Shown one piece after another: positions 1-64,000 of a stretch of 64,000 bases of DNA; position 1 is the first letter of the stretch, and every line of letters starts with the position of its first letter. The stretch spans positions 3,136,501-3,200,500 of the forward strand of contig NZ_ARWE01000001.1 in assembly GCF_000384395.1 (NCBI RefSeq). The letters run 5' to 3'. The stretch comes from Geopsychrobacter electrodiphilus DSM 16401. Its GTDB lineage: Bacteria > Desulfobacterota > Desulfuromonadia > Desulfuromonadales > Geopsychrobacteraceae. The notes beneath the pieces are model-generated. The model had not been told where the DNA came from and made no database searches. It saw nothing but the letters and a program-made list of their open reading frames with translations. Position numbers and translations under genes: made by a program.

Positions 1-231
1 TGTGTGTTCTACATTTATCAGCTCTTTGTTACTGGCTAGGTAGCTGTTCATTTTTTTTATTGCGCTAAGATTTGGGGATTGTTCCATATTTGCCTTGCTG
101 GTAAGAGATGATGGCAGACAAACATGAAGGATGTGAAGTGTGGACTTTAGCGATAAAGCGAGCTTGACTGCCCTTTCAAATGCGCGATCAGTTTCGCCAG
201 CAATGTCAGTTGCCAACAGAATATTTCTCAT
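1..231 (-). CDS. Universal stress protein (UspA family), 3' part missing
   Basis: The N-terminal 77 codons of a minus-strand gene run off the left edge of the window. The protein opens MRNILLATDIAGETDRAF and continues with ALSLKSTLHILHV, the first beta strand, the following helix and the second strand of the UspA fold, with the early Asp (residue 9) that contacts ATP in this family. The ATG at 231 is preceded by a GGGAGG-type ribosome site about 6 bases upstream. Family members are small cytoplasmic stress or nucleotide-binding proteins of roughly 140-280 residues. The ATP-binding glycine motif would lie outside the window, so ATP binding cannot be judged. Transcription is divergent from the SLC13 transporter gene. 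Confidence 0.8.
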   Translation of the reverse strand, partial: MRNILLATDIAGETDRAFERAVKLALSLKSTLHILHVCLPSSLTSKANMEQSPNLSAIKKMNSYLASNKELINVEHT

Positions 232-414
232 CTCTTCCTCCCTTTTTTGCTTTCCAAGTATGATGCAGCGCCGCCCTGCAAATCGATCTTAAAAGTCCGC
301 GTGCTTAGAGAATATCAGAAAAACAGATCACCACTGATTGACTGCTTACGATATTTGAAAGAAGAAACGGGTTGATCGCGGCAGTGTCCTGCAACTCACA
401 ACATATAGAGCATC

Positions 415-446
415 AAAAGCCCACCTGGCGATCCGGGTGGGCTTTT
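415..446 (+). terminator. Orphan intrinsic terminator in a divergent intergenic region
   Basis: AAGCCCACC and GGTGGGCTT form a 9-bp stem around a 10-base loop and are followed by TTTCTG on the plus strand; on the minus strand the stem is also followed by a short T run. No plus-strand gene is visible upstream within the window, and both flanking genes point away from it. It may end a short RNA made from 232-414. Nothing else was recognised in the 232-612 gap. Confidence 0.6.
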
Positions 447-612
447 CTGATAAGTCGGTCAGGATCTGCAGGAATTTTGCATTTCGGCCAATTTCAAACA
501 TTTAAAACTATGTAGGACAAAAATTAAGAAATCCATCTATTTGACCTCGACTCAGACCCAAGTATAGTTGATATCATCTGATTTTATACGGATCTCTGGG
601 AATTACCTTTTA

Positions 613-2391
613 ATGATGACTACCGACCAAACCATCCTCTTCAGTCTGATTACACTCATTTTAATTTTTCTCATATGGGGCAAGATACGTTACGACGTGA
701 CCGCATTTGCCGCACTTGTTTTGGCCGCTATGACCGGTGTCATTCCCAAAGACCAAATTTTCTCAGGTTTTGGCCACCCGGCGGTCATCATCATTGCCTT
801 GGTACTGATCGTCAGTCGCGGTCTCTCTCGATCTGGTGCCATAGAAATGCTGGCGCGCAAAGTCGTCGACTCGTCGCGCAGCTTACAGAACCATATCGGC
901 ATTATGGCAGTTATCTCCGCGACACTTTCGAGCATTATGAACAATGTCGCTGCGCTGGCGTTGCTGATGCCGGTCGACATACAGGCTGCCCAGCGCTCCA
1001 AGCGGAGCCCGTCTCTAACGCTGATGCCGCTTTCTTTCGCCTCTATCCTTGGCGGCATGATAACTTTGATCGGCACTCCACCAAACATCGTTATTGCCAC
1101 CTTTCGCGAAAGCGCTCTAGGCAAACCGTACGGCATGTTCTCTTTTGCCCCGGTCGGGCTTGTGGTAGCGATTGTCGGGGTGTTGTATGTCTCTTTTCTT
1201 GGCTGGCGGTTGATTCCGGCCGAACGCGGCAAGCACGATACTCTTCTGGAACTTGGCGATTTAAAAGCCTACATTTCAAACGCCAAGGTGCAAAAAGCCT
1301 CCAGTGCCGTGGACAAGAAGCTCAAGGACCTCGAACCGTTCGCTGAGAAGAGTGATGTCAATATTCTCGGCCTGGTGCGGCACGGCAAGCACCTACCCGG
1401 TTCCGCCCGGCGAGAAATCATCCGTAAGAATGATCTGGTGGTGCTTGAAGGGCGGCCTGATGCCATCGACCAGTTTGTCGGTGCCGCAGACTTAGAATAC
1501 GTCGGCGCACATAAGCATGACAGCATGCTCGCCGAAGCAGTGACCCTAATGGAAGTCGTTGTCCCGAAAGGGGCTATGATCGAAGGCCGTAAGGCGATGG
1601 AGGTCCGGTTACTCTCCCAGCGTAACGTGACCCTGCTCGGTATCTCGCGGAAGGATCGGAGAATCCGTGAGCAGGTACGCAAAGTCCCAATTAAGGCGGG
1701 AGATATCTTGCTGTTACTTGGCCCGGAGGAGCAACTTCCGAATGTGGTTGATTGGCTTGGTTGTCTGTCACTAGCTGGACGTGGTCTCGAAGTCCCTCAG
1801 CGGAGCAAGGCGTGGGCGGCGGTGGCTATTTTTGCCGCCGCAATTATTGCCGCCAGTACCGGTTTGATTTACCTGCCAATGGCGTTGGCGGCAGTGGTTG
1901 TCGCTTATGTCGCTCTGCGCATTGTGCCATTATCACAAGTGTATGACTCGGTCGAGTGGCCAGTTATTGTGCTGCTTGGCTCAATGATTCCGATCGGCGC
2001 CGCGCTAGAGGCGCGTGGTGGCACAACTCTGGTGGCCAATGCAATTGTTGACTGGACGGCTGGCTGGCCGACCGTCGCAGTTCTTACCATCCTGATGCTC
2101 GTCACCATGACCCTTTCGGATGTGTTGAATAACGTGGCAACGGCACTGATCGCCGCCCCCATCGGCATCGATATAGCCACCCGGCTTGATGCCAACCCGG
2201 ATTCTTTCTTGATGGCGGTCGCCGTCGCAGCATCCTGTGCATTTCTGACTCCCATCGGTCATAAGAACAACACCATCATCATGGGTCCTGGTGGCTATAA
2301 ATTTGGCGATTACTGGCGAATGGGTCTGCCTCTGGAGATTTTGGTCGTGCTAGTTGGCATTCCGACGATTCTCTTGGTCTGGCCTCTTTGA
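613..2391 (+). CDS. SLC13 (DASS)-type anion transporter with two RCK_C domains
   Basis: An inner-membrane permease of about 592 residues, likely a Na+-coupled carrier of sulfate, dicarboxylate or a similar anion; the substrate is not predictable. Hydrophobic helices fill residues 1-210 and 390-592. The two halves carry the repeated Asn-containing hairpins typical of this family: IMNNVAALALL near residue 109 with GTPPN near 154, and SDVLNNVATAL near 502. Between the halves, at about 214-296 and 307-384, are two TrkA-C (RCK_C) domains, the usual insertion in this subfamily, which probably bind a cytosolic ligand. The open frame begins at a TTG at 568, but ATG 613 (or 616) is preferred because homologues start close to the first helix; no strong SD is seen. 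An intrinsic terminator follows at 2443. Confidence 0.88.
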   Translation: MMTTDQTILFSLITLILIFLIWGKIRYDVTAFAALVLAAMTGVIPKDQIFSGFGHPAVIIIALVLIVSRGLSRSGAIEMLARKVVDSSRSLQNHIGIMAVISATLSSIMNNVAALALLMPVDIQAAQRSKRSPSLTLMPLSFASILGGMITLIGTPPNIVIATFRESALGKPYGMFSFAPVGLVVAIVGVLYVSFLGWRLIPAERGKHDTLLELGDLKAYISNAKVQKASSAVDKKLKDLEPFAEKSDVNILGLVRHGKHLPGSARREIIRKNDLVVLEGRPDAIDQFVGAADLEYVGAHKHDSMLAEAVTLMEVVVPKGAMIEGRKAMEVRLLSQRNVTLLGISRKDRRIREQVRKVPIKAGDILLLLGPEEQLPNVVDWLGCLSLAGRGLEVPQRSKAWAAVAIFAAAIIAASTGLIYLPMALAAVVVAYVALRIVPLSQVYDSVEWPVIVLLGSMIPIGAALEARGGTTLVANAIVDWTAGWPTVAVLTILMLVTMTLSDVLNNVATALIAAPIGIDIATRLDANPDSFLMAVAVAASCAFLTPIGHKNNTIIMGPGGYKFGDYWRMGLPLEILVVLVGIPTILLVWPL

Positions 2392-2420
2392 AATTCACGA
2401 GAACAATAACCTTCTCATAG

Positions 2421-2490
2421 ATCACGATCCAAAATATAAAAAACGGCCCAACCTGATTCCAAATGGTTGGGCCGTCATATATGTTGTGCT
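2421..2490. repeat. Left part of a duplicated non-coding repeat (copy 1)
   Basis: This segment, starting ATCACGATCCAAAAT and ending TGTTGTGCT, closely matches 5463-5534 nearly base for base. Copy 1 continues on the far side of the IS3 remnant at about 3519-3577. The similarity stops where transposase-like coding begins. It includes the terminator stem at 2443-2475. Confidence 0.65.
2443..2475 (+). terminator. Intrinsic-terminator-like hairpin after the SLC13 gene
   Basis: ACGGCCCAACC pairs with GGTTGGGCCGT, an 11-bp perfect stem with an 11-base loop. It lies 51 bases after the transporter stop. The T tract on the plus strand is poor (CATATATG), while the minus strand reads into TTTTTTATATTTTGG, so it works better as a minus-strand terminator for the transposase remnant. 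Probably bidirectional. Confidence 0.6.
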
Positions 2491-3454
2491 GGGTGCTCCG
2501 GTCGATACTTTAACGTGCGAAACAGAGATTCCGAGAAGGGATTGTCGTTGCCGACACCAGGGCGACTGAAGGAAGGCATAACGCCCAACTGCTGAAGTGC
2601 CGCCAGCATGGTTGATCCTTTCATGGGGCTGCCATTTTCGGAATGTAGAATCAGACCCTGCGAATCAACCTCATACTGACCAGCATCGGCCAGACGGGAA
2701 ACAATTTGCCAGGGTGAAAGATCCCGGTATTCAGGGGCATTGGCCACCGCAAGGACTTGCTGCCTCTCGACATGTGACAGTTGATTCGGGGGCGCAGTTC
2801 GTGGGCCGTTACGTCGATCATACCCACCATTCTGGTCCCGCCATCTTTGTACTGTACGACTTGTTAACCCAAGCATTTTGGCCACCTGTTCCAAACGAGC
2901 GCCCCGGCACATCGCGTCTTTGATCAGGAGGAGAACCTGTTTCCGGACTAGAGGGTCGTGTCGTCGTCCACCCAAAGGTCCCGGGCTTTTTTTCAGGGCC
3001 AGCAGAGTTGCCGCTTCTGCCAGAGCCTTGTCCTTGCGCAGAAGTTCCTTTTCCAAGTCCTGGATACGCTTACGCTCATTGCGCTTACCACCAAATGTCT
3101 CTAGACCAACCAGCATCTGATCGTGCTATTGCTGCGTGTGGGATTATGCAAAACTCGGCTGCGTAAAAAAGGGCCTAGGTCTTCCTCCGAAAGCGATGTC
3201 GCTTCTAAGACCGCAGCCAGTTTTTCTTCAGGAGTCCAATCATAGGGACGTTTCATCTTTGATATCCTCCGTATAGATTTGGAAAACGATGGTAAATCTG
3301 GCTGGTCCGCAACATCCACCGTATCTGTTTCGCTCATCCCGCGATAGAGAGTGCTCCATGATACGCCAGCTTCTTGTGCAGTCGAAGTTTTATTTGCCCC
3401 GTTAAGCTCCGCAGCCTTACGGATCATAAGGGCCCTGAATGATCTGGTATACAT
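2475..3454 (-). pseudogene. IS3-family transposase, frameshifted and internally deleted
   Basis: The 5' part (ATG 3454, preceded by AGGAGG) encodes an OrfA-like N-terminus with an HTH (TSTAQEAGVSWSTLYRG) and KRPYDWTPEEKLAAV. Near 3120-3135 the reading frame is broken: the continuation MLVGLETFGGKRNERKRIQDLEKELLRKD lies in another frame behind a stop. The second part has a Trp-Arg HTH (GLTSRTVQRWRDQNGG), then jumps directly from SRLADAGQYE to LILHSENGSPMKG, so most of the catalytic core, with the first Asp, is missing. The tail has NPFSESLFRTLKYRPE, including the region of the catalytic Glu, and then stops early. It cannot be an active transposase. Confidence 0.8.
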
Positions 3455-3502
3455 GTGCCTCCTGACTGCCCCCAATTTTGAGTTCAGTTAGAGGCGACAA
3501 CA
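2482..3502 (-). mobile_element. Decayed IS3-family insertion sequence
   Basis: The region encodes pieces of an IS3-family OrfA/OrfB transposase on the minus strand. Both proposed ends begin TGTTGT followed by C/G pairs (2482 inward on plus, 3502 inward on minus), and a duplicated flank lies outside them. At about 1.02 kb it is shorter than intact family members (typically 1.2-1.5 kb), which fits the internal loss seen in the DDE domain. The exact ends are inferred; the terminal repeat is too short to be sure. Confidence 0.55.
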
Positions 3503-3518
3503 ATGCTGACACAGGGAG

Positions 3519-3577
3519 ATCTTGCTTCACCTTAGGACTTAAAACACACCCAACATCAGAGCCACCGTCTCAAAAAT
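3519..3577. repeat. Right part of the duplicated repeat (copy 1)
   Basis: CTTGCTTCACC then ACTTAAAACACACCC then a diverged stretch ending GTCTCAAA matches 5540-5599, where the 15-base core ACTTAAAACACACCC is identical. In copy 2 this segment follows the left part directly; here about 1.03 kb of IS3 remnant separates them. Confidence 0.65.
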
Positions 3578-3612
3578 TCTAAGTTATGCCGCATCAAGCG
3601 CCATAGTCAAAA

Positions 3613-3663
3613 ACTGGTGTTCTCCATCTCTAAACTATCAGGATTAATGAAATGGAGCACCAG
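3613..3663. repeat. Inverted repeat flanking 24 bases
   Basis: CTGGTGTTCTCCAT at 3613 is answered by ATGGAGCACCAG at 3652, 12 bases pairing with a two-base interruption. It resembles a small element end pair or a remnant hairpin. No gene lies inside it. Confidence 0.4.
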
Positions 3664-3676
3664 AACTATACATAAA

Positions 3677-3704
3677 AACGCCCCGACAATTCAGTCAGGG
3701 CGTT
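3677..3704 (-). terminator. Intrinsic terminator of the small membrane protein gene
   Basis: AACGCCC pairs with GGGCGTT around a 14-base loop; on the minus strand the stem is followed by TTTTTATG. It lies 36 bases past the stop codon of the gene at 3740-3922, so it very likely ends that transcript. Confidence 0.65.
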
Positions 3705-3739
3705 ACGAGGATTAATTCTCTTTGAATCCCTTTTTAAAT

Positions 3740-3922
3740 TTAGCCAGCTATCATGTGAGCGATGAATGGCCACGCCACCAACACCGCAGTGCTAAAGGCA
3801 GTAACACCAAGACAGACTAAAAGCACTCCAAGCCAAATGTTAGCAAGCGGATTAACAGCTTGAGACACAGTAGTGACTTCGTTAATTTCTTGGCCGATTG
3901 TCGTTGTGATAGAATTGGTCAT
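3740..3922 (-). CDS. Small single-span membrane protein, function unknown
   Basis: A 60-residue protein starting MTNSITTTIGQEINEV with a hydrophilic, Thr-rich N-terminal third and one long hydrophobic helix (roughly residues 30-57, including WLGVLLVCLGVTAF and VLVAWPFIAHM). ATG 3922 is chosen over the upstream frame start at 3961 because an ideal AAGGAGG ribosome site sits 5-6 bases before it. It has its own terminator at 3677. I do not recognise the family. The strong SD, the terminator and the isolated monocistronic setting argue that it is a real expressed small protein. It lies between two insertion sequences in AT-rich DNA, so it may belong to an acquired segment. Confidence 0.65.
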   Translation of the reverse strand: MTNSITTTIGQEINEVTTVSQAVNPLANIWLGVLLVCLGVTAFSTAVLVAWPFIAHMIAG

Positions 3923-3961
3923 GGCGTCCTCCTTAGCGGGCGTGGGAGACCTACCTCCCAT

Positions 3962-4383
3962 TCAATTATGGTGAAACATTCTCTTTTATTCCATCCTTCT
4001 TGATATATTGATATTCCAAGGAATGTGCCAGAAATTCAAAAAACCATATATTTATATTTTATCCTTAAATATCGGTGACTTATAGCGAAATTTAAACTCT
4101 CCATAAATAAGCATAGAAACAGTCTTTCGTTGCAGTTGCAACAAAGCTTATTGTTATTTAGGTTAGCAACTTGTGTTTAGGATAATGAACCACTCCTAAT
4201 TTTGCTGATTGGTGGGAGTTTAACGCTTTTTACTGCCGAAATGAGGTCCTCTCCTTAAAATGTTGCTTTAGCCGTTGCAATATATAAAATGCAACAACTT
4301 CATCACAAAGCCGCCACCTCTACATTCTCAAGCAAGCTCACTGGTTTGCGTTTGGAATTGCTTGGCAGGTTAATTTCTTAGGC
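3962..4383. other. AT-rich gene-free interval upstream of the IS30 element
   Basis: No supportable ORF. It holds the probable promoter region of the small membrane gene and one compact inverted repeat, GTTGCA at 4274 and TGCAAC at 4290, enclosing ATATATAAAA. No known element was recognised. Confidence 0.5.
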
Positions 4384-5453
4384 GGATTCAATTCGCTAGT
4401 GCAACCGGTGGATTGATTCCAAAAAATACCTGATTGGGGGTTTTAAATCCAAGGCATTTTCTGGGGCGGTTGTTGAGTTTGTTCATCACTCTCTGAATCT
4501 CTTCGTCAGTCACTTCAGCGAGATCCTTGCCTTTTGGGAAGAACTGGCGAATAAGGCCATTGGTGTTCTCGTTTAAGCCGCGTTCCCACGAATGATAAGG
4601 GTGCGCAAAATAACCGCTAGACTGAAGCATCTCGTCAATGTCCAGATGCAAGGCAAACTCTTTCCCGTTGTCGTAAGTCAACGTTTTCACGTGTGAGGCC
4701 AGCGGTAGTAATCGTTTCACTATGACAGCCCGAACCTTTTTTGCTGTCCGATCGGGTGCCTTGCCAATCATGCTCCAACGGGTCTTGCGTTCCACGAGGG
4801 TAACCAAAACAGCGCTGCCTTGTTTGCCAATGACCGTATCGGCTTCCCAATCACCGACTCGACTCCGTTCGTTGACCACCTCTGGTCGTTCGTCGATCGA
4901 AACGCGCCCTTTGAGCTGGCCACGACGATCTGGCGCACCGTAACGCTTTTTACGTTGTTTCTGACAGCGCAGATATCGGTAGATGTCACCACCAGCCCGC
5001 TTGTCACGAAGAACATATTGATAAATCCACTCGGGACTAACATGGAGACATTCTTCCTGCCGCAGCCAATAGCTGACCTGCTCTGGACTCCAGTATTCGC
5101 GGGTCAACTGCTCGACGCGCGCCCAGGACTCGCGAGTGATACGGCAAGTGACCTTTTCCTGACGACGACTTACAGCAAGACCATCAGCCTGCTTGGGTCT
5201 GTAGCCTCTCAACCCACAATTGCGTGCCATCTCCCGGCCAATGGTGGATTTATGGCGGCCAAGAACCTTGGCCATTTGCGCCTTCGATTGACCGGCTGTT
5301 TTCAAGGCGGAAATCTGATATCTTTCTTCTCGGGTAAGCTGTGTGTAGTGCATCATCGCGCTCCTCTAACTTTGGTCGGTGAAAGAAGCCGTGAGCCTAC
5401 CGCAGCTTATCCTTCAAACCAAACTATTAGAGTTGCACTTACAACTTGAATCC
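4384..5453 (-). mobile_element. Complete IS30-family insertion sequence
   Basis: The element is about 1,070 bp. The left end reads GGATTCAATTCGCTAGTGCAAC (4384-4405) and the right end GTTGCACTTACAACTTGAATCC (5432-5453). These are inverted copies of each other at 18 of 22 positions, with conserved outer GGATTCA and inner GTGCAAC blocks, a layout common in this family. One intact transposase fills the inside and its stop codon overlaps the left repeat. The short target duplication expected for IS30 (2-3 bp) could not be fixed with certainty. Confidence 0.88.
4388..5356 (-). CDS. IS30-family DDE transposase, intact
   Basis: A 322-residue cut-and-paste/copy-out transposase. Residues 1-45 hold the IS30 HTH (LTREERYQISALKT ... 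MAKVLGRHKSTIGREM). The RNase-H-like catalytic core has the three acidic residues in the expected contexts: D173 in GDWEADTVIG, D229 in LTYDNGKEF and E263 in LNENTNGLIRQFF. The C-terminal motif NRPRKCLGFKTPNQVF is also family-typical. No frameshift or stop was seen, so the copy could be active. Two in-frame ATGs (5356, 5353) follow GGAG; either may be used. The coding sequence ends inside the left terminal repeat. Confidence 0.95.
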   Translation of the reverse strand: MMHYTQLTREERYQISALKTAGQSKAQMAKVLGRHKSTIGREMARNCGLRGYRPKQADGLAVSRRQEKVTCRITRESWARVEQLTREYWSPEQVSYWLRQEECLHVSPEWIYQYVLRDKRAGGDIYRYLRCQKQRKKRYGAPDRRGQLKGRVSIDERPEVVNERSRVGDWEADTVIGKQGSAVLVTLVERKTRWSMIGKAPDRTAKKVRAVIVKRLLPLASHVKTLTYDNGKEFALHLDIDEMLQSSGYFAHPYHSWERGLNENTNGLIRQFFPKGKDLAEVTDEEIQRVMNKLNNRPRKCLGFKTPNQVFFGINPPVALAN

Positions 5454-5462
5454 GGGTTAGAA

Positions 5463-5602
5463 ATCACGATCAAAATACAAAAAACGGCTCGATCTGATTC
5501 CAAAGGGTTGGGTCGTCTCTTACATGTTGTGTTCGATCATGTTCCTGCTTCATCGAAGTACTTAAAACACACCCACTATCAGGAGGCCATCTCAAAGCTC
5601 CT
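5463..5602. repeat. Duplicated non-coding repeat, copy 2 (without IS3 DNA)
   Basis: 5463-5534 matches 2421-2490, and 5540-5599 matches 3519-3577, joined with almost no extra sequence. Copy 2 is therefore a version of the repeat that lacks the roughly 1 kb IS3-type insert. It begins 10 bases outside the right end of the IS30 element. The terminator stem present in copy 1 has decayed here (ACGGCTCGATC against GGGTTGGGTCGT). Confidence 0.6.
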
Positions 5603-5771
5603 GATCAATAAGAACGACACAGGGGCCCCCATTTGGAAGGTTGGCCGTTTCGGTGTCTTATTGATGGTGATTTACGGCGGCGTCTCCAATCTGCGCGCGT
5701 CACTGCAATTTTTCCTCATTTTACAGACAGCGTTTTTCAGTTGGTTGCTCAGATTGCCAGATGGTATTCCT
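5603..5771. other. Unassigned segment between repeat copy 2 and the hydrolase gene
   Basis: Short plus-strand frames exist here but have no start with a ribosome site and no recognisable family. It may be debris of a further mobile element. The hydrolase stop codon lies just beyond on the minus strand. Confidence 0.3.
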
Positions 5772-6506
5772 CTAAGCCTGACTCCGTAGAACTGCCAAAT
5801 TTTCCAAATGAATTCTGTTTTCATTCGCGGTGTCAAAATTAACACGCACTCCATCTTTTATCATCAGCAGGTAGTCAATTGTTTTCTGGATATCCAAATT
5901 TGTTATTTCCAGGGTATGACTTGAAAAGATCTTTCTGGTGGGCAACGAAAGGTAGAGTTTGAGTGTTTCGATATAGGTATCCAGATTTGGATCTTCGACG
6001 TAAATAATTGGGCTTTCGACGTTATCACCAACATACAAGGCACCTTCAGCCCAATCGAAAATAGATATGCAATCTCTTGTGTGTCCGGGACTGTGAAATA
6101 TTTCGATCTGATCGTCAGGGAAGGAGATCGATTTATCGAAAACCAGTGAAGGCAGAACCGGTTCAACCTTACCGCTTATATATTGCCCATTATTGTCAAT
6201 TTGACTCTGCCAATTGTTGAGCAGATCCTCACGACAAAAACGGTGACCAACGATTGTTTTATCCTTGAAGGCAACATTGCCCCATACATGGTCCCAATGG
6301 AAATGTGTGTTGACGACTAGGACTTCTTTCTTCGGGTCAAGCTTTTCCAGGCGTCTAACTATTGGCTCCATGCTCAGGGAACCACAGAACGTATCAATAA
6401 CAAATAATCTATTCATTTTTTCTATCAGGAAAACACATGTGTAATACTCGCTAATTTCATTATATATGTAGGCTACTGAGTTACCTGTAATAACTATTTC
6501 TTCCAT
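5772..6506 (-). CDS. Metallo-beta-lactamase-fold hydrolase
   Basis: A 244-residue soluble protein with the MBL metal signature THFHWDH: H68, H70, D72 and H73, then H142 in HSPGHTRD, D161 in YVGDNVES and H197 in FSSHTLE. These are the ligands for a two-zinc (or iron) site. The fold runs end to end with no signal peptide. Family members hydrolyse thioesters, lactones, phosphodiesters or beta-lactams, and the substrate cannot be told from these motifs. Codon use is AT-rich compared with the genes beyond 7 kb, and the gene sits next to insertion sequences, so recent acquisition is likely. It stands alone. Confidence 0.85.
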   Translation of the reverse strand: MEEIVITGNSVAYIYNEISEYYTCVFLIEKMNRLFVIDTFCGSLSMEPIVRRLEKLDPKKEVLVVNTHFHWDHVWGNVAFKDKTIVGHRFCREDLLNNWQSQIDNNGQYISGKVEPVLPSLVFDKSISFPDDQIEIFHSPGHTRDCISIFDWAEGALYVGDNVESPIIYVEDPNLDTYIETLKLYLSLPTRKIFSSHTLEITNLDIQKTIDYLLMIKDGVRVNFDTANENRIHLENLAVLRSQA

Positions 6507-6640
6507 TTTTACTCACAATTAATCAAAGTTAGTTTGCTTCTTCAAGGACGAGATCTTCGTTAACAACGATTGACGCAGTGAAGAAACCTGTCTTGGGTTA
6601 ATTCTATATTTATTTTACGGAAAGAGTCGATGTGGTATGT

Positions 6641-6674
6641 GGCATTCTCGCAATCCTGCATTGCGAGAAATGCC
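6641..6674. repeat. Stable hairpin without a T tract
   Basis: GGCATT-CTCGCAAT pairs with ATTGCGAG-A-AATGCC around a CCTGC loop, a 14-bp stem with one bulge. Neither side has a T run, so it is not a simple terminator. It resembles the palindromes of REP-like or IS200/605-like elements. Confidence 0.45.
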
Positions 6675-6743
6675 GACCAGTTCACCAGCCGCTGTACAAA
6701 ATCAACTTAACTCACTAACAGAGCCTTTTTATTTGTAAGTGAT

Positions 6744-6764
6744 AAAAAGGGGACAGATTTATTT
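6744..6764. repeat. AAGGGGACAGATTTATTT-type dispersed motif
   Basis: The sequence AAGGGGACAGATTTATTT is a motif I associate with the flanks of REP-associated tyrosine transposase (RAYT) genes in many bacteria. No such transposase is present here. The 6507-7055 gap otherwise shows only hairpins. Confidence 0.4.
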
Positions 6765-6814
6765 AATCTAAATTACGGGGTTTTGCAAAGTTGCAACCAC
6801 ACCCAAGAACAACA

Positions 6815-6851
6815 AAAGCCACCCTTCAGCATCAACCTGAAAAGCGGCTTT
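6815..6851 (-). terminator. Possible terminator of the lipoprotein gene at 7056
   Basis: On the minus strand AAAGCC and TTCAG pair with CTGAA and GGCTTT in an interrupted stem, followed by TTTTGTTGTT. It lies about 205 bases after the lipoprotein stop codon. Confidence 0.4.
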
Positions 6852-7055
6852 CAAAATTCACCTTGTCCTAAAACCCCGAATAATATCCCCACAGATCAGT
6901 GTGTTATTTCAACTAGTTGCCGCCATATGCTCCCAGCGCGACTGACCTGTCAACCAGCTGCCGTCGCTGGTGATTTTCAGACAGCCTATTTTCGCGGCAA
7001 AGCCCTCAATTCAGGCCTTAATGACGATCAGCAGGCAGCGGGAATCTGGATTGAT

Positions 7056-7433
7056 TCAGCGCGGCGGGATGGCGGGGACCTGACGCCAGCCTTTTGCCAG
7101 CATGCAAATGTGAAAATAACGTTGTTCATCATACCAGCGACGTTGCACATCGTAATAAAAGGGCGGCGGCTCACCATACCAATAAGCAGAGTGACGATAA
7201 TAATGGCGGTCGTAGAAGGGAAAGCGCGGGTAGAAGTGGGGGCTAAAATAGTCGCTATTCTCGGCCTCTTGCCGGGACAACCTCAGGCATTCGTCGGTTG
7301 CCTGCTGTAACTCTGCTTGACTGAGTCCCTCCGGGTGTTGCCAGACCAAAGGAACCCCGCAGCCACAGAGAAGCAGCAGACAGAACCAGAGCAGGAGATG
7401 GGAAAGATTCCAGTTGAACCTGACGCATTTCAT
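7056..7433 (-). CDS. Predicted lipoprotein, function unknown
   Basis: A 125-residue protein with a lipoprotein signal: a basic N-terminus, the hydrophobic stretch LLLWFCLLLL and a lipobox LLCGC whose cysteine is about residue 24. The mature part is rich in Tyr, Phe, Pro, His and Arg (for example PHFYPRFPFYDRHYYRHSAYWY). I recognise no domain. The ATG at 7433 has no SD. A TATAAT box ends exactly 6 bases before it with TTGAGT 18 bases further upstream, which would place the transcription start on the A of the ATG, so the mRNA may be leaderless. It lies downstream of malonyl-CoA decarboxylase on the same strand but probably has its own promoter. Confidence 0.65.
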   Translation of the reverse strand: MKCVRFNWNLSHLLLWFCLLLLCGCGVPLVWQHPEGLSQAELQQATDECLRLSRQEAENSDYFSPHFYPRFPFYDRHYYRHSAYWYGEPPPFYYDVQRRWYDEQRYFHICMLAKGWRQVPAIPPR

Positions 7434-7439
7434 GGCTCA

Positions 7440-7469
7440 ATTATAGCGAAAAAAACTCAAAATACTCAA
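7440..7469 (-). promoter_or_regulatory. Sigma-70-type promoter predicting a leaderless mRNA
   Basis: Reading the minus strand, TTGAGT (7469-7464), an 18-base spacer and TATAAT (7445-7440) are followed by TGAGCC and then ATG. The predicted start point, 7 bases after the -10 box, is the start codon itself. Confidence 0.5.
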
Positions 7470-7549
7470 AATCTGTCGAAGATCAGATTGAGCTAAATCC
7501 CGACCTGCGGGAACTCATCACCCCTCAACCTGGAGTCATAGGTCCCCTG

Positions 7550-8935
7550 CTATTTCAGACCCTTAACCGCTGAGGAGAGGGCAATCTTTCTCTCTGTCGC
7601 ATACAGCTCATGATTCTTCTCGATATCCTTGATCGGATAAAGATAGTTCACCATCAATCCATAGGCCTGCATGAGCCCCTTCTCTGACAGGTCACCGAGC
7701 CAGTTGACCCGCTCGATGCGTGCGCCGTTGCCGAGGTGAAAGCGCTCGACCGGGTCGATCGGCTGCCCGTCGGCGCGGGTGGTGTGAAAATACTGGTAGA
7801 GCAATTTCTCCAGCAACGGTCGCACCATGGCACAGAATTCACCGTTCTGGTGCCAGCCCGATTGCTCAAGAAGCGCAACGAGATCAACCGGAGACCCCGG
7901 CTCAGAATCAGTCTCCGTCAGCCCTTCCATCACCTCTTCACCGAGCAACTTCGCCACTTCTTCGGCACCAGCTCCTTTCAGCCAACGGGAAAAACCGGGG
8001 ATCGGCGACAGGGTCGAGAAGGTTTTGATGTCAGGCAGTTCCGCCTTGAGGGTTTCGACCACCCGCTTGATCAGAAAGTTGCCGAAACTGATCCCCTGCA
8101 GCCCCTGCTGGGCGTTGGAGATCGAATAAAAGATCGCCGTATCGGCGTCCTCAGGGGGCACATGGGGCGTCGATTCATCGAGCAGGTTCTGGATGCTGTC
8201 GGAGAGACCGTTGGTGAGGGCGACCTCGACGAAGATCAGCGGTTCGCCGGGCATATTGGGATGGAAGAAGGCATAGCAGCGGCGATCGAGGTGCAGCCGG
8301 TGACGCAGGTCCTGCCAGGAATGGATTTCGTGCACCGCTTCGTAGGCGACCAGTTTCTCGAGCAGGGCGGCCGGTGATTGCCAGTCGATGTGACGCATCT
8401 CGAGCAGGCCAACATCGAACCAGGTGGCGAGCAGACGGCGAATCTCCAGATCCAGCGTCGCCAGTTCGGCATCGGTTTTGGCAAAGCCGATCAGATCCTT
8501 GCGCAGGTCGACCAGAAACTTGATCCCCTGCGGCAGGGTATTGAACTGGTGCAGCAGTTTGAGTCGTGGCGTAATCAGTAGATCGCGCAGCGCCTCTTCA
8601 ATTGGGCCGCAGTCGGTATCATCGGTCCCCAGATAGCGTTTGCACTGTTGGCGCAGCGCCTGCCGGTCCGGGCCGAATTCACGCGCCAGGAGACGCAGAA
8701 ACCGACTGCGCCCCGCGCTCGTAAGGTTCTGGTAAAGCCCGCCAATCTCCATGGCGTGCTTGCGTGCCGAGACCTCTCCGCCCCGCGCCTCGATCCAATT
8801 CTGAAACTGGCGACGCAAAATGTCTTCGTCGCCTTTGGGGAGATCCGGATTGAGCTTCTGGTTGCGGTCTCCCATCAGGCTGCCGGTGAGACTTGACCAG
8901 CTGCGCCCGATCGATTTCAGGCTGTTTTTGAACAT
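7550..8935 (-). CDS. Malonyl-CoA decarboxylase
   Basis: A 461-residue enzyme that decarboxylates malonyl-CoA to acetyl-CoA and CO2. The N-terminal helical domain (to about residue 190) is followed by the acetyltransferase-fold catalytic domain with family motifs FFHPNMPGEPLIFVEVAL, YSISNAQQGLQGISFGNFLIKRV, FSTLSPIPGF and FHLGNGARIERVNWLGD, whose conserved Ser/His contexts match the eukaryotic and rhizobial enzymes. ATG 8935 is chosen because AAGGAC lies 7 bases upstream; the longer frame from 8980 has no ribosome site. It is the second gene after the FabH-like synthase (88-base gap, same strand). The pair would link malonyl-CoA turnover to acyl-CoA condensation, though the physiological reason is not evident. 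There is no obvious mitochondrial-type or secretion signal. Confidence 0.9.
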   Translation of the reverse strand: MFKNSLKSIGRSWSSLTGSLMGDRNQKLNPDLPKGDEDILRRQFQNWIEARGGEVSARKHAMEIGGLYQNLTSAGRSRFLRLLAREFGPDRQALRQQCKRYLGTDDTDCGPIEEALRDLLITPRLKLLHQFNTLPQGIKFLVDLRKDLIGFAKTDAELATLDLEIRRLLATWFDVGLLEMRHIDWQSPAALLEKLVAYEAVHEIHSWQDLRHRLHLDRRCYAFFHPNMPGEPLIFVEVALTNGLSDSIQNLLDESTPHVPPEDADTAIFYSISNAQQGLQGISFGNFLIKRVVETLKAELPDIKTFSTLSPIPGFSRWLKGAGAEEVAKLLGEEVMEGLTETDSEPGSPVDLVALLEQSGWHQNGEFCAMVRPLLEKLLYQYFHTTRADGQPIDPVERFHLGNGARIERVNWLGDLSEKGLMQAYGLMVNYLYPIKDIEKNHELYATERKIALSSAVKGLK

Positions 8936-9023
8936 TTCAAAGTCCTTGTCTGTTCCTATCTCAAACCAGAGTTCTGGCATTCCGCCGAGATTCGTAAAAC
9001 CTGAACAATGTCCATGTCCAGGT

Positions 9024-10103
9024 TTAGCCCTTTTTTATCTGCCTGGCCGCAATTATCTCCAGCACCAGCTGCAATCCGGTCTTATCACAAGGAGACAGAT
9101 CGATATCCGAGGTGCCAAGTGGCGCTGTCCGCGAGCCCCAGGTCAGCAGATGCGCGCTCCAGGTGAGGCCGCCACCGAAGGCGGGCATCAGGATCTTCGC
9201 GCCGGGAGCGACACGGCCCTCTTCAATGGCTTCGACCAGGGCCAGCGGAGCGGTCGCGGCCGACATGTTACCGTAGCGCTGAATATTGATATAGACCTTC
9301 TCATCACTGGCGCCCATGCGTTTGGCGAGGGCATCGATGATGCGCAGATTAGCCTGATGCGGCACTATCAAATCGATCGCCTCCTTGGCCAAACCCTCTT
9401 TTTCGAGGACATTGTCACAGGCACGGCTCATGCCGACGACGGCGCGTTTAAAGATTTCGGGGCCATTGAAGTTCCATTTCGTTTCACCGAGAATCACCCC
9501 CTGATTGGCATATTTCTGTCCCCAGCCGGCGACATCGAGGATATCGCGGTTCTTGCCGAAGCAGCCGAGGGATTCTGCCACCACTCCCGCTTTATGCTCG
9601 CTCCCCTCCAGATAAAAGGCGGCGGCACCATCGCCGAACAACACCGCAACGTCACGGTTCGACCAATCCATCATACTCGAAGTCACTTCGGCCCCGATCA
9701 CCAGCGCACTCTGGACGACACCGGTCCTGATCATCGCGGTTGCGACACTCAAGGCGTACATGCCACTGGTACAGGCGGTGTTCAGATCCATGCAGGCGGC
9801 GTTGTCGGCACCCAGCAGTTGCTGCACGCGGGACGCAGAGTTCGGCACTATTTGATCAAATGAGCAACTGCCGAAGATTATCAACCCGACCTCAGCCGCC
9901 GTTTTTCCCGCCGCGGCCAAGGCCCGCGCACAGGCAATATGGGCCAGATCGCTGACCGGGACGTGGGAGATACGGCGTTCTTTCATGCCGGTCCGGCTGA
10001 CGATCCAGGCATCATCTGTTTCAAGAAAGGTTGAAAGATCGCCATTGGTCAGGATTGCGGGCGGGGTGCATTTCCCCCAACCGGTGATATCTGCGTAACG
10101 CAT
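9024..10103 (-). CDS. 3-oxoacyl-ACP synthase III (FabH-like)
   Basis: A thiolase-fold ketoacyl synthase of 359 residues that would condense an acyl-CoA primer with malonyl-ACP. The Cys-His-Asn triad is present: C111 in LNTACTSGM, H249 in VPHQANLRI and N279 in RYGNMSAATAPLAL. The GDGAAAF motif before the C-terminal half is also typical. ATG 10103 (second of two adjacent ATGs) follows AGGAGG at 5-base spacing, so the upstream extension to 10148 was dropped. It is somewhat longer than E. coli FabH (317), with a C-terminal tail. It lies outside any fatty-acid gene cluster and beside malonyl-CoA decarboxylase, so it may be a specialised paralogue and not the housekeeping FabH. Confidence 0.9.
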   Translation of the reverse strand: MRYADITGWGKCTPPAILTNGDLSTFLETDDAWIVSRTGMKERRISHVPVSDLAHIACARALAAAGKTAAEVGLIIFGSCSFDQIVPNSASRVQQLLGADNAACMDLNTACTSGMYALSVATAMIRTGVVQSALVIGAEVTSSMMDWSNRDVAVLFGDGAAAFYLEGSEHKAGVVAESLGCFGKNRDILDVAGWGQKYANQGVILGETKWNFNGPEIFKRAVVGMSRACDNVLEKEGLAKEAIDLIVPHQANLRIIDALAKRMGASDEKVYINIQRYGNMSAATAPLALVEAIEEGRVAPGAKILMPAFGGGLTWSAHLLTWGSRTAPLGTSDIDLSPCDKTGLQLVLEIIAARQIKKG

Positions 10104-10619
10104 CATTGCCTCCTGGGCAGGGTTAAAAAGCGCGAATAAAACGAACAAAGCTGCTTTGACCCGGCGGTTTTGTCACCGCATTTTCAACGAATACTCCAGT
10201 CTGGAATAATCGATAACATCCTGAACCCGGTACTCGTCCTTGAGCATCTCAAACACTTCATAGCGGCGCTCTTTGTGCCGACCAGGGCCGAAAATGGTGT
10301 ACCTCCAAGATGGATCGAGACGTCATTGACCTTCACTCAAAACTACGCTGGAAGTTGACCGACCCTGTTTTTGTGCTTTTGCGAATAATGTAATAACCAG
10401 CCCCTGAATACTATCCAATCAAAATCCTCGGGTCAAAGCCTATATCCGAGATCCGGGTTTTACCCTATGACAGAGAGAGAACGAAGCCTTGGCCGGGAGT
10501 TGTCAGTCACAGTCTTGGTCCGTGGGCAACCGACCGCTTAAAGGCCGCACTTTATTCATTGCTCTTTTTTGCTGATTAAGACCCTTGACAAACATATCAG
10601 TTTTCATATTATATGCGTT
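10104..10619. other. Intergenic region between fabH-like and mobA
   Basis: Apart from the ATT-start ORF and the mob promoter listed separately, no gene is supported here. A plus-strand frame at 10170-10358 lacks a ribosome site and is the antisense of the small ORF. Confidence 0.4.
10173..10295 (-). CDS. Possible 40-residue protein with an ATT start codon
   Basis: Behind a strong GGAGG (7-base spacing) lies an open frame that can only start at ATT (10295-10293); no ATG, GTG or TTG occurs in frame between the upstream TGA and this point. The product would read FGPGRHKERRYEVFEMLKD then EYRVQDVIDYSRLEYSLKMR: highly charged, without Cys, with codon choice like the neighbouring genes. It ends 69 bases before the FabH-like start and is on the same strand. 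ATT starts are rare but used (infC in many bacteria). Alternatives are a remnant of a longer gene or a chance SD. I do not recognise the family. Confidence 0.35.
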   Translation of the reverse strand: MFGPGRHKERRYEVFEMLKDEYRVQDVIDYSRLEYSLKMR

Positions 10620-10638
10620 ATGCAAATTTCGCATATCG
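10585..10638 (+). promoter_or_regulatory. mob-mod operon promoter with ModE-like palindrome over the start
   Basis: TTGACA (10585-10590), 16 bases, then TATTAT (10607-10612) give a near-consensus sigma-70 promoter. The predicted start point, 10619-10620, coincides with the mobA ATG at 10620. Two overlapping palindromes follow: ATATGCG/CGCATAT (10611-10617, 10630-10636), and CGTTATGC/GCATATCG (10616-10623, 10631-10638) with one mismatch. CGTTAT/ATATCG half-sites resemble ModE operators, which fits a molybdate-repressed operon. Confidence 0.5.
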
Positions 10639-11717
10639 ATAATTTTCTGCCGCTGTCCAACGTCACCGGTGTCGTTTTTGCCGGAGGCCGCAGTACGCGG
10701 ATGGGGAGCGACAAAGCAGCCCTGCTGATTGACGGTCAGTCGCTTTTCAGCCGGGTCGCCCGCGCCCTTGGCCAGGTCTGCGCCCGGCGACAGATCGCCG
10801 GTGAACGCCCCGACCTTGCGACGAAAGAACTGCCGGCCTTCGCCGACACTTACCCCGGTTCAGCCCTTGGTGGTTTGCATAACGCCCTCGAACATGCATC
10901 GACGGAGTGGGTGCTGGTGCTCCCCTGTGACCTGCCCTGCCCTTCTCCACAGCTGCTAAAAACCCTGCTTGCGCATCGTCGGCAGGACGTCCAGGCGGTT
11001 ATTCCACGAACCTGCTACGGCGATGAACCCCTGATCGCCTGTTACCGCCGGGATATTCTGCCGCTGGTTGAAGCGCAGTTGCTGCAGCAGAACCTGCGCA
11101 TCAAAGATCTGCTGAAGCATCTTCAGGTTTGCTATCTGGAGGAGGCCAAGCTGCCTGCCGGTTGGCGGCGCGCCTTGACCAACCTGAACCGGCCGCAGGA
11201 TCTGGCGCGCCTCCTGTCTCCTCCGGTTGTGACCCTGGTCGCGCGCAGCGGCACAGGTAAAACCACCCTGCTGGTCAAACTGATCGCCGAGATGACCGCC
11301 CGCGGCTGGACGGTCGGTGCGCTCAAGCATGACGCCCACAAATTCGAGATTGACCACGAAGGGAAAGATACCTGGAAGATGGCCGCGGCCGGGGCGGCCA
11401 TGACCGCGATCAGTTCCCCAACCAAGACCGCAATCATCCAGCGCCATGAACTTGAGCCACAGTTGGAGCAGTTACTTGCGCCCTTTACCGGCAAGGTCGA
11501 TATCCTGCTGACCGAAGGCTTTAAAAAGAGCAGTCTGCCTAAAATAGAGGCACACCGCCAGGAGTTACACCAGCCGCTCCTCTGCCGCGGTGAGATCGAT
11601 GATCCAAGTTTGATCGCGGTCGCCAGTAACACCGTGCTGCACCTGGACGTCCCCTGCTTCGATTTGAATGACGCCAAGCTTCTGGCCGATTTCATCGAGG
11701 AACGGTTCTTGAAGTGA
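10620..11717 (+). CDS. mobAB: MobA-MobB fusion, molybdenum cofactor guanylyltransferase with GTP-binding domain
   Basis: A 365-residue fusion. Residues about 15-200 are MobA, which adds GMP to Mo-molybdopterin: the nucleotide-binding loop FAGGRSTRMGSDKAAL, then PCDLPCPSP. Residues about 203-365 are MobB, a P-loop GTPase-like partner with Walker A ARSGTGKTTL and the motif GALKHDAHKFEIDHEGKDT. ATG 10620 was chosen because the longer frame starts with a TTG (10569) upstream of the promoter -10 box; no SD precedes 10620, consistent with a leaderless mRNA. It heads a run of five genes joined by 4-base overlaps (mobAB, HTH, modA, modB, modC). Confidence 0.9.
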   Translation: MQISHIDNFLPLSNVTGVVFAGGRSTRMGSDKAALLIDGQSLFSRVARALGQVCARRQIAGERPDLATKELPAFADTYPGSALGGLHNALEHASTEWVLVLPCDLPCPSPQLLKTLLAHRRQDVQAVIPRTCYGDEPLIACYRRDILPLVEAQLLQQNLRIKDLLKHLQVCYLEEAKLPAGWRRALTNLNRPQDLARLLSPPVVTLVARSGTGKTTLLVKLIAEMTARGWTVGALKHDAHKFEIDHEGKDTWKMAAAGAAMTAISSPTKTAIIQRHELEPQLEQLLAPFTGKVDILLTEGFKKSSLPKIEAHRQELHQPLLCRGEIDDPSLIAVASNTVLHLDVPCFDLNDAKLLADFIEERFLK

Positions 11718-12055
11718 ACAGGATTCAGGTGCGCGCCAAGGTCTGGCTCGAAGTCGACGGCGAACCGTTAATCGGCTCCGGCCGCGAACGCCTGCTGCTG
11801 GCGATAGAGCGTTGTGGCTCGCTGAATGCCGCCGCCGCCGAACTCGGCATCCCCTACCGCAAGCTCTGGGCACAGCTCCAGCAAATGGAGGATCACGCCC
11901 CGTTCCCGCTGGTTGAACGTTCCAAGGGGGGCAAAGGCGGCGGATCGACCCAACTGACGATCGAGGCGAAAGAGCTGTTGCAACGTTTCGCACGGCTCAA
12001 ACTGGGACTGAACGAATTGATTGACGAGAAATTCGCTGAGGAGGATCTGCGATGA
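11714..12055 (+). CDS. ModE-type HTH regulator lacking the molybdate-binding domain
   Basis: A 113-residue winged-helix protein of the ModE N-terminal/LysR type: GSGRERLLLAIERCGSLNAAAAELGIPYRKLWAQLQQME, then a Gly-Lys-rich wing region KGGKGGGSTQLT. Full ModE carries two MOP domains for molybdate after this point, and they are absent, so it cannot sense molybdate in the E. coli way. Similar short forms occur in many deltaproteobacteria. It begins at GTG 11714, overlapping the mobAB stop as GTGA, and ends overlapping modA as ATGA, so translation of the three is coupled. It is a good candidate for the repressor of this operon, acting at the palindrome near 10611-10638. Confidence 0.85.
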   Translation: MNRIQVRAKVWLEVDGEPLIGSGRERLLLAIERCGSLNAAAAELGIPYRKLWAQLQQMEDHAPFPLVERSKGGKGGGSTQLTIEAKELLQRFARLKLGLNELIDEKFAEEDLR

Positions 12056-12819
12056 GGATTATCCGGCTGTGTCTGCTCATGATTTTACTGCCGACCCTGG
12101 CCCAGGCCACTGAACTGTCGGTGTTTGCGGCCTCATCCCTGACCGAAGTTCTGCAAGCAGTCGCGCAGGCGTATCAAACCCAGCATCCCGCCGACAAAAT
12201 TGTCCTCAACTTTGCCGGCAGCCAGTCCCTTGCCACGCAGATCGAACAGAGCGCACCCGCCGATCTGTTTATTGCCGCCAACACTGCGGCGATGGATAGA
12301 TTGCTCAACAAAGGGCTGGTCGAGAATCCACGCACTCTCCTGCAAAACCAGCTGGTTCTGGCGATTCAACCTGAACTCAAGGCAAAAATCACTTCAATTA
12401 AAGACCTCGCTCGGTACGACCTGCTCCTGGTGATCGGCAACCGGCAGGTCCCCGTCGGCAAATACACCCGTCGACTCTTCGCCAATCTGGCCGCTGATCC
12501 CGAGTACGGGCCTGAAGTCGTGCAGCAGATCGAAAAGAAGGTCGTCAGCCAAGAGAATATGGTCAAGGCGATTGTTGCCAAACTGCTACTCGGTGAGGCC
12601 GATGCCGGCATCGTTTACCAGAGTGACCTGTCCGCCGATTCCGCGCGTAAATTAGTGGCGGTTCCCATCCCGAGCCGGCACAATCCGCTGGCGACCTATC
12701 CGGTGGCCATGACCACCGGAAGACACGCAGATTGTACAAAGCTGGTGGAGTTTCTCTTCAGCCCTGAGGCGCAACAGCTCTTTACCCGCTATGGGTTTCT
12801 GACGGGTGCCCGCGAGTGA
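12052..12819 (+). CDS. modA: Molybdate ABC transporter, periplasmic binding protein
   Basis: A 255-residue substrate-binding protein. A signal peptide (MRIIRLCLLMILLPTLAQA) precedes the mature start TELSVFAASSLTEVLQAVAQ, the ModA hallmark whose Ser residues contact molybdate or tungstate. Later motifs FAGSQSLATQIEQSAPADLF and ADAGIVYQSDL are also family features. It captures oxyanion in the periplasm for ModB/ModC. The gene overlaps its neighbours by four bases at both ends (ATGA at the start, GTGA at the end). Molybdate or tungstate preference cannot be decided from sequence alone. Confidence 0.95.
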   Translation: MRIIRLCLLMILLPTLAQATELSVFAASSLTEVLQAVAQAYQTQHPADKIVLNFAGSQSLATQIEQSAPADLFIAANTAAMDRLLNKGLVENPRTLLQNQLVLAIQPELKAKITSIKDLARYDLLLVIGNRQVPVGKYTRRLFANLAADPEYGPEVVQQIEKKVVSQENMVKAIVAKLLLGEADAGIVYQSDLSADSARKLVAVPIPSRHNPLATYPVAMTTGRHADCTKLVEFLFSPEAQQLFTRYGFLTGARE

Positions 12820-13607
12820 ACCGGCCCCGCCTTTTCTCTCTGTTTCTGGCAACCGCGGGGTCGCTGCTGGCCGCCCTGATCCTGCTGCCGATTCTCGCCC
12901 TTTTGCTGGCCAGCAGTCCGCGAGAACTGCTAAGCCTGCTGTTGCGCGGTGAAGTCCAGCAAGCCCTCTGGATCACGCTGCTCTCGTCACTTCTGGCACT
13001 CCCGCCGATATTCCTCCTGGGCCTCCCCGCCGCCTACGGCCTTTCGCGCATCAACGGCAAAGTGCGCCGGATTCTGGAGACCCTGCTCGAACTGCCGATG
13101 GTGATGCCCCCGATCGTGGCCGGTCTGTCTCTGTTGCTCGCTTTTGGCCGCCGCGGCCTGCTCGGCAATCTGCTGATGGATATCGGGCTGAGTATCCCCT
13201 TTACCCTACTGGCGGTTATCATCGCCATTCTGTTTATTGTCACACCCTATTTCGTGCGGCGCTGTACCCTGCTCTTCGCCGGGGTCGATCCTAAACTTGA
13301 GGATGCGGCCCTGCTGCTTGGCGCCACCCCTTTTCAGACCTTTCTACGGGTCTCACTCCCCCTGGTCCGTCGCGGCCTGGCGGCGGAAGCGATCATGGCG
13401 CTGGCCCAGGGGGTCGGGCTGTTCGGCACCATTATCCTGTTTGCGGGCAATCTCCCCGGCCGCACCCAGACCCTGTCGCTGGCGATCTACACCGCCTTTC
13501 AGTCGGATCCACAACAGGCCTTCGGCTTGGGCGCGCTGCTGTTGTTGATCTCTTTGTGCCTGCTGACCGCGGTAAAATGGGTTGCGCCACAGGAGTCAAC
13601 CCAATGA
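12816..13607 (+). CDS. modB: Molybdate ABC transporter permease
   Basis: A 263-residue inner-membrane permease with about five to six hydrophobic spans. The cytoplasmic EAA loop is readable as EDAALLLGATPFQTFLRVSLPLVRRGL and should dock ModC. Motifs TLLELPMVMPPIVAGLSLLLAFGRRGLLG near residues 85-115 are typical of ModB/CysT-type permeases. Start GTG 12816 overlaps the modA stop; the end overlaps the modC start (ATGA at 13604). Length is close to the usual 225-265 residues. Confidence 0.93.
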   Translation: MNRPRLFSLFLATAGSLLAALILLPILALLLASSPRELLSLLLRGEVQQALWITLLSSLLALPPIFLLGLPAAYGLSRINGKVRRILETLLELPMVMPPIVAGLSLLLAFGRRGLLGNLLMDIGLSIPFTLLAVIIAILFIVTPYFVRRCTLLFAGVDPKLEDAALLLGATPFQTFLRVSLPLVRRGLAAEAIMALAQGVGLFGTIILFAGNLPGRTQTLSLAIYTAFQSDPQQAFGLGALLLLISLCLLTAVKWVAPQESTQ

Positions 13608-14677
13608 ATAGCCTCAGGTGCCGCGTCCAATACCCGCTCGCGCAGTATGAGCTGGTGGTCGATCTGACCGTGAAGGCGGGTGTTACCGTGTTACTCGGGC
13701 CCAATGGCGCCGGGAAAAGTAGCCTGTTGCGACTGATCGCCGGTCTGGCCAAGCCCAGAGCCGGGCGGATCCAGTTGGGTGAGCGGCTGTTATTTGATGT
13801 CCTCAAGAAGATCGATCTGCCCCCCGAACAGCGGCGGATCGGCATGGTCTTCCAAGATCTGGCCCTCTTCCCACACCTCAATGCCAGGCAGAACATCGCT
13901 TTCGGGCTGCGGATTCGATCTCTGCCCAAGGCTGAGATCGAGAACCAGGTTGAGAGCATTCTCGATAAACTCGGGATCGGCCAACTGGCCGAACGCAGTG
14001 TCACCACCCTCTCGGGTGGCGAACGACAGAAGGTCGCCCTGGCACGCACCTTGATCACCGGTCCGCAATTGCTGCTGCTCGACGAACCGACCGCGGCCCT
14101 CGACCCGTCGTCACGCGGGGCGATCCGACGCTGGCTGCACCAGATCCTGGGAGAGCTACAGATTCCAACCCTGCTGGTGACCCATGATTCCGAGGAAGTT
14201 GCCTGGTTTCGCAAACGCGTCGCAGTCATCGAGAATGGGCAGATCGTGCAACGCGGCAGCTATCACCAGCTGCTGCGTGAACCACAAAGTGACTTTGTCG
14301 CCCGCTTTGCCGGGATCAACCTAATCAGCGGCGAGGTGATTGAACAGGGGAGCGAGAAATCTTTTCACAGCGCTGGCGGCACCCGCCTCCTCGGACAGTT
14401 TATCAGCGTACTCCCCGGACCTGCGACCCTGGCGGTTGCCCCCTGGGAGGTCTCGCTGTTTGCCGAGCCACCGGGCGGGAGTCCACAGAATGTTATTCCC
14501 GGCCGCGTCAGTGAACGCATTGTCCTGGGCGACCGGGTCCGGGTCACCCTGCTCGGTAAAGAAAAGCTGGTCTCTGAAATCAGTCACCGGGCCTGGGAGA
14601 AGATGGGATCCTTCGACACCGGGAGTGAACTGTACGCCGTTTTTAAAGCGCGCGAAGCGCGTATCCTGAGCAACTAA
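13604..14677 (+). CDS. modC: Molybdate ABC transporter ATP-binding protein
   Basis: A 357-residue ATPase. It has Walker A LLGPNGAGKSSLLR (about residues 30-43), the ABC signature LSGGERQKVALAR, Walker B LLLLDEPTAALD and the switch His in LLVTHDSEEV. After about residue 235 there is a C-terminal extension ending in a MOP/TOBE-like domain (VIPGRVSERIVLGDRVRVTLLG), the regulatory oxyanion-binding part of ModC. ATG 13604 was preferred over the longer frame start at 13556 because it forms the same ATGA overlap seen at the other joints and matches family N-termini. It is the last gene of the tightly overlapped block; 26 bases follow before the MOSC gene. Confidence 0.94.
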   Translation: MNSLRCRVQYPLAQYELVVDLTVKAGVTVLLGPNGAGKSSLLRLIAGLAKPRAGRIQLGERLLFDVLKKIDLPPEQRRIGMVFQDLALFPHLNARQNIAFGLRIRSLPKAEIENQVESILDKLGIGQLAERSVTTLSGGERQKVALARTLITGPQLLLLDEPTAALDPSSRGAIRRWLHQILGELQIPTLLVTHDSEEVAWFRKRVAVIENGQIVQRGSYHQLLREPQSDFVARFAGINLISGEVIEQGSEKSFHSAGGTRLLGQFISVLPGPATLAVAPWEVSLFAEPPGGSPQNVIPGRVSERIVLGDRVRVTLLGKEKLVSEISHRAWEKMGSFDTGSELYAVFKAREARILSN

Positions 14678-14703
14678 GTTGCTTGAATAAATAAGGAGTA
14701 ACC

Positions 14704-15135
14704 ATGAATGCAAAGATTGTCGCAACCTGCATCAGCACCAACAAAGGGGAACGTAAAACTCCGGTCGAGCTGGTTGAACTGCGAAAGGAACATGGAATTA
14801 TTGGCGACGCCCACGCCGGGGACTGGCATCGTCAGATCAGCCTGCTCGCCAGCGAGAGCATTGCCAAGATGCAGGCGCTGGGGCTGGATGTCGACAGCGG
14901 CGACTTCGCCGAGAACCTGACGACCGAAGGGATTGACCTGGTCAATCTGCCGATCGGCACCCGTCTCAAGGTCGGTGAGACCCTGCTCGAAGTGACCCAG
15001 ATCGGCAAGGAATGTCACAATCGCTGCGCCATCTACGAGCAGGCGGGTGATTGCGTAATGCCGAAAGAAGGAATCTTCGCACGGGTGATTGAAGCTGGGA
15101 TTATCAAGCCCGGCGATACGGTCATTCGCCTTTAA
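14704..15135 (+). CDS. MOSC-domain protein
   Basis: A 143-residue single-domain MOSC protein. The family is related to the C-terminus of molybdenum cofactor sulfurases and handles sulfur or molybdopterin ligands. Visible features are GIIGDAHAGDWHRQISLLA, GDFAENLTTEGIDL, the invariant-type Cys context GKECHNRCAIY, and C118-region GDCVMPKEGIFARV. An AAGGAG ribosome site lies 6 bases before the ATG. It follows modC and precedes moeA in the same direction, which supports a role in cofactor maturation. Many deltaproteobacterial homologues are annotated only as MOSC-domain proteins, and no precise reaction can be assigned. Confidence 0.88.
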   Translation: MNAKIVATCISTNKGERKTPVELVELRKEHGIIGDAHAGDWHRQISLLASESIAKMQALGLDVDSGDFAENLTTEGIDLVNLPIGTRLKVGETLLEVTQIGKECHNRCAIYEQAGDCVMPKEGIFARVIEAGIIKPGDTVIRL

Positions 15136-15162
15136 GCCCGTCAGGAACGATAGGAAAAACAG

Positions 15163-16380
15163 ATGCTCAGTTACGATGAAGCGATCAAGCTGGTCCTCAA
15201 GAATATCACCCCTCTGCCGGCGATCGAAAAACCCTTGGAAGACGCTGGCGGACTGGTTTTGGCTGAAACGGTGAGTGCGCGCTGGGATCTGCCGACGGCG
15301 GACAATTCAGCGATGGACGGCTTCGCCCTGCACTATGAAAGTCTGCCAGCCTCGCGCCGCCTGCCGGTGACAGGGCACACCTACGCCGGACACCCTTTCG
15401 CGGGGACGATTCCCGCCGGTGCCGCGTTGCGCATCATGACCGGAGCACCAATCCCCGCAGGTTGCGATACCGTGGTCCCGCTTGAGGATGTGAGTGAAGA
15501 TGCAGAGACCATCTGTTTGAATCGAGAGCTGGTTCGCGGCCAGCATGTGCGCCACGCTGGAGACGAATTCCGCAACGGGGACCTGCTGCTCGCAGCTGGC
15601 ACCTGTCTGTGGGCCGGTGAGATTGGCCTGCTGGCTGCGGCCGGCATCTCGCGGGTGCGCGTTCATCCGGCGCCGCGCGTAGCGATTCTTTCGACAGGCG
15701 ATGAACTGGTCGAACTGGGAGAGCAACCCGGCCCGGGACAGATCATCAATTCGAACCTGCATCTGCTGACCGCCCGCCTGCGTGAAGCCGGAGCCGAAGT
15801 GATTCCGCTCGGCATCGCCCGGGACGATATAGACGATCTCGACCACCGACTGCAATCAGGTCTGCAAGCCGATCTGCTCTTGACCAGCGGCGGCGTCTCG
15901 GTCGGCGACAAGGATCAGGTTCAAGATGCCTTTATCCGCCTGGGATTCGAAAAAATCTTCTGGAAGGTCGCAATCAAACCGGGCAAGCCGGTGCTCTTCG
16001 GCAAGATCGGTAACAAACCGATTTTTGGCCTGCCGGGGAACCCCGCCGCTTCGGCAGCTACCTGTGAAATTTTCACCATCCCGGCGCTGCGGCGACTGGC
16101 AGGGCATCCCGATCCTCTGCCGCCGTTGCTCAGCGCAAAACTCAGTCGGCAGGTCGAGGGAGGTGGCAAACGGCAGGCCTTCCTCTGGGGAGAACTGCAG
16201 CGCAAAGGGAATGGCTATCTCTTCCACCCCTCAATCCGACAAGGATCGGGGCAGAATCGTTCACTCCAGGGATCCTGCGCACTGCTCCCGATTGCAGCCG
16301 GGGCACCCGACCTCGAAGCTGGCACCCGGGTCGAAGTGCTCCTCATGCGCCTCCCCCGGGGACGTAGCTATACTGAATAG
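15163..16380 (+). CDS. moeA: Molybdopterin molybdenumtransferase MoeA
   Basis: A 405-residue enzyme that inserts molybdate into adenylylated molybdopterin. The N-terminal region has the substrate-site motif ADNSAMDGFAL followed by RIMTGAPIPAGCDTVVPLED. The central MogA-like domain carries RVAILSTGDELVELG, TSGGVSVGDKDQV and KPGKPVLFGKIGNKPIFGLPGNPAAS, whose Asp and Ser/Gly loops bind the pterin. The C-terminal beta domain ends near residue 400. The ATG is preceded by AGGA at a 7-base spacing and lies 27 bases after the MOSC gene, so both are probably one transcript with the mod genes. Confidence 0.95.
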   Translation: MLSYDEAIKLVLKNITPLPAIEKPLEDAGGLVLAETVSARWDLPTADNSAMDGFALHYESLPASRRLPVTGHTYAGHPFAGTIPAGAALRIMTGAPIPAGCDTVVPLEDVSEDAETICLNRELVRGQHVRHAGDEFRNGDLLLAAGTCLWAGEIGLLAAAGISRVRVHPAPRVAILSTGDELVELGEQPGPGQIINSNLHLLTARLREAGAEVIPLGIARDDIDDLDHRLQSGLQADLLLTSGGVSVGDKDQVQDAFIRLGFEKIFWKVAIKPGKPVLFGKIGNKPIFGLPGNPAASAATCEIFTIPALRRLAGHPDPLPPLLSAKLSRQVEGGGKRQAFLWGELQRKGNGYLFHPSIRQGSGQNRSLQGSCALLPIAAGAPDLEAGTRVEVLLMRLPRGRSYTE

Positions 16381-16504
16381 AGACGCGTTGTTTTTTTCTG
16401 ATTTCCGATGTATCGTGTCGCTCTCAGTAGCAAACAGACTGAGACTGCTATAGACCATCGATTACTATTCCCCGGAGCGGGGAACACCTTTAAGGAGAGA
16501 GACC

Positions 16505-16738
16505 ATGTTCGGACTTGGCACGCAGGAACTTTTAATTATTCTGGTTCTGGTAATGATCGTTTTCGGCGCCGGAAAACTGCCCCAGGTTGGAGGCGCACTC
16601 GGCAAGGGTCTACGCAACTTTAAAAAAGGGATGAATGACGCCACTGACGGGATCGAAGAGGCGGAAGTCACCGAGATCGAAAAGAAAGAAAAGAAGGACG
16701 AGCAAACAGAAAAGAAGGACGATCAAAAACAGAGCTGA
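16505..16738 (+). CDS. tatA: Sec-independent (Tat) translocase subunit TatA
   Basis: A 77-residue protein: a short periplasmic N-terminus, one transmembrane helix (ELLIILVLVMIVFGAGKLP) with the FG hinge motif, an amphipathic helix (GGALGKGLRNFKKGM) and a highly charged Lys/Glu tail. TatA polymerises into the pore for folded, cofactor-loaded proteins. Placement directly after the molybdenum cofactor genes fits export of molybdoenzymes. An AAGGAGAG ribosome site precedes the ATG. TatB/TatC are not in the window. A terminator follows at 16765. Confidence 0.93.
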   Translation: MFGLGTQELLIILVLVMIVFGAGKLPQVGGALGKGLRNFKKGMNDATDGIEEAEVTEIEKKEKKDEQTEKKDDQKQS

Positions 16739-16764
16739 GCCCGACAGGGCATATATTTTACAAT

Positions 16765-16796
16765 AAAGGAGTGGCCGATGTGTGCCGCTCCTTTTT
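16765..16796 (+). terminator. Intrinsic terminator after tatA
   Basis: AAAGGAGTGGC pairs with GCCGCTCCTTT (one G-T wobble) around an 8-base loop and runs into TTTTT. It lies 26 bases past the tatA stop, ending the molybdenum/tat transcript before the convergent moaA. Confidence 0.8.
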
Positions 16797-16913
16797 GAGT
16801 TGGACAAAGGATCTCAGCTGACAGCTCAAGCTGGCATCAGCCCTTTGCGAGTTCGGCTGTCATCTGTTTGAAACAAAGTTTTTTTCTGAGTACCCCGTCC
16901 TCGGCAAAAACCC

Positions 16914-17897
16914 TCAGCCGCCGATCCCCTGCATCTTACGGATTCGCGTTTGAACCCCTTGCTCTTCGGCAAGATGATGTCTCTCCGGCTTGATCTCGAC
17001 CGCGCCACGCAGCAGCCTGACGAGGTCATCATCACTGCATCCCGCACGCAGAGGGGTGCGCAGGTCAATCTCATTCTCACAAAAGAGACAGGGGCGCAAA
17101 AAGCCATCCGAGGTCAAGCGCAAGCGGTTGCATTCCCCGCAAAAGTGTTCAGACACGGCTGGAATCACCCCGACAACTCCCTTGGCCCCGGCGTATTGAA
17201 ACAGCCGCGCCGGTCCGGCCGGCCCCTTGCGTGCAAGCTCTTGCAGGGGGGCAATTCCGCGTAACACTTCGGTAATCTCAGCCGCAGAAAACCGGCTTTC
17301 GGGAGGATAATCAAGGCCGCCACTCACCGGCATGAACTCGATAAAACGCACCTGCCAGTTGTGCGCAAAGGTCAGGCGCGCGAAATCGGCAATCTCATCG
17401 GCATTAACCCCGCGAATCGGCACCATATTGAGTTTGAGTGGCAAGAGACCTGCGGCTTCGGCGGCGTAGATCCCTGCGAGTACCTGCTCAAGTCCGGGAC
17501 GCCGGGTGATCTGCTCAAACCGTTCCGGCTTCAGGGTATCGAGGCTGACATTGACGCGCTGCAGCCCGACGCTTTTGAGTTCACCGGCCTGCGCAGCCAG
17601 CAACAGGCCGTTGCTGGTCAGGGTCAGTTCCGGCTGCTGGGGCAGTTGGCAGAGTCGCTCGACAAAGGAGATCAGGCCCTTGCGCACCAGCGGTTCACCG
17701 CCGGTCAGACGAATCTTGCACACTCCCTGTTCCACCGCGATACGGGCGACGCGGAAGAGTTCTTCGAAAGAGAGGACCTGACCGTGACCGACCGAGGGAA
17801 CACCCTCTTCCGGCATACAGTAACGGCAGCGCAGGTTGCAGCGATCGGTCACCGAGATACGGAGATAATCTATTTTTCGATTGAAGGTATCGCGCAA
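16914..17897 (-). CDS. moaA: GTP 3',8-cyclase MoaA (radical SAM)
   Basis: A 327-residue enzyme for the first step of molybdenum cofactor synthesis, GTP to 3',8-cyclo-7,8-dihydro-GTP. The N-terminal radical SAM cluster is C20-x3-C24-x2-C27 (DRCNLRCRYCMPEEG), followed by RLTGGEPLVRKGL. The C-terminal cluster binding GTP is CGECNRLRLTSDGFLRPCLF (three Cys). The start is TTG at 17897 with AGAGG about 10 bases upstream; no in-frame ATG is available. The usual C-terminal GG tail ends the protein (GIGG), as in intact MoaA. It is transcribed towards the mod/moe/tat block and away from the PP-loop gene. Confidence 0.93.
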   Translation of the reverse strand: MRDTFNRKIDYLRISVTDRCNLRCRYCMPEEGVPSVGHGQVLSFEELFRVARIAVEQGVCKIRLTGGEPLVRKGLISFVERLCQLPQQPELTLTSNGLLLAAQAGELKSVGLQRVNVSLDTLKPERFEQITRRPGLEQVLAGIYAAEAAGLLPLKLNMVPIRGVNADEIADFARLTFAHNWQVRFIEFMPVSGGLDYPPESRFSAAEITEVLRGIAPLQELARKGPAGPARLFQYAGAKGVVGVIPAVSEHFCGECNRLRLTSDGFLRPCLFCENEIDLRTPLRAGCSDDDLVRLLRGAVEIKPERHHLAEEQGVQTRIRKMQGIGG

Positions 17898-17951
17898 GAG
17901 AAAATTGCCTCTGAGGGTTGATGTTCACTGGGAATAAGAATACTCTCTTTC

Positions 17952-18016
17952 GCCTTTGTCAGACAAGGCAATTGGTAAATTTTACCGCCCCGTCAGACTT
18001 GTTTCACATTGAAACA
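17952..18016. promoter_or_regulatory. Two palindromes in the moaA / PP-loop divergent region
   Basis: GCCTTTGTC-A-GACAAGGC (17952-17969, one bulge) and TGTTTCA-CAT-TGAAACA (18000-18016, perfect 7-base arms) sit between the two divergent genes. They are placed where operators would act on either promoter. The cognate regulator is unknown. Confidence 0.45.
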
Positions 18017-18073
18017 TCGTGTTAATCTGTTTGTCTTTTCACTGTGACGAGATCAAGAATATTGGAGACAAAA

Positions 18074-19048
18074 ATGAGTAAAGCACTAGGACTTATGTCG
18101 GGGGGTCTGGATAGCAGTCTGGCCGCCATGACCCTGATGCGTCAAGGGATTGAAGTGACCGGCATCTCGTTCGTCACACCATTTTTCGGCGCCAGTAAAG
18201 CAAAGTTCGCTGCCGAAAAAATCGGCTTTCCGCTGATCGTCAAAGAGATCAGCGACATCCATCTGCAGATGGTCAAAAATCCGAAATACGGGTACGGTCG
18301 CAACATGAACCCCTGTATCGACTGCCATTCGATGATGTTTCGCCTGGCGGGAGAGATCATGCAGGAGCAGGGCTTCGACTTCCTCTTTTCGGGTGAAGTC
18401 CTTGGCCAGCGCCCGATGAGCCAGAACGCCAACGCCTTGAGTACCGTCAGTATCTACTCTGGTCATGCGGACAAGGTATTGCGACCACTATCGGCCAAGC
18501 TCCTGGCGATCACGCCGATGGAGGAGAGTGGTCTGGTCGATCGTGAACGCCTGCTCGATATCCAGGGACGCTCGCGCAAACGCCAGCAGGAGTTAGCTGT
18601 AGAATGGGGTTTTCCCGAGTATCCCTCCAGCGGCGGAGGCTGTCTGCTGACCGAATCCGGTTTTGCCGATCGCCTGCGCGATCTGCTTGAGCATGATGAA
18701 CAGGCCAGCGTCAACGACGTTCAACTGCTCAAGGTCGGCCGTCAGTTTCGGCTGTCGGACAAGTGCAAAATGGTCCTCGGGCGCAACCAGGCTGACAACG
18801 ATGCAATCCATCTTCTCGCCACCGGCGACCGCCTGCGCCTGCGCAACGCCGATTTCAATGGTCCCTCAGGTCTCCTCTGCGGCGAATCCAACGAAGCCAT
18901 CATCCAGACCGCCGCGGCCATCGTCGCCAGTTACGGTAAGGGAAAGGATGAGCCCGAGGTCAGAGTGATTCTGGACCGCAATGGCGAAGAGCAAACCGTC
19001 CTGGTCGCACCCCTGAACCGCGAAGACTCGATTAAACTGCTGGTGTAG
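18074..19048 (+). CDS. PP-loop ATPase resembling ThiI/MnmA, predicted tRNA-sulfuration protein
   Basis: A 324-residue cytoplasmic protein. The N-terminal PP-loop MSGGLDSSLAAM (residues 8-19) adenylates a substrate, as in tRNA thiolases. A CxxC pair NPCIDCHSM and a further Cys in SGGGCLLTESGF could carry persulfide or bind a cluster. The C-terminal third (from about residue 220, SDKCKMVLGRNQADND ... LNREDSIKLLV) resembles the NFACT-R-type RNA-binding module sometimes joined to such enzymes. ATG 18074 follows GGAG at 7 bases; the GTG at 18044 would add 10 residues without better support. The exact nucleotide or substrate is not known. A terminator follows. Confidence 0.75.
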   Translation: MSKALGLMSGGLDSSLAAMTLMRQGIEVTGISFVTPFFGASKAKFAAEKIGFPLIVKEISDIHLQMVKNPKYGYGRNMNPCIDCHSMMFRLAGEIMQEQGFDFLFSGEVLGQRPMSQNANALSTVSIYSGHADKVLRPLSAKLLAITPMEESGLVDRERLLDIQGRSRKRQQELAVEWGFPEYPSSGGGCLLTESGFADRLRDLLEHDEQASVNDVQLLKVGRQFRLSDKCKMVLGRNQADNDAIHLLATGDRLRLRNADFNGPSGLLCGESNEAIIQTAAAIVASYGKGKDEPEVRVILDRNGEEQTVLVAPLNREDSIKLLV

Positions 19049-19069
19049 ATTTCAGCTACAGAAACAGAC

Positions 19070-19109
19070 AAAGGCCCCGGCGAAACAATTCGTCGAGGCC
19101 TTTGCTTTT
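19070..19109 (+). terminator. Intrinsic terminator after the PP-loop gene
   Basis: AAAGGCC and GGCCTTT close an extended stem whose inner part pairs CGGCGAA with TTCGTCG; GCTTTT follows. It lies 21 bases after the stop. Confidence 0.75.
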
Positions 19110-19168
19110 ACGGATCCGCGCCGCCAAAACCCCGCGAAAGCATATGACATTTTATGGAAGACGAAGCA

Positions 19169-21355
19169 TTAGATGCCCGTAGTAAATGACCTGACGACAC
19201 TTTCGGACACCCCACCGCGGCTGTCCACAGAGCGGACTTTCCAGTAATAGGTTGTATTCGGTAACAGGCTGGTCGACTGATATCCCCCCGACGGGTTTGG
19301 CAGCACTGAGGCCGGCGAGGCGTTGCTGCCCCCACAGGAGACCAGGCAGAACGCCAAGCCCAGAATCAGAACCAGCCAGAGCCAACCCTTCAGCCGCCGT
19401 GCGCCCCACAAACCCCAGAAGATGCCACCGCCGGCCAACAGGAGCAGCCCCTGAGGAAGAGCCGCTGTAATCGGGGTGCTGTCCGAGAAATCGCCATGCG
19501 CCGAAATCAGCAGAAAATCGGTCACCTGATCGCCATCGAGATCCATATCGCGATGCCAGCTGAAGTTGACCGGACGTGCTATGCCGACGGCTCCATCAAC
19601 GGGAAGAAGCAGGGTAGCCGCCGGTGGCGCGTTATTCCCTAGCCCTTTCAGGGTCAAGGTTTGCGAACCGGCAGGATCACTGCTGAAAACGGTCAAACTT
19701 GACGTGTAACTACCCAGCGCCTGAGGCGCAAACCCCAGCTCAACACTGCAGCTCGCGCCGCCGCTCAGCGACCGTCCGCTGCACAGATCCTTGACAACAC
19801 TGAAAGCCGGATCAAGCAGGCTGGCATCAATACCGCTGATGACCAGCGAACCGCCGCCGCCATTCTTCAGCAGCAGAGACAGGCTGCGGCTGTTTAAGGG
19901 CGCAACGCTGGCAAAATCGATGATCTTATCGCTGCTCGGAGGGGTCGGATCGATCATCACCAGCAGCGGATTTATCCCCTGCAGCTGATTATAGGCCGCT
20001 GCGACATTCAGCAGCCCATGGCCATACACGTCATCCGCCCCCGGAGTGCCCAGATCAGACGCCAGCTGTTCTACGGCTGTCTCCAGGCTGGTCATGCTGG
20101 TTGAAGGTCCAGGAAATGCCTGGCGTAACAAGGCCAACGCCCCGGCAACCTGGGGTGCCGAGAATGACGTCCCGTCAACACTGACGTAGCCAGAAAAGAG
20201 GCCTGCACTGCGGACTGACATTCCGGGGGCCACCAGATTGGGAAAAACCTCACCCGGCGCATCGCAGGGGGAGGGCCCGCGCGCACTGAAAAAAGCGACC
20301 TCCTTGTTTATATTGATAGCACCAACAGACAGGACACCGCTCATGTTCCCGGGTGGTATGCTAGTGCTGGCAAACGGGCCGGTGTTGCCCGCCGAAAAAA
20401 TCACGGCAACATCTGCCGCTATCAGATTGTTCAGGGCGATCTGCATATCATTCAAGCCGAGGCCTGAAGCGCTCAAACACTGATTGAGCACACTTTCATA
20501 TCCCCAGGAATTATTGACGATGTCGGCACCGTCATCGGTCGCGGGATTATTGTCGGGATCAAGAGCCCAGCCCAGCGCCTGAATAATCTTGGCGCTATCG
20601 GCCGCGCCGGTATCGGGAAATATTTTGGCCGCGATCCACTGCGCGCCCGGGGCAACGCCAATGGCACTGCCACCGTTGCGGCCACCGACCATCACCCCCA
20701 TGACGGCGGTTCCGTGCCCTTCACTCAGAGGATCGCCGGTAACTGGATCATAGGGCAAACTGCTCGAACTGTAAGGATCGAACCAGCTGTTTGTACCTCC
20801 CCGCCAGTTGCCGCTGAGATCGGGATGCGTCACATCGACCCCGGTATCAAGGCTGGCGACCACCACCCCCGTCCCATCAAACCCCTGCGCCCAGAGTTGC
20901 GGCGCACCGATCATATCAATGTTCCATTCAACAGCTGCCGTCGCAGCGGGAAGAACAACCGGGCGCGGCACTGTCTGGTTGACACTGATCAGTTCCACCC
21001 CGGGCCAGCTTTGCAGTTGCGCGATAAGTTGCGGACTAGCCGAAAACGCCAGACCATTGATCAGCCAGAGCGAAGTCGTCTTTTTTACCCCCTGCTGGTG
21101 TAAATAGTCGATCAGAGCCCCCTGCCCTTGCTGAGTCTCCTGCTTCAAAGACGCAATCAGGGTCCGCCGCGCAGCTTTGCGGGTCAGCCCCTTCACGCGT
21201 GACCTTACATCGGTGGTCGTCATCCGCACAATCACCGCGACCGGTTCGCGCGACGTCTGCAAGACAGCTTGAAGACTTGGAGACAGGGGCGCAGCCTCCA
21301 GTCCCGAAGCAAGGCTGAAACAAGCGAGGATAAGCAGACAGAAAAAACGCATCAT
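19169..21355 (-). CDS. Secreted S8 subtilisin-like serine protease with Hydin-like and split FN3-like tail
   Basis: A 728-residue exported protease. A signal peptide (residues 1-21) is followed by a propeptide-like region (about 30-130) with VAVIVRM and SWPGVELISV. The catalytic triad is clear: Asp in VVASLDTGVDVTHPD, His in SEGHGTAVMGV, Ser in DGTSFSAPQVAGA. After about residue 470 comes an ASPM/Hydin-like beta domain (CSVELGFAPQALGSY). The last 150 residues begin as an FN3-like domain (NFSWHRDMDLDGDQVTDF), are interrupted by two hydrophobic segments (LLLLAGGGIFWGLWG, WLWLVLILGLAFCLV) ending in a lipobox-like SCGGS, then resume with TTYYWKVRSVDSRGGVS. It probably remains membrane-attached. 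Start ATG 21355 directly follows the stop of a 49-codon ORF. Confidence 0.88.
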   Translation of the reverse strand: MMRFFCLLILACFSLASGLEAAPLSPSLQAVLQTSREPVAVIVRMTTTDVRSRVKGLTRKAARRTLIASLKQETQQGQGALIDYLHQQGVKKTTSLWLINGLAFSASPQLIAQLQSWPGVELISVNQTVPRPVVLPAATAAVEWNIDMIGAPQLWAQGFDGTGVVVASLDTGVDVTHPDLSGNWRGGTNSWFDPYSSSSLPYDPVTGDPLSEGHGTAVMGVMVGGRNGGSAIGVAPGAQWIAAKIFPDTGAADSAKIIQALGWALDPDNNPATDDGADIVNNSWGYESVLNQCLSASGLGLNDMQIALNNLIAADVAVIFSAGNTGPFASTSIPPGNMSGVLSVGAININKEVAFFSARGPSPCDAPGEVFPNLVAPGMSVRSAGLFSGYVSVDGTSFSAPQVAGALALLRQAFPGPSTSMTSLETAVEQLASDLGTPGADDVYGHGLLNVAAAYNQLQGINPLLVMIDPTPPSSDKIIDFASVAPLNSRSLSLLLKNGGGGSLVISGIDASLLDPAFSVVKDLCSGRSLSGGASCSVELGFAPQALGSYTSSLTVFSSDPAGSQTLTLKGLGNNAPPAATLLLPVDGAVGIARPVNFSWHRDMDLDGDQVTDFLLISAHGDFSDSTPITAALPQGLLLLAGGGIFWGLWGARRLKGWLWLVLILGLAFCLVSCGGSNASPASVLPNPSGGYQSTSLLPNTTYYWKVRSVDSRGGVSESVVRSFTTGI

Positions 21356-21505
21356 TTAGAATCCTTTTGCCGAATATCTAACTTCACGCCGCAAATAATC
21401 TGATTTCTGGTATTCCAATCGCAGTGGGACCAGCGCCAGAGTCGCCGGATCCATGAAAAATACTGCACCCTCGCCCTCCGGTCTGCAGTCTGACTCGCCC
21501 ATCAT
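21356..21505 (-). CDS. Possible 49-residue protein upstream of the protease
   Basis: An ORF starting MMGESDCRPEGEG and ending YLRREVRYSAKGF; its TAA is immediately followed by the protease ATG. It begins downstream of the groEL terminator, so it would be the first gene of the protease transcript. The ribosome site is weak (GGGATGG, 4 bases). No signal peptide and no family recognised. The tight junction suggests translational coupling, but the ORF is short and could be chance. Confidence 0.3.
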   Translation of the reverse strand: MMGESDCRPEGEGAVFFMDPATLALVPLRLEYQKSDYLRREVRYSAKGF

Positions 21506-21543
21506 AGTACCATCCCTGGCATTCTGATACTGCCGGAACGCAC

Positions 21544-21580
21544 AAAAAAGGCCCCATCGGACAATTGCCGATGGGGCCTT
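21544..21580 (-). terminator. Intrinsic terminator of groESL
   Basis: On the minus strand AAGGCCCCATCGG pairs perfectly with CCGATGGGGCCTT and runs into TTTTTTGTG. The 13-bp stem lies 28 bases after the groEL stop. Confidence 0.9.
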
Positions 21581-21607
21581 CTGGTGCTTCACATTGGGGT
21601 GGGACGC

Positions 21608-23305
<1,698 letters not shown>

Positions 23306-23599
23306 TTATTTCTCAACCACGCCGAGAATGTCATCCTCACGCATGATCAAATATTCTTCGCCATCGATTTTGACTTCGCTACCAGAATATTTGCCGAAGA
23401 GCACGCGATCGCCGACCTTGACGTCCATCGGGATCAGCTTGCCATCTTCATTCATTTTCCCCTTGCCAACAGCAATAACCTTACCTTCTTGCGGCTTTTC
23501 CTTGGAGACGGTGTCCGGGATGATGATGCCACCCTTGGTCTTCGTTTCCTCTTCAATGCGCTCAACAATGATCCGATCCTGCAAAGGTCTAAGCTTCAT
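23306..23599 (-). CDS. groES: Co-chaperonin GroES (Hsp10)
   Basis: A 97-residue lid subunit of the chaperonin. It starts [18 protein letters not shown], has the mobile loop [20 protein letters not shown] and the roof segment with [23 protein letters not shown]. It is the first gene of the groES-groEL operon. Two CIRCE operators and a sigma-70 promoter lie 110-210 bases upstream, so the operon should be controlled by HrcA (not in the window). Confidence 0.98.
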
Positions 23600-23710
23600 T
23601 TTGTTGCCCCTTTCCTTCTGCTATTTGATGATTTATGACCATGTTATGTGGCCGGTTCAAGACGCCGGAAGCCGAAGCTGGTTTTAAAACAGGCGACGGC
23701 CAAAAAAGTG

Positions 23711-23737
23711 TTAGCACTCACACAAAGACAGTGCTAA
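23711..23737 (-). promoter_or_regulatory. CIRCE operator 1 (HrcA site)
   Basis: TTAGCACTC, nine bases, then CAGTGCTAA: the CIRCE inverted repeat with one mismatch in the second arm. It lies just downstream of the groES promoter -10 box. Confidence 0.93.
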
Positions 23738-23746
23738 CACCACAGG

Positions 23747-23774
23747 ATAATAATCGGTTCAAAAGAATTGTCAA
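23747..23774 (-). promoter_or_regulatory. groESL sigma-70 promoter
   Basis: On the minus strand TTGACA (23774-23769), a 16-base spacer and TATTAT (23752-23747). The promoter is bracketed by the two CIRCE elements. Confidence 0.8.
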
Positions 23775-23782
23775 GGGGTTTA

Positions 23783-23809
23783 TTAGCACTCAAGGCAAAA
23801 GAGTGCTAA
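23783..23809 (-). promoter_or_regulatory. CIRCE operator 2 (HrcA site)
   Basis: A perfect CIRCE: TTAGCACTC, nine bases, GAGTGCTAA. It lies upstream of the -35 box. Confidence 0.95.
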
Positions 23810-23829
23810 CCGATACAGGGGTTGCTTTG

Positions 23830-24357
23830 TCAGCTCCCGGTGAGAGCCTCTTGCAGTTTTTGTGACATGCTGTCTGAGATTTTCTTGGCAATTTGGCGAC
23901 GGGCACTACCCAGAGTAACGCGATCTTTTTCGTAGAACACTTCAACAGGATAATCTAATTGCAAGGTGGCGTCAGCCTGACCGGACTGAAAGAGACGAAT
24001 TCGGCTTTTGGCTCGAATCGAGGCCATGGTACTCCCGGCATCTTCGACATAAGCAAAGATCTCCCCGGTGATATAGTCATGAGCCTTCAGCCAGGTGGGG
24101 TCAATCTTATCGAGACCCTGCTTGAGGATAATATATTCGAGCCCGGTACCCGATTTTGCGGCGTTGAGATTATCGACAAATCGATCAAAAAGCCCCTCGG
24201 TAACTTCGGCAGGGACCATAATGGTAGTGAAGGGGACCACAAAAATTGTCTGGCTCACCTTACGCGGCACGAAAGTTTCTTTTTGTTCGGTCTTTACCCC
24301 TAAAGAACAGGCACCCAGCATAAATAAAAGAACAACTGAACAACATAATGACTTCAC
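23830..24357 (-). CDS. Predicted lipoprotein, function unknown
   Basis: A 175-residue protein with a lipoprotein signal MKSLCCSVVLLFMLGAC (lipobox LGAC). The mature part has alternating beta-like stretches (TIFVVPFTTIMVPAEV, DYITGEIFAYV, RIRLFQSGQADATLQLDYPVEVFY) and a helical tail ending QKLQEALTGS. It recalls small envelope proteins that assemble variable beta folds, but no family is assigned. The start is GTG 24357, with AAGGAG 8 bases upstream. It stands alone between the HTH-NosL-like gene and the groESL control region, on the same strand as groESL, whose promoter begins beyond its stop. Confidence 0.75.
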   Translation of the reverse strand: MKSLCCSVVLLFMLGACSLGVKTEQKETFVPRKVSQTIFVVPFTTIMVPAEVTEGLFDRFVDNLNAAKSGTGLEYIILKQGLDKIDPTWLKAHDYITGEIFAYVEDAGSTMASIRAKSRIRLFQSGQADATLQLDYPVEVFYEKDRVTLGSARRQIAKKISDSMSQKLQEALTGS

Positions 24358-24415
24358 TGATTAAACTCCTTAAATTTTTATATTTTCCAAGGTGCGAAAA
24401 CCACCCAAGTCACAG

Positions 24416-24973
24416 CTAATATCCATTTAATCCCTCAGCTACCCGCAGAAACTCAAGCGCTTCTGCCATGTGAGCGACAGAACCACCAAAGCCTGACTGA
24501 AATAATGCCGCCTCCTGTTCATCATAAAAGCTCAACAATGAAGGCTGGCAACAAGGAGCGGCCAGCGAGTTGACCAGGAAAAAGGCGCCAATAGCGGGGA
24601 ACATGCGTCCACTTATCTGGTCGCCGACCAGAACAGAAACGCCCCCGTCTTGCTGCATAAATTGGCGCAGCCCGCAGGCCGCACAGCAAGCAACACTCAC
24701 CGTGCCATCAGCCTGATGAAGTTCACAGCGCTGATGGGGTAAAATGGGACGCTCACAACCTGAGCAACTAAGTTCAGACGGCCCCCTGACCAGCGGCTTT
24801 GCGACGGCACCACCATGAATACGCAAAAGCAGGTTCTGCTCAACCAGACGGTCCAGATCCCGGTGAATTGTCATCCGCGAAACCTGGAAATGACGCGCAA
24901 GCTGACCAGCCGAGATCCCGGATTCGCGGGAAACCAGGGTTAAAATTTGAGACTGTCTTACCTCTGGAGTCAT
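24416..24973 (-). CDS. DeoR-type HTH fused to a Cys-rich NosL-like domain
   Basis: A 185-residue predicted transcription regulator. Residues 1-58 are a DeoR-family winged HTH (VRQSQILTLVSRESGI ... FQVSRMTIHRDLDRL). In place of a sugar-phosphate domain, residues 68-175 carry eight cysteines (C70, C73, C83, C96, C97, C100, C141, C142) and a pattern like NosL: a treble-clef-like CxxC, then FFLVNS, PCCQPSLLSFYDEQEAALFQSGFGG. NosL binds Cu(I), so the protein may sense copper or another thiophilic metal. A palindrome TCTAAC-N9-GTTAGA lies 8 bases upstream of the start codon and is a candidate autoregulatory operator. The target genes are not evident. Confidence 0.7.
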   Translation of the reverse strand: MTPEVRQSQILTLVSRESGISAGQLARHFQVSRMTIHRDLDRLVEQNLLLRIHGGAVAKPLVRGPSELSCSGCERPILPHQRCELHQADGTVSVACCAACGLRQFMQQDGGVSVLVGDQISGRMFPAIGAFFLVNSLAAPCCQPSLLSFYDEQEAALFQSGFGGSVAHMAEALEFLRVAEGLNGY

Positions 24974-24980
24974 TAAGAAC

Positions 24981-25001
24981 TCTAACGTCTTAAATGTTAG
25001 A
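24981..25001. promoter_or_regulatory. Palindromic operator upstream of the HTH-NosL-like gene
   Basis: TCTAAC at 24981-24986 and GTTAGA at 24996-25001 form a perfect inverted repeat with a 9-base centre, directly before the minus-strand start codon. Inferred autoregulatory site. Confidence 0.55.
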
Positions 25002-25131
25002 CTACCGATCGAAGAAGCGAACGTATTTTAACATAAGATCATCACAAAACAGGGTCATAATAGACCCGGCTTGTCTAAACTAAAAATGATTTATCCTCAA
25101 TAAAACTTTTTATCTTTAATAAATATTGAAG

Positions 25132-25160
25132 TTGACATTTTGTACCATGTCCGCTATACC
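25132..25160 (+). promoter_or_regulatory. Promoter of the XRE-cupin / methylmalonyl-CoA operon
   Basis: TTGACA (25132-25137), a 17-base spacer and TATACC (25155-25160). The start point would be about 34 bases before the ATG at 25201. Confidence 0.65.
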
Positions 25161-25200
25161 CGAGAGGATATAAAACCCTATTCTATTTTGTAGGAAATCC

Positions 25201-25761
25201 ATGGAATTCAATATTGGTAAAAAGATCAAGTATCTCCGCAAGGAGCGTAAACTGACCTTGCAGGATGTCGCTACAGAAACCGGCTTCTCTCCGGCACTGA
25301 TCTCACAAATCGAGAACAATAATGTCTCTCCGCCAATCGCGACCCTGTCTAAAATTGCGCGCTTCTTCGATGTCAAGATGAGCTTCTTTTTCGAAGAAGG
25401 TGAAGCGATAGCAAAATACGAAATTGTCCATAAGACGGATCGGCGCATTGTCAGTCGGGTCATCTCGAAAGATGGCACCGGGCACGGATACACTTACGAA
25501 ACCCTTTCATACCGCAAAAGCAACAAGAAGATGGAACCTTTTCTGTTAACCGTCTCAGAGCGCGCAACCGAAGAAACGCTCTACAACCACGAAGGGGAAG
25601 AATTCCTGCTGATCCTGAAAGGCGAAGCCGAACTCCTGCTCGACGATGAACGTTTTGAACTTAAAGAAGGCGATGCAGCCTACTTCGATTCATCGGTCAA
25701 GCACCGCCTCCTCTCCAAAGGAGAAGGCACAGTCGAAGTTCTGGCTGTTGTCACCCGCTGA
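25201..25761 (+). CDS. XRE-family regulator with C-terminal cupin domain
   Basis: A 186-residue transcription factor. Residues 5-60 form a Cro/C1-type HTH (IKYLRKERKLTLQDVATETGF ... LISQIENNNVSPPIATLSKIARFF). Residues 110-183 form a cupin barrel (NHEGEEFLLILKGEAELLLDD ... LKEGDAAYFDSSVKHR) that normally binds a small effector. It precedes the methylmalonyl-CoA mutase gene by 91 bases in the same direction. By position it should control the propionate/methylmalonyl-CoA pathway in response to a pathway metabolite; the effector is unknown. Confidence 0.88.
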   Translation: MEFNIGKKIKYLRKERKLTLQDVATETGFSPALISQIENNNVSPPIATLSKIARFFDVKMSFFFEEGEAIAKYEIVHKTDRRIVSRVISKDGTGHGYTYETLSYRKSNKKMEPFLLTVSERATEETLYNHEGEEFLLILKGEAELLLDDERFELKEGDAAYFDSSVKHRLLSKGEGTVEVLAVVTR

Positions 25762-25852
25762 TCCACCTATCGCTTCTAATCAGAGGACATCACAACTCAA
25801 GCGTAATCCTCATCCCTTAATAAAAATAAAAACGTAGACGAAAGGAACCGCT

Positions 25853-27991
25853 ATGAGCAGTTTCGAGAAAAAAAACCTGTCAGACTGGGAAACCCTGGCC
25901 AAAAAAGAGCGAAAAACCGACGACCTCACCAGCTTCAAATGGGAAACCCCGGAAGGGATTTCAGTTAAACCACTCTATACCGCAGCCGATACCGCGGGGC
26001 TGGACACCGCTGACACCCTGCCGGGGATGGCCCCCTTTGTCCGCGGACCGATGGCCACCATGTACGCCGGACGACCCTGGACCGTGCGCCAGTATGCCGG
26101 GTTCTCCACCGCAGAAGAGTCGAACGCCTTCTATAAGCGCAACCTCGCAGGTGGGCAGCAGGGACTTTCCGTTGCCTTCGATCTGGCCACCCATCGCGGC
26201 TACGATTCTGATCATCCGCGGGTTGAAGGGGATGTCGGCAAGGCCGGGGTGGCCATCGACTCGGTCGAGGATATGAAGATCCTCTTCAGCGACATCCCCC
26301 TCGATAAGGTTTCGGTCTCAATGACCATGAACGGCGCAGTGCTGCCGATCATGGCCAACTACATTGTCGCCGCTGAAGAGCAGGGGGTCAGTGAAGATAA
26401 ACTGGCCGGCACCATCCAGAATGACATTCTTAAAGAATTTATGGTGCGCAACACTTACATCTATCCCCCCGCGCCTTCGATGCGTATCATCGGCGATATT
26501 ATCGAGTACACCAGCCAGAGAATGCCGAAGTTCAACTCGATCTCAATCTCCGGCTATCATATCCAGGAGGCTGGCGCCAACAACGCGTTAGAGCTCGCCT
26601 TCACCCTTGCCGATGGTGTTGAATACGTGCGCAGCGCCGTCGCCAAAGGCCTGGATGTAGATTCCTTCGCCCCCCGGCTGTCATTCTTCTTCGCCATCGG
26701 TATGAACTTCTTCATGGAAGCCTCCAAGCTGCGCGCTGCGCGTTATCTCTGGGCCAAACTGATGAAAGAGTTCAATCCAAAGAATCCCAAATCGTCGATG
26801 CTGCGTACCCACTGCCAGACCAGCGGCTGGTCGCTGACCGAGCAAGACCCCTACAACAACGTCATCCGCACCACCATTGAGGCGATGGCTGCGGTTCTGG
26901 GAGGCACCCAGTCGTTGCACACCAACGCCCTCGATGAAGCGATCGCCCTGCCGACCGACCACAGTGCACGCATCGCCCGCAACACCCAACTGGTCATTCA
27001 GGAGGAGTCGGGAATCTGTAATGTCGTCGATCCCCTCGGCGGATCCTACTATGTCGAGAGCCTGACCAAGGGGCTGATCGATGAAGCACAGAAGATTCTG
27101 GATGAGATCGAAGGCCTCGGTGGCATGACCAAAGCAATCGAAACGGGGATGCCGAAACTGCGTATCGAGGAATCGGCGGCCAAGAAGCAGGCTGCCATCG
27201 ATTCAGGCCGCGATGTCATCGTCGGGGTCAACAAGTACAAACTGGCCAAAGAAGACCCGATTGAGGTGCTTGATGTCGATAACGCTGCAGTTCGTGAGGG
27301 ACAGATCGCCCGACTTAAAAAGATGCGCGCCACACGCGATGAAGCGGCATGCCAGCAGGCACTTGCCGACATCACGACAGCATGTGAGAATGGTAGCGGC
27401 AACCTGCTCGATCTCAGCGTTAAGGCTGCACGCCTGAGGGCTTCGATCGGCGAGATCTCCGACGCCATGGAAAAAACCTTCGGCCGCCATCGCGCCGAGA
27501 TCAAACTTGTTTCAGGAGCCTACGCATCCGTGGTTGAAAGCGACAGCGATTTCAATGAACTCAAGCAGCGAATCGACGCCTTCGCCGAAAAAGATGGTCG
27601 TCGCCCGCGCATCCTGATTGCCAAAATGGGGCAGGATGGTCATGACCGCGGCGCCAAGGTCGTCGCCACCGCTTACGCCGACGCCGGCTTCGACGTCGAC
27701 ATGGGACCGTTGTTCCAGACCCCGGAAGAGGCTGCCAAGATGGCCGTCGAAAACGACGTCCACGTGGTCGGCGTTTCCAGCCTCGCAGCAGGGCACAAAA
27801 CCCTGGTCCCGCAGCTAGTGGCAGAACTCAAAAAACTCGGAGCCGACGATATTGTCGTCGTCTGTGGCGGTGTTATTCCACGGCAGGATTACACTGAGCT
27901 GTATGCCGCCGGCGCCGCCAAAATTTTCGGTCCCGGCACCCCGATCACCGTCTCGGCTGGGCAGACATTGGATGCTATTGAAGGGAAGTAG
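25853..27991 (+). CDS. Methylmalonyl-CoA mutase
   Basis: A 712-residue adenosylcobalamin enzyme that interconverts succinyl-CoA and (R)-methylmalonyl-CoA. The catalytic TIM barrel fills residues 1 to about 560 with motifs [33 protein letters not shown] and [19 protein letters not shown]. The C-terminal B12-binding domain (about 580-712) has the base-off signature [16 protein letters not shown] (D-x-H-x-x-G) and GGVIPRQDY. Catalytic and cobalamin domains are in one chain. Start ATG 25853 has AAAGGA 7 bases upstream. With the downstream meaB and epimerase it forms a propionate oxidation/succinate-to-propionate module. Confidence 0.96.
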
Positions 27992-28009
27992 GTCTCAATC
28001 CGACAAAAA

Positions 28010-28115
28010 GCTAAACTCAACTCGCGCAAAGTCTCAAAGGCGCCAAGAAAGCCCATAAGAACCTAAGATATTTTGGCCTTCTTTGCGTCTTTGCGACTCG
28101 CCTAAAAGCGTCTAA
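28010..28115. repeat. Imperfect inverted repeat of the TTTGCGTCTTTGCG type
   Basis: The left arm CGCAAAGTCTCAAAGGCGCC and the right arm GGCCTTCTTTGCGTC-TTTGCG pair imperfectly. Similar TTTGCGTCTTTGCG runs are scattered in intergenic regions of many bacterial genomes. It occupies most of the gap between the mutase and meaB. Confidence 0.5.
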
Positions 28116-28166
28116 TTCTGGTTAGTGAGCAAAAGCGAACGAGCGCGAGGTCAAGGGTTATAAACT

Positions 28167-29147
28167 TTGCCAAAAATCAAACAAATAGCCGAAGGCGTGC
28201 GCACCGGCAACATCCGCGCGCTGGCCAAAGCGATCACCCTGATCGAAAGTCGCAACCCCGAGCATTCGCGAGCTGCCACCACCCTGCTTGACGAGTTATT
28301 GGCCGATTCGGGCAAGGCAATCAGGGTCGGCATCAGCGGCGTCCCCGGCGTCGGTAAAAGCACCCTGATCGAAGCGCTGGGGATGATGTTGATCGCACAG
28401 GGGCATCGCATCGCGATTCTCGCGGTCGACCCCAGTTCACAGATTTCCGGTGGCTCAATCCTCGGCGATAAAACCCGTATGGAACTACTGTCCCGCGAAA
28501 AGAACGCCTTTATCCGTCCCTCCCCCAGCAGCGGCACCCTTGGCGGCGTCGCGCGTAAAACCCGTGAAACCATGCTGCTCTGTGAAGCCGCCGGGTACGA
28601 TATCATCATCGTCGAAACCGTCGGGGTCGGTCAGTCGGAGATTACCGTCGCTTCAATGGTCGACTTTTTCCTGCTGTTGCAGCTCAGCAATGCCGGGGAT
28701 GAACTGCAGGGGATCAAAAAAGGGGTGATGGAGATCGCCGACGCGATTCTGATCAACAAGGCCGAAGGCGAAAACCGCCCGCGCGCCGAACTCGCCCGTC
28801 AGCAGTACGAAAACGCCTTACATCTGCTAAAGCCCAAAAGCAAAAACTGGCAGGTTCCGGCCCTGATGTGCAGCGCCCTCCACAACCAGGGAATTCAGGA
28901 AATCTGGTGGACAATCACCAATTTCACCGAGACCCTGAAGCAGAGCGGCGAGTTTGATGAAAAACGCCGCCTGCAGGCTCACGACTGGATGTGGACCCTG
29001 GTCATCGACGATCTCAAAGATCTCTTCACCCGCGACACAGCCGTAGCTGCGCTACTGCCTCGCTTGCAGGCTGGCGTCGGTCAAGGCACGACAACCCCCA
29101 GCGGCGCAGCCAGGCGGCTCATTGCGGCTTTCCGCAGAAACCTCTAA
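28167..29147 (+). CDS. meaB: Methylmalonyl-CoA mutase-associated GTPase MeaB
   Basis: A 326-residue G3E-type P-loop GTPase that loads and protects the cobalamin of the mutase. Walker A is GVPGVGKSTLIEALG (about residues 56-70), switch and Walker B regions are AVDPSSQISGGSILGDKTRM and IIVETVGVGQSE, and the guanine motif is NKAEGENR. The start is TTG 28167 with CAAGGG about 10 bases upstream; no better in-frame codon lies close by. It sits 175 bases after the mutase, separated by a dispersed repeat, and 46 bases before the epimerase. Confidence 0.93.
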   Translation: MPKIKQIAEGVRTGNIRALAKAITLIESRNPEHSRAATTLLDELLADSGKAIRVGISGVPGVGKSTLIEALGMMLIAQGHRIAILAVDPSSQISGGSILGDKTRMELLSREKNAFIRPSPSSGTLGGVARKTRETMLLCEAAGYDIIIVETVGVGQSEITVASMVDFFLLLQLSNAGDELQGIKKGVMEIADAILINKAEGENRPRAELARQQYENALHLLKPKSKNWQVPALMCSALHNQGIQEIWWTITNFTETLKQSGEFDEKRRLQAHDWMWTLVIDDLKDLFTRDTAVAALLPRLQAGVGQGTTTPSGAARRLIAAFRRNL

Positions 29148-29193
29148 TCCTCATACGGAACTCATCCAAAGCTAACAATCGGGAGCGATAACC

Positions 29194-29601
29194 ATGACCA
29201 AAAAAATTAACCACATCGGTATTGCAGTAAAAAACCTCGAAACGGCTGTCCCCTTTTATCGCGACACTCTGGGGATGACCTTCGAAGGAACCGAAGAAGT
29301 GACAGAACAGAAAGTACGTGTCGCATTTCTTAAAATCGGAGAGAGTCGCATCGAATTACTGGAGCCGACCTCAGCTGACTCGCCGGTGACCAAGTTTTTA
29401 GAAAAGAATGGCGAAGGGATTCACCATATCGCCTACGAGGTCGACAACTTGGCCGCCACGCTTCTTGAACTGCAGCAGAAGGACGTACGCTTGATCGACC
29501 AAACCCCGCGCACCGGGGCGCACGGTGCAAGCATTGCCTTTATTCACCCTAAAGCCAGTGGCGGGGTGTTAACTGAACTCTGCCAATCAGCTCGGCACTG
29601 A
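29194..29601 (+). CDS. mce: Methylmalonyl-CoA epimerase
   Basis: A 135-residue VOC-fold enzyme that epimerises (2S)- and (2R)-methylmalonyl-CoA. It has the N-terminal KINHIGIAVKNLETAVPFYRD with the first metal His (H7), the second His in GEGIHHIAYEV, and a C-terminal Glu in GGVLTELCQ, the metal and base residues of the family. GGGAG precedes the ATG. Together with the mutase and MeaB it completes the branch between propionyl-CoA carboxylation and succinyl-CoA. Confidence 0.94.
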   Translation: MTKKINHIGIAVKNLETAVPFYRDTLGMTFEGTEEVTEQKVRVAFLKIGESRIELLEPTSADSPVTKFLEKNGEGIHHIAYEVDNLAATLLELQQKDVRLIDQTPRTGAHGASIAFIHPKASGGVLTELCQSARH

Positions 29602-29820
29602 CAAACAACGTTATAAATACAATTTCTTCTTTTATTGCCAAATGTTAAGGCAAGTTAGTATTTTTTATCTTGACTTAATTTCGGGTAAAAATATACTGAC
29701 CTCGCAATTATAGAACAGACTTGGGGGCAACCTCGCCCGGTTCAGTCTTGACAGGAAATGAAAGACTGATAAACTCCGCGGCGAAACGTTACCAACCAAA
29801 GTAGCCGGGAGATTTGCTCT

Positions 29821-30318
29821 ATGAAATTTTGTTTTCTACTCATATCGATGCTTATCACCATCGGTTGTGCAAACCCGGCCCTCGCACTTCTGAATGCCGG
29901 CGATACTGCTCCTGATTTCAACGCGCAGACCCTTGATGGCCATGAGGTTTCTCTCAGCAGCTTTAAAGGAAAACTCCTCCTGATTGAGCTGGGGACCACC
30001 TGGTGCCCAGCATGTAACGAGTTGGCGCACCAGATTGAAAAAATACGGCCGTTCCTCAAAAAAAAGGGTGTGACTTTTATCTCGGCCTACCTCGCAGACT
30101 CCGCTGCCAGCATCAAGTCACACCTGAAAGACGAGGGTCTCAAAGCAGCAGATGAGACTATGATCGACGACGGTGAGGCGCGCACCAGCTACAGCATATT
30201 TACCATCCCGCGCCTGCTGTTGATCGACAAAGATTTCAAAATTGTTTTCGATGAAATGATGCTCGACAGCAGTCAACTAAAACAAAGGATCGATGCTCAT
30301 CTTCAAGGCAGGAGCTGA
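29821..30318 (+). CDS. TlpA-like periplasmic thioredoxin-fold protein
   Basis: A 165-residue exported protein. The signal peptide MKFCFLLISMLITIGCANPALA has a lipobox-like GCA, so it might be lipidated at Cys17. The mature part is an AhpC/TSA-TlpA fold: NAGDTAPDFNAQTLDGHEVSLSSFKGK, the redox pair TWCPACNEL (CPAC, about residues 61-64) and the cis-Pro region FTIPRLLLIDKD. It likely reduces or exchanges disulfides, for example in cytochrome c maturation. GGAG lies 8 bases before the ATG. The gene is monocistronic by context. Confidence 0.85.
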   Translation: MKFCFLLISMLITIGCANPALALLNAGDTAPDFNAQTLDGHEVSLSSFKGKLLLIELGTTWCPACNELAHQIEKIRPFLKKKGVTFISAYLADSAASIKSHLKDEGLKAADETMIDDGEARTSYSIFTIPRLLLIDKDFKIVFDEMMLDSSQLKQRIDAHLQGRS

Positions 30319-30340
30319 GCAGTAACAACTAAGGGTTTGC

Positions 30341-30379
30341 GCTTGTCATACTGGTAACTGTGTTATATAACCGACAAGC
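30341..30379 (+). terminator. Hairpin downstream of the TlpA-like gene
   Basis: GCTTGTC (30341-30347) pairs with GACAAGC (30373-30379) and a weaker inner stem GGTAAC/ATAACC is possible. No clear T tract follows, so it is a weak terminator or a 3' stabilising structure. Confidence 0.4.
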
Positions 30380-30562
30380 CTGTGGCACAAAAGCAACAAC
30401 AACAGAATAAAACACTGCTTCAGCATTTGACCATATGCTACAAAAAAACAACGGGATTCCGGCACATTAAACGCCTGGAGTTAAAAGCCAAACATGTTGG
30501 CATCTTTAGTGCTCTAAGCATTCGGTGTCCATAGGGGAACAGTCCGTATGAGCTCCCCTTGG

Positions 30563-30578
30563 TTCTATTTTAATAGAA
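30563..30578. repeat. TTCTATT-TT-AATAGAA palindrome
   Basis: A perfect 7-base inverted repeat with a 2-base centre, 33 bases upstream of the small lipoprotein start codon. Possible operator. Confidence 0.35.
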
Positions 30579-30611
30579 TGGCAATAACAAGCTCCAGGGA
30601 GGGCTTCAGAC

Positions 30612-30749
30612 TTGATCAAAACCATCACCACCCTTGCCCTGATAATTTTGTTGGTCTCAGCTCTGAGCGCCTGTGCGCCGTTCAAGAAATCCCCCACACG
30701 GGTCAAGTGCCCGGCCTGCGGTTATGAATTTGATGTTCCACAGTCGTGA
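30612..30749 (+). CDS. Small lipoprotein with a CPACG zinc-ribbon-like tail
   Basis: A 45-residue protein starting at TTG 30612 with GGGAGG 9 bases upstream. The signal MIKTITTLALIILLVSALSAC ends in a lipobox LSAC (C21). The 24-residue mature part is APFKKSPTRVKCPACGYEFDVPQS, containing one C-P-A-C-G-Y knuckle. A single CxxC cannot make a full zinc ribbon alone, so it may dimerise or bind a thiophilic metal or haem edge. I know no family for it. It lies 117 bases before the porin gene in the same direction. Confidence 0.6.
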   Translation: MIKTITTLALIILLVSALSACAPFKKSPTRVKCPACGYEFDVPQS

Positions 30750-30866
30750 GCCACTCGGTATCGACGACTTTTGAGCAATTTATAGATTAGGTTTCAACCG
30801 ACCAGTAGGTCACAAATCGCCGAATTGTTCGGCACATTCCTAACCCTTTTGTAAGGAGGAAACACC

Positions 30867-32195
30867 ATGAGTAAGTTTCTGAAAGTTATGATCGTCCTGC
30901 TGACGATCGCTGCAATGGCTTCACCGGCCATGGCAGAAATCAAATTGAACGGCTACTACCGTCTACAAGGTACGGTACAGAGTCCTACCGATGGTTCCGC
31001 TGCAGCGTACCAAGGTCAGTTTGAAAATTTTCTCACCACCCCCGCTAACAAAACCGCTGGTAACAACGCCTTTTTTGACCAGCGCCTGCGCCTGAAAATG
31101 ACCGATAACCTCAACGACAACATCAGCGTTGTCTATTACGGCGAACTCGACGCCCCCTTCGGCGCTAAAAGCAGCAAGCTGTCTGCCGGGAATGGCGGCC
31201 AGTTGAGCGCTGATGGTAACATGCTCGAGACCAAAAACTTCTATGTCGACTTCAAAGTTCCGAGCAGCGACTGGAGCGTGCGTACTGGTATTCAGGGCTT
31301 CGGCTTCGGTCACTACGAAAGCTTCGTCACCGATGACGACATGACCGGCATCTCGACGCGCGGCACTGTTGGTCCGATCGCCTTGACTGCTGGCTGGTTC
31401 GTATGGAATCGCGGCCAATTCAGCGAGTCCGCAGGCGTTAACTTCTACTCCCTCAATGGCGAAATGAAGGTCAACGATCAGCTCAAATTTGGCCTGACTG
31501 CCGCTGACGTTAAAAACGACAGCGCCGCGGCTAAAAATGGTACTGCAGCTAAAACCGACGACTGGTACTATGGCGCCTATGGTGACTTCACCATGGCTAA
31601 AATTGGCTTCGCCGGTTCGTTGCTCTTCCGCAACGCTGTTGGCCAAGACAATAACTTAACTGATGGCCAGACTTTCATGCTCAACCTCTATGCCAAAGCC
31701 AAGCTCGCTAACGCCGGCAACATCAAGGTGCACGGCATCTACATCCCGGCCGACACCAGCAGCAAGCAGAACGACCGCTTCTCAGCCAACCAGGCTGGCT
31801 ATGAACTCCCGAGCGACAACCTGATGATCTTCGGCACCGATGCCTATTACAACAACGGTTCCCAGGGTGGTCTGGCCGTATATAGCAGTGCATACGCAGG
31901 CTATGGCCTGATGGCTCTGATGGTTTCGGGCGACTACAAACTGCCTGAGGCTGCTTACCTCAAATACGGCGCCGGCTACTTCATGGCAGCCGACAAGTCA
32001 CCGACCCACGGTGTCGCTAAAGACAATGCAAACCTCGGCGCTGAATTTGATGCCATGGTTGGCAAGAAATTTGCTGAAAAATACGACCTCAGCCTGCGTG
32101 GCGCTTACGGCCTTCTGGGCGACTTCTACAAGGTTGGTGGGCAAAGCCCGGATGACCTTTACAAAGTCGTTGCAATGCTGAACGTCAGCTTCTAA
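30867..32195 (+). CDS. Outer-membrane porin-like beta-barrel protein
   Basis: A 442-residue exported protein. The signal peptide (residues 1-23, ending SPAMA) is followed by amphipathic beta strands throughout: IKLNGYYRLQGTV, NISVVYYGELDAPFG, GFAGSLLFRNAVG, ISTRGTVGPIALTAGWF. It ends in the C-terminal strand VVAMLNVSF, whose last Phe is the outer-membrane assembly signal. AAGGAGG precedes the ATG. It fits the large, sequence-variable porin group of Desulfuromonadales. The pore substrate is unknown. A strong terminator follows. Confidence 0.8.
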   Translation: MSKFLKVMIVLLTIAAMASPAMAEIKLNGYYRLQGTVQSPTDGSAAAYQGQFENFLTTPANKTAGNNAFFDQRLRLKMTDNLNDNISVVYYGELDAPFGAKSSKLSAGNGGQLSADGNMLETKNFYVDFKVPSSDWSVRTGIQGFGFGHYESFVTDDDMTGISTRGTVGPIALTAGWFVWNRGQFSESAGVNFYSLNGEMKVNDQLKFGLTAADVKNDSAAAKNGTAAKTDDWYYGAYGDFTMAKIGFAGSLLFRNAVGQDNNLTDGQTFMLNLYAKAKLANAGNIKVHGIYIPADTSSKQNDRFSANQAGYELPSDNLMIFGTDAYYNNGSQGGLAVYSSAYAGYGLMALMVSGDYKLPEAAYLKYGAGYFMAADKSPTHGVAKDNANLGAEFDAMVGKKFAEKYDLSLRGAYGLLGDFYKVGGQSPDDLYKVVAMLNVSF

Positions 32196-32226
32196 TTGCT
32201 CAAAAAAAATTAGTTATGCTAGTATG

Positions 32227-32256
32227 CGGTCGGGCCTCGTGCCCGACCGTTTTTTT
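32227..32256 (+). terminator. Intrinsic terminator after the porin gene
   Basis: CGGTCGGGC pairs with GCCCGACCG around a CTCGT loop and is followed by seven T. Confidence 0.92.
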
Positions 32257-32292
32257 GTTCATGTCCCCTGTCAGCCCTGGAGCCGATCAAAA

Positions 32293-34038
32293 ATGTCATC
32301 ACTTAAAACTCTGACGTTTCTCCTGCTTCTCACCTGCACCCTCGGCGTCCCCTCAGTGGCGAAAGCCCTTCCGTCTGAGATTGCCCACAACCTGAAGCCA
32401 CTTGACGGGGTAATTGTGTTGCCGATCGATGGCGAGTATCTGATTGACCTCGACGCCTCCAAGGGTGTGGCTGTGGGAGACATCTTTTCGATCATCACCC
32501 CAGGTCCGGCAATTATCCACCCGGTAACCGGCGCGGTGATCGGCTCTCTCGACAAGGTGGAGGGTTGGCTCGAAGTTACCCGGATTAAAAGTGGTTATTC
32601 CTACGCCCGACCGCTGAACCCAAAAATCACATTCACCAAGGGAACCCGGATTCATCGCTTCAAGGACCTGCCGGCGGTTTTCTGGGATTATAGCGGCAGC
32701 GGCGAAAAGCTCTTCGATGAGTTGCGCACCGCCCTCCCCCAACTGGAATGGAACAGCTATGCCAAAGATCAGACTTCACGTCCGACTGAGCCTGCGCAGG
32801 TGGCTTTTGCCACCCCGGTGCTGACCTTCATTGATCAAGGGGGACAACTTCAGGTGAGAGGCGCGAGCTTTCAGCTGCTTGGGCAGTATGCCTTGCCCGC
32901 CCTGGTCGCACCGACGTTACAGGGAGCAACCGCTGCGACCTCGCTTCTCCCGTCGGGCCCGGTAGCCGCAATGACCTCTGCCCCCAAGTCCGGGATCGTG
33001 ATTTCCCACCAGGAAGCAACACCGGGCGGAATCGTTCTTAATCAGACCCTGAACACAGATAAAATCTGGTCAGCAGCTGATTTCAAGGGGAACCCGACCG
33101 GGCTCGAGATTGCAGATTTTGATCAGGACGGGCTAAACGATATCGCCATTCTGCACAGGAACGACCTTGAAATTGGTCAGATCACGAATCGCAAATATCA
33201 GCGGACAATTCTGCTTCCGCTGACAGGGATCGAGAGAGCCCTGACCCTTTCAAGCGCCGATCTGGATGGCGATGGACGACCAGAGCTCTTCATCAACGCA
33301 ATGGATGGCGTTAAAGTGGATTCCCTGATTGTTGCCTTTAAGGATGGTAGATTCCAGATCGTTCAAAGCAACCTCCCGTGGTTCCTGCACGCTATTACTA
33401 ACCCCGATGGCAGTAAAATTGTTTTGGGGCAGCGCCTCGGCAACCGCGTCGATATTTTCGACCCCAAGGTTGTCAAGATCGAATTCAAACAAGGCGGCTA
33501 TGCCAGCGCGGGGGAGTATCCCCATCCCTGGCAGACCACTATTTTCTCGTTGCAACCACTCAATAGTGCCGATGGCAAGCCAATTTTCGCTGAAATTTCG
33601 AACAATGATCAGCTCAGACTATTTTCACCACAAGCGGAAGTGTTGTGGGAAAGTTCAACCAACTATGGCGGAAGCGTGGTCTCTTTTGCGCAAGGGGATA
33701 AAAGCGGAGCAAGAGATGCGGCAACGATGTTCATCTCGGTGCAACCGCGGATGGCCTTGTTGGATAGCAACACCATTCTGGTTCCCTCGAACGAAGGCTG
33801 GAAACTCTCTAAAGCTTTGCAATCAATCGGCCCTGGCCAGATTACGGCGCTACGCTCAGACGGCAACAGTATGGTTGAACTCTGGCATACCACGCCGCAA
33901 CAGGGCAGCCTTGCTGACTTTCAATATGCAGACATCGACAATGATCATAAACCTGAGGTTGTCCTGCTTATGCATTACAAAAGTGCAGGATTGCTCAGTA
34001 AAGGAAATGCTGGCTTAAAAGTTTTCGAACTCAACTAG
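32293..34038 (+). CDS. Secreted FG-GAP/VCBS-repeat protein with FlgT-like N-terminal region
   Basis: A 581-residue exported protein. ATG 32293 is used because the open frame begins inside the porin terminator; GGAG lies 10 bases upstream. A signal peptide (MSSLKTLTFLLLLTCTLG...AKA) precedes a region resembling the flagellar FlgT C-terminal or BamB-like beta domain (VGDIFSIITPGPAIIHPVTGAVIG). From about residue 270 there are FG-GAP beta-propeller repeats with calcium-type Asp loops: IADFDQDGLNDIAIL, SADLDGDGRPELFIN and YADIDNDHKPEVVLL. No partner gene is evident. It likely functions in the periplasm or on the surface. Confidence 0.75.
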   Translation: MSSLKTLTFLLLLTCTLGVPSVAKALPSEIAHNLKPLDGVIVLPIDGEYLIDLDASKGVAVGDIFSIITPGPAIIHPVTGAVIGSLDKVEGWLEVTRIKSGYSYARPLNPKITFTKGTRIHRFKDLPAVFWDYSGSGEKLFDELRTALPQLEWNSYAKDQTSRPTEPAQVAFATPVLTFIDQGGQLQVRGASFQLLGQYALPALVAPTLQGATAATSLLPSGPVAAMTSAPKSGIVISHQEATPGGIVLNQTLNTDKIWSAADFKGNPTGLEIADFDQDGLNDIAILHRNDLEIGQITNRKYQRTILLPLTGIERALTLSSADLDGDGRPELFINAMDGVKVDSLIVAFKDGRFQIVQSNLPWFLHAITNPDGSKIVLGQRLGNRVDIFDPKVVKIEFKQGGYASAGEYPHPWQTTIFSLQPLNSADGKPIFAEISNNDQLRLFSPQAEVLWESSTNYGGSVVSFAQGDKSGARDAATMFISVQPRMALLDSNTILVPSNEGWKLSKALQSIGPGQITALRSDGNSMVELWHTTPQQGSLADFQYADIDNDHKPEVVLLMHYKSAGLLSKGNAGLKVFELN

Positions 34039-34058
34039 TCAGTCTGACTAGACTTTTT
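34035..34058 (+). terminator. Terminator overlapping the stop codon of the FG-GAP gene
   Basis: CTAGTCA pairs with TGACTAG around GTC and is followed by ACTTTTT; the gene's TAG is inside the left arm. Confidence 0.65.
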
Positions 34059-34070
34059 AGCACCAATTAA

Positions 34071-34110
34071 TACCGGGCTCCTCATTCACTTTGGATGCCC
34101 GGTATTTTTT
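34071..34110 (+). terminator. Second, tandem intrinsic terminator
   Basis: TACCGGGC pairs with GCCCGGTA around an 18-base loop and is followed by TTTTTT. It reinforces the one at 34035. Confidence 0.8.
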
Positions 34111-34321
34111 TACCTTTCTCTCCCAAGCCTTTCAAACGGCCACTTATATTACGCAGTCAGACATCATACCTGCCAGGCAACCCAGCCATACCAGTTAAGC
34201 TTTAATTGGAAGCTCCTCAAAATATCTAATAGTCGACACCTGGCTGTTGGATATTCTTCACCTTATCTGTTATTAATTTACATAAAATCTACAAGCGCTT
34301 GATTTTAAACATTTTTATTAT

Positions 34322-34337
34322 TGGCACAAGACTTGAT
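34322..34337 (+). promoter_or_regulatory. Sigma-54-like promoter before the repeat-protein gene
   Basis: TGGCAC-AAGAC-TTGAT matches the -24 TGGCAC and N5 spacing; the -12 element is TTGAT in place of TTGCT. The loss of the C at -12 makes it doubtful. Predicted start is about 45 bases before the ATG. The rest of the 34111-34393 gap shows no gene. Confidence 0.4.
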
Positions 34338-34393
34338 ATATAGCTTGGTCAAGCAGCACAAATCATTTAACTTTTCCTTTCAAGGAGATGACC

Positions 34394-34954
34394 ATGAAAA
34401 AGAACACTGCATTAACCGTTACATTCGCAAGTCTCTTCGTCGCCGCCAGCTTTTTAACCTTCAGTGCTGTCAATTTCGACCAGGAACTCGGAGCCCGGGA
34501 CGGCATCAACAGCTACGCCGCTGTGAACTTTGACAAGGAACTCGGTCCCCGTGATGACATCAACAAATACGCCGCCGTGAACTTCGACAAAGAACTCGGT
34601 CCCCGTGATGACATCAACAAATACGCCGCCGTGAACTTCGACAAGGAACTTGGTCCCCGTGATGACATCAACAGCTACGCCGCTGTGAACTTTGACAAGG
34701 AACTCGGTCCCCGTGATGACATCAACAAATACGCCGCCGTGAACTTCGACAAGGAACTCGGTCCCCGTGATGACATCAACAAATACGCCGCCGTGAACTT
34801 CGACAAGGAACTCGGTCCCCGTGATGACATCAACAAATACGCCGCCGTGAACTTCGACAAGGAACTCGGTCCCCGTGATGACATCAACAAATACGCCGCT
34901 GTGAACTTCGACAAGGAACTCGGTTCCCGTGATGACATCAACCGCTATGCTTAA
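34394..34954 (+). CDS. Secreted or anchored protein of nine 18-residue repeats, function unknown
   Basis: A 186-residue protein. A Lys-Lys start and a hydrophobic stretch (TALTVTFASLFVAASFLTF) act as signal peptide or anchor. The rest is nine tandem copies of an 18-residue unit, consensus AAVNFDKELGPRDDINKY. The first copy is divergent (SAVNFDQELGARDGINSY) and the last slightly so (GSRDDINRY). There is no Cys and many Asp, Lys and Asn. ATG 34394 has AAGGAG at 6 bases; the earlier ATG at 34388 abuts the SD. Nearly identical DNA units mean recent expansion. I recognise no family. Confidence 0.75.
   Translation: MKKNTALTVTFASLFVAASFLTFSAVNFDQELGARDGINSYAAVNFDKELGPRDDINKYAAVNFDKELGPRDDINKYAAVNFDKELGPRDDINSYAAVNFDKELGPRDDINKYAAVNFDKELGPRDDINKYAAVNFDKELGPRDDINKYAAVNFDKELGPRDDINKYAAVNFDKELGSRDDINRYA
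34463..34948 (+). repeat. Nine 54-bp tandem repeats within a coding sequence
   Basis: The array is exactly 9 x 54 bp in frame. Units 2-8 differ at only a few positions (AAC/T, AAA/AAG, AAATAC against AGCTAC). The frame is open on the other strand too, an artefact of the repeat. Copy number may vary by slippage or recombination. Confidence 0.95.
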
Positions 34955-35016
34955 ATGAGGCTGAGCACCTAGTTCTGTCATGAGTTTTATTTAGAAAATA
35001 TTTTTATTCGTTAAAT

Positions 35017-35048
35017 AAAAGGGCCCTTCAAAATGGGCCCTTTTTTTT
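35017..35048 (+). terminator. Intrinsic terminator of the repeat-protein gene
   Basis: AAAGGGCCC pairs with GGGCCCTTT around an 8-base loop, followed by a run of eight T that includes the last bases of the stem. Confidence 0.92.
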
Positions 35049-35076
35049 CGTCAACAGATATGCTACACACGCCGCT

Positions 35077-36855
35077 ATGGCTCTTATCTCTCTCAATAAT
35101 CTCTCCCTCGCGTTCGGTGGTTCCCCACTCTTTGACCGCACCGCCCTGCAGATTGAACCGCGTGACCGGATTGCGCTGATCGGGCGGAACGGCTGTGGCA
35201 AATCAACACTGCTTCGCCTGCTCAACGGCGAACATCGCGCGGACTCGGGTGATATCATGCGCCAGCAGGGGTTGAAGACCGCAATCCTGCAGCAGGACGT
35301 CCCTCTCAACTTCGCCGGCAACATCAACGATGCGGTGCTGCGTCTGTCCTCTGGCAACGAGGGGGATGGCCGCCTCGAAGCGCTCCTCTCGCGCCTCGAT
35401 CTCGACCCACAACTACCGGTCGCCAGCCTTTCAGGCGGAGTGAAACGCCGCGTACTGTTGGCGGCGGCGCTCTACTGTGAACCGGACCTGTTACTCCTTG
35501 ATGAACCAACCAACCACCTCGATATCGATTCAATCCTCTGGCTCGAGCAGTTTTTAAAGCGTCTGCAGACCACTCTGGTCTTTGTCAGCCATGATCGCGC
35601 CTTCACCGCCAGCGTCGCCAGCCGCATTGTGGAACTCGACCGCGGACAACTGTTCGATTACCCCTGTGACTATCCAACCTATCTGGTCCGGCGTGAAGAG
35701 CGCCTGCATGCCGAAGACGAGCTGTGGCGGCGCCAGGATAAAAAGCTGGCCGAAGAAGAGGTCTGGATTCGCCAGGGGATCAAGGCACGGCGCACCCGCA
35801 ATATGGGGCGCGTAAGGGCGCTCAAAAAAATGCGCGACGAGAATCGGCAGCGCCGCGCACGCAGCGGAGAGGTACGGCTTAGTCTCGACACCGGGGAACG
35901 CAGCGGTCAGATGGTCATTGAAGCTAAAAACATCAGCTTCAGCTATGCTGATAAAGCTGTGGTGAGTGACCTGTCAATCCGTCTGATGCGCGGCGACCGG
36001 GTAGCGATTCTGGGTCCCAACGGCTGCGGTAAATCGACGCTGCTGAAACTCTTATTGGACAAGCTGAAACCAACGACTGGAACCCTGCGCCAGGGAACGA
36101 ACCTGCAGATTGTCTATTTTGATCAGCTGCGCGAACAGCTCGACGAAAACGCCAGCGTCAAACAAAATGTCTGCGGTGATCATGACACGGTCGAAATTTC
36201 CGGTCAGCAACGCCACATTTACGGTTACCTGAGTGATTTTCTCTTCACTCCCGATCGCGCACGCACCCCGGTGCGGGTCCTTTCAGGCGGCGAGCGCAAT
36301 CGCCTGCTGCTGGCCAAACTCTTCACCAAACCCGCCAACCTGCTGGTACTGGACGAACCGACCAACGACCTTGATGTCGAGACCCTCGATCTGCTTGAGG
36401 AGCTTCTGCTCGAATATCAGGGGACGCTGCTGCTGGTTAGTCACGACCGGACTTTTGTCGACAATATTGTCACCAGCTGCCTGGTGTTTGAGGGGGATGG
36501 ACGATTCAGTGAGCATATCGGGGGGTACACCGACTGGCTCGAGTCCAGCCAACCTGTCAAGAAGCCGATCGAGGAAAAGACTAAGCCGCAAAGAGCTAAA
36601 GAACAACGCCCCAAACGTCTCAGCTTCAAGCAGAAACACGAACTCGAAACCCTGCCCCTGCTGATTGACAAACTGGAAACAGAACAGGCAGCAATTCACG
36701 AATCGATGGCTGACCCGGCGCTCTACCAGCCCGGCAAAAAAGCGCTGAGCGAGCAACTGAACGCCCGCTTGCCCGAAGTGGAGAAAGAACTTGCCCGCGC
36801 CTATGCCCGCTGGGATGAGTTGGATGCGCTGAACGATAACGGAACTACAGGTTGA
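35077..36855 (+). CDS. uup: ABC-F ATPase, Uup type
   Basis: A 592-residue soluble protein with two ABC cassettes and no membrane segment. Cassette 1 has Walker A LIGRNGCGKSTLL, signature LSGGVKRRVLLA and Walker B LLLLDEPTNHLD. Cassette 2 has LGPNGCGKSTLL, LSGGERNRLLLA and LLVLDEPTNDLD. The ABC-F interdomain linker is at about residues 195-265. The C-terminal 80 residues form the Uup coiled coil (LSFKQKHELETLPLLIDKLE). ABC-F proteins act on ribosomes; Uup also affects transposon excision and replication restart. The ATG at 35077 lies just after the previous terminator. The 3' end overlaps the convergent channel gene by 11 bases. Confidence 0.93.
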   Translation: MALISLNNLSLAFGGSPLFDRTALQIEPRDRIALIGRNGCGKSTLLRLLNGEHRADSGDIMRQQGLKTAILQQDVPLNFAGNINDAVLRLSSGNEGDGRLEALLSRLDLDPQLPVASLSGGVKRRVLLAAALYCEPDLLLLDEPTNHLDIDSILWLEQFLKRLQTTLVFVSHDRAFTASVASRIVELDRGQLFDYPCDYPTYLVRREERLHAEDELWRRQDKKLAEEEVWIRQGIKARRTRNMGRVRALKKMRDENRQRRARSGEVRLSLDTGERSGQMVIEAKNISFSYADKAVVSDLSIRLMRGDRVAILGPNGCGKSTLLKLLLDKLKPTTGTLRQGTNLQIVYFDQLREQLDENASVKQNVCGDHDTVEISGQQRHIYGYLSDFLFTPDRARTPVRVLSGGERNRLLLAKLFTKPANLLVLDEPTNDLDVETLDLLEELLLEYQGTLLLVSHDRTFVDNIVTSCLVFEGDGRFSEHIGGYTDWLESSQPVKKPIEEKTKPQRAKEQRPKRLSFKQKHELETLPLLIDKLETEQAAIHESMADPALYQPGKKALSEQLNARLPEVEKELARAYARWDELDALNDNGTTG

Positions 36856-37672
36856 GTTTCTCCCCGCAATATTTACAAAACTCCGCATCAGGATCATGTC
36901 CAAAAGCACTACATTCCGGGCATGATTGGGTGGTTATCTGTTTTTTGAGCGCCAATTCCGCGGTCACGATTCCAGTCGGAATCGCAATAATTCCATAGCC
37001 TAGCACCATGATAAAAGCTGCTATCGCCTGGCCCAGATCTGTCCTGGGAGAGATGTCACCGTAGCCTACAGTGGTCATGGTCACAATGGCCCAGTAGATA
37101 GAGCGCGGAATACTGGTAAAGCCGTTTTTTTCCCCCTCGACCAGGTACATCACCGCTCCGAATATCACCACCAGCGTAACAATCGCCAACAAAAAAACAA
37201 TGATCTTCCGCCCACTGGAGCGTAAAGAGCGCAACAGCACCTCAGCCTCGCCAACAAACTTGACCATCTTGAGGATTCGGAAGATACGGAGCAGACGTAA
37301 GATCCGAATGGAGAGAAGAACTTGCCCCCCTGGTAACAGTAGTGCCAGGTAGGTTGGTAGCACAGACAGCAGATCGACTATTCCAAAAAAACTTCGCGCA
37401 TATTTCAGAGGATGACCAATGCAATAGAGTCTGAGAACATACTCCAGAGTGAACAAAAGGGTAAAAAACCATTCGGCAATATAGAAAATATTTCCATACT
37501 GGGCACGAATGCTGGCGACACTGTCGAGCATGACGATCAGCACACTGGCAAGGATGCTGAACTGCAGTAACAGATCAAACATTTTTCCGGCAGGGGTATC
37601 AGCCTCGAAAATGATTTCGTGGAGTCGCGATCGGAGGGGATTTTTCAAATGCGAAGTCATGAGGTCCAACAA
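36845..37672 (-). CDS. Voltage-gated-type potassium channel with C-terminal zinc ribbon
   Basis: A 275-residue six-helix channel subunit. The S4-like voltage sensor has arginines every third position (SIRILRLLRIFRILKMVKF, residues 121-139). The pore loop carries the K+ selectivity filter TVGYGD (201-206). After S6 a cytosolic tail holds four Cys in two CxxC knuckles (C251/C254, C266/C269), a zinc ribbon not usual in textbook Kv channels. The start is TTG 37672 or ATG 37660; neither has a strong SD. The stop overlaps the 3' end of uup on the other strand. Confidence 0.88.
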   Translation of the reverse strand: MLDLMTSHLKNPLRSRLHEIIFEADTPAGKMFDLLLQFSILASVLIVMLDSVASIRAQYGNIFYIAEWFFTLLFTLEYVLRLYCIGHPLKYARSFFGIVDLLSVLPTYLALLLPGGQVLLSIRILRLLRIFRILKMVKFVGEAEVLLRSLRSSGRKIIVFLLAIVTLVVIFGAVMYLVEGEKNGFTSIPRSIYWAIVTMTTVGYGDISPRTDLGQAIAAFIMVLGYGIIAIPTGIVTAELALKKQITTQSCPECSAFGHDPDAEFCKYCGEKLNL

Positions 37673-37761
37673 CCGACAGAGAAGTGATCTTTCGTATTGA
37701 AATACAAGGTTACCCGATTAAGACCAGATGAAAGCCGGCAGGGGTAGAATTCATTTTACCA

Positions 37762-39021
37762 TCAGTCAGGAAGTGCTTCATTCAGCAATTCCAAGATATG
37801 CACGGCCCGCTGTTTGCCCCCGGCATGGTTGATCGAATCCTGCAGCTGCATGATGCAGCCCGGACAGTCGGTGGCGACTAACTCCGCCCCGGAGGTTTCA
37901 ATGTTCCCCGCCTTTAGAGCTCCAATTTTCTTACTGTTTTCATAGTGGTAGACCGAGTAAGTCCCACCCAGCCCGCAGCAGGTCCCGGCATTTTCCATTT
38001 CGACATACTCAACCTGCGGCAGGGCCTTGAGCACGGCGCGCGGTTCCTGGGTGATCCCCTGGGTGCGCAGGTGACAGGGATCATGATAGGTCACAACCTT
38101 GCGCACCGCCGCCCGTGGCAATTCGGCCAGTTTCTCGGCCAGGCCCTGTTCAAGCAGAAAAACAAAAATATCGCGTGTTTTAGGTCCTAACTCGGCGCAC
38201 TCACCTTCCATGTCCCCATAGACCTTGACCAGCCCGGCGTTGCAGGAAGCACAGGCGGTAAGAATGAAATCGACCGGCTCACGCGTAAGGGCCGCAAAAT
38301 TCTGCTCGGCGAGCGTTTCGACCGTGCTGCCGGCTCCGGCTGCGACAGCTGGCAGGCCGCAGCAAGCCTGATCCTTGGGGATAATAACCGTGATGCCAAG
38401 AAACTTGAGTGCCTTCAAAAAGGCCTCACCGACGGCCGGGTACATGTAGTTGATGCCGCAACCGGTGAAGAAGGCAACCGTCGGCTTGCCCGCCTCCCCC
38501 TCGATGCGATCAGGACAGCGCTCGCGGAAGGGTTTGTCAGTAAATGGCGGGAGCGTGCGCCCAGACTCGAGATAAGGGACCGGAAAACGCAAACGCAAGC
38601 CGCTATTTTCAGGCAGCTTCTTAAATAAGAGGTTCGACAGTTTACCGCCGGTCTTGGCCAGAGCGTTCATCAACTTCGGCCGCCCGATCACTGCCGCCAC
38701 CCCTTTGCCAAAGGTCGACAGCCCCTTCTCCTGCGCAATCCGCCGCCGCGCGGCGGCGACAATCTCTTCGGTCGGCACCTTGTTCGGGCAGCCTGCACCG
38801 CAACTCCCGCAGAGGAGGCACTGGGAGAGATCTTCCATCACCTTGGCGTCGAAATCGATTTCACCATCAAGCACCGCCTGCGACAAGGCTATTTTACCCC
38901 GCGCAACGCGGCCCTCACGTCGTTCGGCACCAAAAACCGGGCAATGCGCCCGACAGGCTCCGCACTTTACGCACTGTTCAATCTCTTCGCGGTAAGCTTC
39001 TAAGTCTTTTAGTTTCGCCAT
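37762..39021 (-). CDS. glcF: Glycolate/lactate oxidase iron-sulfur subunit
   Basis: A 419-residue electron-transfer subunit. Two 4Fe-4S motifs occupy the N-terminus: C17/C20/C23/C27 in CVKCGACRAHCP and C68/C71/C74/C78 in CLLCGSCGAGCP. Two CCG (heterodisulfide-reductase-type) domains follow, with DQACCGLPAV and NAGTCCGLGGTYS. It passes electrons from the flavin subunit to the quinone pool or another carrier. It starts 5 bases or fewer after the glcD stop (39026), so the two are translationally linked. In Geobacter-type bacteria this pair is often a D-lactate dehydrogenase and not a glycolate oxidase. Confidence 0.92.
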   Translation of the reverse strand: MAKLKDLEAYREEIEQCVKCGACRAHCPVFGAERREGRVARGKIALSQAVLDGEIDFDAKVMEDLSQCLLCGSCGAGCPNKVPTEEIVAAARRRIAQEKGLSTFGKGVAAVIGRPKLMNALAKTGGKLSNLLFKKLPENSGLRLRFPVPYLESGRTLPPFTDKPFRERCPDRIEGEAGKPTVAFFTGCGINYMYPAVGEAFLKALKFLGITVIIPKDQACCGLPAVAAGAGSTVETLAEQNFAALTREPVDFILTACASCNAGLVKVYGDMEGECAELGPKTRDIFVFLLEQGLAEKLAELPRAAVRKVVTYHDPCHLRTQGITQEPRAVLKALPQVEYVEMENAGTCCGLGGTYSVYHYENSKKIGALKAGNIETSGAELVATDCPGCIMQLQDSINHAGGKQRAVHILELLNEALPD

Positions 39022-39025
39022 GGTC

Positions 39026-40408
39026 TCAATTATCCAGAAATATCTTCCCGGGGTTCAAAATATTATTCGGGTCGAGGGCCTGCTTGATTGCTTTCATGTA
39101 GTCAGCGGCCTTGGGAGTTATCTCAAGCGGGATGTAGGGCGCCTTGGCGATGCCGACCCCGTGTTCGCCGCTCATGGTGCCGCCGAGTGTGAGAGCGCCT
39201 TTGAAGACCTCCTCGATCGCTTTTTCCGCCTTTTCCGCTTCGCCCGGAATCTTCTTGTCGATCATGACATTGACATGGATATTACCGTCACCGGCATGAC
39301 CGAAGTTGACGATGGGGATGCCGTATTTTTCACTGATCGCGTCAACCTTGCGGATCATCTCCGGCACCTTGGAGCGCGGCACACAGATATCCTCGTTGAA
39401 CTTGTCAGGGTTAACCTTGCGCAACGAAGCCGAAACCGAACGCCGGATCTGCCACAAGGCTTCACTTTCCGCAGGAGTCTTGGCGATGCGGGTTTCAACC
39501 ACCCCGAGGGGCTGGATAACCGCGGCGATTTTCTCGACCTGTTTGGCGAGGAATTCCCTGTCGCCGTCGACTTCAATAATCAACAGCGCCCGCGCTGCCT
39601 CGGGTACCTCGAGGTTGGTCGCCTTCCGCACACAATCGATGGTGCGCCCGTCCATGAATTCAAGGGTGGTCGGGATAATTTTGTTGCCGATAATCGCCGA
39701 CACGGCCTGAGCAGCTCCGTCGATTGAAGCAAACATCACCAGCATGGTCTGCTTGGCTTCGGGGAGCGGCAACAGCTTGATAATGATGCGGGTGATGATG
39801 CCGAGTGTCCCCTCGCTGCCGCAAATCAGCTTGGTCAAATCGTAGCCAACCACGCCCTTCATGGTCGGGCCACCGGTGGTGATGATGTCGCCCTGAGGGG
39901 TAACGATTTCCAGCCCGATGATGAAATCTTTGGTCACACCATACTTGACGCAGCGCGGCCCGCCGGCACATTCGGCGACATTGCCGCCGAGGGTCGAAAA
40001 CTTGAGCGAGGCGGGATCAGGCGGATAAAAGAGTCCGAGCTTTTCCACCACCAGCTGAAACTGTTCGGTCACCACCCCCGGCTCAACGGTTGCGACCAGA
40101 TTCTCACTGTCGATCTCAAGGATGCGGTTCATGCGCTCGGTCACCAGCACGATCCCCCCTTTGGTCGGCAGACTGCCTCCGGAGAATCCGCTCCCCGCAC
40201 CCCGCGGGAAGACCGGAATCTTTTCGGAGTTCGCCATCTTCATGATCAGTGAGATTTCAGCGGCGGTCGCCGGGTGCACCACGACGTCCGGCAAAAACTT
40301 CTGCTGGGTGGCGTCATAGCTGTAGCAGAGCAGGTCAGCTTTTTCGGTGGAGACATGCTCCTTGCCGAGGATACCGGTCAAAATGCGGACGATACGGGCT
40401 TCGATCAT
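39026..40408 (-). CDS. glcD: FAD-linked glycolate/D-lactate oxidase subunit
   Basis: A 460-residue flavoprotein of the PCMH/VAO type that oxidises a 2-hydroxyacid. The FAD-binding domain shows PVFPRGAGSGFSGGSLPTKGG, PPDPASLKFSTLGGNVAECAGGPRCVKYG and LICGSEGTLGIIT. The C-terminal domain has NFGHAGDGNIHVN and SGEHGVGIAK, catalytic and flavin contacts of the family. ATG 40408 is favoured over a TTG at 40426. It is the first gene of glcD-glcF and lies downstream of larA on the same strand, so the three may work together on lactate. Confidence 0.94.
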   Translation of the reverse strand: MIEARIVRILTGILGKEHVSTEKADLLCYSYDATQQKFLPDVVVHPATAAEISLIMKMANSEKIPVFPRGAGSGFSGGSLPTKGGIVLVTERMNRILEIDSENLVATVEPGVVTEQFQLVVEKLGLFYPPDPASLKFSTLGGNVAECAGGPRCVKYGVTKDFIIGLEIVTPQGDIITTGGPTMKGVVGYDLTKLICGSEGTLGIITRIIIKLLPLPEAKQTMLVMFASIDGAAQAVSAIIGNKIIPTTLEFMDGRTIDCVRKATNLEVPEAARALLIIEVDGDREFLAKQVEKIAAVIQPLGVVETRIAKTPAESEALWQIRRSVSASLRKVNPDKFNEDICVPRSKVPEMIRKVDAISEKYGIPIVNFGHAGDGNIHVNVMIDKKIPGEAEKAEKAIEEVFKGALTLGGTMSGEHGVGIAKAPYIPLEITPKAADYMKAIKQALDPNNILNPGKIFLDN

Positions 40409-40609
40409 TTCAAGTTTTCCCTGCAAGATGAGTTCAAATGAAAGGGGCGCGCCGTCTCAAAAGAGTTCTTCGCACCCCGAAATTGTTTATGCTGCCATTA
40501 TTCTACAGGTCAGGAGAGAATGTCCATCTGATGAGGCGGGGAATTTTTACTTCACCCATGCCCTCAAAGTCTTAGAGAAGTGCCAGCGCCCTGCCGACTC
40601 AGCGCCGAT

Positions 40610-41905
40610 TTACGCAGGATCGGCAAATGTCTTCACTTTTACGAACTGATGCGGCAGCACCAGTCCACCATCGGGGATCACCAGGGTTTTGGGCATTGAA
40701 GACAGGTTCGCATGCGCCATGTCAATCGCCTGCTGAAGATCGCGCGCCTTCTCCATCCCCATTCGGGCGGTAATTTCCGCATCAAATTCACTGACCATGA
40801 TCACGCGAAAACGCCGGGCCTTCGACAGCAGTGAGTGGGCGGTTTGTCCATTGATCTGATAGTTCTCACGCAGCGCCGCTTCAAACTGAGCCAGATCCTG
40901 ATAATCGAACCAGGGATAAAAATGCTCATGCCCGAAGCCGTCGCGGCAGGCCGCGAGCAGGACGATCGTCCCTCCTTCGCGCACCGCCCGACAACCATAA
41001 TCCAGCGCCTTTTGCGCCTGAATCAAGTTGATATCCTTCGGTTCACCGCCACTGGAAATAATGGCCAGATCGACCCTTTCGGTCCGAGGTTGATATAGAT
41101 CCTGCACCTGCTCACAAGCCGCCAGATGCGCTGCCTCAAGTTCACCGGCATAGACGCCGAGAATCTCCTTTTGCGGAGAGAGGACCGTATTAATCAACAG
41201 ATCACAGCGCACCATGCGTGCCGCTTCAAGCAGATTATGATGCACCGGATTATCGTCCAGAACCCCGGCGGTCGCCTGCGGATGTTTGCCCGTTTGCGGC
41301 GCCTTATTAAACACCGAAAAATGACTCGCCATGCAGGTTTTACGTGCCGCCACGCCCGGAACCAAGCCTTTGCGTCCACCGCCAAACCCGGCAAAGTAAT
41401 GAAACCCGACGGTGCCGGTGACAATCACCCGATCCGTCTCGACCACACGTCGATTGACAGCGACCGGAATTCCGGCGCTGGTTTCACCCAGTTCAACTAA
41501 CTGCGCGGGGTCATCGCAGGCATGATCAAAAACCTTGATCCGTCCGAAGAGCGGGCCAAGAATTTTACGGTGTTCAGCCTCGGTCTGTGGACGATGGATC
41601 CCCAGGGCGATCAGAATGCTGATATCGGTATCTGCGATCCCGCAAGCATTCAACCTTTCGACCAGAATCGGCAGATAGATCTCGCTCCCGGTATAGCGCG
41701 TGATGTCGCTCGTGACAATAACAACCCGCTCCCCCGCCGAAAAGATCTGTTCAAAGGGAGCAACCGCGAGGGGGCGATCGAGAGCCCGATGAACCTGCAA
41801 TGCAGGATTTTCAGCCGGAGGGGGAATACACGGCTGTAACAGCTGCGCATCAAACGGAATTTCGCCCTGCAATTTCCGGTTGCCATATTTCAGCTCTATG
41901 TGCAT
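40610..41905 (-). CDS. larA: LarA-type nickel-pincer 2-hydroxyacid racemase
   Basis: A 431-residue LarA/DUF2088-family protein. Lactate racemase LarA holds a nickel-pincer nucleotide on a Lys; here the matching context is GFHYFAGFGGGRKGLVPG with H169 and K179. Other active-site positions fit: D67 and R70 in TSDITRY, H104 in LGIHRP and H195 in MASHFSVF. Family members racemise or epimerise several 2-hydroxyacids. GGGAG precedes the ATG. The cofactor genes larB, larC and larE are not in the window. Position upstream of glcD/glcF suggests conversion of L-lactate to the isomer that GlcDF oxidises. Confidence 0.88.
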   Translation of the reverse strand: MHIELKYGNRKLQGEIPFDAQLLQPCIPPPAENPALQVHRALDRPLAVAPFEQIFSAGERVVIVTSDITRYTGSEIYLPILVERLNACGIADTDISILIALGIHRPQTEAEHRKILGPLFGRIKVFDHACDDPAQLVELGETSAGIPVAVNRRVVETDRVIVTGTVGFHYFAGFGGGRKGLVPGVAARKTCMASHFSVFNKAPQTGKHPQATAGVLDDNPVHHNLLEAARMVRCDLLINTVLSPQKEILGVYAGELEAAHLAACEQVQDLYQPRTERVDLAIISSGGEPKDINLIQAQKALDYGCRAVREGGTIVLLAACRDGFGHEHFYPWFDYQDLAQFEAALRENYQINGQTAHSLLSKARRFRVIMVSEFDAEITARMGMEKARDLQQAIDMAHANLSSMPKTLVIPDGGLVLPHQFVKVKTFADPA

Positions 41906-42012
41906 AAAACTCCCTTATAACCTGACTTTAGCGCTGTTCCCTACCTTGCGGTTGTCGCATTATTTATGTTAAGAACAACAATCCTATATCTGCTTCCACA
42001 GGAGGGCCAGAA

Positions 42013-43077
42013 ATGAAGCTCGAAATCCTTCCAGTTCCATCCCCTAAAGAGAAGATCAGCGATGAATCGCAGCTGGTCTTCGGTAAAAAGTTTACTGACC
42101 GCATGTTCATCATGGAGTTCGACCGAGCGAAAGGCTGGCATTCGGCACGGATCCAACCCTACGGTCCTCTCGCCCTCGATCCGGCGGCCACGGTCCTGCA
42201 CTATTCGCAGGAAATTTTCGAAGGGCTCAAGGCCTTCCGCCGTCCCGACGGATCAATCGCCCTCTTTCGCCCCAAGGATAATATTGCACGCTTCAATCGC
42301 AGCGCCAAAAGAATGTGCATGCCTGAGGTCGATGAAGAGTTCTTTCTCCAGTCCTTGCTGGAGCTGATCCGACTCGAATCTGACTGGGTTCCCAGAAGTG
42401 AAGGGACGAGCCTCTATATCCGCCCAACCATGATCTCCAGCGAGGCCTTCCTCGGCGTGCGCCCGGCGGATCAATATCTCTGTTATATCATTCTTTCGCC
42501 GGTCGGTGCCTATTACAAAGGCGGCGTTGCTCCTGTCAAGATCTGGATTTCAGATAACTATGTCCGTGCCGCCCACGGTGGCACCGGCGAAGCCAAGACC
42601 GGTGGCAACTACGCTGCCAGCCTGATGGCGGCCAAAGAAGCGGCCGAAAAAGGTTATGATCAGGTGTTGTGGCTGGATGCGCGTGAAAAAAAATATGTCG
42701 AAGAGGTCGGCAGCATGAACATGGTGTTCTTCTACGATGGCAAGATCGTCACCTCACCGCTGGCCGGGACGGTCCTCGATGGCATCACCCGCCGCTCGGT
42801 CCTGAAGCTGCTCAAGGACATGGGCTACCAGATTGAAGAACGCGCGTTATCGGTTGACGAGGTGATGCAGGGTGCCGCCAGCGGCAAACTTAAAGAGGCC
42901 TTCGGCACCGGCACGGCCGTGGTCATCTCTCCGGTCGGTTCATTCTGTTACAAGGAGAACTGCGTTCAACTTGGTGACGGAAAACCGGGGGAACTGACCA
43001 TGAAACTGTACAAAAATTTAACCGATATCCAGTATGGTCGCCAACCTGACCGCTACGACTGGATTGTCGATATCTGA
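42013..43077 (+). CDS. ilvE: Branched-chain amino acid aminotransferase
   Basis: A 354-residue fold-type IV PLP enzyme that performs the last step of Val, Leu and Ile synthesis. Motifs: EIFEGLKAFRRPDGSIALFRP, TGGNYAASLMAAKEAAEKGYDQVLWLDA with the PLP Lys upstream (GEAKTGGNYA), EEVGSMNMVFFYDG and TVLDGITRRSVLKLL. The length and N-terminus match the larger bacterial/eukaryotic-like BCAT. AGGAGG is 7 bases before the ATG. It is divergent from larA and ends in a terminator. Confidence 0.95.
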   Translation: MKLEILPVPSPKEKISDESQLVFGKKFTDRMFIMEFDRAKGWHSARIQPYGPLALDPAATVLHYSQEIFEGLKAFRRPDGSIALFRPKDNIARFNRSAKRMCMPEVDEEFFLQSLLELIRLESDWVPRSEGTSLYIRPTMISSEAFLGVRPADQYLCYIILSPVGAYYKGGVAPVKIWISDNYVRAAHGGTGEAKTGGNYAASLMAAKEAAEKGYDQVLWLDAREKKYVEEVGSMNMVFFYDGKIVTSPLAGTVLDGITRRSVLKLLKDMGYQIEERALSVDEVMQGAASGKLKEAFGTGTAVVISPVGSFCYKENCVQLGDGKPGELTMKLYKNLTDIQYGRQPDRYDWIVDI

Positions 43078-43102
43078 TCTTTTATCGCACATAAGTATCA
43101 TC

Positions 43103-43136
43103 AACTCCCGCAGCCGCAAGGCTGTGGGAGTTTTTT
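43103..43136 (+). terminator. Intrinsic terminator after ilvE
   Basis: AACTCCCGCAGCC pairs with GGCTGTGGGAGTT (one G-T) around GCAA and runs into TTTTTT. Confidence 0.92.
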
Positions 43137-43223
43137 GCTCTAAAGACGTCCACTCCTGCCTGTTTTTTAAACAGAATCATTCACTAATATCCGTAACATA
43201 CCGATTTTATATATTTTTTTTTC

Positions 43224-43239
43224 TGGCACGCCGGTTGCT
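43224..43239 (+). promoter_or_regulatory. Sigma-54 promoter of amtB
   Basis: TGGCAC-GCCGG-TTGCT matches the -24/-12 consensus at every conserved position with the correct N5 spacing. It lies 48 bases upstream of the amtB ATG and implies NtrC-type activation under nitrogen limitation. Confidence 0.9.
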
Positions 43240-43286
43240 AAATCCAAAGGAGGCACTGAAGCCTATGTTTTCCCGGAGGATCGAAG

Positions 43287-44558
43287 ATGACCCGACTGCG
43301 CACATGTTTTTTAACCCCGCTCATTTTGACCCTGTTAGCCAACCCGGCCCTGGCTGCCGACCACCTGGATAGCGGCGATACCGCCTGGATGCTGATCTCA
43401 TCGGCGCTGGTGCTGGTAATGCTCCCCGGACTGGCCCTCTTTTACGGCGGCATGGTCCGGTCAAAGAACGTGCTGTCGACCAGCATGCACACCTTTGTGG
43501 CCATGGCGATTATCGGGGTGCAATGGATCGCCTTCGGCTACAGCCTGGCCTTCGGCGGGTCTGGTCCCCTGATTGGTGGCTTCGATCATATTTTCCTCAA
43601 CGGGATCACCCCTGAAAGTCTCAGCGGCACCATCCCGACCTATATTTTCGTCATGTTTCAGGGAATGTTCGCCATCATCACGCCAGCTCTGATCTCGGGC
43701 GCGGTGGCTGAACGGATGAAGTTTTCAACCTACTGCGTCTTTATCCTGCTCTGGTCAACCCTGGTTTATGATCCCCTCTGCCATTGGGTCTGGGGCAGCG
43801 GCGGTTGGTTGGCGGCGGCCGGCGCCCTCGATTTTGCCGGCGGCACGGTTGTCCATCTCTCCTCAGGGATTACCGCCCTGGTGCTGGCGTTCTTTCTGGG
43901 CAAACGGATTGGTTATCCGCAAGAGCGCATGACCCCGCACAACCTGCCGATGACCCTGCTGGGGGCAGGCCTGCTCTGGTTCGGCTGGTTCGGCTTCAAT
44001 GCCGGCAGCGCCCTGACCTCAGGCGGCAGCGCCGCGCTCGCCTTCACCACCACTCAAACCGCCGCAGCGGCCGGGGCACTGTCCTGGATCTTGATCGAAT
44101 GGTTTCACGCCGGAAAACCGAGTGCCCTAGGTGCAGCATCGGGAATCATTGCCGGGCTGGTGGTCATCACCCCGGCCGCCGGCTTCGTTTCCCCGGGCTG
44201 GGCGCTGCTGATGGGTCTATCCGCAGGTCTGGTCTGCTACGGCGGCGTGATGCTGAAACACCGCCTGGGGTATGACGACTCTCTCGACGCCTTCGGTGTA
44301 CATGGCATGGGGGGAGCCTGGGGTGCCATCGCCACCGGTATATTCGCCAGCGTCGGCGCCACCGGTCTGATCGGCGGGAATTTTCATCAACTGTGGGTTC
44401 AGTTGATCAGTGTGGCCGCCACCATCGCTTACGCCGTGAGCGTTACCCTGATCCTGGTCTTTATCCTCAAGAAAACCATGGGTCTGCGTGTCGAAAAAGA
44501 TGATGAGCGCATGGGTCTTGACCAGACGGCCCACTCCGAAACCGGCTACAATTACTGA
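43287..44558 (+). CDS. amtB: Ammonium channel (Amt/MEP/Rh family), copy 1
   Basis: A 423-residue inner-membrane channel with a cleavable signal (LTLLANPALA) and eleven expected helices. Pore features include the twin-His helices (WFGWFGFNAGSALTSGG; VHLSSGITALVL; DAFGVHGMGGAWGAIATG) and AVAERMKFSTYCVF. It conducts NH3/NH4+. GGAGGA precedes the ATG, and the perfect sigma-54 promoter at 43224 marks it as nitrogen-regulated. No glnK lies beside this copy, unlike the copy at 57809. A terminator follows at 44611. Confidence 0.95.
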   Translation: MTRLRTCFLTPLILTLLANPALAADHLDSGDTAWMLISSALVLVMLPGLALFYGGMVRSKNVLSTSMHTFVAMAIIGVQWIAFGYSLAFGGSGPLIGGFDHIFLNGITPESLSGTIPTYIFVMFQGMFAIITPALISGAVAERMKFSTYCVFILLWSTLVYDPLCHWVWGSGGWLAAAGALDFAGGTVVHLSSGITALVLAFFLGKRIGYPQERMTPHNLPMTLLGAGLLWFGWFGFNAGSALTSGGSAALAFTTTQTAAAAGALSWILIEWFHAGKPSALGAASGIIAGLVVITPAAGFVSPGWALLMGLSAGLVCYGGVMLKHRLGYDDSLDAFGVHGMGGAWGAIATGIFASVGATGLIGGNFHQLWVQLISVAATIAYAVSVTLILVFILKKTMGLRVEKDDERMGLDQTAHSETGYNY

Positions 44559-44610
44559 GTTGCTCCTGAAGAAGCCTGGTGCTGAACCAGGAGTACCGCG
44601 ATCCGTCATA

Positions 44611-44646
44611 AAAAGGGAGCTGGCCAATTCGGCAGCTCCCTTTTTT
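44611..44646 (+). terminator. Intrinsic terminator after amtB copy 1
   Basis: AAAAGGGAGCTG pairs with CAGCTCCC and the T run around a 10-base loop, followed by TTTTTT. Confidence 0.9.
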
Positions 44647-44696
44647 CAGCTAGAAACTCGGATGGGTGCCATGACTGTTTCTGGTTTGGAAACCAG

Positions 44697-45149
44697 CTAG
44701 ATTCGGTGCTCCTGCACATATTCAAATGGTGACATGCTGTAGCTGTAATAACCGACCCCCTGCTGCGGGGCGAGCAACTTCTGCAGACGATTCCGGTTCA
44801 CCGAGTGCTCCGGCATATCGAGCGCCAGCTCTTGATCAAACCAACCAACTTCAAGGCTCTCCTCACTCGTAGTCGCTTCACCGCCAGCCAGGCGAGCCGC
44901 CAACCCGAAGATGATTGATGAGGGCTCGGGTGACAGCTTGCTGAAGATGGCAATCAAGCGGACAACCTCCACCTCGTAGCCCGACTCTTCGAGAACTTCG
45001 CGACTGGCTGCGGCGAACAGATCTTCCCCCTGCTCAACATGCCCTTGGGGCAGTTCCCAGCCACGATGGGGATGTTTGATCAGCAGAAGCCGACCCTCCT
45101 CATCACGCACCACGACACTGACAATGACCGTATGGAGGGGACGATTCAT
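44697..45149 (-). CDS. Nudix hydrolase
   Basis: A 150-residue Nudix protein that hydrolyses a nucleoside diphosphate linked to another moiety. The complete Nudix box GHVEQGEDLFAAASREVLEESGY (residues 36-58) fits Gx5Ex7REUxEExGU, with the metal Glu residues intact. WELPQGHVEQGE is typical of the group including ADP-ribose and (d)NTP pyrophosphatases; the substrate is not predictable. The ATG overlaps the glycosyltransferase stop as ATGA, so it is the last gene of the pcnB-miaA-GT-nudix run. Confidence 0.9.
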   Translation of the reverse strand: MNRPLHTVIVSVVVRDEEGRLLLIKHPHRGWELPQGHVEQGEDLFAAASREVLEESGYEVEVVRLIAIFSKLSPEPSSIIFGLAARLAGGEATTSEESLEVGWFDQELALDMPEHSVNRNRLQKLLAPQQGVGYYSYSMSPFEYVQEHRI

Positions 45150-46432
45150 CCTGTTTTCTCCCTTGGCTCCTGAGCAGGGACGCCCTGCTGCTGTTCGAGA
45201 AATTGCAACTGATCTACCCCTTTATATAAACCGGGATAGCCGCCTGCCGCCAGCAGTTCCGCAACCAGGCCTTCAGGTGGCAAAGGCGGTGACGCGGTTT
45301 CAAGGCGCATCAACAACTGGCGCGTACGCAGGCCATCAAACCAATGATGAAAGGCCGTCAACAGCGACCCCCGTCCGGCATTCTGCTGTAACCTGTCCCA
45401 GGCCGCAGCGAAACCGGTTTCGTCAAGATACTGCCGTAACAGCGGAGAGAGCTGTTCGGCACATGCAAGAAGCCTGTCCGCCTGCGCAGCTGGTTGACTC
45501 TGAATCAAAGACAACCAGCCATTCAACACGGCAAACCCGGCGTGGGACACGAACTGATAAAGCTGTCGCCCCTCTTCAACCTCGGCCGAAAGCGCCTGTC
45601 CGGTCCCGAAGGGGACTCGCGCCGAATAGCGTGCCGCGGGTTTGACCAGGGTCCCGCAGAGCGCGGAAACCCCACCTGTCTTCACCAGCTGCTGCAGGAA
45701 ATAAAAATCCTCTCCTGCGAGCCGCCGCTTCATCCCGCCAGCCGCCACATAAGCCTGGGCACGACAGGCCAGCGCGCTGCCGAGGGCGATAAAAGCATAG
45801 GGGGAGCCGGCCAACTGCAAGCCGAACTGATAACTGCGCAGGTAGAGTTCATAACGCCGCATTGCTGCTTCCTGCGCCGGTGTATCCGCAGTTTGATGAC
45901 GGAACGGCAGATAGGTGCCCGCGCTGGAATTGCGGCGAAAGTGAGCAAAGATTGCGGGGAGATAGCTGGCATCCACCAGGGTGTCGGCATCCAGAGCGAT
46001 CACGAGCGGGCTGGCTGTCCAATCCAGGTGCGAGAGGGCCAGATCACAACCGATCTTGCGCGCCAGCCCGACCCCGTCTTTGTCGGGCAGCTCACGTCCA
46101 CTGCTGCAGGCGTCGACCCATGCAAGGTTCAGCCCCGGACAGGGTTGCGTTTTCAGCCAGGCGAGGGTTTTCCGGTTATCGACTTTGTGAGTGGCGCTGG
46201 CAGATGCTCGATGATTGACCACCACCACAATCAGGGTTTCCGCCAACGCCGAGAGAGGATTTCGCCCCAGCGCTGCAAGCGTCTCAGGCAGGGTTTCAAA
46301 TTCGGCCAGGGCGGGGATGACAACAACCGCGGTGAAATCGGTACGCAAACAAGGTTCAATTTTCCAGGGGGAGGTCAGAGCGCGCGTGCGAAGGTATTTT
46401 GCGAGCTGCAGATTGAGCAATTGCTCAGACAT
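45146..46432 (-). CDS. Family 2-like glycosyltransferase
   Basis: A 428-residue protein with a GT-A nucleotide-sugar domain: FTAVVVIPALAEFETLPETLAALG at the start, the DxD motif in LVIALDADTLVDASYLP, and later GEDFYFLQQLVKTGG. No transmembrane helices are obvious, and the C-terminal 150 residues are helical without a known domain. Acceptor and sugar are unknown. ATG 46432 is chosen over the longer frame start at 46489 because it overlaps the end of miaA by 8 bases and removes an extension lying inside miaA. It is translationally coupled on both sides. Confidence 0.75.
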   Translation of the reverse strand: MSEQLLNLQLAKYLRTRALTSPWKIEPCLRTDFTAVVVIPALAEFETLPETLAALGRNPLSALAETLIVVVVNHRASASATHKVDNRKTLAWLKTQPCPGLNLAWVDACSSGRELPDKDGVGLARKIGCDLALSHLDWTASPLVIALDADTLVDASYLPAIFAHFRRNSSAGTYLPFRHQTADTPAQEAAMRRYELYLRSYQFGLQLAGSPYAFIALGSALACRAQAYVAAGGMKRRLAGEDFYFLQQLVKTGGVSALCGTLVKPAARYSARVPFGTGQALSAEVEEGRQLYQFVSHAGFAVLNGWLSLIQSQPAAQADRLLACAEQLSPLLRQYLDETGFAAAWDRLQQNAGRGSLLTAFHHWFDGLRTRQLLMRLETASPPLPPEGLVAELLAAGGYPGLYKGVDQLQFLEQQQGVPAQEPREKTG

Positions 46433-47345
46433 TTGGTAAATCCTGCAGAACCTGGCAAAGGTCGGCAAATGGCTCACCTTGCCCATCAAGCCAATGGATT
46501 TTCATCCCCTGTTTCTCCATGCGCCGAAAAAAGGTCTCCTGGCGCTTGGCAAACTGGCCGATAGCGCTGCGCAGCTGTTGAACCATATCGTTCCGGTTAA
46601 GATGCCCCTGCAGATGCTGCGCAATAAGACGATATTCCAATCCGTAGAATTCAAGCTTTGCCCAGGGGACCCCCCCTTCATGTAGTTCCGCAACCTCAGC
46701 GATCATCCCCTGTTCAAAGCGCTGCTGCAAACGCAGGGCAATCCGCTGGCGCAGAACCTCGTGCGGCCAGCGCAGACCAAAAATGCAGGGATGGAGCGGG
46801 GGGAAAGGTGGAAGGTCTACGGAGTTCTGTTCGCCGACGGCGATCTCAATCGCCCGTAACAGCCGCTGACGATCGTCAAGATCGGTGCGATTGTGGAGTT
46901 GCGGCTTTAACTGCATCAGGCGCAGACGCAGCTGATGATCGGAAAGGGGTTCAAGCTCGGCGCGCAGCGCGCGATTTTCGGGGACTTCAATCAAGCGATA
47001 GCCGCGCAGCACCGCGTCGAGATACATCCCGGTCCCGCCACAGAGCAACGGGAGTTTTTCGCGCTGATGAATCGCTGCGATCGCAGCGAGGCAGTCGCGC
47101 TGAAAGTTGAAAACATTGTATTCCGCACCCGGTTCGACGATGTCGATCAGATGGCAGGGGATCTCGCCATATTCGGCGAGATCCTTACCGGTCCCCAGAT
47201 CCATCCCGCGATAAACCTGACGGGAATCGGCGGAGATAATCTCGGCATCCAGCTGCCGAGCCGCCCGCACGGCAAGGGTCGTCTTCCCGCCTGCGGTTGC
47301 GCCCAGAATAACCAGCAGATTGATGGGTTTCTGACTGCCGAACAT
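46425..47345 (-). CDS. miaA: tRNA dimethylallyltransferase MiaA
   Basis: A 306-residue enzyme that adds a dimethylallyl group to A37 of tRNAs reading UNN codons. Motifs: P-loop LLVILGATAGGKTTLAV, ISADSRQVYRGMDLGTGKD, the tRNA-binding GGTGMYLDAVLRG, and DDRQRLLRAIEI. The usual P-loop reads GPTASGKT; here it is GATAGGKT. Length is typical. It lies 5 bases after pcnB. It appears complete and functional. Confidence 0.94.
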   Translation of the reverse strand: MFGSQKPINLLVILGATAGGKTTLAVRAARQLDAEIISADSRQVYRGMDLGTGKDLAEYGEIPCHLIDIVEPGAEYNVFNFQRDCLAAIAAIHQREKLPLLCGGTGMYLDAVLRGYRLIEVPENRALRAELEPLSDHQLRLRLMQLKPQLHNRTDLDDRQRLLRAIEIAVGEQNSVDLPPFPPLHPCIFGLRWPHEVLRQRIALRLQQRFEQGMIAEVAELHEGGVPWAKLEFYGLEYRLIAQHLQGHLNRNDMVQQLRSAIGQFAKRQETFFRRMEKQGMKIHWLDGQGEPFADLCQVLQDLPNV

Positions 47346-47350
47346 TCTAA

Positions 47351-48631
47351 CTAGCCCGGGACCGGAGCTTTGCGGCGCGGCCGACGACGTCTGCGCTTTG
47401 GCCGATGTTTCTCGTCCGAATCAGGCTTCACCTCGGGATCAAGGGAGACCTGCCAGCTGGCGTAGGTATCGTTCAGGCTGTGGTCGATCTGACACCAGAG
47501 CGCAAACAATTCTAAAATTTTGGGGGTGAAGGGGTGGCGCAAAAAGCGGGCGTCCCCTTTCATGCCGCGTCCGCGCGCCAGGCGGAAACAACCGATCAGC
47601 AGATCACGCGCCTCACAACGGATCCCCTGGGCAATGCTGTAGTGAATGCAGTGAGGCCGCAACAGCTCATCGGCGACGGCAACCGCATCATTCAGATGCA
47701 GACTGCGCTCCGTCGGACAGCGCTCGAAAAAAGCCGCCAGGGTCAGGCCCGCAAGGACAATGCTTTCGCGAATCGGTGTCCCTTCAGCGGTGCGTTGATC
47801 GATAAGCTTTAACAGTTCGATGGTCTGCGGCACAAAGGGGATAGTCCCGAACAATTGATCCAGCAGACCGAAACGCTGCGCCAGTTCACAGAACTGACCC
47901 GCGACCTGATGGCGGAACAGCTCCATAATCTCTTCACGCAGGCGCGCACTTGAGGCGGTTGAGAGCAACTGACGGCGCTGATCAATCGCAGCGATAATCT
48001 CATCATCAATAGTAAAATCTAGCCGCGCCGCAAACTCCAGCGCCCGCAACATCCGCACCGGATCCTCTTCAAAGCGAACCAGCGGGTCGCCGATCATGCG
48101 CAGTCGCCGCTCCTCAAGATCCTTCAGCCCGCCGACATGGTCAATGACCGAAAAGTCATCGATATTGTAAAATAGTGCGTTGATCGTGAAATCCCGACGA
48201 AAGGCATCTTCGCGTGGGGTACCAAAAACATTCTGCACAAAATGAAAATGATCATCTCCGTCTTCGGGGAGCTCATCAGCTGACGGATTCCTTCTGAAAG
48301 ATGCGACCTCAACCAGGAGGTTCCCACGAAAGCGGATATGTGCCAGACGAAAGCGCCGTCCGACCAGAAAGCAGTTACGAAAGAGCGACTTGACCTCTTC
48401 GGGGGACGCATCAGTACCGACATCAAAATCTTTCGGGGTTCTCCCCAGCAGCAGATCGCGCACACTTCCTCCGACCAGATAGGCAAGATGCCCCTGGCGA
48501 TTGAGTCGGTAAAGCACTTTCAATGCATGCTCATCGACATGCTGACGTGAGATACAGTGTGCGGCACGCGGTAGAATTACAGGTGAGACTGAGCATACGG
48601 ACATGTCGGGTTCAGGATTTGATTTGATCAT
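47351..48631 (-). CDS. pcnB: Poly(A) polymerase / CCA-adding-like nucleotidyltransferase
   Basis: A 426-residue class II nucleotidyltransferase. The head domain has LVGGSVRDLLLGRTPKDFDVGTDA with catalytic Asp-x-Asp, RRFRLAHIRF, and RRDFTINALFYN; then DPVRMLRALEFAARLDF. The N-terminal ILPRAAHCISRQHVDEHALKVLYRL and the long arginine-rich C-terminal tail (KRRRRRPRRKAP) favour PcnB over a CCA enzyme. It adds 3' poly(A) to RNA, promoting decay. It heads the miaA operon; ATG 48631 has only a weak SD. Confidence 0.88.
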   Translation of the reverse strand: MIKSNPEPDMSVCSVSPVILPRAAHCISRQHVDEHALKVLYRLNRQGHLAYLVGGSVRDLLLGRTPKDFDVGTDASPEEVKSLFRNCFLVGRRFRLAHIRFRGNLLVEVASFRRNPSADELPEDGDDHFHFVQNVFGTPREDAFRRDFTINALFYNIDDFSVIDHVGGLKDLEERRLRMIGDPLVRFEEDPVRMLRALEFAARLDFTIDDEIIAAIDQRRQLLSTASSARLREEIMELFRHQVAGQFCELAQRFGLLDQLFGTIPFVPQTIELLKLIDQRTAEGTPIRESIVLAGLTLAAFFERCPTERSLHLNDAVAVADELLRPHCIHYSIAQGIRCEARDLLIGCFRLARGRGMKGDARFLRHPFTPKILELFALWCQIDHSLNDTYASWQVSLDPEVKPDSDEKHRPKRRRRRPRRKAPVPG

Positions 48632-48933
48632 CGTCAGCTTTCTGCATAGGAATTTTCTGGTGCAAACTATAGCAGAAAGCCTCTGATCTCCCTATCAAAT
48701 CTTGTTCAGGATGTTAATCCAACTCTGGGCCATTGCAGAGAATCCTATCTGCGGGCTGCGGTTACTTAACTCCTTGCCAGGGGTACACCTGGATACTTTG
48801 AATCGACCCGCAAATTCCGTCTGCCATCTTTTGCGAATACAGGGTCCAGCCTTAAGAGAAAAACGACAGGGAAATCATTTCGAAGATGAATCCAGAATTA
48901 TCAAAATGTAAGCATACCGGTCTTCAGTTTATC

Positions 48934-48961
48934 TTGCTCATATAGCGGGTTTCGTTATAAT
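48934..48961 (+). promoter_or_regulatory. Probable sigma-70 promoter upstream of cheD
   Basis: TTGCTC (48934-48939), a 16-base spacer and TATAAT (48956-48961). The leader to cheD would be about 210 bases. The rest of the 48632-49180 gap has no supported gene. Confidence 0.45.
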
Positions 48962-49137
48962 TAACGTTTAGTTCATGAGTAAAAACTATTCTTTCTTGGT
49001 AACAGTCTCAAAAATATTTTGGGTGCCAAATCCTGATGCGGGGAAACGATAATGACCGGGTTCAACTTCGCCACTAAATTCAAGCGCCCGACACTATAAA
49101 ATAAACAAGCAACAGGAATGACAGTTTATTGACCCGA

Positions 49138-49160
49138 GGCTGAACCACCCCTGTTCAGCC
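49138..49160 (+). promoter_or_regulatory. Hairpin in the cheD leader
   Basis: GGCTGAAC pairs with GTTCAGCC around a 7-base loop, ending 20 bases before the start codon at 49181 and 8 bases before the GGAG ribosome site. No T tract. It could affect translation. Confidence 0.35.
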
Positions 49161-49180
49161 TGCTGATGGAGAATGAGACG

Positions 49181-49669
49181 ATGAGTCAGATCATTATCGG
49201 CGTGGGAGAATATGGCGTCTCAAACCGCCCCGGCGACGAGATCAAAACCTTTGCCCTCGGCTCCTGTGTTGCGGTGATCTTTCTCGACCCCAGGACCGGT
49301 ACCCTGGGTATGTTGCATGTCGCCTTGCCGGAATCAGAAATCAACAAAACCAAATCCCTTGATAAACCGGGCTATTTTGCGGACACCGGAATTCCTGCCC
49401 TGCTCGCGGAGATGGCCAGGCTCGGGTGCAGCCCTCAAGGCCAGGGAATGGTGGTCAAGCTGTGCGGTGGAGCGAATATTATGGACACCAATGAAATCTT
49501 CCAGATCGGGAAGTGCAACGCGCTGTCGATCAAGAAACTTTTATGGATATATGAGATGGATGTGGTGGCGGAAGATCTGGGGGGAACCTTCAGCCGTTCG
49601 GTATCTGTTTCGGTGGAGACCGGAGAGATCATTCTCAGCTCGCCCGGTCGTCCCGACTGGAAGCTTTGA
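49181..49669 (+). CDS. cheD: Chemoreceptor glutamine deamidase CheD
   Basis: A 162-residue deamidase that converts specific receptor Gln to Glu and can interact with CheC. The catalytic pair is C29 in LGSCVAVIFLD and H46 in GMLHVALPES; further motifs are YFADTGIPALLAEM and VKLCGGANIM. ATG 49181 with GGAG 9 bases upstream is preferred to ATG 49166, which has no ribosome site. It is isolated: no other che or mcp gene is visible within the window. The next gene is a histidine kinase in the same direction but 259 bases away. Confidence 0.93.
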   Translation: MSQIIIGVGEYGVSNRPGDEIKTFALGSCVAVIFLDPRTGTLGMLHVALPESEINKTKSLDKPGYFADTGIPALLAEMARLGCSPQGQGMVVKLCGGANIMDTNEIFQIGKCNALSIKKLLWIYEMDVVAEDLGGTFSRSVSVSVETGEIILSSPGRPDWKL

Positions 49670-49928
49670 AGAGGCACCAAATGAAAAAACAACCCCGCCG
49701 CAAGCAGCGGAGTATCAACAGCCTTCACCCTTTACTCTAAATACGCGGCAAGCTGCAGGGAATTAGTCCCATCTACGATTAAACCTCTAGCTACGCCATA
49801 AAACTACGTGAAGTTGAGGTATACTTTACGTCCTCTAATATTGCAATATTCTCATGCAAATTAAGAGAGCAGGTGGATCGATCTTTTATAGGAATACACT
49901 TTTGACCCCGATAAAAAGAGGAAATCTC

Positions 49929-52811
49929 ATGCGGATGGCGTTGCAGATTCTTTTTATTAGCTTGTTTTTTTGCCTGTTTCCTTTGGGGTTTGCTTGCGGT
50001 CAAGAACAAGGGATACTCCTGTCGGCGGAAGAACAGACGTACCTTCAAACTCACGATACAATTGTCTTTATCAGTCAAACCGACTATCCGCCGTTTGAGT
50101 TTCGTAATATTGACGGGGTGTCCGATGGTATGACCCTCGAACTGATCCGCTGGCTTGCTACCGAGATTGGTTTTCACTGCAGGTTCAAGAATGCTTCCTT
50201 CCTTGAGGCCCAGCAGGCTGTTTTATCTGGCGAAGCTGATGTCTTGACCAGTTTTTTTTACAGTGAAAAACGGGATCAATTATTCGATTTCACCCAACCC
50301 CTCTTTGAGGTTCCCGCCTCGATTTTTGTGCTTGCCGATAGACCCGATATCGTTCACCTGCGGGATCTGTCAGGAAAACGTGTTGCTATCCAGCAAGGGG
50401 ATTACGCAAAGGATTTTCTCGATGCTAAGGGAATTAACTTTACGATGGTCTCGACCAGGGATTTTGCTGAGGCTACCGATACGGTTATTAAGAGGACTTC
50501 CGATGCGATCATCGGTGATGAGCAGATTGTTCTCTATTTTCTTTACAGCCATGGCCTGATCGACAAGGTCAAAAAGGTGGGCGAACCCCTCTACACCGGT
50601 ATTGACTGTATGGGTCTCAAGGATGGCAACCGGGTTTTGCGGTCCATTCTAAATAAAGGGATTTCCCACGCCCGCAAAAGCGGGGTTCTCGACAGCCTGA
50701 CCCGCAAATGGCTCGGCACAAAGTATCCTTCCCGAACTGATTACTGGGCCAAGTTCTGGCCTTACCTGGCAGCTGTTTTAGGTTTGATTTTGCTCGTTGT
50801 CGCCTGGAATATTCGCTTGCGCCGGGCGGTAGAACTAAAAACCAGACATCTGCGTGAAAGTGAGCAGAAGTTCAAAACGATTTTCGACCAGTCTTATCAA
50901 TTCATCGGGCTGATGAGCCCGGATGGCACCCTGCTCGATGTCAACCAGACGGCGATAAAATTTACCGGCCAAGAAAAAGAGAGCCTGCTTAATCGTCCCT
51001 TCTGGGAAACCGCCTGGTGGCAGCATTCCGCCGAATCCAGAAGTCAAATCCGCGACGCAACAATGCGTGCCGCTAAAGGGGAGATTGTCCAGCTTGAAGC
51101 GACTGTTTGTTCTGGGTCCGGAGAAATCCATACTTTTGATACCTCGATTACCCCGCTTTTTAACGCCAAGGGGAAGGTGACACTGCTGATTCCGGAAGGA
51201 CGGGATATCACCGAACGCAAGCAGGCGGAAGCCAACCTGTCTCAACAAAAATCCTTGTTTGAAGCAATCTTCACCTGTATTCCGGATGCCATAGTCTACA
51301 CCAATATTGAACGTGAACTGATCGGGATCAATCCGGCGTTTTCGTCAATATTCGGATTCTCTATGGATGATCTGGCGGGGAAGAAAACATCCTTCTTATA
51401 TGAAAATCTGGAAGAATATGAGAATCAGGGCAGGATCCGATTTAATTTGACGGCAATCGAACGCACCCTGCCTTATGAGGTCCGTTATCGCAGGAAGGAT
51501 GGTTCAATATTCCCGGGAGAGACCTTGGGGACAACAATAAGGGACGCTAGCGACACAACAATGGGATACATCGGGGTCATTCGTGACATCGCCGACCGCA
51601 AACTTGCAGAAGAAGAAAAACGGACACTCGAACAGAACCTCCAGCAGACCCAGAAACTTGAAAGCCTCGGCGTACTCTCCGGCGGCATCGCCCACGATTT
51701 CAACAATATCCTTGCCGTAATCATAGGTTATTGCGGTCTGATAAAGTTGAAATATGAGTCGGCAGAGAAGAACATCCCTGAAATTGAAAAAGCCGCTAAG
51801 CGAGCTGCCGGACTCTGTCGCCAGATGCTGGCCTACGCGGGAAAAGTACAACTCACCAAGACCAAAATCAATATGGTGACGAAGGCGGCCGATATAGTCG
51901 GCATGTTAAAATCTACCCTCCCCCATAATGCCGTCATTAAAACCGATTTTTCAGCCAAAATCCCCCTTATAGAAGGTGATGCCAGCCAACTCAGGCAGGT
52001 CGTCATGAACCTGATTATCAATGCGTCAGAGGCTATCGGCACAGAACAGGGCGAGGTCAGGGTGTCGCTCACCAGGATTAAGGTTGGATCTGGTAAAACC
52101 TGCGTGGATTACCACAGCAAAGCTATCCCCCCTGGCGAATACGTCTGCCTGGACGTCACAGACAACGGCTGCGGCATGGATGAAGTAACCAAATGGAGAA
52201 TCTTCGAGCCGTTCTACACAACCAAATTCACCGGCAGAGGTTTGGGAATGTCAGCGGTACTCGGCATCGTCAAATCACATGCTGGAGCTGTGCAGCTCTT
52301 CAGTCAGCCTGGTCAGGGGACAACCTTCAAAGTGTATCTTCCCGCCCTGACAAGTGAAACTGTCGGAGATGAAGATCAAACGATATCCACCCCTTCAGCC
52401 CTATGGCAGGGAAGCGGCACAATACTGCTGGCAGAAGATGAAAAGCAGGTCCGACTTATTGCGAAATCATTGCTCGAAATGTTTGGATTCTCTATTCTGG
52501 AAGCCGCGAATGGAAAAGAAGCATTGGAGATCTACCTGAAAAACGCCGCAGCGATCACCCTCGTATTAACCGACATGGGTATGCCGGTAATGGATGGTTA
52601 TCAGTTGTTCCATGAGCTGAAAAAACTCAACCCGGAACTCCCTATCATCATCTCCAGCGGTTACGGTGATACCGAAGTCAATTCACGCATAGGGCTTGAC
52701 AATATAGCCGGGATAATCAGCAAACCGTATAATATGGATCAGTTACGGGAGGTTTTGAAGACGGTTTTGGATGATGCGAAATTACCTCAGAAGGGCACAA
52801 ATGGCATTTAA
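49929..52811 (+). CDS. Hybrid sensor histidine kinase with periplasmic SBP_bac_3 sensor domain
   Basis: A 960-residue membrane sensor. A signal/anchor (residues 1-25) precedes an amino-acid-binding-protein-like domain at about 30-255 (IVFISQTDYPPFEFRNIDGVSDGMTLELI), then a transmembrane helix near 275-298 (WPYLAAVLGLILLVVAWNI). Two PAS domains follow (about 315-435 and 450-570). The kinase core has the H-box SGGIAHDFNNILAVIIGY, N-box VVMNLIINASEAIG and G-boxes DNGCGM, GRGLGMSAVLG. The C-terminal receiver has AEDEKQVR and the phospho-acceptor Asp in LVLTDMGMPVMDGY. ATG 49929 has AGAGG at 6 bases; the upstream extension is rejected. It probably senses a small periplasmic ligand. No cognate regulator is adjacent. 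Confidence 0.9.
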   Translation: MRMALQILFISLFFCLFPLGFACGQEQGILLSAEEQTYLQTHDTIVFISQTDYPPFEFRNIDGVSDGMTLELIRWLATEIGFHCRFKNASFLEAQQAVLSGEADVLTSFFYSEKRDQLFDFTQPLFEVPASIFVLADRPDIVHLRDLSGKRVAIQQGDYAKDFLDAKGINFTMVSTRDFAEATDTVIKRTSDAIIGDEQIVLYFLYSHGLIDKVKKVGEPLYTGIDCMGLKDGNRVLRSILNKGISHARKSGVLDSLTRKWLGTKYPSRTDYWAKFWPYLAAVLGLILLVVAWNIRLRRAVELKTRHLRESEQKFKTIFDQSYQFIGLMSPDGTLLDVNQTAIKFTGQEKESLLNRPFWETAWWQHSAESRSQIRDATMRAAKGEIVQLEATVCSGSGEIHTFDTSITPLFNAKGKVTLLIPEGRDITERKQAEANLSQQKSLFEAIFTCIPDAIVYTNIERELIGINPAFSSIFGFSMDDLAGKKTSFLYENLEEYENQGRIRFNLTAIERTLPYEVRYRRKDGSIFPGETLGTTIRDASDTTMGYIGVIRDIADRKLAEEEKRTLEQNLQQTQKLESLGVLSGGIAHDFNNILAVIIGYCGLIKLKYESAEKNIPEIEKAAKRAAGLCRQMLAYAGKVQLTKTKINMVTKAADIVGMLKSTLPHNAVIKTDFSAKIPLIEGDASQLRQVVMNLIINASEAIGTEQGEVRVSLTRIKVGSGKTCVDYHSKAIPPGEYVCLDVTDNGCGMDEVTKWRIFEPFYTTKFTGRGLGMSAVLGIVKSHAGAVQLFSQPGQGTTFKVYLPALTSETVGDEDQTISTPSALWQGSGTILLAEDEKQVRLIAKSLLEMFGFSILEAANGKEALEIYLKNAAAITLVLTDMGMPVMDGYQLFHELKKLNPELPIIISSGYGDTEVNSRIGLDNIAGIISKPYNMDQLREVLKTVLDDAKLPQKGTNGI

Positions 52812-52875
52812 GGATGTGGGAGAGGATGGAGACTTGGGAATGACTGCGATGAGCTACCCATTGTGTTACCCAATA

Positions 52876-52909
52876 ATAAAAAAGAGGTCACAGCAAAAGC
52901 TGCAACCCC
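52876..52909 (-). terminator. Intrinsic terminator of tRNA-Phe
   Basis: On the minus strand GGGGTTGCAGC pairs with GCTGTGACCTC (three wobbles) around TTTT and runs into TTTTTTATTATT, 11 bases after the tRNA. Confidence 0.75.
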
Positions 52910-52920
52910 TTGATTTTTCA

Positions 52921-52996
<76 letters not shown>

Positions 52997-53114
52997 GAAA
53001 TGAGCCCCGTTTATATCCAAAGGGGCTGAGACTGTCAAGCAATATTTGCTGACACCTGCAACCGGTGATGGCGAATCGATGACCCTCGGACGGTAGCGAA
53101 GCGGTTATTTTCTC

Positions 53115-53144
53115 TTGATTTTTGCATGAGGCAAGGCATAGTAT
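53115..53144 (+). promoter_or_regulatory. Probable promoter of the aroF leader
   Basis: TTGATT (53115-53120), 18 bases, TAGTAT (53139-53144). The start point would be near 53151, 27 bases before the leader peptide ATG. Confidence 0.5.
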
Positions 53145-53177
53145 CAACGTTCATAGACTTTATCGAGGATCCATCAC

Positions 53178-53261
53178 ATGACTTATGTCTTTAACAGCGC
53201 ATTTTCTTTTTACTGGTATTTCGGCTTTAGCGGGCCGTCTGCCGGGAATAAGAATCTGTAG
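53178..53261 (+). CDS. Aromatic-rich leader peptide of the DAHP synthase gene
   Basis: A 27-codon ORF with GAGGAT 7 bases before its ATG and a TAG stop. It starts MTYVFNSA and carries the run FSFYWYFGF; in all, five Phe, three Tyr and one Trp among 27 residues, with the aromatic run at codons 9-17. It precedes the gene for the first step of aromatic amino acid synthesis by 180 bases. This is the hallmark of ribosome-mediated attenuation as in E. coli pheA or trp leaders. Shortage of any of the three charged aromatic tRNAs would stall the ribosome inside the peptide. Confidence 0.8.
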   Translation: MTYVFNSAFSFYWYFGFSGPSAGNKNL

Positions 53262-53283
53262 CGGGCATGAGCTAGCGGATTCA

Positions 53284-53331
53284 GACCATGGCAGAACGGC
53301 ACAAAGGTTCTCCCATGGTCTTTTCTTTTTT
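53284..53331 (+). terminator. First leader terminator (aroF attenuator region)
   Basis: GACCATGG-C-AGAAC pairs with GTTCT-C-CCATGGTC (13 bp, one mismatch) around a 9-base loop, followed by TTTTCTTTTTT. It starts 22 bases after the leader peptide stop. Confidence 0.8.
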
Positions 53332-53348
53332 AATCTGTTGAAAAGTAG

Positions 53349-53380
53349 AGGCCGCCGGCAGAACCGGACGGCCTTTTGCC
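53349..53380 (+). terminator. Second leader terminator (aroF attenuator)
   Basis: AGGCCG-CCGG pairs with CCGG-A-CGGCCT around CAGAA and runs into TTTTGCCTTTT. The CCGGCAGA of its ascending arm and loop (53355-53362) is exactly complementary to TCTGCCGG in the leader peptide codons (53238-53245), giving a possible antiterminator. Confidence 0.75.
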
Positions 53381-53441
53381 TTTTCATCAGCTGTGGACAG
53401 GGCCATTGACCAGTTCTGTCCATAAAAAGGAGCCCTCCAGT

Positions 53442-54473
53442 ATGATTATTGTTATGAAAAAAGGTGCCGACGCAAAGCATTTGGCCGATGTCGAAAAACG
53501 GATTCTTGAACTGGGTTATCAGCCCCACGTCATTCATGGCGAGACCCGCAACGTGGTCGGCGCCGTTGGCGACGAAGAGGGGAAAGACAAACTTCAAACA
53601 CTTGAGCTGCTGCCGGGGGTTGAGCGCGTCGTGCCAATCATGAAACCGTACAAGTTGGCCAGCCGGGAAATTCAGGCCCTGTCGAGTGAGGTTGAAATCG
53701 CACCGGGGATCGTCATCGGCGGCAACGAGTTCATGGCGATAGCCGGTCCCTGTTCCGTTGAGGGACGCGAGCAGATCTGTTCGACGGCCCAACAGGTCAA
53801 GGCAAGCGGCGCTCGTCTGTTGCGCGGCGGAGCGTTCAAACCACGCACCAGCCCCTACAGCTTTCAGGGGATGGAGGAGGAAGGGCTTAAATTACTGGCC
53901 GAAGCGCGCGAGTTAACGGGTCTGCCCATCGTCACCGAAGTCGTCAACCCTCGTGATGTGGAACTGGTTGCCCGCTACGCCGACGTGATGCAGGTCGGAG
54001 CACGAAACATCCAGAACTTCGCGCTTTTGAAAATGCTCGGTCAGCTCGACAAACCGATCCTTTTGAAGCGTGGTATGGCGACTACGGTGCAGGAGTTTTT
54101 GATGAGCGCCGAATATATTTTATCCGAAGGGAACCGCAAGGTTATCCTCTGTGAACGCGGCATCCGCACCTTTGAAACGGCTACGCGTAACACCCTGGAC
54201 ATCTCCGCGGTGCCGGTATTGAAAAGCCTGACGCACCTGCCGGTATTGATCGATCCATCGCACGCCACCGGACATGCGCACCTGGTGGCGCCAATGTGTT
54301 ATGCCGCTGCGGCCGCAGGTGCTGATGGAATCATTGTCGAGGTCCATCCATGCCCCGAAGAAGCCGCCAGTGATGGCCCGCAATCACTCCGCCCTGAAGA
54401 TTTCAGCGCGATGATGAAGAGACTCAGACGTTTCGTTGAGGCCGCCGAGCGCAGCATGGCGAGCGGAAATTGA
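53442..54473 (+). CDS. aroF: DAHP synthase, type I-beta with N-terminal ferredoxin-like domain
   Basis: A 343-residue 3-deoxy-D-arabino-heptulosonate 7-phosphate synthase, the entry enzyme of the shikimate pathway. Residues 1 to about 70 form the ferredoxin-like regulatory domain of the Thermotoga type ([20 protein letters not shown]) that binds Tyr/Phe for feedback inhibition. The TIM barrel has the metal/PEP motifs [37 protein letters not shown], and [17 protein letters not shown] 53442 has AAGGAG 9 bases upstream. It is preceded by the aromatic-rich attenuator leader, so it appears to be controlled by both attenuation and feedback. Confidence 0.95.
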
Positions 54474-54492
54474 AGCAACAGAAAGAAGACTC

Positions 54493-54771
54493 ATGTTCCT
54501 GATACCGCTTAATCAACTTGAAAGTGTCGAACTGGTCATTCATAGTCTGAAGATCGCTTCCGGTGAAGCTGACTGTTCAACCTGCCCGGTACACAAGGTC
54601 TGCATGAAACAATGTCTGACGATTGCCGGGGCCATTGAACAGATGCTCTTCACCGAGACACTGCCGCAACTCGATCGTCCCCAGGCGACCGAACTGAGCA
54701 GTTCACCCCCTGATGAGGATCCGAAAGATGAGCCACCCAAGGGGCGAGCTCGCTTATCGGTGGTGAAATAA
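54493..54771 (+). CDS. Small protein with a four-cysteine motif, function unknown
   Basis: A 92-residue soluble protein. A helical N-terminus (LNQLESVELVIHSLKIASGE) leads to the cluster DCSTCPVHKVCMKQC (C28, C31, C37, C41), a possible metal or Fe-S site. After residue 60 it is acidic, Pro-rich and probably disordered. ATG 54493 was picked because the longer frame (from 54436) overlaps aroF; the ribosome site (AAGAAG) is weak. It lies 19 bases after aroF and 33 before serC in the same direction, so it may be co-transcribed. No family recognised. Confidence 0.65.
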   Translation: MFLIPLNQLESVELVIHSLKIASGEADCSTCPVHKVCMKQCLTIAGAIEQMLFTETLPQLDRPQATELSSSPPDEDPKDEPPKGRARLSVVK

Positions 54772-54804
54772 ATCTTTACTTGATGACCAAGGATACAACA
54801 CGCC

Positions 54805-55896
54805 ATGACACAACAGGTCTATAACTTTGGTGCCGGGCCGGCAATGTTGCCGCTGGAAGTGATGCAGCAGATTCGCGAAGAATGGCTCGACTATCGGGGG
54901 ATGGGGGTTTCGGTCATCGAAATCAGCCATCGCTGTGAACAATTCGATGAAATCATCACCAGCACCCAAAAACTGTTCCGTGAACTGACCGGCCTGCCCG
55001 ACAACTATCGCATTCTGTTTATGCATGGTGGCGCGCGCATGCAGTTCGCTGCAGTACCGATGAACCTGGCGGGACGGGTCACTTCGCGTAAGGCCCTCTA
55101 TTGTGAAACCGGCAACTTTGCCAAGATCGCGGCCAAAGATGCGGCCCCCTTCGCGGCAGTCAAAACCATCATCAGTGGTGCCGACTCTGGTTACACCTCC
55201 ATCCCGGCTCTCTCGTCCGAGTTGATTGAACAGGATGCAGCCTACCTGCACCTGACCAGCAACAATACGCTCTACGGCACGCGCTGGAACAACTTTCCCG
55301 ATGGCGGAGACGTCCCGCTGATTGCCGATATGACCAGTGAACTCTTGTCGCGGCAGATCGACTTTTCGAAATTCGGCCTGGTCTTCGCCGGACTCCAGAA
55401 GAACCTCGGTCCTTCGGGGATGGCGATGGTCATCGTGCGCGATGATCTGCTTGAGCATGCAGGACCGCAGGTGCCCATACTGATGAATTACCAGCAATGC
55501 GCCAGGGACAACTCCCTGACCAACACCACCAATACCTTTGCCATCTATGCCATCCGTCTGGTTCTGGAATGGCAAAAAAAGCAGGGGGGGATTGCCGCCA
55601 TCGAGCAACGCAACCTGCGAAAATCGGCACTCCTTTATGCCCTGCTGGATGAGTCCGATTTTTATACCGGCGTCGCCCACCCCGATCATCGCTCGACGAT
55701 GAATGTCACCTTCCGTCTGCCGACCGAAGCGCTTGAAGACAGATTCGTTGCACAAGCGGAGGCTGATGGTCTCTATGCTCTGGCCGGACATCGCAGCGTA
55801 GGGGGCATTCGGGCCTCAATCTACAATCCGATGCCGGAAGCCGGAGTGCAGAAATTGGTCGATTTCATGCGTAATTTTATGCGCACGCAGGGCTGA
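54805..55896 (+). CDS. serC: Phosphoserine aminotransferase
   Basis: A 363-residue PLP enzyme of fold type I that converts 3-phosphohydroxypyruvate to phosphoserine, and also acts in pyridoxine synthesis in some bacteria. Motifs: YNFGAGPAMLPLEVMQQ, GVSVIEISHR, MHGGARMQFAAVPMNL, the PLP Lys in VFAGLQKNLGPSGMAMVIV, and HRSVGGIRASIYNPM at the C-terminus. Length matches E. coli SerC (362). It follows the Cys-motif gene closely and could share the aroF transcript. Confidence 0.95.
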   Translation: MTQQVYNFGAGPAMLPLEVMQQIREEWLDYRGMGVSVIEISHRCEQFDEIITSTQKLFRELTGLPDNYRILFMHGGARMQFAAVPMNLAGRVTSRKALYCETGNFAKIAAKDAAPFAAVKTIISGADSGYTSIPALSSELIEQDAAYLHLTSNNTLYGTRWNNFPDGGDVPLIADMTSELLSRQIDFSKFGLVFAGLQKNLGPSGMAMVIVRDDLLEHAGPQVPILMNYQQCARDNSLTNTTNTFAIYAIRLVLEWQKKQGGIAAIEQRNLRKSALLYALLDESDFYTGVAHPDHRSTMNVTFRLPTEALEDRFVAQAEADGLYALAGHRSVGGIRASIYNPMPEAGVQKLVDFMRNFMRTQG

Positions 55897-56017
55897 TCTG
55901 TCAGCTCGATCACCAGTCGACTCGCTCAGCTCCCGAGCTGCGTTGGGGACGAGGTTGTAGATTACGCAGCTTGAACCAGGTCCCCCCATAAACAGCCTTC
56001 TTACTCTAGAGAGTGCA

Positions 56018-57064
56018 ATGACGACTACTGGTACCCACAACCGCGGACTGCTACTGACTCTGGCATCTTTTATCATCGTCGTTGCCGGAATGCGCGCGGC
56101 ACAAAGCCTGCTGGTCCCCTTTCTGCTCGCCATTTTTATCGCCATCATCTGTGCCGGACCGATGCATTGGCTGCAGCGACACCGGGTTCCGTCAGGACTG
56201 GCCGTTTTCCTGGTCATTCTGACGGTGGTCGGGTGCAGCCTGACAGTTCTCATTCTGGTCGGTTCCTCGGTCAACGACTTCACCCAGTCCTTACCCGAGT
56301 ACCAGCAGAGCCTGCGTTCTCAGGCGCTGGCCCTGGTCACCTGGCTTCAGGGACTGGGGATTAAAATCTCGACCAGTCTGATTACCGATTACTTCGATCC
56401 GGGGAAGGCGCTGGAGATCGCCGGGAATATGCTGGCGCGTACCAGCGGCGTGTTAGCCAACACCTTCATGATTTTATTGACGGTGATATTCATTCTGCTC
56501 GAAGCTGCAGGCATGCCGGCAAAACTGCGAGCCGGGCTCGATAACGCCGAAACCTCGCTGCAATCCTTTGAACGCTTCAATACCGGGGTTCAACAATATC
56601 TGGCGATCAAGACCCTGATCTCCTTTGCCACCGGGATAATCATCAGTCTCTGGCTGATGTTTCTCGGGCTCGACTACCCGCTCCTCTGGGGGCTGGTCGC
56701 TTTTCTGCTCAATTATGTGCCGAATATCGGTTCGATCATAGCGGCAGTTCCGGCGGTATTGCTGGCCGTGGTTCAACTCGGGCCTGGCTCCAGTCTGATG
56801 GTTGCCGCCGGCTATCTGGGGGTCAATCTGGTGCTGGGGAGTGCCCTCGAACCAAAACTGATGGGTCGAAAACTCGGAATTTCAACGCTGGTGGTCTTTC
56901 TCTCTTTGGTCTTCTGGGGATGGGTTCTCGGCCCGGTCGGCATGCTCTTGTCGGTACCCCTGACGATGATCGTCAAGATTGCGCTTGAAGTGAAACCCGA
57001 AACACGCTGGCTGGCACTGCTGCTCGGTTCGGAAATCCCACAAGACGTGACTGAAAAAGGCTGA
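56018..57064 (+). CDS. AI-2E family transporter (PerM/TqsA-like permease)
   Basis: A 348-residue inner-membrane protein with about seven to eight hydrophobic helices. The N-terminal pair LTLASFIIVVAGMRAAQSLLVPFLLAIFIAIICAGP and the C-terminal PNIGSIIAAVPAVLLAVVQLG, GSALEPKLMGRKLGISTLVVFLSLVFWGWVLGPVGMLLSVPLT are the family signature. Members export autoinducer-2 or act as Na+/H+-type antiporters; specificity is not predictable. GAGAG lies 4 bases before the ATG. It stands between serC and a UspA gene. Confidence 0.88.
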   Translation: MTTTGTHNRGLLLTLASFIIVVAGMRAAQSLLVPFLLAIFIAIICAGPMHWLQRHRVPSGLAVFLVILTVVGCSLTVLILVGSSVNDFTQSLPEYQQSLRSQALALVTWLQGLGIKISTSLITDYFDPGKALEIAGNMLARTSGVLANTFMILLTVIFILLEAAGMPAKLRAGLDNAETSLQSFERFNTGVQQYLAIKTLISFATGIIISLWLMFLGLDYPLLWGLVAFLLNYVPNIGSIIAAVPAVLLAVVQLGPGSSLMVAAGYLGVNLVLGSALEPKLMGRKLGISTLVVFLSLVFWGWVLGPVGMLLSVPLTMIVKIALEVKPETRWLALLLGSEIPQDVTEKG

Positions 57065-57173
57065 CGCCCCCCTTTTCTTTCGCCGAATCTGCGGCATACT
57101 TGGGAACAGTTGATACATTCGTCGAACTCGATGCCTGACGAACAGGTTCGCATCCATAAAAAAGGAGCAGTCG

Positions 57174-57683
57174 ATGATCCCAAACATTAAAAACATTCTC
57201 TACACTACCGGCCTGGGGAGTGGAACACCTTACGTTTTCCGCTATGCCTTAAGTCTGGCTCAGAAATATGATGCCAAGATCCATATTATTCATGGGCATG
57301 AACAGATGCCCAGCGCTGCCCAGAACATGGCAGACCTCTATGTCGCCAAGGAAAAGCTGGCCGAAATTTTTGAACAGTCGTTGCTCGATGCGGAGAAAAA
57401 GATTATTGATCGGCTTAAACTCCTCTGCGCCAAGGAGACCTCCAGCGACCCTCAGGGGCTTGAACGGGTCGCCAGCGTTACGATCGCAAAACTCCCGCCG
57501 AAACAGGCTATCCTGGAAGAGGCTGAAAAGCGAAATATCGACCTGATTGTCATGGGCTCACACCGTCATTCGGTCCTTGCCGATGCCATGCTGGGGACCA
57601 CCACGCTCAAGGTTCTGCATCGTTCCACCATCCCGGTGATGGTCGTACGTATTCCTGAGAACTACCAGGAAGAAGGCTTTTAA
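57174..57683 (+). CDS. Universal stress protein (UspA family)
   Basis: A 169-residue single-domain Usp. N-terminus IKNILYTTGLGSGTPYVFRYALSLAQKYDAKIHIIHG; C-terminal nucleotide region LIVMGSHRHSVLADAMLGTTTLKVLHRSTIPVMVVR. The usual G-x2-G-x9-G(S/T) motif reads GSHR...LGTT, so the second Gly is replaced by Arg and ATP binding may be altered or absent. In place of the canonical Asp after the first strand it has Gly (TTGLGSG), also unusual. AAAGGAG precedes the ATG. A large hairpin follows. Confidence 0.9.
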   Translation: MIPNIKNILYTTGLGSGTPYVFRYALSLAQKYDAKIHIIHGHEQMPSAAQNMADLYVAKEKLAEIFEQSLLDAEKKIIDRLKLLCAKETSSDPQGLERVASVTIAKLPPKQAILEEAEKRNIDLIVMGSHRHSVLADAMLGTTTLKVLHRSTIPVMVVRIPENYQEEGF

Positions 57684-57707
57684 TCCGCTCAACACAGGGA
57701 ATCCACC

Positions 57708-57752
57708 AACGCCAAACGGCCGTCACCCACTGAGTGACGACCGTTTGGCGTT
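57708..57752. terminator. Large symmetrical hairpin between convergent genes
   Basis: AACGCCAAACGG-CCGTCAC pairs with GTGACG-ACCGTTTGGCGTT around CCACTGA, an 18-bp stem. Neither strand has a T tract, so it may be a 3' protection or Rho-related structure. It lies between usp and amtB copy 2. Confidence 0.55.
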
Positions 57753-57808
57753 GAACTATCGCGTTTCGTAAAGCTAGTTACCCGTTCTTCGTATGATCAC
57801 CAACAACA

Positions 57809-59155
57809 TCATTTGGTATCGGCTTTTCCACTCCCTGAAGAAGTAAAAACCGAACCGAGGTGAACCGTATGAAAATCTGGGTAGGCACTGGCACCATGTT
57901 CTGAGAAATCGAGTCCGGCTAATTCCTCTTCTGCGCTGACACGCATACCGATCACCAGATCGATCAATTTAAAAACGACCAAGCCCCCGATAAAGGCCCA
58001 GGCAAAACAGGCACCAATCCCAATCAACTGCACCCCAACCACCTTGAGCGAGAAACCACCGTGATCAAACAGGCCAGCAGCCAGAGTCCCCCAGGCACCG
58101 CAGACGCCATGCACCGAAATCGCACCGACTGGATCATCAATTTTAATCTTGTCAAAGAAGAGAACCGAAAAAAGCACCAGAACACCGGCAATCAATCCAA
58201 TAATAACCGCCGATATCGGCGTCACATTGGCGCAACCCGCGGTAATACCAACCAGACCGGCCAATGCGCCGTTGCAAGTCATCCCGATATCACTTTTACC
58301 ATATTTAAACCAGGTCGCGAGCATGGCCGAGAAAGCACCGGCAGCACCGGCCAGTGTGGTCGTCACCGCGATTAAAGCTATTGAACTGTCCCCGGTGGTG
58401 GTGGAACCTGGATTAAAGCCATACCAACCGAACCAGAGAAGAAAGACACCCAGCGCCGCAATCGGGATATTGTGCCCAGGGAGCGGACGAACCTTGCCAT
58501 CTTTGCCAAATTTACCCAGACGCGGCCCGACTACAATCGCCCCCGCCAGAGCCAACCAACCGCCGACCGAATGAACGACCGTCGAACCGGCGAAATCAAT
58601 GAAACCGAGCCCTTCCAACCAACCACTTCCATGGTAGAGCGATCCCCAGGCCCATCCACCGAAAATCGGGTAGATCAGCGCTGAGACAAGAACCGAATAG
58701 ACCAGATAAGCACTGAACTTGGTCCGCTCTGCAACCGCGCCCGAAATGATGGTCGCCGCCGTCGCGGCAAAAACGACCTGGAACATCCAGAAGGCATAAT
58801 TCCACGGGGCATCATTACCGACCGCGCCGCTGAGGAAGAAGTCGGTTGTACCGAACAGGCCATTGGTCTTCCCGAACATCAGGCCAAAACCGACGGCCCA
58901 GAAGGCAATGGAACCGACAGCAAAATCCATCATGTTTTTCATCATGATGTTGCAGGCGTTCTTGGCCCGCGTGAAACCGGCCTCAACCATGGCAAATCCG
59001 GCTTGCATGATAAAAACCAAAAAGGCGGCAATCAGGGTCCAGACAAAGTTAAGGTTGGTCTGAACCTCTGCTGCCGTTATCGGTGCATCTCCAGCAAAGC
59101 CGAGTAGCGGCAGTGCCAGCAACCCCAGTGTCAGCAACAAAATACGCTTATTCAT
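57809..59155 (-). CDS. amtB: Ammonium channel (Amt family), copy 2
   Basis: A 448-residue inner-membrane channel with a cleaved signal (MNKRILLLTLGLLALPLLGFA). Features: FIMQAGFAMVEAGFTRAKNACNIMMKN, AVAERTKFSAYLVYS, the pore-lining His helices (STVVHSVGGWLALAGA; ISVHGVCGAWGTLAAGLF) and WFGWYGFNPGS. It lies 33 bases downstream of glnK in the same transcript, so its C-terminal GlnK contact is expected. It is more similar to the longer cyanobacterial/archaeal-type Amt than to copy 1 at 43287, so it is not a recent duplicate. Confidence 0.95.
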   Translation of the reverse strand: MNKRILLLTLGLLALPLLGFAGDAPITAAEVQTNLNFVWTLIAAFLVFIMQAGFAMVEAGFTRAKNACNIMMKNMMDFAVGSIAFWAVGFGLMFGKTNGLFGTTDFFLSGAVGNDAPWNYAFWMFQVVFAATAATIISGAVAERTKFSAYLVYSVLVSALIYPIFGGWAWGSLYHGSGWLEGLGFIDFAGSTVVHSVGGWLALAGAIVVGPRLGKFGKDGKVRPLPGHNIPIAALGVFLLWFGWYGFNPGSTTTGDSSIALIAVTTTLAGAAGAFSAMLATWFKYGKSDIGMTCNGALAGLVGITAGCANVTPISAVIIGLIAGVLVLFSVLFFDKIKIDDPVGAISVHGVCGAWGTLAAGLFDHGGFSLKVVGVQLIGIGACFAWAFIGGLVVFKLIDLVIGMRVSAEEELAGLDFSEHGASAYPDFHTVHLGSVFTSSGSGKADTK

Positions 59156-59188
59156 GATTTTCTCCTTAGTACCTGTTAGTTGATAATT

Positions 59189-59539
<351 letters not shown>

Positions 59540-59562
59540 TCATAGAGATTTTCGAACCAAAA

Positions 59563-59603
59563 AAAGGCGCTCTACCCCTCGGACTGAGGGATAGAGCGCC
59601 TTT
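59563..59603 (-). terminator. Intrinsic terminator inside the glnK leader
   Basis: On the minus strand AAAGGCGCTCTA-t-CCCTC pairs with GAGGG-g-TAGAGCGCCTTT (17 bp, one mismatch) around AGTCC and runs into TTTT. It sits 36 bases before the glnK start codon and downstream of the likely promoter, so it must be read through or regulated for glnK expression. Confidence 0.75.
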
Positions 59604-59690
59604 GCTCAATGTCGATATAAAGCGAAACATCATTGTTCCGCAAAAGTGTATACCTATTGGTACTTCGTTTTAGCGAACGTCAATCAACTA

Positions 59691-59706
59691 AGCAGTGACC
59701 ATGCCA
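59691..59706 (-). promoter_or_regulatory. Sigma-54-like promoter of glnK-amtB
   Basis: On the minus strand TTGGCAT-GGTCA-CTGCTT shows the invariant GG at -24 and GC at -12 with the exact 10-base spacing, with two mismatches to TGGCAC-N5-TTGCT. The start would be near 59680, leaving a leader of about 150 bases that contains the terminator at 59563-59603. Confidence 0.5.
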
Positions 59707-59838
59707 ATTCGCTAACCCTCTGATATTGTGCCATTCAATCCGATGCCTTGAATATCTGTGCACAATAAAGAGGCAGATTTTAAACAGCCTGAACGCTGGC
59801 TGAGCATACAGGCCTAACCATAAGCCAAACTCAACCAC

Positions 59839-59867
59839 TTGACAGAAGTCAAACGATCGTTTTAAAT
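59839..59867 (+). promoter_or_regulatory. Promoter and palindromic operator of the TetR/RND operon
   Basis: TTGACA (59839-59844), 17 bases, TTAAAT (59862-59867). The spacer is almost filled by the perfect 12-base palindrome AAACGATCGTTT (59851-59862), where a bound TetR dimer would block RNA polymerase. Confidence 0.65.
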
Positions 59868-59894
59868 GTGCGTTTAATATTCCAAGGAAAACAC

Positions 59895-60533
59895 ATGACC
59901 CCATTCGATACCAAAACACGACTCCTCGACGCTGCGGAGAGCCTTTTTTCAAATCACGGCTTCGCCGGCACCTCAATGCGCACAATCACCACGATGGCTA
60001 ACGCTAATCTGGCGGCGGCAAATTATCATTTTGGTCACAAAGAAGATCTGCTGCGAGCAGTTCTTGAGCGCCGCCTGCTGCCGCTCAACCAGATCCGCAA
60101 CCAACGGATTGACAAGGTTATAGCAGATGCGGCAGCGGCCAACAGACGTCCCGGAGCAGAGGATCTGTTGCGCGCATTTATTGAACCAACCATGGCACTC
60201 CGTCACAGCGAGAGCGGTTCAACCGAATTTGTGCTGATGATTGGCCGGTCACTGACTGCCGCCGACCCGGCGGTCCGTGACCGATTTCTCGAGCTAACGC
60301 GCCCTCTGATCAAAAAACTCCATCAGGCGCTATGTCTCGCACTGCCGCAACTGCCCGCCGAGCTCCTCTTTACCCGACTCTTTTTCACCATGGGAGCGAT
60401 GGGACATTGTCTCTGTTTTGCCGGAATAACCCATCTTTTTGGAATCGACACCGGGTGTGATCACCCAAATGAAGACAGACTGGCCCAAAACCTGATCAGC
60501 TTTGTCACGTCCGGCCTGGAGGCACCATGCTGA
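59895..60533 (+). CDS. TetR-family repressor of the efflux operon
   Basis: A 212-residue repressor. HTH in residues 8-55: KTRLLDAAESLFSNHGFAGTSMRTITTMANANLAAANYHFGHKEDLLRAVLERRL. The C-terminal part resembles the CerR-type TetR ligand domain (ESGSTEFVLMIGRSL). ATG 59895 follows AAGGA at 6 bases; the frame start at 59868 overlaps the -10 box. It overlaps the next gene by seven bases (ATGCTGA), so it is the first gene of a four-gene operon with outer-membrane, adaptor and RND pump genes, probably self-repressed at the AAACGATCGTTT palindrome. Confidence 0.9.
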   Translation: MTPFDTKTRLLDAAESLFSNHGFAGTSMRTITTMANANLAAANYHFGHKEDLLRAVLERRLLPLNQIRNQRIDKVIADAAAANRRPGAEDLLRAFIEPTMALRHSESGSTEFVLMIGRSLTAADPAVRDRFLELTRPLIKKLHQALCLALPQLPAELLFTRLFFTMGAMGHCLCFAGITHLFGIDTGCDHPNEDRLAQNLISFVTSGLEAPC

Positions 60534-61945
60534 AATTTCAATCAGCAGCAATTATGCTGTTCTGCCTGCTGGGAGCCTGCGCCCCCCACGCGCGTCAGAG
60601 CGCGTCCCCGCTGGAGATGCCGAATAAATTCGATTCATCCTCCCTGATCGTACCGGTGACGACCGGACGCTGGTGGCTGGCCTTCAATGACCCGAACCTC
60701 AACCGCCTGGAGGAAAAACTCTTCGCCGCCAACCTGAATCTGGCACAGGGGCATGCCCGCCTCCGCCAGGCAGAGGCGTTCATGCAACAAGCGCGCGCCC
60801 TTCGCTATCCGAACCTGGCCCTTGAAGGACAAGCTGGCCGTAGCAGCCAGCCGGGAATCACTGGAGATATGCAGGGAGAGAGTTACCAACTCTCTGTCTC
60901 AGCCGGTTTTGAACTCGATCTGTTCAACAAGCTCGCCTCGCGGAGTCAGGCAGCAGAGCTCAACTACCAGGCCTCGCAATACGACCTGCAGAGCCTCTAC
61001 ATGAGCCTTTCTGCGCAACTGGCCGACCTCTACTACCTGGCGATAGAACAACGCGCCCAGCTAGCCCTGACCGATGCAACCATCTCCAGCCTCAGAGATA
61101 ACCTGCGACGGGTCGGGGACCGCTATCGTCTGGGTTTGACTGCGGCCATCGATCTGTACCAGGCCCGCCAGAATCTGGCCACCGCCAGGGCCGGGCGACT
61201 CAGTTATGAGCAGGGACTGAAAGTGACGGAGAATGCCCTCGCCGTCCTGCTGAGTGAATACCCTGAGAGCCATGCCTTTTTGCAGCAGGCTCATCTCCCG
61301 GTTGCCCCCCCGCAGCTCCCGGCCGGGATACCGGCAGACCTGCTGAAGAATCGTCCCGACATCAAGGCCGCTTTTTTACGGGTTGCGGCACGTGATGCCG
61401 AAATCGCCGCTGCGATTGCAGAGCGCTTCCCCAGCTTCAACCTGGTCGGCAACTATGGGCTGTCACAGACCAACCTCACCGGAAGCCTGATCAGCGGAGA
61501 TTTCTGGAGTCTGTTGGTAAAATTCTCTCAGCCACTCATCGATGCCGGCCGAAGAAAAGCCGAGGTCGAACGCACCAGAGCGGTTTTTTCTGAAACAGTC
61601 GCAGCCTATCAGGCGACCGTTCTGCGGAGCTTCCAGGACGTCGAAGATGCCTTGAGCGGCAACCGGACCAGCGCCGGGCGCATAGAACGTCTGAACGAAC
61701 AGGTTGCGGCGACCGATGCGGCACAGAGGCTGGCCCTGGATCGTTATCTGAACGGGTTGACCGACTATCTGCCTGTCCTCGCCGCACAAATTTTCAAGTA
61801 CAACAGCCAGAGCCAGCTGCTGGCGGCAAAACGCCAGATCTTATCCCAACGGATCTCCCTGGCCCGTGCCATCGGCGGGAACTGGATGGCCGAACAGTTA
61901 AAATCCGACCATAAACAGCTTGCCGACCAAGGGACGGGCCAATGA
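60527..61945 (+). CDS. Outer-membrane efflux lipoprotein (NodT/OprM type)
   Basis: A 472-residue TolC-like channel. The signal ends in a lipobox LLGAC (C17), so the protein is probably an outer-membrane lipoprotein. Two OEP repeats make the coiled-coil barrel: WWLAFNDPNLNRLEEKLFAANLNLAQG, ELDLFNKLASRSQAAELNYQA, LLKNRPDIKAAFLRVAARDAEIAAA and FSQPLIDAGRRKAEVE. It forms the exit duct for the RND pump encoded downstream. GGAGG precedes the ATG, which lies inside the tetR stop; the 3' end overlaps the adaptor gene as ATGA. Confidence 0.93.
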   Translation: MLKFQSAAIMLFCLLGACAPHARQSASPLEMPNKFDSSSLIVPVTTGRWWLAFNDPNLNRLEEKLFAANLNLAQGHARLRQAEAFMQQARALRYPNLALEGQAGRSSQPGITGDMQGESYQLSVSAGFELDLFNKLASRSQAAELNYQASQYDLQSLYMSLSAQLADLYYLAIEQRAQLALTDATISSLRDNLRRVGDRYRLGLTAAIDLYQARQNLATARAGRLSYEQGLKVTENALAVLLSEYPESHAFLQQAHLPVAPPQLPAGIPADLLKNRPDIKAAFLRVAARDAEIAAAIAERFPSFNLVGNYGLSQTNLTGSLISGDFWSLLVKFSQPLIDAGRRKAEVERTRAVFSETVAAYQATVLRSFQDVEDALSGNRTSAGRIERLNEQVAATDAAQRLALDRYLNGLTDYLPVLAAQIFKYNSQSQLLAAKRQILSQRISLARAIGGNWMAEQLKSDHKQLADQGTGQ

Positions 61946-63138
61946 GCGAAAACACCCCAAAACGTAATCACCTCAAGTGGATTCTGCCAATCCTGATCCT
62001 GATTTTGGCCCTTCTCGCGACTCGCGCCCTGCTTAAATCACGCAGAGCCCCGGAAAAACTGGTCCAGACCGATCGCGGCTTGCTGGTTAAAACCATGCCG
62101 GTCGTGCTGGGACCCCAACAGGCCAGAGTCATCGCCACCGGCACGGTCAAGGCTCAATATGAAATCACCCTCTCAGCCGAGATCAACGGGCGGCTGACCT
62201 GGGTCTCACAACGCTTTGTCGAAGGAGGGTTCTTCGGCAAGGGGGACAAGATCCTCGAAATCGATTCGCGAGATTATCAACTGGCGCTGCAACGGGCTGA
62301 AGCCGAGCTGGCGCAAGCCAAAGCAGCACTTTTGACCGAAGAGGAACAGGCCGGTATTGCCAGACGTGAATGGGCGAGGCTGGATCTTGCCGACAAGGGG
62401 GAGCCAGGCGCCCTGGTCCTGCGTCAACCGCAACTGCTGAGCGCCAAGGCCGCCTTCGCAGCAGCCGAAGCGGGGATTCAGCAGGCACAGCTCAATCTGC
62501 AGCGCACCCAGATTCGTGCACCATTCAACGGGCGTCTCCGCAGCAAAACAGTCGATCGGGGTGAATACATACGCAGCGGGAACCCGCTGGCGGTGCTGGC
62601 CAGTTCGAATCGGGCCGAGATTATCGTGCCGCTACCGGTTTCCGATCTCCAGTGGCTCACCATTCCGGCCGCCGGGAGCAAACAACAAGGCTCCTCCTGT
62701 ACCATTTCGCTCACAATAGATGGCCAACGCCACCAATGGCAGGGGAACATTCTCCGCTCCTTCGGGGAAGTTGATCAAACCACCCGCATGGCCAAGATCG
62801 CCATCGGGGTCGACGATCCTTATCGAATAAAGCATCAACACGCCAAGGAGAAGCTGCCGCTGGAGAATGGGCTGTTTGTCGAGGTGGCCATCGCTGGCAC
62901 AGAATTGGGGCAACTGGCCAGTATCCCGCGCAACGCTCTGCGCGAAGGCGACCTGGTCTGGCTGGCCGACGCAAAAAACCAGCTTGAAATCCGCCCTGTC
63001 CATGTTTATCGGCGGCAACAGGAAACCCTCCTTATCGATCGAGGGCTCACTGGCAATGAACGCCTGATTTTAACCAGTATTTCGGGTGCGGCCACGGGAA
63101 TGAAACTGCGCCTGGCAAACGGGGAGAAATCACAATGA
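61942..63138 (+). CDS. RND efflux periplasmic adaptor (MFP) subunit
   Basis: A 398-residue membrane-fusion protein. One N-terminal membrane anchor (WILPILILILALLATRALL), then the lipoyl-like domain (GTVKAQYEITLSAEINGRL; the return half TQIRAPFNGRLRSKTVDRGEYI), a helical hairpin between them (about residues 110-185) and beta-barrel domains. It bridges pump and outer-membrane channel. Start and stop overlap both neighbours by four bases (ATGA), so it is strictly coupled. The unusual loop LALQRAEAELAQAKAALLTEEEQ is a normal hairpin. Confidence 0.93.
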   Translation: MSENTPKRNHLKWILPILILILALLATRALLKSRRAPEKLVQTDRGLLVKTMPVVLGPQQARVIATGTVKAQYEITLSAEINGRLTWVSQRFVEGGFFGKGDKILEIDSRDYQLALQRAEAELAQAKAALLTEEEQAGIARREWARLDLADKGEPGALVLRQPQLLSAKAAFAAAEAGIQQAQLNLQRTQIRAPFNGRLRSKTVDRGEYIRSGNPLAVLASSNRAEIIVPLPVSDLQWLTIPAAGSKQQGSSCTISLTIDGQRHQWQGNILRSFGEVDQTTRMAKIAIGVDDPYRIKHQHAKEKLPLENGLFVEVAIAGTELGQLASIPRNALREGDLVWLADAKNQLEIRPVHVYRRQQETLLIDRGLTGNERLILTSISGAATGMKLRLANGEKSQ

Positions 63139-64000
63139 AAGGGGCCGTGCGCTGGATGGCCAGAAACCATGTGGCGGCCAACCTGTTAATGCTGATACTG
63201 ATTCTTGGCGGAATCATTAAGGCGCCGCATATCAAACAGGAAGTCTTCCCCGAGGTATCTCTCGACCGCATTCTGGTGAGTGTCGCCTACCCAGGTGCCG
63301 GGCCGGAAGAAGTTGAAGAAGGAATTTTGCTCAAGATCGAAGAGGGCTTGACCGGAGTCGACGGCATCAAGCAGCTCAAGTCGACTGCAACGGAAGGCTC
63401 CGGAAGCGTGGTTGCAGAACTCTACGCCGATCAAAACCCGGATCAGGTACTGCAGGACATCAAAAGCGAAGTCGACCGCATCACCACATTCCCCGAAAAC
63501 GCCGAAAAACCGGTCATCAGCAAACTGCTCACTCGGCGCGAGGTCATTTCAGTGGTCGTTTCGGGTACCATCGGCGAACGTGCCCTGCGCCAACAGGCCG
63601 AAAACCTGCGCGACGAACTACTCGAACTTCCCGGCATCACCCAGGTTGATCTGGGCGGCGTGCGGCCATTTGAGATTTCAGTCGAAATCCCTGAAGATCA
63701 CCTGCGCCAGTATCATCTGACCCTGGAGCAGGTGGCGGCACGCATCCGCAGCGCTTCCCTCGATCTGCCCGGCGGGTCGGTCAAGACCAAAGGCGGAGAA
63801 ATTCTGCTGCGCACCAAGGAGCGCCGTTATTTCGGCCCTGAATATGCCGACATCGTGATCCTCAGCAAACCCGACGGCACCCAGGTGAGGTTGGGAGATA
63901 TCGCCCATGTCGTTGATGGCTTTGCCGACACCGAGGAGTATGCCCGATTTGACGGTCAGCCCGCGGCTATGGTCAAGGTCTACCGGGTCGGCGAACAAAA
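63135..64000 (+). CDS. RND-family efflux pump inner-membrane protein, truncated by window end
   Basis: The first 288 codons of a resistance-nodulation-division transporter; the gene runs off the right edge. It starts at ATG 63135, overlapping the adaptor stop. Residues 1-30 give MKGAVRWMARNHVAANLLM, the first helix; then the porter-domain motifs EVFPEVSLDRILVSVAYPGAGPEEVEEG, VRPFEISVEIPEDHLRQY and LPGGSVKTKGGEILLR. This pattern fits the HAE1/AcrB-like group of drug or lipophile exporters, not the metal-exporting CusA group, though the distinctive transmembrane residues are outside the window. Confidence 0.93.
   Translation, partial: MKGAVRWMARNHVAANLLMLILILGGIIKAPHIKQEVFPEVSLDRILVSVAYPGAGPEEVEEGILLKIEEGLTGVDGIKQLKSTATEGSGSVVAELYADQNPDQVLQDIKSEVDRITTFPENAEKPVISKLLTRREVISVVVSGTIGERALRQQAENLRDELLELPGITQVDLGGVRPFEISVEIPEDHLRQYHLTLEQVAARIRSASLDLPGGSVKTKGGEILLRTKERRYFGPEYADIVILSKPDGTQVRLGDIAHVVDGFADTEEYARFDGQPAAMVKVYRVGEQ

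Follow-up and report, generated by a model that had tools for sequence, protein, structure and literature searches.

A predicted exported repeat protein as a probable member of a ZraSR-like sigma-54 regulon in Geopsychrobacter electrodiphilus and its relatives

According to PMC4987338, zraSR and zraP are transcribed divergently from sigma-54 promoters that are both driven by ZraR, and the ZraP protein acts as a zinc-dependent chaperone in the periplasm; a reference cited there names ZraP in its title as a repressor of ZraSR. The locus described here resembles ZraPSR of Escherichia coli and Salmonella in combining an exported accessory protein with a sigma-54 response regulator. In seven relatives of the organism studied, the repeat gene is also divergent from a kinase-regulator operon, with the operator in between. 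The likeness is incomplete. The repeat gene of the window genome is not beside its kinase operon, the repeat protein has neither an LTXXQ/Metal_resist match nor a His-rich metal motif, and RND efflux operons here use the same promoter. ZraP has a His-rich metal-binding segment; judged by sequence and composition, the repeat protein is not a ZraP.

Spy and CpxP are folded helical proteins. The likeness to them lies in small size, export and a link to a regulator operon that also encodes an HtrA-type protease; a Metal_resist-like protein (L201) has the same promoter as the repeat gene, and another (L115) is encoded divergently from a repeat gene. The repeat protein itself has no match to Spy or CpxP. 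With the CusCBA regulon (CusRS) the locus shares cusCBA-type operons and periplasmic metal-binding proteins, but the promoter here is of sigma-54 type whereas CusR is an OmpR-type regulator. Curli consist of imperfect, Gly- and Asn-containing repeats of some 18-22 residues. Sec export (predicted here) and imperfect repeats of similar length with Gly and Asn are points of likeness to curli and FapC; unlike them, the repeat protein has no curlin match, no curli operon was seen, and its 21-residue relatives are predicted to be structureless. Searches of the open-licence PMC literature brought up no description of the repeat family or of its operator.

The repeat gene, its array and its relatives

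The window analysed was a stretch of 64,000 nucleotides of the G. electrodiphilus DSM 16401 genome, which is a single contig (C1) of 4,241,730 bp. The repeat-protein gene occupies window positions 34394..34954 (+) and encodes 186 residues plus a stop codon. A reading made beforehand from the sequence only had proposed an open reading frame at 34388-34954; its frame and end were retained and its start was moved. The ATG at 34394, two codons 3' of that at 34388, is most likely the start, because the ribosome-binding site AAGGAG (34382..34387, +; position kept in relatives) ends 6 nt before 34394 and abuts 34388, and because the relative L004 shows CTG at the 34388 position.

In the product, 24 signal-like residues precede nine units of 18 residues; there is no other part, and the last residue is a unit boundary. 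The putative signal peptide MKKNTALTVTFASLFVAASFLTFS (34394..34465, +; hydrophobic core, cleavage site approximate) is followed by nine in-frame 54-bp units with the consensus AVNFDKELGPRDDINKYA (34466..34951, +); TRF run on the window reported 34475-34942, period 54, score 810. An intrinsic terminator of 10 pairs followed by a T run is located at 35017..35044 (+). The sequence-only reading of nine in-frame units, a good ribosome site, a terminator and a probably secreted protein was therefore borne out, secretion by the signal-like N-terminus followed by units only. No Cys, His, Met or Trp occurs in the unit, and no His, Cys or Met beyond residue 24. An antisense ORF (34454-34981, -; 175 aa) spans the whole array and is probably a by-product of the repeats. 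Elsewhere in the window, the 9-mer CATGCCACC is present in five tandem copies (21614-21658).

Units agree inside one genome and differ from genome to genome and from genus to genus. Since they are alike within a gene and unlike between genera, the array was considered homogenised. Copy number varied as had been anticipated, with 9 and 7 units in the two own-genome copies and 8, 7 and 5 in L003, L004 and L005. When codon departures from the array consensus were pooled over five 18-residue arrays, 77 were synonymous and 60 nonsynonymous, where neutrality predicts a synonymous fraction of 0.19-0.28 (binomial p about 2e-12, a value that treats departures as independent and overstates the certainty). 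The L005 array by itself runs opposite (4 synonymous, 11 nonsynonymous); three arrays of 21-residue units, outside the pooled test, gave 58 synonymous and 16 nonsynonymous departures. The repeat unit is under selection and the array is real coding sequence.

The second own-genome repeat gene, of seven units, lies at C1:3805660-3806145. From window 33831 onward, which is still within the 3' end of the FG-GAP gene upstream, the DNA of the two copies matches at 88% identity; the second copy is therefore a segmental duplication, and its present surroundings contain transposase-like and metal genes (gene names mostly read by eye). The gene order of the window (thioredoxin-like, porin, FG-GAP protein, repeat gene, ABC-F) is the same in G005 and is kept in G007 minus ABC-F.

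By protein search and promoter search, 19 repeat genes were collected from 16 genomes: two each from G000, G006 and G034 and one each from G003, G005, G007, G010, G017, G021, G027, G028, G029, G031, G041, G042 and G043. Seventeen are complete and two are cut by contig ends; a repeat fragment on contig C170 of G031 was left out of the count. All 19 fall in the organism's own bacterial family, and their presence in 16 of its 44 searched genomes indicates that they are dispensable. The 54 other genomes of the order yielded no repeat gene; all protein matches and part of the promoter matches in them were read. A profile of ten members searched against 395 genomes of the phylum, at least three others of the own bacterial family among them, matched the own genome only, and a plasmid tblastn search with the repeat protein gave no match. 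The protein search returned matches at E<=1 in 14 of 98 genomes, and those in seven (G000, G003, G005, G007, G010, G027 and G031) were judged real by reading. Ten weak genome matches were rejected as not being repeat proteins: six LpxA-/NeuD-like acyltransferases, one flagellar protein, one response regulator and two in which no repeat was read in frame. Decayed repeat genes were present in G007 (two) and G031 (loci L194 and L190) behind promoters with both elements described below. Such remnants are a sign of birth and death of repeat genes.

Unit length in the family is 16-21 residues, the 17 of G006 being half of a 34-residue unit, and the unit sequences are alike in their core (NFDxELGxxDDINxYA and RLDDxELGIGxYSExA). 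A hydrophobic core lies inside the first 40 residues of all 19 members. After the first 24 residues, members contain 17-29% Asp+Glu and have a net charge of -4 to -32 (n=19); Cys occurs in one of 19, Met is absent from 17 and His from 11. The G003 member (L116 9462-9917) carries H-x-W-x-M in five units, a spacing which we take to recall the CusF-type Cu(I)/Ag(I) site, and His is found in several units of the G006, G042, G021, G017 and G034 members.

Promoter, operator and genes with the same control region

A sigma-54 type -24/-12 promoter, TTGGCACAAGACTTGATATA (TTGGCAC-N5-TTGATATA), is located at 34321..34340 (+). The element is conserved, is identical in the own-genome paralogue, and its TTGGCA is invariant across seven aligned repeat-gene promoters, which strengthens what had been proposed as a possible sigma-54 promoter. 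Two candidate activator sites lie upstream. The proximal site, UAS2 (TGTTGGATATTCTTCA, 34245..34260, +), has 2 mismatches to the palindrome TGTNGAATATTCNACA; the distal site, UAS1 (TATCTAATAGTCGACA, 34223..34238, +), has 3, stands 22 bp upstream of UAS2 and is aligned with the second palindrome of the relatives. In the first eight repeat genes, two such palindromes 21-22 bp apart precede the -24/-12 element. The UAS2-type site also precedes other repeat genes, cusC operons and the histidine-kinase gene. The distance from the start of UAS2 to the start of TTGG was 76-78 bp in 10 of 14 promoters (eight of repeat genes and six others; the proximal site of L054 is weak, with 5 mismatches), 89 bp in one and 98-99 bp in three, spacings that are consistent with steps of about one helical turn. 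At <=2 mismatches TGTNGAATATTCNACA occurs at 25 places in the own genome, against 6 for the reversed control. Promoter, ribosome-binding site and signal-like start are kept across genera.

Genes with the same control region were sought with a promoter model (R2) made from the seven repeat-gene promoters only, so as to avoid circularity. It replaced a model (R1; 84 of 98 genomes at E<=0.01) that included three promoters not belonging to repeat genes and whose lax threshold admits plain sigma-54 sites. One of these lies in the window before an AmtB-like ammonium transporter gene (43175-43241; CTGGCAC-N5-TTGCTA); this partial R1 match looks, from its sequence, like an ordinary nitrogen-control promoter.

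In the 98 genomes, R2 gave 44 matches at E<=1e-6, 37 of them beyond the 7 training sites. These 37 comprised 13 CusC-type outer-membrane efflux genes, 11 repeat genes, three decayed repeat-gene remnants, two sigma-54 response regulators, two Met/His-rich or Spy-like periplasmic proteins, one tautomerase operon, two TetR genes behind a gap, one porin, one other secreted protein and one match cut by a contig end. Pfam was run on six of the 13 CusC-type genes and returned OEP in all six, and on one of the two regulators (G078), where receiver, sigma-54 and HTH_8 domains were found; the remaining names are readings by eye. The own efflux operon encodes a protein of the CusA/CzcA family (TIGR00914, above cut-off), a CusB-like adaptor with a heavy-metal-binding domain and an OEP; the score on the CusB-type NCBIfam model was below its cut-off. 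Met-rich, Metal_resist-like proteins, each slightly below the Pfam cut-off, are encoded under the same promoter in G029 (L201) and divergently from the repeat gene in G010 (L115).

Further occurrences were seen in the own genome. Two closely similar CusCBA-type operons (L073 9467-15978 and L069 879-7384) both carry an exact palindrome and a sigma-54 site, and one of them is situated in the stretch of metal and transposase-like genes that also contains the second repeat gene. HMA-domain operons (C1:3803412 and 3877350) and a zinc-ribbon gene (C1:1901253) have both elements at longer spacing and likely belong to the regulon. An operon present twice (L053 391-1488 and L060 506-1441) begins with a gene whose product joins an HMA domain to a SurA-like N-terminal domain; MacB-like ABC genes are next, and palindromes and a sigma-54 site are again found at longer spacing. 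The same kind of promoter stands before a tautomerase gene with a TVP38/TMEM64-type gene (L050 1100-1660) and, in G034, before a repeat gene followed by a TVP38-type gene (L197 328-3101). A CopA-like multicopper oxidase gene was not counted as a target, since the scan found no sigma-54 site to go with its palindrome (2 mismatches).

The kinase-regulator operon

In seven genomes (G003, G027, G028, G029, G034, G042 and G043) the repeat gene lies between an AEC transporter gene and a kinase gene and is divergent from the latter; in G041 it diverges from the regulator gene and a kinase gene that is truncated. The kinase has a membrane N-terminus (DUF4118 weak, below cut-off). Genes downstream of it were read in four of the seven genomes and encode a sigma-54 response regulator, an HtrA-type protease and a thioredoxin-like protein; CcdA-, Fur- and FeoB-like proteins, named by eye, follow as well. 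In the G003 copy of the regulator, Pfam identified a receiver, an AAA sigma-54 interaction domain and a Fis-type HTH. The own copy, searched against NCBIfam only, scored 370 bits on the ZraR equivalog NF007689 (cut-off 760) and higher, 457 bits, on the AtoC model (cut-off 714); no equivalog cut-off was passed among the best 25 matches listed. The own HtrA was below the Do-family cut-off (337 vs 416).

Of 136 genomes of the order, 90 contain the kinase N-terminus at E<=1e-40, nearly always once. Sixty-nine of 94 kinase matches were taken for upstream reading, and 67 regions were long enough. The palindrome was present at <=1 mismatch in 32 of these 67 regions (15 exact) and absent from 35; the reversed pattern occurred in 0/67 and mononucleotide shuffles gave 0. 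When regions facing a repeat gene, a decayed one or cusC were excluded, the palindrome was still present in 19 of 54, and for genomes outside the own bacterial family the count was 9 of 36. These counts link the palindrome to the kinase-regulator pair independently of repeat genes; binding of the regulator to it is putative. Five kinase regions face a cusC gene (G015, G020, G034, G036 and G041) and three, one of which was checked, an SCO1-like gene.

The own kinase operon (C1:2321905-2325689) has no repeat gene adjacent. One palindrome (2 mismatches) lies in its gap, where neither a repeat gene nor, by scan, a sigma-54 site was found. The own genome encodes at least one further sigma-54 two-component pair, a response regulator and a PAS-type histidine kinase in the metal-gene region (L071:4169-7353, -) with no palindrome nearby. 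This pair, and not the kinase-operon regulator, could control the window gene.

Structure and possible function of the repeat protein

The structure prediction proposed at the outset gave a divided result. With five 18-residue members, AlphaFold2 placed one strand of about 10 residues in each unit, but at a pLDDT of 56.6 and a pTM of 0.56; with four 21-residue members (G017 first) only the signal helix was formed (pLDDT 43, pTM 0.11). Foldseek of the window model gave no PDB match at E<=0.001, and the FapC and CsgA fibrils stood at ranks 5 (E 0.21) and 9 (E 0.38). Sequence searches agreed with the view that no known repeat family is represented. Pfam matches to the window protein were all below curated cut-offs (best DUF2164, E 1.3e-5, 25.5 vs 27 bits), as were those to NCBIfam (LpxA model, E 4.8e-5, 22.6 vs 226 bits). 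The PHROGs matches (best E 9.9e-10, covering six residues of one unit) had no stretch that passes alone, and the PDB sequence search gave three matches at E 0.44-0.45, with an LpxD-type protein at E 0.44. ZraP/LTXXQ (PF13801, PF07813) was not matched at Pfam E<=10, a range in which HMMER filters lose most matches above 0.1, nor was the curlin repeat domain matched in Pfam. Perfect repeats are known to give false beta-solenoids in AlphaFold2, according to PMC11795689. Because of this artefact and the low model confidence, disorder appears weakly favoured as likelier than a solenoid. The window unit keeps a hydrophobic hexad (Val/Leu/Ile every 6 residues), and this, with the weak matches to beta-helix acyltransferases, tells somewhat against disorder; an uninterrupted hexad is not family-wide, since units of 16, 17, 19, 20 and 21 residues occur.

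The repeat gene very probably belongs to a ZraSR-like regulon, judging from its promoter and operator. The imperfect UAS sites of the window gene, its separation from the own kinase operon, the 35 kinase regions that lack the palindrome and the NCBIfam scores of the own regulator and HtrA tell against this. On balance we favour the reading that the product is an exported, acidic and probably disordered effector of that regulon, which would respond to metal, probably copper/silver, and to envelope stress. Metal or envelope stress would activate the ZraSR-like two-component system, whose regulator would then bind to the tandem palindromes and switch on transcription from the sigma-54 promoter. 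After export by Sec and removal of its signal, the protein would be left as a periplasmic or extracellular string of acidic, probably disordered repeats, and would fill the place that ZraP has beside ZraSR. Copper/silver was inferred as the inducer because of the CusA/CusB similarity; zinc, cobalt or general envelope stress may be the inducer instead. More tentatively, and with the balance somewhat against it, the string may act stoichiometrically, as a multivalent buffer or chaperone that binds envelope components exposed to stress with low affinity. Its targets would be metal cations and/or unfolded proteins, and its capacity would scale with copy number. Such a role was preferred over that of an enzyme or specific ligand because the protein is made up entirely of repeats whose number varies and whose sequence drifts while the charge is kept.

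Other readings bear on what the units do. A direct metal role had been among the first suggestions, and the promoter common to metal-efflux operons speaks for some connection with metal. The further step, a dedicated sponge in which each unit chelates copper or another metal, is unlikely. The units are acidic, and H-x-W-x-M in G003 and the His-bearing units of five other genomes would suit it, but past residue 24 there is no His in 11 of 19 members (the window protein included), no Cys in 18 and no Met in 17. Carboxylates by themselves are poor Cu(I)/Ag(I) ligands. As its unit has no Cys, His, Met or Trp, the window protein does not appear to bind soft metals as other regulon members do, and soft-metal chelation by it is unlikely; elsewhere in the family the G003 motif and the His-bearing members may allow it. 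Stacking of the units as a beta-solenoid or amyloid-like fibre, with a part in adhesion or matrix, is a little less likely again. The predicted strand in each unit, the hexad of the 18-residue unit, the left-handed beta-helix acyltransferases among the weak matches (LpxA, LpxD-type and six of the ten weak genome matches), the rank of FapC and CsgA despite their E values, and two CsgG-like genes in the own genome can be cited for it. Set against these are the low pLDDT, the featureless models of the 21-residue relatives, the false-solenoid artefact described in PMC11795689, the unit lengths that interrupt the hexad, the lack of a PDB match at E<=0.001 or of a Pfam curlin match, and the absence of recognised curli-type neighbours in the 3.5-kb loci around the CsgG-like genes. 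The earlier proposals of surface adhesion, mineral binding and fibre formation are not supported.

Cleavage of a polyprotein precursor into short signal peptides, perhaps by the HtrA of the kinase operon, is very unlikely. It would account for an exported part made of units only and ending on a unit boundary, for the HtrA-type gene and for units that diverge between genera while homogenised within one; no conserved dibasic or other cut site was seen by eye between units across members, and no accompanying receptor or exporter was seen. That the ORF is a chance or decaying repeat devoid of function is the least credible reading and highly improbable: the decayed copies in G007 and G031 and the patchy distribution fit it, but the synonymous excess within arrays and the conservation of promoter, ribosome-binding site and signal-like start across genera do not.

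The favoured reading, an exported acidic effector of a ZraSR-like regulon, would carry a wider consequence that we regard as speculative. The family could represent a new class of metal/envelope-stress effector, in which disordered, acidic, exported repeats take the position of ZraP beside a sigma-54 two-component system that is widespread in the order. In such a class, equally speculatively, copy number would tune capacity and sequence would drift fast, while charge, length class and promoter are kept. An orphan repeat family gains a regulatory address, and its function becomes directly testable. A sigma-54 metal/envelope-stress regulon is also outlined in many genomes of the order, with a defined and often paired operator, TGTNGAATATTCNACA.
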